From the NCBI GenBank assembly GCA_021791345.1, contig JAJYWT010000168.1, forward strand, positions 1-13,301: a DNA stretch of 13,301 nt, given 5' to 3'. The DNA comes from a bacterium (GTDB taxonomy: Bacteria; Chloroflexota; Dormibacteria; UBA8260; Bog-877). Shown here piece by piece: positions 1 to 13,301 of the stretch. Positions within the stretch are counted from its first letter, which is position 1. Every line of letters starts with the position of its first letter. Under the pieces are notes generated by a model. It worked only from the letters and a program-made list of their open reading frames with translations, was not told where the DNA came from and did no database searches. Made by a program: the position numbers and the translations under genes.

Positions 1-68
1 GCCAGCCAATCGGAGGCGGCCACCATGCCGAAGCTCCCGACCAGCTGGGGACGGGTTGGTGAGTTCAT
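1..68 (-). CDS. Gamma-glutamyltransferase-like protein, N-terminal fragment (runs off left edge)
   Basis: Only the first 22 codons are in the window. The visible N-terminus reads MNSPTRPQLVGSFGMVAASD followed by WL. This matches the start of gamma-glutamyltransferase (GGT) family Ntn-hydrolases, which typically open with an RP-x-L-x-G-[ST]-x-GMVA-[ST]-[ST]-x-x-LA pattern. The ATG overlaps the TGA of the upstream ATPase gene (ATGA). A GGAGG ribosome binding site lies 10 bases before it, inside the ATPase gene, so it is the last visible cistron of the importer operon. GGT-type enzymes cleave or transfer gamma-glutamyl amide groups. Placing one behind a peptide importer suggests imported gamma-glutamyl compounds are processed, but that is inference. 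The catalytic Thr, the maturation site and the length cannot be checked here. Other acylases of the same fold remain possible. Confidence 0.65.
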   Translation of the reverse strand, partial: MNSPTRPQLVGSFGMVAASDWL

Positions 69-1063
69 GGATGGGACACCTCCAGTGCAAGTTGCTCCTC
101 GACGCGATGGCAGCGGGCCATGTGGCCTTGCCGGGTGATCCAAGTTTCCCCCGGGGACTCCCTCCGGCAGCGGTCGTCGGCCAGAGGGCATCTGGGGTGG
201 AGGCTGCAGCCCGAGGGCGGGTCGGTGGTGCTGGGCGGTTCACCGGGCAGCACCGAGCGGGGGCGGGAGCGCTGCCGGACGGGATCGGCCAGGGGAGCCG
301 CCGCGAGCAGCGAGCGGGTGTAGGGGTGGCGGGCGTCGTCAAAGAGCTGGTCCCGAGAGGCCACCTCGACTATTTCCCCCAGGTACATCACTGCCACTCG
401 ATCGCAGAGGAACTCGGCAACCGACAGGTCGTGGGTGATGAAGAGGCACGAGAAACCCATTGATCTCTGCAGGTCGGCGAGCAGGTTGAGGATCCCCGCC
501 CTCACCGAGACGTCGAGGGCCGAAACCGGTTCGTCGGCGATGAGCAGCCTCGGCTCGAGGACCAGGGCCCGGGCCAGGCCCACCCGCTGGCGCTGACCCC
601 CCGAGAGTTCGTGAGGGAAGCGGTCCAGGACTCCTGCCGAGAGACCAACCCGCTCCACGGTCCGAGAGACCATCGCCCTGACCTCCTCCCGGGTGGGGTG
701 GCTGTGGGCGCGCAACGGCTCGGCCACGATCTGGGCGACGGTCATGCGCGGGTCTAGCGACGAGTACGGATCCTGGAACACCATCTGCACCTGACTGCGG
801 ATCGGCCGCAGCGCCCGAGCCGGAATGGTGGTTATGTCCCTGCCGTCGAAGGTGATCCTTCCCGCTGTCGGGGTGAGCAACCGGACCACGCACTTGCCGA
901 CCGTGGTCTTGCCGGAGCCTGTCTCCCCGACCAGCCCCAAGATCTCCCCGGGGCCGATCTCCAGGCTGACGTCGCGCACCGCCTGCACCCGGTGTCCCCC
1001 GGAGCTGCGCGGCGCCCGGAACTCCATGCGGAGTCGCTCCACCTCCAGCACGTGAGAACTCAC
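65..1063 (-). CDS. Peptide ABC importer ATPase, OppF/DppF type
   Basis: This is the second ATPase of the importer, 332 residues, a normal length for OppF/DppF. It shows Walker A GETGSGKT (46-53), the Q-loop at Q97, signature LSGGQ (153-157), Walker B LLIADE (173-178) and the switch histidine in THD (H211). The C-terminal extension starts at RHPYT (246-250). It holds four cysteines (about 286, 292, 299, 318), the pattern that in related peptide importers ligates an iron-sulfur cluster. I chose the GTG start at 1063-1061 because it overlaps the upstream TGA as GTGA and has GGGGA 7 bases before it. A longer frame reaches to 1174 but would overlap the previous gene by over 100 bases, and its extra residues do not resemble the family. 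Substrate cannot be read from an ATPase. Confidence 0.93.
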   Translation of the reverse strand: MSSHVLEVERLRMEFRAPRSSGGHRVQAVRDVSLEIGPGEILGLVGETGSGKTTVGKCVVRLLTPTAGRITFDGRDITTIPARALRPIRSQVQMVFQDPYSSLDPRMTVAQIVAEPLRAHSHPTREEVRAMVSRTVERVGLSAGVLDRFPHELSGGQRQRVGLARALVLEPRLLIADEPVSALDVSVRAGILNLLADLQRSMGFSCLFITHDLSVAEFLCDRVAVMYLGEIVEVASRDQLFDDARHPYTRSLLAAAPLADPVRQRSRPRSVLPGEPPSTTDPPSGCSLHPRCPLADDRCRRESPGETWITRQGHMARCHRVEEQLALEVSHP

Positions 1064-2052
1064 GACGACGTCCCCGGGAGTGGCTCGGGATTGAAGCAGG
1101 CGACTCGGTGGTCGGGGCCCATCTCCTCGAGCATCGGGGCGGCCTTGTGGCACTGCTCGAGGCTCCGTGGGCATCGCGGAGCGAAGGCGCAGGCATCGAG
1201 GGGGGCCCGCAGCACCGGGACCAGTCCCGGGATCTCGGCGAGGCGCTCGGCGCCCCCCTCGGTCCGGCGGCCGCCGTGCGGGAGGGCTCTGAGCAGACCC
1301 GCTGTGTACGGGTGGCGGGGGGCGGCGTACAGCCGATGGACCTCGGCGTCCTCTACCTTTGCCCCGGCATACATCACCACCACTCGATCGGCCAGGTCGG
1401 CCACCACTCCCAGGTCGTGGGTGATGAGGAGGATCGACATCCCCAGCCGCTTCTGCAGGTCGCGGACGATGTCCAGGATCTGAGCCTGGGTGGTCACATC
1501 CAACGCCGTGGTGGGCTCGTCCAGGACCAGCAGCTGGGGGTCGCAGGCCAGCGCCATGGCGATCATCGCCCGCTGCCGCATGCCTCCGGAGAGTTGGTGC
1601 GGGAAGGCGCGGAGGCGCTGCTCCGGGGCCCCGATGCGGACCAGGCTGAGGAGCTCGGCCGCCCGCTGGCGGGCCTCACGCCCGCGCAGCCCCCGATGCA
1701 GGCGGAGCACCTCGATGATCTGGTTGCCGATGGAGAACGAGGGATTGAGGGAGGTCATCGGCTCCTGGAACACCATGGCGATGTCGCCGCCCCGCACCGA
1801 TCGGAGCTCCCTGATGGAGAGGCGGGTGAGATCCCGGCCTGCGAACACCACCGATCCCTCGACCTGGGCGTCGTCGGGAAGCAGTCGAAGTAGCGCCAGG
1901 GCGGTGACCGACTTCCCGCAACCAGACTCCCCAACCAACGCCACCACCTCGCCGGCGCCTACCGACAGGCTGAGGTCCCGGACTGCCAGCACCACACCCC
2001 CGCGGTCGAAGAGACGCACCGTGAGGTTGCGGACGGCGAGCAGGGCGGCCAC
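1060..2052 (-). CDS. Peptide ABC importer ATPase, OppD/DppD type
   Basis: This is the first of the paired cytoplasmic ATPases, 330 residues. Visible motifs are Walker A GESGCGKS (41-48), Q-loop Q96, signature LSGGM (154-158), Walker B LLVLDE (174-179) followed by PTTALD, and switch H212 in THD. The oligopeptide C-terminal domain begins at RHPYT (246-250) and carries cysteines at 288, 294, 301 and 319. These are the candidate ligands of the [4Fe-4S] site known in this family. The GTG start follows the upstream permease TAG with no gap, so translation is probably coupled. The 3' end overlaps the next ATPase gene by 4 bases. LSGGM in place of LSGGQ is common in OppD/DppD proteins and does not suggest loss of activity. 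Confidence 0.93.
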   Translation of the reverse strand: MAALLAVRNLTVRLFDRGGVVLAVRDLSLSVGAGEVVALVGESGCGKSVTALALLRLLPDDAQVEGSVVFAGRDLTRLSIRELRSVRGGDIAMVFQEPMTSLNPSFSIGNQIIEVLRLHRGLRGREARQRAAELLSLVRIGAPEQRLRAFPHQLSGGMRQRAMIAMALACDPQLLVLDEPTTALDVTTQAQILDIVRDLQKRLGMSILLITHDLGVVADLADRVVVMYAGAKVEDAEVHRLYAAPRHPYTAGLLRALPHGGRRTEGGAERLAEIPGLVPVLRAPLDACAFAPRCPRSLEQCHKAAPMLEEMGPDHRVACFNPEPLPGTSS

Positions 2053-2940
2053 CTATCGCATCGAGGGATCGAACAGATCCCGGAGCCCGTCGCCGAGGAG
2101 GTTGAACGCCAGGGTGGTGAGGAAGATGGCGACGCCCGGGAGGATGGCGATCCAAGGGTCGTTGTAGAGATACGTCTGGGCGGTGGCCAGCATGTTGCCC
2201 CAGGAGGGGGTTGGCGGCTGCACGCCGAGCCCGAGGAAAGACAGAAGGGCCGACCCCAGGATCGCGGCCGGGATCGACACCGAGGCCTGGACCAAAAGCG
2301 GACTCAGCATGTTGGGGAAGAGGTGGCGGAAGAGGATCACTCGATCCCGCACCCCGGTGACGATCGCCGCCTGCACGAAGTCCTGCTCCCTAAGGGCCAT
2401 CGCCTCGGCCCTGGCGATCCTGATCGAGCCGGGGAGCTGAGCCAGCCCCAGGGCGATGATCACGTTCTGCAGCGAGGGCTTGAAGATGGCGGCCAGGCCC
2501 ACCGCTATGAGCAGGAACGGGAAGGCCAAGACCACGTCGGCGATGCGCATGGCCACCATGTCCGCGGCCCCCCGGTAGTACCCCGAGGCGATCCCGATCG
2601 GGACCGCCAGGACCATGGCCAGCAGGGTCGCCAGCACGCCAACCTCCAGCGTCGACTGGGACCCATATATGAGGCGCGAGAGCTCGTCCCGGCCCAGCTG
2701 GTCGGTGCCCAGGAGGTGCCCAGCCACCCCCGGAGGCGCCAGGACGTGGGTGAACTGGCTGGCCACGGGGGACTCCGGCGCCAGCAGTGGGGCGAACACA
2801 GCCACCGCGACCACAATCACCACCCCCGCCAGACCCAGTACCGCGGGCGGGCGCCGCCGGAAGCGGCGCCACCACCCCTGTCGGGACGGCGCCGTGACGG
2901 CCGTCGCGGATCCGGCACCGGGCGCGGTGGCGACACTCAT
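2053..2940 (-). CDS. Peptide ABC importer permease, DppC/OppC type
   Basis: This 295-residue inner-membrane permease belongs to the BPD_transp_1 family and pairs with the DppB-type permease to form the channel. A short basic cytoplasmic N-terminus (WWRRFRRRPP, about 23-32) leads into the first membrane segment (about 33-53). The typical extracytoplasmic HLLGTDQLGRDELSRLIYG block of DppC proteins follows. The EAA-type loop that docks on the ATPase is at EAMALREQDFVQAAIVTG, followed by FRHLFPN. About six membrane segments are expected. The ATG at 2940 overlaps the preceding permease's TGA (ATGA) and has GGGGGAG 5 bases before it. An in-frame extension upstream to 3225 is rejected because it lies wholly inside the other permease. 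Confidence 0.94.
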   Translation of the reverse strand: MSVATAPGAGSATAVTAPSRQGWWRRFRRRPPAVLGLAGVVIVVAVAVFAPLLAPESPVASQFTHVLAPPGVAGHLLGTDQLGRDELSRLIYGSQSTLEVGVLATLLAMVLAVPIGIASGYYRGAADMVAMRIADVVLAFPFLLIAVGLAAIFKPSLQNVIIALGLAQLPGSIRIARAEAMALREQDFVQAAIVTGVRDRVILFRHLFPNMLSPLLVQASVSIPAAILGSALLSFLGLGVQPPTPSWGNMLATAQTYLYNDPWIAILPGVAIFLTTLAFNLLGDGLRDLFDPSMR

Positions 2941-3896
2941 CCCGGCTCCCCCGCCAGTCGCACCTTGGGGCTCAGGATCATGTAGACGAAGTCCATGAGG
3001 AGGTTGATGAGTATCACCAGCGCGGCGGTCAGGAGGGCCACCGCCTGGATGGTGGGGTAGTCCCGCTGGAACACCGCGTTGATGGTCAGCTGGCCTATCC
3101 CCGGCAGGCCGAACACCTCCTCCGTGACAGCGACCCCCGAGAGCAATATCCCGAACTGCAGGCCAATCACCGTAGCCACCGTGACCAGGCTGTTGCGCAG
3201 GGCGTGCTTGAGCACCACCACCCACTCCGACAGCCCCTTGGCCCGCGCGGTGCGCACGTAGTCGGCCCGCATGGTCTCCAGCAGTCCGGAGCGCGTCTGG
3301 CGCATCAGCACTGCGGCTACCCCGGTGCCCAACACGAAGGCCGGCATCAGCATGTGGGTGAGGTTCTGGCCCGGGCTGGCGCTGAAGGAGACGAAGCCCG
3401 TGGCGGGCAGCAGGGTGAAGTGCACCGAGAGCAGAAGGATCAGCATGATCGCGAACCAGAAGCTGGGGATCGACAGCCCGAAGAGGGCGAGAGCGTTGCT
3501 GGCGTAGTCGGCCGTCCTACCTCTTCTGATCGCTGCCAGGATCCCCGTGGGGATGCCGAGAAGCAGGGCTATGAGCATGGAGAGCACGGTCAGTTCGAAG
3601 GTGATCGGAAAGGCGTTCCCGATCTCGGTGGTCACCGGCATCCCGGTGACCGGAGAGGCGCCCAGGTGGCCGGTTACCACCTGCCCGACCCAGTCCACGT
3701 ACTGGACGGGGAGGGGGTTGTCCAGCCCGTACTCGCGGTTGATGGCGGCCAGCGCTGCCGCGCTGAAGTTGGTGTTTCCGGTGAGGGCGGTGGCCGGGCT
3801 GCCCGGCACCGCCCTCACTCCCAGGAACACCACCATGGAGGCGATGACCAGGGTGAGCAGCGAGATCCCCAGTCGCCGGAGGAGGTACCCCCTCAC
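2937..3896 (-). CDS. Peptide ABC importer permease, DppB/OppB type
   Basis: This is a 319-residue permease. The N-terminus MRGYLLRRLGISLLTLVIAS leads into membrane segment 1 and then VRAVPGSPA, the usual DppB opening. The middle contains several hydrophobic segments. The EAA loop is at RADYVRTARAKGLSEWVVV with HALRNSL. The C-terminal part has GLPGIGQLTINAVFQRDYP, another DppB hallmark. Start is GTG at 3896-3894, with no clear Shine-Dalgarno sequence before it. That start lies inside the 3' arm of a 10-bp stem-loop (3890-3918), so initiation may depend on structure or on coupling. It follows the binding-protein gene after 61 bases and overlaps the next permease by 4 bases. Confidence 0.93.
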   Translation of the reverse strand: MRGYLLRRLGISLLTLVIASMVVFLGVRAVPGSPATALTGNTNFSAAALAAINREYGLDNPLPVQYVDWVGQVVTGHLGASPVTGMPVTTEIGNAFPITFELTVLSMLIALLLGIPTGILAAIRRGRTADYASNALALFGLSIPSFWFAIMLILLLSVHFTLLPATGFVSFSASPGQNLTHMLMPAFVLGTGVAAVLMRQTRSGLLETMRADYVRTARAKGLSEWVVVLKHALRNSLVTVATVIGLQFGILLSGVAVTEEVFGLPGIGQLTINAVFQRDYPTIQAVALLTAALVILINLLMDFVYMILSPKVRLAGEPG

Positions 3897-3918
3897 CGGA
3901 CCGTTGGCCCGGTGAGGG
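3890..3918 (-). promoter_or_regulatory. Stem-loop masking the start codon of the DppB-type permease gene
   Basis: CCCTCACCGG (3890-3899) and CCGGTGAGGG (3909-3918) are perfect 10-base reverse complements separated by 9 bases. In the minus-strand transcript the GUG start (3896-3894) sits in the 3' arm. A second, shorter stem is possible between 3914-3918 and 3922-3926. It uses part of the 5' arm and would free the start codon. No U-run follows, so this does not look like an intrinsic terminator. A role in lowering permease yield relative to binding protein, or in protecting the upstream message from decay, is inferred from position. Confidence 0.5.
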
Positions 3919-3957
3919 ACGCCCTCGCGCTGCGACCACTGGGGACCCCGCCCGGGC

Positions 3958-5568
3958 TCACGACGCGGTCAGGCCCGCGGAACCGAGGTGGAGGAGCCCA
4001 TCCGGAGTGAACGAGACCCCGACCACCGACTTCGGGTAGGCGATCTGGTTGGTGAGGTGGAAAAGGTAGATGATCCCGTTGTACTGCAGCATCGCCTTCT
4101 CGGCCTGGTAGTAGAGGGCCTTACGGGTGGCGACGTTGGTCGTCGCCTTGGCCTGGGCCAGGGGGCCGAGTACTGACTGTGGAGCCTGCCCCGAGTAGTC
4201 GAAGGCGCTCCCCTGGGTGTAGAAGGGCGTGGTGTTCTGGTCCGGGTCCACCCGGCCCGACCAGCCGATGTCGAAGAGCTGGTAGTTGCCCGCCTGGGCG
4301 TTGGCCAGCGCCGAGGTGAACTCGGTGGGCTGCACCGTGATGTTGAAGCCGGCGGCCTTGGCCTCGGTGGCCTCGATCTCCCCCTGCTGGACGTTGACGG
4401 TTCCCGTGGGCACCATCAGGGTGAGGTTGATGGGAGTTGGCACCCCCGACTCCTGGACCAGCTTCTTGGCCTCGGTGATGTTGGTGGCCGGGCAGCTCAG
4501 CTTGGTGTAGAAGACGCTGGCCGGACTGATGGGACCACATCCGACCACGTTGCTGTTCTGGTAGGCGACGGAGTTGATCGTCTGCCGGTCCAGGGTGAGC
4601 GCCAGCGCCTCCCTCAGCAGTGGATGGGTCGCCAGCGGGTTGTTGGCGACCGCGGCGGGCTTGAGCCAGCCGTTGCCATTGGTGATGTTGATGGTTATCC
4701 CCTCGTAGCCGTTGGATGTCAGCTGGGAGGTGACGTAGGAGCTGTTGGTGGTCAGCAGCTTGTAGTCGTTGGCGGCCAGGCAGCCGGGGCCGGCGACATT
4801 GATCGCCCCCGAGAGGAGGTCGGAGTAGCAGGTGGCGGGGTCGGTGATGGCCTCAAAGATGAGGGTCTGGATGTGCGGGGTGCCCCCGAAAAAGTAGTGG
4901 GAGCGGGTGAGGATCACCTCGTTCAGGGAAGGCCGCGACTTGAAGGCGAACGGGCCCACGCAGACCGGGTCCTCGAAGAAGTTGGCGCCCTCGCGGGCCA
5001 GCGCCGTCGGCGACATTACGATCCCCGACCGCGCCGCCAGGATGCTGGTCAGCGGAGCGTCGGGTGCCGAGAGATGGAGCTGGACGGTCAGGCTGTTGAC
5101 CACGGTGACGCTCGATACCAGCTTGAGGTTGGCGGCCCGGGCTGAGGTGGGGAGCGTCTTATCGCGCTCCAACGAGGTCTGCACCGCCTGCGCGGTGAGG
5201 GGCGTGCCGTCGTTGAACTTGACGCCCTTGCGCAGGTGGATGGTGTACAGGAGCCCGCCATCCGACACGGTAGGCAGCGCCGAGGCCAGCGAGGGGACCA
5301 CCGCCATCTGGGAGTTGATCCCATACAGGCTGAGGCACATGTTGGCGAAGATGATCCGTCCCACCAGGGACCCCTCGGTCGAGGGATCCAGGGCGGTGGG
5401 GGCGTTGGGGATCCCGACGATCAGGGTGCCGCCGTTCTGGATCTTGGGTGCCTTCGGGGTGTGGTGATTGTTGGCCGGGGCCGACGAGCAGGCGGCGAGG
5501 AGCAAGGCGGCACCTCCGACGGCTGCTCCCGTCCGCAGACCCCGCGGGGGCCTCAACTTGATTCCCAT
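3958..5568 (-). CDS. Extracellular solute-binding lipoprotein, family 5 (DppA/OppA type)
   Basis: This is the substrate-capture component of the importer, 536 residues. The N-terminus is a lipoprotein signal: basic MGIKLRPPRGLR, a short hydrophobic stretch, then the lipobox LAAC with acceptor Cys27. A Ser/Ala/Pro/Asn/His linker follows. The mature domain opens with GGTLIVGIPNAPTALDPS. It contains YTIHLRKGVKFNDGTPLTAQ, the conserved block of SBP_bac_5 proteins. I chose the ATG at 5568 because it gives this signal peptide and has GGAG 3 bases before it. The frame stays open to 5955, but that extension has no family resemblance. It is the first major cistron of the minus-strand operon, read from the promoter near 5822-5849. 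The ligand is unknown; the trailing GGT-like gene makes gamma-glutamyl peptides one option. Confidence 0.93.
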   Translation of the reverse strand: MGIKLRPPRGLRTGAAVGGAALLLAACSSAPANNHHTPKAPKIQNGGTLIVGIPNAPTALDPSTEGSLVGRIIFANMCLSLYGINSQMAVVPSLASALPTVSDGGLLYTIHLRKGVKFNDGTPLTAQAVQTSLERDKTLPTSARAANLKLVSSVTVVNSLTVQLHLSAPDAPLTSILAARSGIVMSPTALAREGANFFEDPVCVGPFAFKSRPSLNEVILTRSHYFFGGTPHIQTLIFEAITDPATCYSDLLSGAINVAGPGCLAANDYKLLTTNSSYVTSQLTSNGYEGITINITNGNGWLKPAAVANNPLATHPLLREALALTLDRQTINSVAYQNSNVVGCGPISPASVFYTKLSCPATNITEAKKLVQESGVPTPINLTLMVPTGTVNVQQGEIEATEAKAAGFNITVQPTEFTSALANAQAGNYQLFDIGWSGRVDPDQNTTPFYTQGSAFDYSGQAPQSVLGPLAQAKATTNVATRKALYYQAEKAMLQYNGIIYLFHLTNQIAYPKSVVGVSFTPDGLLHLGSAGLTAS

Positions 5569-5587
5569 GATCTCCTCGTGACCTCCA

Positions 5588-5725
5588 CTATTCGCTGCTG
5601 TAGTCGACCGGGACCAGGCGTCGGGCCCGATTAATTGCAGACCTGACGGCTCCGGGACCCGCCCGGACCCGCGGCCGTTGCGGCGGCATCCCGCCGGCTG
5701 CGGAGTGGTACACCTGGCCGGCCAT
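5588..5725 (-). CDS. Possible 45-residue small protein or leader peptide
   Basis: An ATG at 5725 is preceded by GGAGG with 8-base spacing (5738-5734). It opens a 45-codon frame that ends in TAG 19 bases before the binding-protein start. The product begins MAGQVYHSAAGGMPPQRPRV, is rich in Arg and Pro, and ends VDYSSE. It has no membrane segment, signal peptide or recognised domain. Position and ribosome binding site favour a translated leader of the importer operon. Against this, the frame is short, GC-rich sequence stays open by chance, and I know no homologue. The call rests on those sequence cues alone. Confidence 0.3.
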   Translation of the reverse strand: MAGQVYHSAAGGMPPQRPRVRAGPGAVRSAINRARRLVPVDYSSE

Positions 5726-5821
5726 AAGCCCTTCCTCCCGTGCGTCCGCCGCCCGTTCCCGCGGGGTGCATGGCCACCCCATCGGGCCGGTGTCGATCTC
5801 CAGCGCCAATGGCAGGCCGAC

Positions 5822-5849
5822 TGTATACCATCCACCACGTGGGTGTAAA
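5822..5849 (-). promoter_or_regulatory. Sigma70-type promoter for the importer operon
   Basis: On the minus strand, TTTACA (5849-5844) and TATACA (5827-5822) are separated by 16 bases. They match the -35 and -10 consensus at five and four of six positions. TGG directly precedes the -10, giving an extended -10. The -10 overlaps GTATAC, a small palindrome of the kind FCD-type GntR proteins often bind. Transcription would start near 5815, leaving a leader of about 250 bases before the binding-protein gene. Confidence 0.55.
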
Positions 5850-5942
5850 GGGGCAACCGGGACCCGCCGTCGAGCCGTGCCGAGGGGGTCGCGGAGGCGC
5901 TGACGGCCCGGCCTGCGGGTGGTAGAGTTTGGCCGATCGGTT

Positions 5943-5951
5943 TGGTATATG
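5943..5951 (+). promoter_or_regulatory. Candidate extended -10 for the catabolic operon
   Basis: TGGTATATG (5943-5951) reads as an extended -10 (TGG plus TATATG). No convincing -35 lies 16-18 bases upstream; TAGAGT at 5923-5928 is poor. The start of transcription would fall near 5958, about 60 bases before the lyase start. It shares the heptamer TGGTATA with the minus-strand promoter. Confidence 0.3.
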
Positions 5952-6003
5952 TCACGCCACACGCCAGCCCGGCGGCCGCAGAGCGCGGGCGGTGTCAGCG
6001 GCT

Positions 6004-6010
6004 GGGGAGG
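6004..6010 (+). promoter_or_regulatory. Ribosome binding site that fixes the lyase start
   Basis: GGGGAGG ends 7 bases before the ATG at 6018. The frame is open back to a GTG at 5919, but that start lacks such a site, would sit upstream of the candidate -10, and would add residues not typical of the family. Confidence 0.7.
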
Positions 6011-6017
6011 CCAGGTG

Positions 6018-7721
6018 ATGTCCGAGTCGGGCGAGCTCAGCGCGGACTCCGGGGCGGGCACCGTCTCCGGGGGGCACCTGGTGGCGCGCGCCCTGCGCGC
6101 TGAGGGGGTGGACGTCATCTTCACCCTCTGCGGCGGTCACATCATCGACATCTATGACGGCTGCCTGGACGAGGGGATCCGGATCGTCGACGTCCGCCAC
6201 GAGCAGGTGGCGGCGCATGCGGCCGATGGGTACTCGCGGGTGACGGGGACGGCGGGATGCGCGGTGGTCACCGCGGGACCGGGCACCACCGACGCCATAA
6301 CCGGGGTGGCCAACGCCTTCCGGGCGGAGAGCCCGATGCTGCTGATCGGCGGGCAGGGAGCGACGGACCAGCATCGCATGGGATCCCTGCAGGACCTCCC
6401 CCATGTGGATCTGCTGCGCCCGATCACCAAGTTCGCGGCCTCGGTGCCCACCACCTCCCGCGTGGCCGACATGGTCTCCATGGCCTTCCGGGAGGCTTAC
6501 CTCGGCGCCCCCGGGCCGTCCTACCTGGAGATCCCCCGGGACGTGCTGGATCGTCGCATCCCCTTGGAGCAGGCGGTCATCCCCGAGCCCGGCCGTTACC
6601 GCGCCTCGACCCGCAGCCTCGGCGACCCCAAGGACGTGGAGAGGTTGGCGGAGCTGCTCGCCAACTCCAGCCGGCCGTGCATCCTGCTGGGCCAGCAAGT
6701 CTGGACCTGCCGGGCCGGGGAGGCCGCTGCCGACCTCTGCCGGAAGCTCGATGTCCCCGCCTTTTTGAACGGGGCGGGCCGGGGGACACTGCCTCCGGGC
6801 GACCCCCATCACTTCCAGCTCACCCGACGCTACGCGTTCTCCCGCGCGGACCTGATAGTGGTGGTCGGCACCCCCTTCGACTTCCGACTCGGGTATGGCA
6901 AGCGGCTCGGCCAGCAGGCCGCGGTGGTCCAGATAGACCTCGACTACCGCACCGTGGGCCGGAACCGCGACCTCTCCCTGGGGCTGGTCGGGGACTGCTC
7001 AGTGATCCTGGCGGCGGCGGCGCAGGCCGCCTCCAGCTCCGCCGGGGAGGCCGCCGGAGATCGCCGCGCGTGGCTCCGGGAGCTGCGCTCCGAAGAGGAG
7101 CGCCTCCACGCACTGCGCGCTCCCCAGCTGCACTCTGAGGCCTGCCCCATCCACCCCATGCGCCTTGCTAGCGAGATCAATTCCTTCCTCACCGACGACA
7201 CGATCTACATCGGGGACGGGGGCGACGTGGTCACCACCGCGGGCCAGGTGGTGCAGCCCCATCTGCCCGGGCACTGGATGGACCCGGGGCCGCTCGGAAC
7301 CCTCGGCGTGGGCATCGGCTTTGCCATGGCCGCCAAGTTGGCCCGGCCCGACCAGGAGGTCCTCTGTTACTTCGGCGACGGAGCTCTGAGCCTCACCGGC
7401 TTCGACTTCGAGACCATGGTGCGCTACCAACTCCCCTTCGTCGGCGTGGTGGGCAACAACTCCCATATGAACCAGATACGGTTCGGCCAGATCTCCAAGT
7501 ACGGCCGGGAGCGCGGGGAGGTGGCCAACCAGCTCGGGGACCTGGCCTACGACCGGTTCGCCCAAGCCCTCGGCGGGTACGGCGAAGAGGTCCGCCTGCC
7601 CGCGGACATACGACCGGCCCTGGAGCGGGCGCGCGAGTCGGGCCTGCCCGCCCTCATCAATGTCTGGGTGGATCCCGAGGAGTTCGCCTCCGGGACCGTG
7701 AACCAGACCATGTACAAGTGA
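6018..7721 (+). CDS. Thiamine-diphosphate-dependent lyase, oxalyl-CoA decarboxylase / 2-hydroxyacyl-CoA lyase family
   Basis: This 567-residue three-domain ThDP enzyme has the usual family length. The N-terminal Pyr domain has the activating glutamate in RHEQ (E62) and ADGYSRVTG. The block GSLQDLPHVDLLRP then TKFA (122-140) parallels the GAFQEFPQVEACRL block of human HACL1. The C-terminal PP domain has GPLGTLGVGIGF (424-435) and GDG (453-455). ETMVRYQLP and NN (480-481) then complete the ThDP-Mg site. These favour HACL/oxalyl-CoA decarboxylase over acetolactate synthase, and the Frc gene next door supports this. Compared from memory with Oxalobacter oxalyl-CoA decarboxylase, Tyr120, Tyr483 and Arg555 correspond to Leu124, Asn485 and Thr560 here, while Ser553 is kept as Ser558. 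The exact substrate is therefore uncertain; a 2-hydroxyacyl-CoA cleaved to a carbonyl compound plus formyl-CoA is plausible. It is the first gene of the operon. Confidence 0.85.
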   Translation: MSESGELSADSGAGTVSGGHLVARALRAEGVDVIFTLCGGHIIDIYDGCLDEGIRIVDVRHEQVAAHAADGYSRVTGTAGCAVVTAGPGTTDAITGVANAFRAESPMLLIGGQGATDQHRMGSLQDLPHVDLLRPITKFAASVPTTSRVADMVSMAFREAYLGAPGPSYLEIPRDVLDRRIPLEQAVIPEPGRYRASTRSLGDPKDVERLAELLANSSRPCILLGQQVWTCRAGEAAADLCRKLDVPAFLNGAGRGTLPPGDPHHFQLTRRYAFSRADLIVVVGTPFDFRLGYGKRLGQQAAVVQIDLDYRTVGRNRDLSLGLVGDCSVILAAAAQAASSSAGEAAGDRRAWLRELRSEEERLHALRAPQLHSEACPIHPMRLASEINSFLTDDTIYIGDGGDVVTTAGQVVQPHLPGHWMDPGPLGTLGVGIGFAMAAKLARPDQEVLCYFGDGALSLTGFDFETMVRYQLPFVGVVGNNSHMNQIRFGQISKYGRERGEVANQLGDLAYDRFAQALGGYGEEVRLPADIRPALERARESGLPALINVWVDPEEFASGTVNQTMYK

Positions 7722-7764
7722 GCCGGGGTCCCAGGAGGATGCCGGCCTGGCAAGGGGAGTTGCG

Positions 7765-8997
7765 ATGAGCAAGGCGCTGGAAGGGATCCGGGTGGTGGAC
7801 ATGACCCACGTCCAGGCCGGACCGGTCTGCACCCAGATGCTGGCCTGGCTGGGCGCCGATGTGATCAAGATCGAGCCGCCGGGGAGGGGTGACGTCACCC
7901 GCACCCAGCTCCGCGACCTCCCCGACGTGGACAGCCTCTACTTCACGATGCTCAACTCGAACAAGCGCAGCCTCACCCTGGACATCAAGCACCCGCTGGG
8001 CCAGGAGCTCCTCTGGGACCTCCTGCGCCGGTCCGATGTCCTGGTGGAGAACTTCGGCCCCGGGACCCTCGACCGCCAGGGGATCACCTGGGAGCGGGTT
8101 CACGCGGAGGCGCCACGGCTGATCTACGCCTCAATCAAGGGCTTTGGTCCCGGCGACTATGAGAACGCCAAGGCCTACGAGACCATAGCCCAGGCCATGG
8201 GCGGAGCCATGAGCACCACCGGCTTCCAGGACGGCCCCCCGACCTCCACAGGGGCGCAGATAGGCGACTCCGGCTCCGCCGTGCATCTGCTGGCGGCCAT
8301 CTTGGCGGCCCTGCTACAGCGGCACCAGACCGGACGGGGGCAGAGGGTCCAGGTGGCGATGCAGCACGCGGTGCTGAACCTCTGCCGGGTCAAGATCCGC
8401 GACCACCAGCGCCTCCAGCACGGTCCCCTCGCCGAGTATCCGAACTCGCAGTTCGGCAAGAGCGTGCCCCGGTCGGGCAACGCCTCGGGTGGTGGCCAGC
8501 CCGGCTGGGCGCTGCGCTGTCGTCCCGGGGGGCCCGACGACTTCATATACGTGATCATCCAGCCGCACATCTGGGAGCGCCTCCTGAGGCGGATCGACCG
8601 CGATGACCTGCTGGGCAACCCCGCCTGGGACACCCCGGAGGGCCGGCTCTCCCATCTGGACGAGGTCTTTTCAGTGATCGAGGAATGGACCATCCGCCAC
8701 ACCAAGTGGGAGGTCTTCGACGCCTTCAGCGCCATCGACGTTCCCTGCGGACCGGTGTTCGACACCAGCGACCTGGTGGCCGACGGATCGCTGCGGGGCA
8801 ACGGCATGATCGTCGAGGTGGAGCATCCCCAGCGGGGCACCTACCTCAACGTGGGTTGCCCGCTGCGCCTCTCGGACTCGCCGGTCGAGGTCGGGCGCTC
8901 GCCACTTTTGGGCGAGCACTCCGAGGTGGTGCTACGCGAGGTCCTGGGATTTGGGGAGGAGGAGGTGGCTCGAGTCCGCCGGGAGGGGGTGATCTGA
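7765..8997 (+). CDS. frc: Class III CoA-transferase, formyl-CoA transferase (Frc) type
   Basis: This 410-residue CaiB/BaiF-family enzyme moves CoA between acids through an aspartyl-CoA intermediate. It resembles Oxalobacter Frc along its length. Shared features are HVQAGP (Q17), DSLYFTM (Y59), NKRS, VENFGPG, Y138, TGFxDGPP and GDS with the catalytic Asp168 (Frc Asp169). The glycine loop GGGQPGW (242-248) and PLLGEH near the end also match. Two Frc pocket positions differ: Arg38 is Pro38 and Trp48 is Gln48. The stretch before the glycine loop is also about 18 residues shorter. The ATG is preceded by AGGGGAG with 5-base spacing, 43 bases after the lyase gene. Formyl-CoA is the likely CoA donor because the upstream lyase family makes it. 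Acceptor identity (oxalate or another acid) is open. Confidence 0.9.
   Translation: MSKALEGIRVVDMTHVQAGPVCTQMLAWLGADVIKIEPPGRGDVTRTQLRDLPDVDSLYFTMLNSNKRSLTLDIKHPLGQELLWDLLRRSDVLVENFGPGTLDRQGITWERVHAEAPRLIYASIKGFGPGDYENAKAYETIAQAMGGAMSTTGFQDGPPTSTGAQIGDSGSAVHLLAAILAALLQRHQTGRGQRVQVAMQHAVLNLCRVKIRDHQRLQHGPLAEYPNSQFGKSVPRSGNASGGGQPGWALRCRPGGPDDFIYVIIQPHIWERLLRRIDRDDLLGNPAWDTPEGRLSHLDEVFSVIEEWTIRHTKWEVFDAFSAIDVPCGPVFDTSDLVADGSLRGNGMIVEVEHPQRGTYLNVGCPLRLSDSPVEVGRSPLLGEHSEVVLREVLGFGEEEVARVRREGVI
8982..8986 (+). promoter_or_regulatory. Ribosome binding site supporting a CTG start
   Basis: GGAGG lies 7 bases before CTG at 8994-8996. The CTG overlaps the transferase stop as CTGA, the same 4-base arrangement seen as ATGA or GTGA elsewhere in this window. 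No ATG or GTG in the acyl-CoA synthetase frame sits near this position. Confidence 0.5.
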
Positions 8998-11120
8998 CCG
9001 CCGCCGGGCTGCGCCGCGCCCTGGACCGGGGGGAGGCGCAGCTGCTCGGCAGCGAGCTCTCCGGAGTCTGCTCGGCCTACGGCATCCCGCTCCCCCGGGA
9101 GGCGATCGGGCTGGATCCGACGGAGGCCGGCCGGCTGGCCGCCGAGATCGGGTTTCCCGTGGCGCTGAAGGTCGTCTCGCCGGACGTCGTCCACAAGACC
9201 GAGGCGGGGGCGGTGGCCCTCGGGCTGGCATCAGAGGCCGAGGTCGTGTTCGAGGGCGGGCGTCTGCTCCAGACCGTGAGCCGTCGCGTTCCCGAGGCGC
9301 GGATCGACGGGCTTCTGGTGCAGGCTATGGCCCCTCCGGGCCACGAGGTGATCGTCGGCGCCACCCTCGACCCCACCTTCGGACCGCTACTCGCCTTCGG
9401 GATGGGGGGAACGGCGGTGGAGGTGGCACGGGACGTCACGTTCTCCCTCGCTCCCGTCACTCGAGAGGAGGCGCGCCGGATGCTGGACCGGATCGCGGGG
9501 GCGCCGATCCTGCGCGGGGTGAGGGGCCAGCCCGGAGTGGACCTGGAGGCGCTGGCGGACCTCCTCCTCGCGGTCTCCCGGCTCATCTCAGAGAACCCGG
9601 AGATCTCCGAGGTCGACCTGAACCCGGTGGTGGTCGGCGAGCGAGGAGCATTGGTGGCGGACGCCCGGATCCTCCTCTCCGAGCCCCCACCGGCGCCGCA
9701 GCCCCGCCCCTCCCGCGACCAGATCCTCCAGGAGATGACCCGGCTGTTGCGGCCCCGGTCGGTCGCGATCATCGGGGCCTCGGCGGAGCCCGGCAAGATC
9801 GGGAACTCTGTGCTGCGGAACCTGATAGAGGGCGGCTACCGCGGGCGGATCTACCCGGTGAACCCCAGGGCCCAGGAGATCCTCGGGCTTCCCTGCTACG
9901 CCCGGGTGGAGGACGTCGCCGAGGAGGTCGACCTGGCCATCTTCACCATCCCCGCGGCGGCCGTGATCGAGGGTATGGAGCAGATCGGCCGCCGCGGGAT
10001 CCGCGCGGCGGTGCTCATCCCCTCGGGCTTCTCGGAGGTGGGGCGGCCCGACCTGCAGCGCCAGCTCCAGGAGGTGGCGCTGCGCCATGGCATCCGCTTC
10101 CTGGGCCCCAACATCTACGGCTATTACTACACCCCGGATTCGATCTGCGCCACCTTCTGCACCTCCTTCGACCTGAGTGGCCCGGTGGCGCTGACCTCCC
10201 AGTCCGGTGGCATCGGCATGGCCATCCTGGGCTTCGCCCGCTCCACGAAGCTGGGCGTCTCGGCGATCGTCGGCCTCGGCAACAAGGCCGACGTCGACGA
10301 GGACGACCTGCTCACCTTCTTCGCCGAGGACCGCACCACCTCCTGCATCGCCATGCACATGGAGGACCTCAAGGACGGCCGGGCCTTCCTCGAGGCGGCG
10401 CGCCGGGTCTCGCCGTCCAAGCCAGTCATCGTCCTGAAGGCGGGGCGCACCCGGGCAGGGGCCAGGGCCGCCCGCTCGCACACTGCCGCCCTGGCCGGCG
10501 ACGACAAGGTCTATCAGGACCTCTTCGCCGCCCACGGAGTGGTGCGCGCCCCCGGCCTGCGGGACCTCCTGGAGTACGCCAGGGCGCTGCCCATGCTGCC
10601 CACCCCGCGGGGCGAGAACGTCCTCATCATCACCGGTGCCGGCGGCTCTGGAGTCCTGCTGTCGGACGCCTGCGTCGACGCGGGGTTGGAGCTGATGGAG
10701 GTTCCGGACGACCTGGACCGCTCCTTCCGCGCCCATATCCCTCCCTTCGGTGCCGCCGGCAACCCGGTGGACATCACGGGCGGCGAGCCACCGTCCACCT
10801 ATCGCGCCACCATCGACCTGGGCCTTCGGGATCCGCGAGTTCACGCGCTGGTGATCGGCTACTGGCACACGATCGTCACCCCGCCCCTGGTGTTCGCCGA
10901 ACTGCTGGTGGACGCGGTCGAGTCGGCCCGGCTCCGGGGCAACGACAAGCCGGTGGTGGTGTCCCTGGCCGGGGATATCGAGGTGGAGGCCGCCGTGGAA
11001 CTGCTGTTCTCGCACGGCATCCCCGCGTACCCCTACAGCACGGAGATCCCGGTCGAAGTCCTGGGGGCCAAGTACCGCTGGGCCCGGGCCACCGGGAACC
11101 TCCCCGTGGCTCCGGCATGA
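8994..11120 (+). CDS. ADP-forming acyl-CoA synthetase (acetate--CoA ligase family), ATP-grasp half first
   Basis: This fused NDP-forming acyl-CoA synthetase of about 708 residues interconverts acyl-CoA + ADP + Pi with acid + CoA + ATP. Domain order is ATP-grasp (about 12-232; GIPLPREA, KVVSPDVVHKTEAG with H67, FGMGGT, DLNPVVV), then a Pro-rich linker (230-242). Next come the CoA-binding Rossmann domain (about 250-345; RSVAIIGASAEPGKIGN) and a succinyl-CoA-ligase-like domain (TSQSGGIG at 401-408). The latter has catalytic-type His496 in RSHTAALAG. A final ligase domain follows. Many fused members carry the halves in the opposite order. Start is uncertain: I infer CTG at 8994 (GGAGG, CTGA overlap), because the frame opens at 8685 deep inside the transferase gene, and the next in-frame GTG would cut the ATP-grasp domain. 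In this operon it may prime CoA loading or recover ATP from an acyl-CoA product. Confidence 0.87.
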   Translation: MTAAGLRRALDRGEAQLLGSELSGVCSAYGIPLPREAIGLDPTEAGRLAAEIGFPVALKVVSPDVVHKTEAGAVALGLASEAEVVFEGGRLLQTVSRRVPEARIDGLLVQAMAPPGHEVIVGATLDPTFGPLLAFGMGGTAVEVARDVTFSLAPVTREEARRMLDRIAGAPILRGVRGQPGVDLEALADLLLAVSRLISENPEISEVDLNPVVVGERGALVADARILLSEPPPAPQPRPSRDQILQEMTRLLRPRSVAIIGASAEPGKIGNSVLRNLIEGGYRGRIYPVNPRAQEILGLPCYARVEDVAEEVDLAIFTIPAAAVIEGMEQIGRRGIRAAVLIPSGFSEVGRPDLQRQLQEVALRHGIRFLGPNIYGYYYTPDSICATFCTSFDLSGPVALTSQSGGIGMAILGFARSTKLGVSAIVGLGNKADVDEDDLLTFFAEDRTTSCIAMHMEDLKDGRAFLEAARRVSPSKPVIVLKAGRTRAGARAARSHTAALAGDDKVYQDLFAAHGVVRAPGLRDLLEYARALPMLPTPRGENVLIITGAGGSGVLLSDACVDAGLELMEVPDDLDRSFRAHIPPFGAAGNPVDITGGEPPSTYRATIDLGLRDPRVHALVIGYWHTIVTPPLVFAELLVDAVESARLRGNDKPVVVSLAGDIEVEAAVELLFSHGIPAYPYSTEIPVEVLGAKYRWARATGNLPVAPA

Positions 11121-11959
11121 GCCCCGGTTCGGCGAGCCCTCGGGGGCGCGCGCGAAGGGCGGACTCGCCGCCGCCCGAGGTCTTGGCCCCGGGGTCCGGT
11201 AGTACGATGAATCCAGTGCTTGCGAAGGGGGCCGGGGCGGGACCCGAGAGCTCCGACGGGTCAGCGACCGGGCGCCGTAGCTCGATCAACCTGGAGCGCC
11301 TGGAGGCGGACGTCACGCTCCCGGATCGCGCCTATGAGGCTCTGAAGCGCGCCATCATGGCGATGCGAATCTACGACGGGCAGGAGGACCTGCGCCTCGA
11401 CGAGCGTCGGCTGGCCCACGACCTGGGGATCAGCCGCACCCCGGTGCGGGAGGCCCTGCTCCGACTGCAGCACGAGGGGCTGGTGCGCACCGTACCCAGG
11501 CGCGGGGTCTTCGTGGTGCGCAAGAGCAAGTCCGAGATCCTGGAGGTGGTCCTGGCCAGTGCCGCCCTCGAGGGGATGGCCGGAAGGCTGGCCGCCAGCC
11601 GGGCCAGCGACGCGCAGATCGCCCAGGTCCGCACCCAGTTCAAGGAGGTGATCCGCCACCCCTCGAAGCTGAGCCTGGAGGAGTACTCCGCTCTCAATCT
11701 GCACTTCCATCAGCACATCGTCGACTTGGCGCACTCCGAGATGCTTTCTGAGTTGGTCGAGACGCTCAAGATTCACATGCGCGCCATCCGGGCCCGGACC
11801 ATGGGTGACGGCGACCGCATGAAGCGGTCGCCGGTCGAGCACCTGCGCATCCTGGAGGCGCTGGAGGCTCGCGACGCCGACGCGCTGGAGCGCGCGATCC
11901 GCCAGCACGGCACCAACCTTGCCGACCACGTCGAGCGCTTCGTCGACTACTTGGACTGA
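11117..11959 (+). CDS. GntR-family transcriptional regulator, FCD (FadR-type) subgroup
   Basis: This is a 280-residue ligand-responsive DNA-binding protein. The N-terminal 60 or so residues are Gly/Ser/Pro/Arg-rich and look disordered. The winged helix follows (about 67-136), with recognition region LAHDLGISRTPVREALLRL (99-117) and wing EGLVRTVPRRGVFV. The C-terminal FCD all-helical sensor domain (about 140-275) has likely metal or ligand residues N194, H198, H242 and H264. The first position is usually Asp in this family; here it is Asn. The ATG at 11117 overlaps the synthetase TGA (ATGA), so it is the last gene of the operon. ATG 11207 (Met31) is an alternative start that removes half of the unusual tail. 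A local repressor of this operon, and perhaps of the divergent importer, is the simplest role. Its ligand would be a pathway acid or CoA ester, by inference. Confidence 0.9.
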   Translation: MSPGSASPRGRARRADSPPPEVLAPGSGSTMNPVLAKGAGAGPESSDGSATGRRSSINLERLEADVTLPDRAYEALKRAIMAMRIYDGQEDLRLDERRLAHDLGISRTPVREALLRLQHEGLVRTVPRRGVFVVRKSKSEILEVVLASAALEGMAGRLAASRASDAQIAQVRTQFKEVIRHPSKLSLEEYSALNLHFHQHIVDLAHSEMLSELVETLKIHMRAIRARTMGDGDRMKRSPVEHLRILEALEARDADALERAIRQHGTNLADHVERFVDYLD

Positions 11960-12135
11960 GATCCCCCAGCCACTTCCTCTCGGCGTAAACCTCAATTCCG
12001 GGGTGTGCATGTAGCCGCAGCAGCCCTGGTTAATTCCTTGCCGCGGCGTGGCTCGTGCGGCAGACTTTGGACGTGAGTGGGACACGACGCTCCGGTCGGG
12101 TGCGCCGAGGCGATACTGCGTAGCGAGAGGTAGCC

Positions 12136-12843
12136 ATGCCTCACGCCCAAGTCGGCGACATCAAGCTGTTCTACGAGGAGCATGGAAGCGGGGATCCGCT
12201 CGTGCTCATCCCGGGGTTGGGCTCCGGCACCGGGCTCTTCTCCACTGTGGTCCCGCGGCTCGCAGACCGCCATCGGGTAGTTGTAATCGACCCGCGAGGA
12301 GGGGGTGAGAGCGACAAGCCTGCGGGCCCCTACTCCATCGGGCAGATGACCGACGACGTCGCCGGCTTGATGGGCGCGCTCGGGATCACCCGTACTCACG
12401 TCATGGGCTATTCGATGGGAGGCAAGATCGCTCTCCAGTTGGCGGCAGATCATCCCGAACTTGTCGACCACCTGATCCTGGCCGCAACTTCTGCGGGGCC
12501 GCTGGTCACGCGGCGTCTCTCTCGGGCCTGGCTCATGGTGGACATCATCTCGAGGATCCCCGTGTGGCGTAAGTTCGACGCCCAACCCACCTACGCGTTC
12601 GAGGCCCAGCGACGTGCGTCCGTCGCATTCGACGGACGCACCCTTCTCACCAAGGTGACGGCGAGCACGCTGATCATCCAGGCCAAGCGAGACCACATTG
12701 TGTCGCCGAGCGCCACGAAGGAGTTGCTGGCGATCCCCATGAGCTCGCTTATCGAGCTCCCCGGGGGGCACGTCACGCTGGTGATGATTCACGGTAAGGA
12801 GGTCGCCGGGGCGGTGTCGTCGTTCTTGGAGCCCGCATCCTGA
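12136..12843 (+). CDS. Alpha/beta hydrolase, compact
   Basis: This 235-residue serine hydrolase has a complete apparent catalytic triad. The nucleophile is Ser93 in GYSMGG, the acid is Asp186 in AKRDHIV, and the base is His212 in GGHVT. The oxyanion-side loop is IPGLGSG (25-31), and DPRGGGESD (52-60) is the usual strand-4 motif. The closest style is the 3-oxoadipate enol-lactonase / esterase group. It is 25-40 residues shorter than most of that group, and the missing part is in the cap (about 120-170). ATG 12136 is preceded by GAGAGG. Codon use is somewhat less GC-biased at the third position than in the operon before it. It lies 176 bases after the regulator gene, so it may be a separate unit. 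The substrate cannot be told. Confidence 0.88.
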   Translation: MPHAQVGDIKLFYEEHGSGDPLVLIPGLGSGTGLFSTVVPRLADRHRVVVIDPRGGGESDKPAGPYSIGQMTDDVAGLMGALGITRTHVMGYSMGGKIALQLAADHPELVDHLILAATSAGPLVTRRLSRAWLMVDIISRIPVWRKFDAQPTYAFEAQRRASVAFDGRTLLTKVTASTLIIQAKRDHIVSPSATKELLAIPMSSLIELPGGHVTLVMIHGKEVAGAVSSFLEPAS

Positions 12844-12977
12844 ACCTGGTATCCGAAGCTGGCCCAGCAGGGAGAGCGTCTGGACCAGTGACGGTCCGGT
12901 TAGATCGGTACCCGTGACATCGATTTTTCGGCAGCGCTCTGAAACCTCGGGACTCGGTGGCCGGGTGGGCGCGGGGC

Positions 12978-13017
12978 CATGCCCAGCAGGGCACCACCCC
13001 CCCCCGTGGTGGGCATG
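12978..13017. repeat. Imperfect inverted repeat around a C9 run between convergent genes
   Basis: CATGCCC (12978-12984) and ACCAC (12993-12997) together match the reverse complement of GTGGTGGGCATG (13006-13017). This gives a 12-bp stem interrupted by an 8-base bulge (AGCAGGGC) on the left arm. The bulge can itself form GCCC-AGCA-GGGC (12981-12992). The loop is C-rich: bases 12997-13005 are nine C. It lies between the stops of two convergent genes (12843 and 13113-13111), so a termination or transcript-end role is possible, though no U-run follows on either strand. Confidence 0.4.
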
Positions 13018-13110
13018 AGGTTGGTAAATGCACCGTCCAAGGTGTCAAGCGTCGGTCTGGGGCGCATCTGCGAATCGGAGCGGTGGTGCTGGAGCGCCCT
13101 GACCGCTGGG

Positions 13111-13301
13111 TCAGCCGAGCGCGGTGGCGATCGGCTCGGCGATCTCCGCCGCCAGCCACGCGGGGCTCACGCCAACCCCAGCGAGAACGACGTGGCGGAC
13201 CCCCGCCTGGATGAACGCCATCACCTCGTCGCGGGAGCTACCCGGGTCGGCGCCGTGGACGATGAACTGCATGGACCGCACGATCTCCCCCGGGTCACGT
13301 C
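13111..13301 (-). CDS. Luciferase-like (F420-type) monooxygenase, C-terminal fragment (runs off right edge)
   Basis: The last 62 codons before a TGA at 13113-13111 are visible; the 5' part lies beyond the window. The fragment reads RDPGEIVRSMQFIVHG and continues to FIQAGVRHVVLAGVGVSP. It ends AEPIATALG. The pattern DP-x-x-I-x-RS ... F-x-x-AGV-x-HVVL ... P...L, with the protein ending shortly after, is the usual C-terminus of bacterial luciferase-like, often F420-dependent, oxidoreductases in actinomycetes. Catalytic and cofactor residues are outside the window, so flavin against F420 use cannot be decided. It converges on the alpha/beta hydrolase gene. A small hairpin (CTGACC/GGTCAG, 13099-13114) covers the stop codon but has no U-run. 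Confidence 0.65.
   Translation of the reverse strand, partial: RDPGEIVRSMQFIVHGADPGSSRDEVMAFIQAGVRHVVLAGVGVSPAWLAAEIAEPIATALG

Follow-up and report, generated by a model that had tools for sequence, protein, structure and literature searches.

Four adjacent genes in the window analyzed here, a 13,301-nt contig from a bacterium of the Dormibacteria, in all likelihood (roughly 0.86) encode a pathway that converts oxalate to formate and CO2, with a ThDP enzyme serving as an oxalyl-CoA decarboxylase (OXC) of a second family. In the proposed cycle, Frc would transfer CoA from formyl-CoA to oxalate, yielding oxalyl-CoA and formate, and the ThDP enzyme would close the cycle by converting oxalyl-CoA to formyl-CoA and CO2. 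The ADP-forming ligase could prime the cycle from formate or oxalate with ATP and CoA upon loss of CoA thioesters, and the GntR protein may sense oxalate or a CoA ester. Gene content, linkage, exclusion with canonical OXC, residue patterns and phylogeny are the observations from which we infer the reaction, its substrate, the role of the ligase and GntR sensing. No report of a second OXC family was found in the open-access text available.

The original prediction described four genes in one direction, for a ThDP enzyme, Frc, an ADP-forming synthetase and an FCD-GntR regulator, separated by small gaps or 4-base overlaps. Open reading frames and Pfam domains bore out this description: 43 nt lie between the ThDP gene and frc, and the ligase and GntR genes overlap by 4 nt (11117-11120). 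The ligase frame contains no ATG, GTG or TTG near the frc stop, and its 811-amino-acid ORF starts within frc at position 8685. Homology begins near a CTG at 8994, and a start there would give a 4-nt overlap with the frc stop; in the four relatives compared (L001 to L004), the frc-ligase spacer is longer by about 70 nt or more.

Features of the predicted oxalate operon and the divergent transporter genes in the window
Feature	Positions	Strand	Basis or remarks
ThDP enzyme, 567 aa (P0001)	6018..7721	+	Pfam TPP_enzyme N/M/C; predicted second-family oxalyl-CoA decarboxylase
frc, formyl-CoA:oxalate CoA-transferase, 410 aa	7765..8997	+	Pfam CoA_transf_3; TIGR03253
ADP-forming acyl-CoA synthetase	8994..11120	+	Pfam ATP-grasp_5 + CoA_binding_2 + Succ_CoA_lig + Ligase_CoA_2; start codon unsure
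FCD-type GntR regulator, 280 aa	11117..11959	+	Pfam GntR + FCD
Family 5 solute-binding lipoprotein, divergent Dpp/Opp-type ABC transporter	3958..5568	-	Start inferred from lipoprotein signal
DppB	2937-3896	-	Part of Dpp/Opp-type ABC transporter, block 65..3896
DppC	2053-about 2940	-	Start inferred; block 65..3896
DppD	1060-2052	-	Block 65..3896
DppF	65-about 1063	-	Start inferred; block 65..3896

Frc scored 605.8 bits against TIGR03253 (cut-off, 504.2), and its best PDB matches were E. coli YfdW and O. formigenes Frc. The ThDP enzyme fell below the cut-off of each of the 25 NCBIfam models listed, including that for canonical OXC (TIGR03254; 225.2 bits, cut-off 739.4). Its key residues were identified as Glu62 (the ThDP Glu), Leu124-Gln125, Arg270, Gln486-Ile487 and a C-terminal QTMYK. 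In the alignment, the ThDP-activating Glu (OXC Glu56) corresponds to Glu62 and was present in all 55 rows with letters at that site, 8 rows being cut. The OXC residues Tyr120, Glu121 and Tyr483, named in the available text of PMC10192776 and PMC7190790, were placed through E. coli OXC and are given in O. formigenes numbering; they are Tyr, Glu and Tyr in the 8 OXC rows of the same alignment and Leu, Gln and Ile in 63/63 new-type rows. One acyl-CoA Arg (AcHACL R273, ApbHACL R260) is kept as Arg270 in every new-type row, and the second (AcHACL R417) is Gly or Ala in the family. That Tyr120-Glu121, Tyr483 and the second Arg are all missing is a point against the OXC reading, since oxalyl-CoA would have to be held in some other way.

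Phylogenetic analysis placed the new-type enzymes in their own clade (support, 100/100), separate from canonical OXC (E. coli oxc/YfdU, O. formigenes and M. extorquens), from which they also differ in the C-terminal tail. Canonical OXC grouped with the single HACL1-type row (100/100), and AcHACL fell on the same side of the tree as the new type (95/88). The proposed second OXC family would have arisen on the AcHACL/HACL2-like side of the ThDP superfamily, its origin being separate from the HACL1-like stock, next to which canonical OXC lies. Like AcHACL, the ThDP enzyme has an LQD motif (with Gln128 in AcHACL) and, at low confidence in the model, a helix at 486-495 after the NN motif; it differs in carrying Ile for Glu493 and Gln for Ile492 and in a shorter C terminus, the end of the model pairing with AcHACL residues 567-570. 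Also in contrast to AcHACL, no AMP-forming ligase was seen in the cluster. By analogy, our guess is that the QTMYK terminus might close over the substrate as the OXC tail does. The AlphaFold model (pLDDT 75; pTM 0.75; residues 482-484 and 557-567 below 50) is too weak for placing active-site side chains, and OXC, HACL, Gcl and BAL cannot be told apart by its PDB matches.

The original prediction called for a survey of related genomes, and this revealed linkage far beyond chance; all counts come from relatives and other groups, not from the window's own assembly. Among 197 genomes of the Streptomyces order (that of G012, Streptomyces daqingensis), 66 carried the new type, 12 carried OXC and none carried both, and all 78 of these fell among the 80 with Frc, although shared ancestry makes such counts of exclusion non-independent, and the 12 OXC genomes may trace back to a small number of events. 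The new-type gene in the other two was split (G234) or a remnant (G165). In all 66, the new type lies immediately 5′ of Frc on the same strand. Frc exceeded the cut-off in 24 of 289 genomes from the class of G020 (Azorhizobium; Alphaproteobacteria), of which 12 had the new type, 11 had OXC, one had neither and none had both. The 289 genomes contained 13 new-type genes, 12 adjoining Frc and one at 5 kb. The phylum-wide Actinomycetota sample was thin, with Frc in 9/256 genomes. Five of these nine also belong to the Streptomyces-order sample; the remaining four had OXC (816 to 925 bits in three, and 730 bits, just below the cut-off, in G294) and none had the new type. Excluded from the new-type count were P0001 matches of 485 to 497 bits (43 to 46% identity) in G583, G655 and G759, where no Frc exceeds the cut-off, and matches of 314 to 350 bits in ten Streptomyces-order genomes.

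Ten of the 12 OXC-bearing Streptomyces-order genomes were examined, and seven of these keep Frc-ligase-MFS without an intact new-type gene. Remnants of the gene were identified in L098 and L100 and, weakly, in L099; none was seen beside Frc-ligase-MFS in L101, L102, L104 and L107. An eighth such cluster (L015) was found by another search. Counting against the OXC reading, eight Frc genomes with neither gene intact were seen; neither gene was found in G008, G009, G018, G025, G768 and G063 (where Frc is cut by the contig end), and G165 holds only the remnant.

The original prediction took the ThDP enzyme for a 2-hydroxyacyl-CoA lyase, with Frc loading a 2-hydroxy acid from formyl-CoA and a carbonyl compound and formate as products. 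The top PDB matches by sequence were indeed HACLs (255 bits) ahead of OXC (180 to 203 bits), a point against the OXC reading. However, AcHACL Glu493, an acid/base residue on the active-site helix according to the available text of PMC8760513, is Ile in 63/63 new-type rows and Glu in 7/7 sister sequences, and the NCBIfam HACL model (NF058623) scored only 349.9 bits (cut-off, 600). Moreover, Frc is of the oxalate type, and the ThDP enzyme and OXC exclude each other, with OXC appearing to replace the ThDP enzyme. A lyase is therefore very unlikely. Ile in place of the lyase acid/base Glu fits a reaction needing no proton abstraction from a hydroxyl. An acetolactate synthase, or another 2-oxo acid enzyme merely adjoining frc, is less probable still, even though the best NCBIfam model was PRK05858 acetolactate synthase (NF004516; 511 bits, cut-off 587), relatives are often so named in their sources, and E. 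coli IlvB, IlvI, Gcl and PoxB also have V/I at the Glu site. Against it, the acyl-CoA Arg was found in none of these four E. coli enzymes, and the new type, exclusive with OXC, never occurred without Frc in the 66 Streptomyces-order and 13 alphaproteobacterial genomes. The original prediction is therefore partly upheld: that the ThDP enzyme makes formyl-CoA with which Frc loads the next acid probably holds, and the 2-hydroxyacyl-CoA substrate is probably wrong. The Glu-to-Ile change and the exclusion with OXC among sampled Frc genomes make the cycle most likely the known oxalate cycle with a different decarboxylase; the ThDP enzyme would then act strictly on oxalyl-CoA, an outcome the original prediction had named as speaking against it.

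The synthetase has ATP-grasp_5, CoA_binding, Succ_CoA_lig and Ligase_CoA domains and two His motifs, both kept in 18/18 relatives, their His being presumably the phosphorylated residues. All seven of its NCBIfam matches were below cut-off. It shares all domains and both motifs with NDP-forming acyl-CoA synthetases (PDB 4xyl; the 3-hydroxypropionate and 4-hydroxybutyrate ligases 9y43 and 8wzu), from which it differs in being a single chain in beta(ATP-grasp)-alpha order. The ligase is conserved in Dormibacterota and Streptomyces as an additional component, but its presence in just 1/10 alphaproteobacterial stretches and 0/2 SAR324 loci means that it is not a necessary part of the pathway, and an essential role was rejected since clusters without it exist. 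It is probably an accessory that primes the cycle. The ligase might instead harvest ATP from formyl-CoA by substrate-level phosphorylation, a direction in which this enzyme class runs in archaea and with which the retained His motifs agree. This is unlikely, because one formyl-CoA is made per turn and Frc consumes it, so that there is no surplus unless oxalate is loaded from another donor, and the patchy distribution of the ligase also argues against it.

Surveys of oxalate degraders search for oxc and frc, as seen in the available text of PMC10192776, PMC12927642 and PMC7190790, and Streptomyces that degrade oxalate are known (Sahin 2004, as cited in the available text of PMC11347878). In such a search, 66 of the 80 Streptomyces-order Frc genomes sampled would score as lacking a decarboxylase despite carrying the substitute. 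Judged from sequence, the decarboxylase of many soil bacteria seems to be a separately evolved OXC substitute, which, if true, changes the count of soil oxalate consumers. It would also show another way for an active site to handle oxalyl-CoA, of use in work that engineers OXC and HACL to act as one-carbon carboligases, and suggest a route from lyase fold to decarboxylase via loss of one acid. The fuller proposal is about an even bet: that a second OXC family of separate origin, whose active site is new (Leu-Gln and Gln-Ile for Tyr-Glu and Tyr; conserved QTMYK end), serves most Streptomyces-order and half of the sampled alphaproteobacterial Frc genomes, and that the linked synthetase starts the cycle as its missing formyl-CoA or oxalyl-CoA ligase.

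A GntR operator-like sequence, TGGTATACCA, was identified upstream of the ThDP gene. Allowing up to 2 mismatches, 17 matches occurred in 13/54 upstream stretches (5.7 expected from mononucleotide shuffles), none of them of the Streptomyces order; the window alone held 5 against 1.4, a number reached by 4/200 shuffles. Its assignment as the GntR operator is not pressed, as a GntR gene is present in some of the matching stretches and absent from others, and many gene-bearing stretches have no match. FCD-GntR relatives were found beside Frc genes in genomes with either decarboxylase type.

Frc and these regulators are shared with the textbook Frc/OXC oxalate module with OxlT, as are an OFA-like transporter in Streptomyces and formate outlets (formate dehydrogenase or formate-THF ligase genes near some clusters). 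The clusters differ from that module in a decarboxylase from another lineage, in the ADP-forming ligase of Dormibacterota and Streptomyces, and in the use of ABC or TctABC transporters by other groups. Three features of the neighborhood count against the OXC reading: the transporters of Dormibacterota clusters are peptide-type or Liv-type ABC systems instead of OxlT; the MFS protein like that of L012, whose presence in 10/10 Streptomyces-order stretches favors that reading, is below the oxalate/formate antiporter cut-offs (183 of 375 and 147 of 335 bits); and an RraA/aldolase-like gene lies near the cluster in L005 and in L002 and L032, the latter two being near-identical upstream. The divergent Dpp/Opp-type ABC transporter is a candidate uptake system, and its solute-binding lipoprotein gene occupies the same place in L001, L003 and L004. 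In favor of the OXC reading, OxlT adjoins the new-type gene in L143 (TIGR04259, 673 bits; cut-off, 335).

Gene positions are collected in the table below.

Features of the window and their positions
Feature	Position	Strand	Remark
P0001, ThDP enzyme	6018-7721	+	
P0002, class III CoA-transferase	7765-8997	+	
P0010, ADP-forming acyl-CoA synthetase	frame end 11120	+	
P0003, GntR/FCD regulator	11117-11959	+	
Family 5 solute-binding protein and DppBCDF-like transporter genes		-	divergent from the P0001 operon
Alpha/beta hydrolase gene, downstream	12136-12843		Abhydrolase_1, 100 bits

The closest relatives of the window (13,301 bases; GC content, 65 to 73% by kilobase) were Dormibacterota MAGs. P0002 scored 605.8 bits against TIGR03253 (oxalate formyl-CoA transferase; curated cutoff, 504.2), and its top PDB relatives were Escherichia coli YfdW and O. 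formigenes Frc (formyl-CoA:oxalate CoA-transferase). P0001 fell below the cutoff for all 25 NCBIfam models listed (the best 25 of 53 matched), scoring 511 bits for acetolactate synthase PRK05858 (cutoff, 587), 350 for the 2-hydroxyacyl-CoA lyase (HACL) model (cutoff, 600), and 225 for oxalyl-CoA decarboxylase TIGR03254 (cutoff, 739). By sequence, its PDB relatives ranked in the order HACLs (255 bits), benzaldehyde lyase, and canonical oxalyl-CoA decarboxylase (OXC; 180 to 203 bits). P0010 carried the full domain set of NDP-forming acyl-CoA synthetases and was below the cutoff for all seven NCBIfam models matched. No ATG, GTG, or TTG start codon for this ligase was found close to the frc stop in the window, where the frc-ligase spacer (8994-9060) is ∼70 nt or more shorter than in the relatives compared; we are unsure whether this reflects a CTG start, a deletion, or an assembly slip. 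For the downstream hydrolase, the top NCBIfam match was PcaD-like and well below the cutoff.

P0001 and its orthologues (the new type) are predicted to form a second family of oxalyl-CoA decarboxylases. Glu493 of the lyase AcHACL is the acid/base catalyst in 2-hydroxyacyl-CoA cleavage according to PMC8760513. At this site, all 63 new-type rows of the alignment (some genes were fetched twice) carried Ile, while the seven nearest Dormibacteria sisters all carried Glu. Tyr occupied the site in the OXC rows, and either Val or Ile did so in the E. coli enzymes IlvB, IlvI, Gcl, and PoxB; the AcHACL PDB row is the E493A mutant and shows Ala. Loss of the lyase Glu fits decarboxylation, since no base is needed to take the hydroxyl proton. 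The OXC Tyr120-Glu121 site was Leu-Gln in 63/63 rows, and the ThDP Glu was kept in all 55 rows with letters at that site. Arg270 aligned in every new-type row (63/63) with AcHACL R273 and ApbHACL R260, described as acyl-CoA-binding in PMC8760513 and PMC11271303; this Arg is missing from the four E. coli enzymes, and the second acyl-CoA-binding Arg of HACLs is missing from the new type. All 63 rows ended in QTMYK, and in a second alignment of 41 proteins Tyr566 was invariant and Lys567 almost invariant. The AlphaFold model of P0001 placed a helix at 486-495; its confidence there was modest, with block means of 51 and 63. PMC8760513 describes a helix of this kind in AcHACL and acetolactate synthase and states that OXC lacks it.

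A tree was built from 26 new-type rows of <85% identity and 32 others, in which the four E. coli enzymes and the OXC of E. coli appear twice. The new type formed a single clade (100/100), and OXC formed a separate clade joined to the HACL1-type ApbHACL (100/100). AcHACL grouped on the side of the new type (95/88), with long branches flagged by the program.

Scanning GTDB genomes with Frc yielded 37 loci. The order ThDP gene-Frc-ligase-GntR was kept in L001 to L005 (the L005 ligase as two matches flanking a run of N), three of which (L001, L003, and L004) also retained the divergent Dpp transporter. The Dormibacterota-like clusters of L002 (2014-8013), L032, and L005 had no Dpp transporter nearby; an ABC transporter of the Liv type lay there, together with a gene resembling RraA/CHA aldolases. 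Among 61 Dormibacteria relatives, nine ThDP gene copies (>900 bits) in eight genomes all adjoined Frc; G063, whose Frc is cut by a contig end, had no new-type gene. Elsewhere the arrangements were ThDP gene-Frc-ligase-MFS (Streptomyces L012 and L014), ThDP gene-Frc-MFS (L006 and L007), formate dehydrogenase-ThDP gene-Frc (L010), and TctCA-GntR-ThDP gene-Frc-formate-THF ligase (SAR324 L013 and L016). The L012 MFS protein was closest to the oxalate/formate antiport family, with scores of 183 and 147 bits against cutoffs of 375 and 335, respectively. The transporter type beside new-type/Frc clusters varies by group, a weak point of the oxalate reading.

The distribution of the new type was then compared with that of OXC; the counts are drawn from related genomes. 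Among 197 genomes from the order of Streptomyces daqingensis (G012), 66 carried P0001 orthologues (920 to 949 bits; 70 to 73% identity), 12 carried OXC (>739 bits), and 80 carried Frc (>504 bits). The first two sets were disjoint and lay entirely within the Frc genomes (Fisher P = 1.5e-12 within these, ignoring common descent). Each of the 66 had the ThDP gene immediately upstream of a co-oriented Frc gene, the ends of the two matches being separated by 18 to 86 nt, and all ten of the 14- to 15-kb stretches fetched from them had ThDP gene-Frc-ligase-MFS. Two Frc genomes fell outside both sets: G234, with its ThDP gene split across two frames, and G165, with a ThDP C-terminal remnant and no ligase.

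Among 289 alphaproteobacteria (the class of Azorhizobium, G020), Frc exceeded the cutoff in 24, of which 12 had the new type, 11 had OXC, none had both, and one (G768) had neither (P = 1e-5). Across all 289, 13 new-type genes were found (774 to 958 bits), 12 adjoining Frc and that of G757 lying 5 kb off; the thirteenth genome, G600, has Frc cut by a contig end and hence below the cutoff. Three matches of 485 to 497 bits, in genomes without Frc above the cutoff, were left out of this count; these are cousins of the ThDP enzyme with 43 to 46% identity (G583:C1:109675, G655:C11:82713, and G759:C18:6988). Ten stretches were fetched from the twelve genomes, one of only 5.4 kb; they held TctA/TctC relatives (five), GntR (six), formate-THF ligase (three), formate dehydrogenase (two), an OxlT relative (two), and an ADP-forming ligase (one, L143, where OxlT TIGR04259 scored 673 bits; cutoff, 335). 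In L136, a glyoxylate carboligase gene (7191-8813; PRK11269, 925 bits; cutoff, 791) lies immediately downstream of Frc and suggests carbon assimilation from oxalate via the glycerate route there.

For the first scan, 25 genomes representing 26 of the 37 loci were checked, the other eleven loci being outside the count. Twelve had an intact new-type/Frc pair and no OXC, seven alphaproteobacteria had OXC and no new type, G015 had OXC and a new-type remnant, and G017 had no OXC and a partial new-type match on a separate contig (73%, residues 14 to 279). Neither OXC nor an intact new-type gene was present in G008, G009, G018, and G025, which with G063, G165, G234, and G768 make eight such Frc genomes, a further weak point of the reading. 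G009, which has no OXC above the cutoff, carries a cousin (L156) with 49% identity to the new enzyme and the same Gln-Ile and Arg-Arg, lacking the QTMYK tail.

Frc surroundings were fetched for 10 of the 12 OXC-bearing Streptomyces-order genomes. Frc-ligase-MFS persisted in seven of these, none with the new-type gene intact. No new-type match was found at the Frc cluster in L101, L102, L104, and L107; remnants were present in L098 (44%, residues 207 to 563) and L100 (57%, 478 to 567), with a weak one in L099 (45%, 479 to 553). L103 (G206) had Frc-MFS without the ligase, L108 (G116) had pieces of Frc and MFS, and the L109 stretch (G278) had only an OXC-Frc pair. The first scan supplied an additional Frc-ligase-MFS cluster with a new-type remnant in an OXC-carrying genome, L015. 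Judged from gene content, one decarboxylase seems to have been substituted by the other, apparently caught midway, and the clusters match the leftovers expected.

In the proposed cycle, Frc would convert formyl-CoA and oxalate to formate and oxalyl-CoA, and the new enzyme is predicted to convert oxalyl-CoA to formyl-CoA and CO2. The net reaction would be oxalate to formate and CO2, with formate passing to formate dehydrogenase or folate. Because one formyl-CoA is made per one spent, the ligase would gain no ATP from the cycle itself; its simplest role would be to prime the cycle. Genes are described as unassigned for oxalate CoA-transferase (EC 2.8.3.2) and formyl-CoA hydrolase in PMC10192776, and the ligase could stand in place of a step like either.

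The original prediction was of a formyl-CoA-recycling cycle on 2-hydroxy acids. Frc-like CoA-transferases (356 to 404 bits, below the Frc cutoff) directly adjoin HACL-like ThDP enzymes in six loci: L146 (G715), L147 (G596), L148 (G631), L149 (G079), L150 (G810), and L151 (G716). The enzymes of L150 and L151 share the R-K-x-Q-x-x-x-W tail described for ApbHACL in PMC11271303. Such a cycle might be located in pairs of this type.

Relatives of the GntR protein (35 to 54% identity) are neighbors of Frc in new-type clusters as well as in Xanthobacter/Azorhizobium Frc-OxlT clusters (15/16 loci, the remaining one being cut); canonical OXC was present in all seven of the latter genomes searched. This shared neighbor hints at an inducer common to new-type and OXC clusters. 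Between the divergent operons of the window, 5821-5830 and 5943-5952 read CTGTATACCA and (by eye) TGGTATATGT, resembling a TGGTATACCA operator, and L001, L010, L115, and L117 also have TGGTATACCA-like matches upstream of their ThDP genes; both sets of matches are statistically weak.
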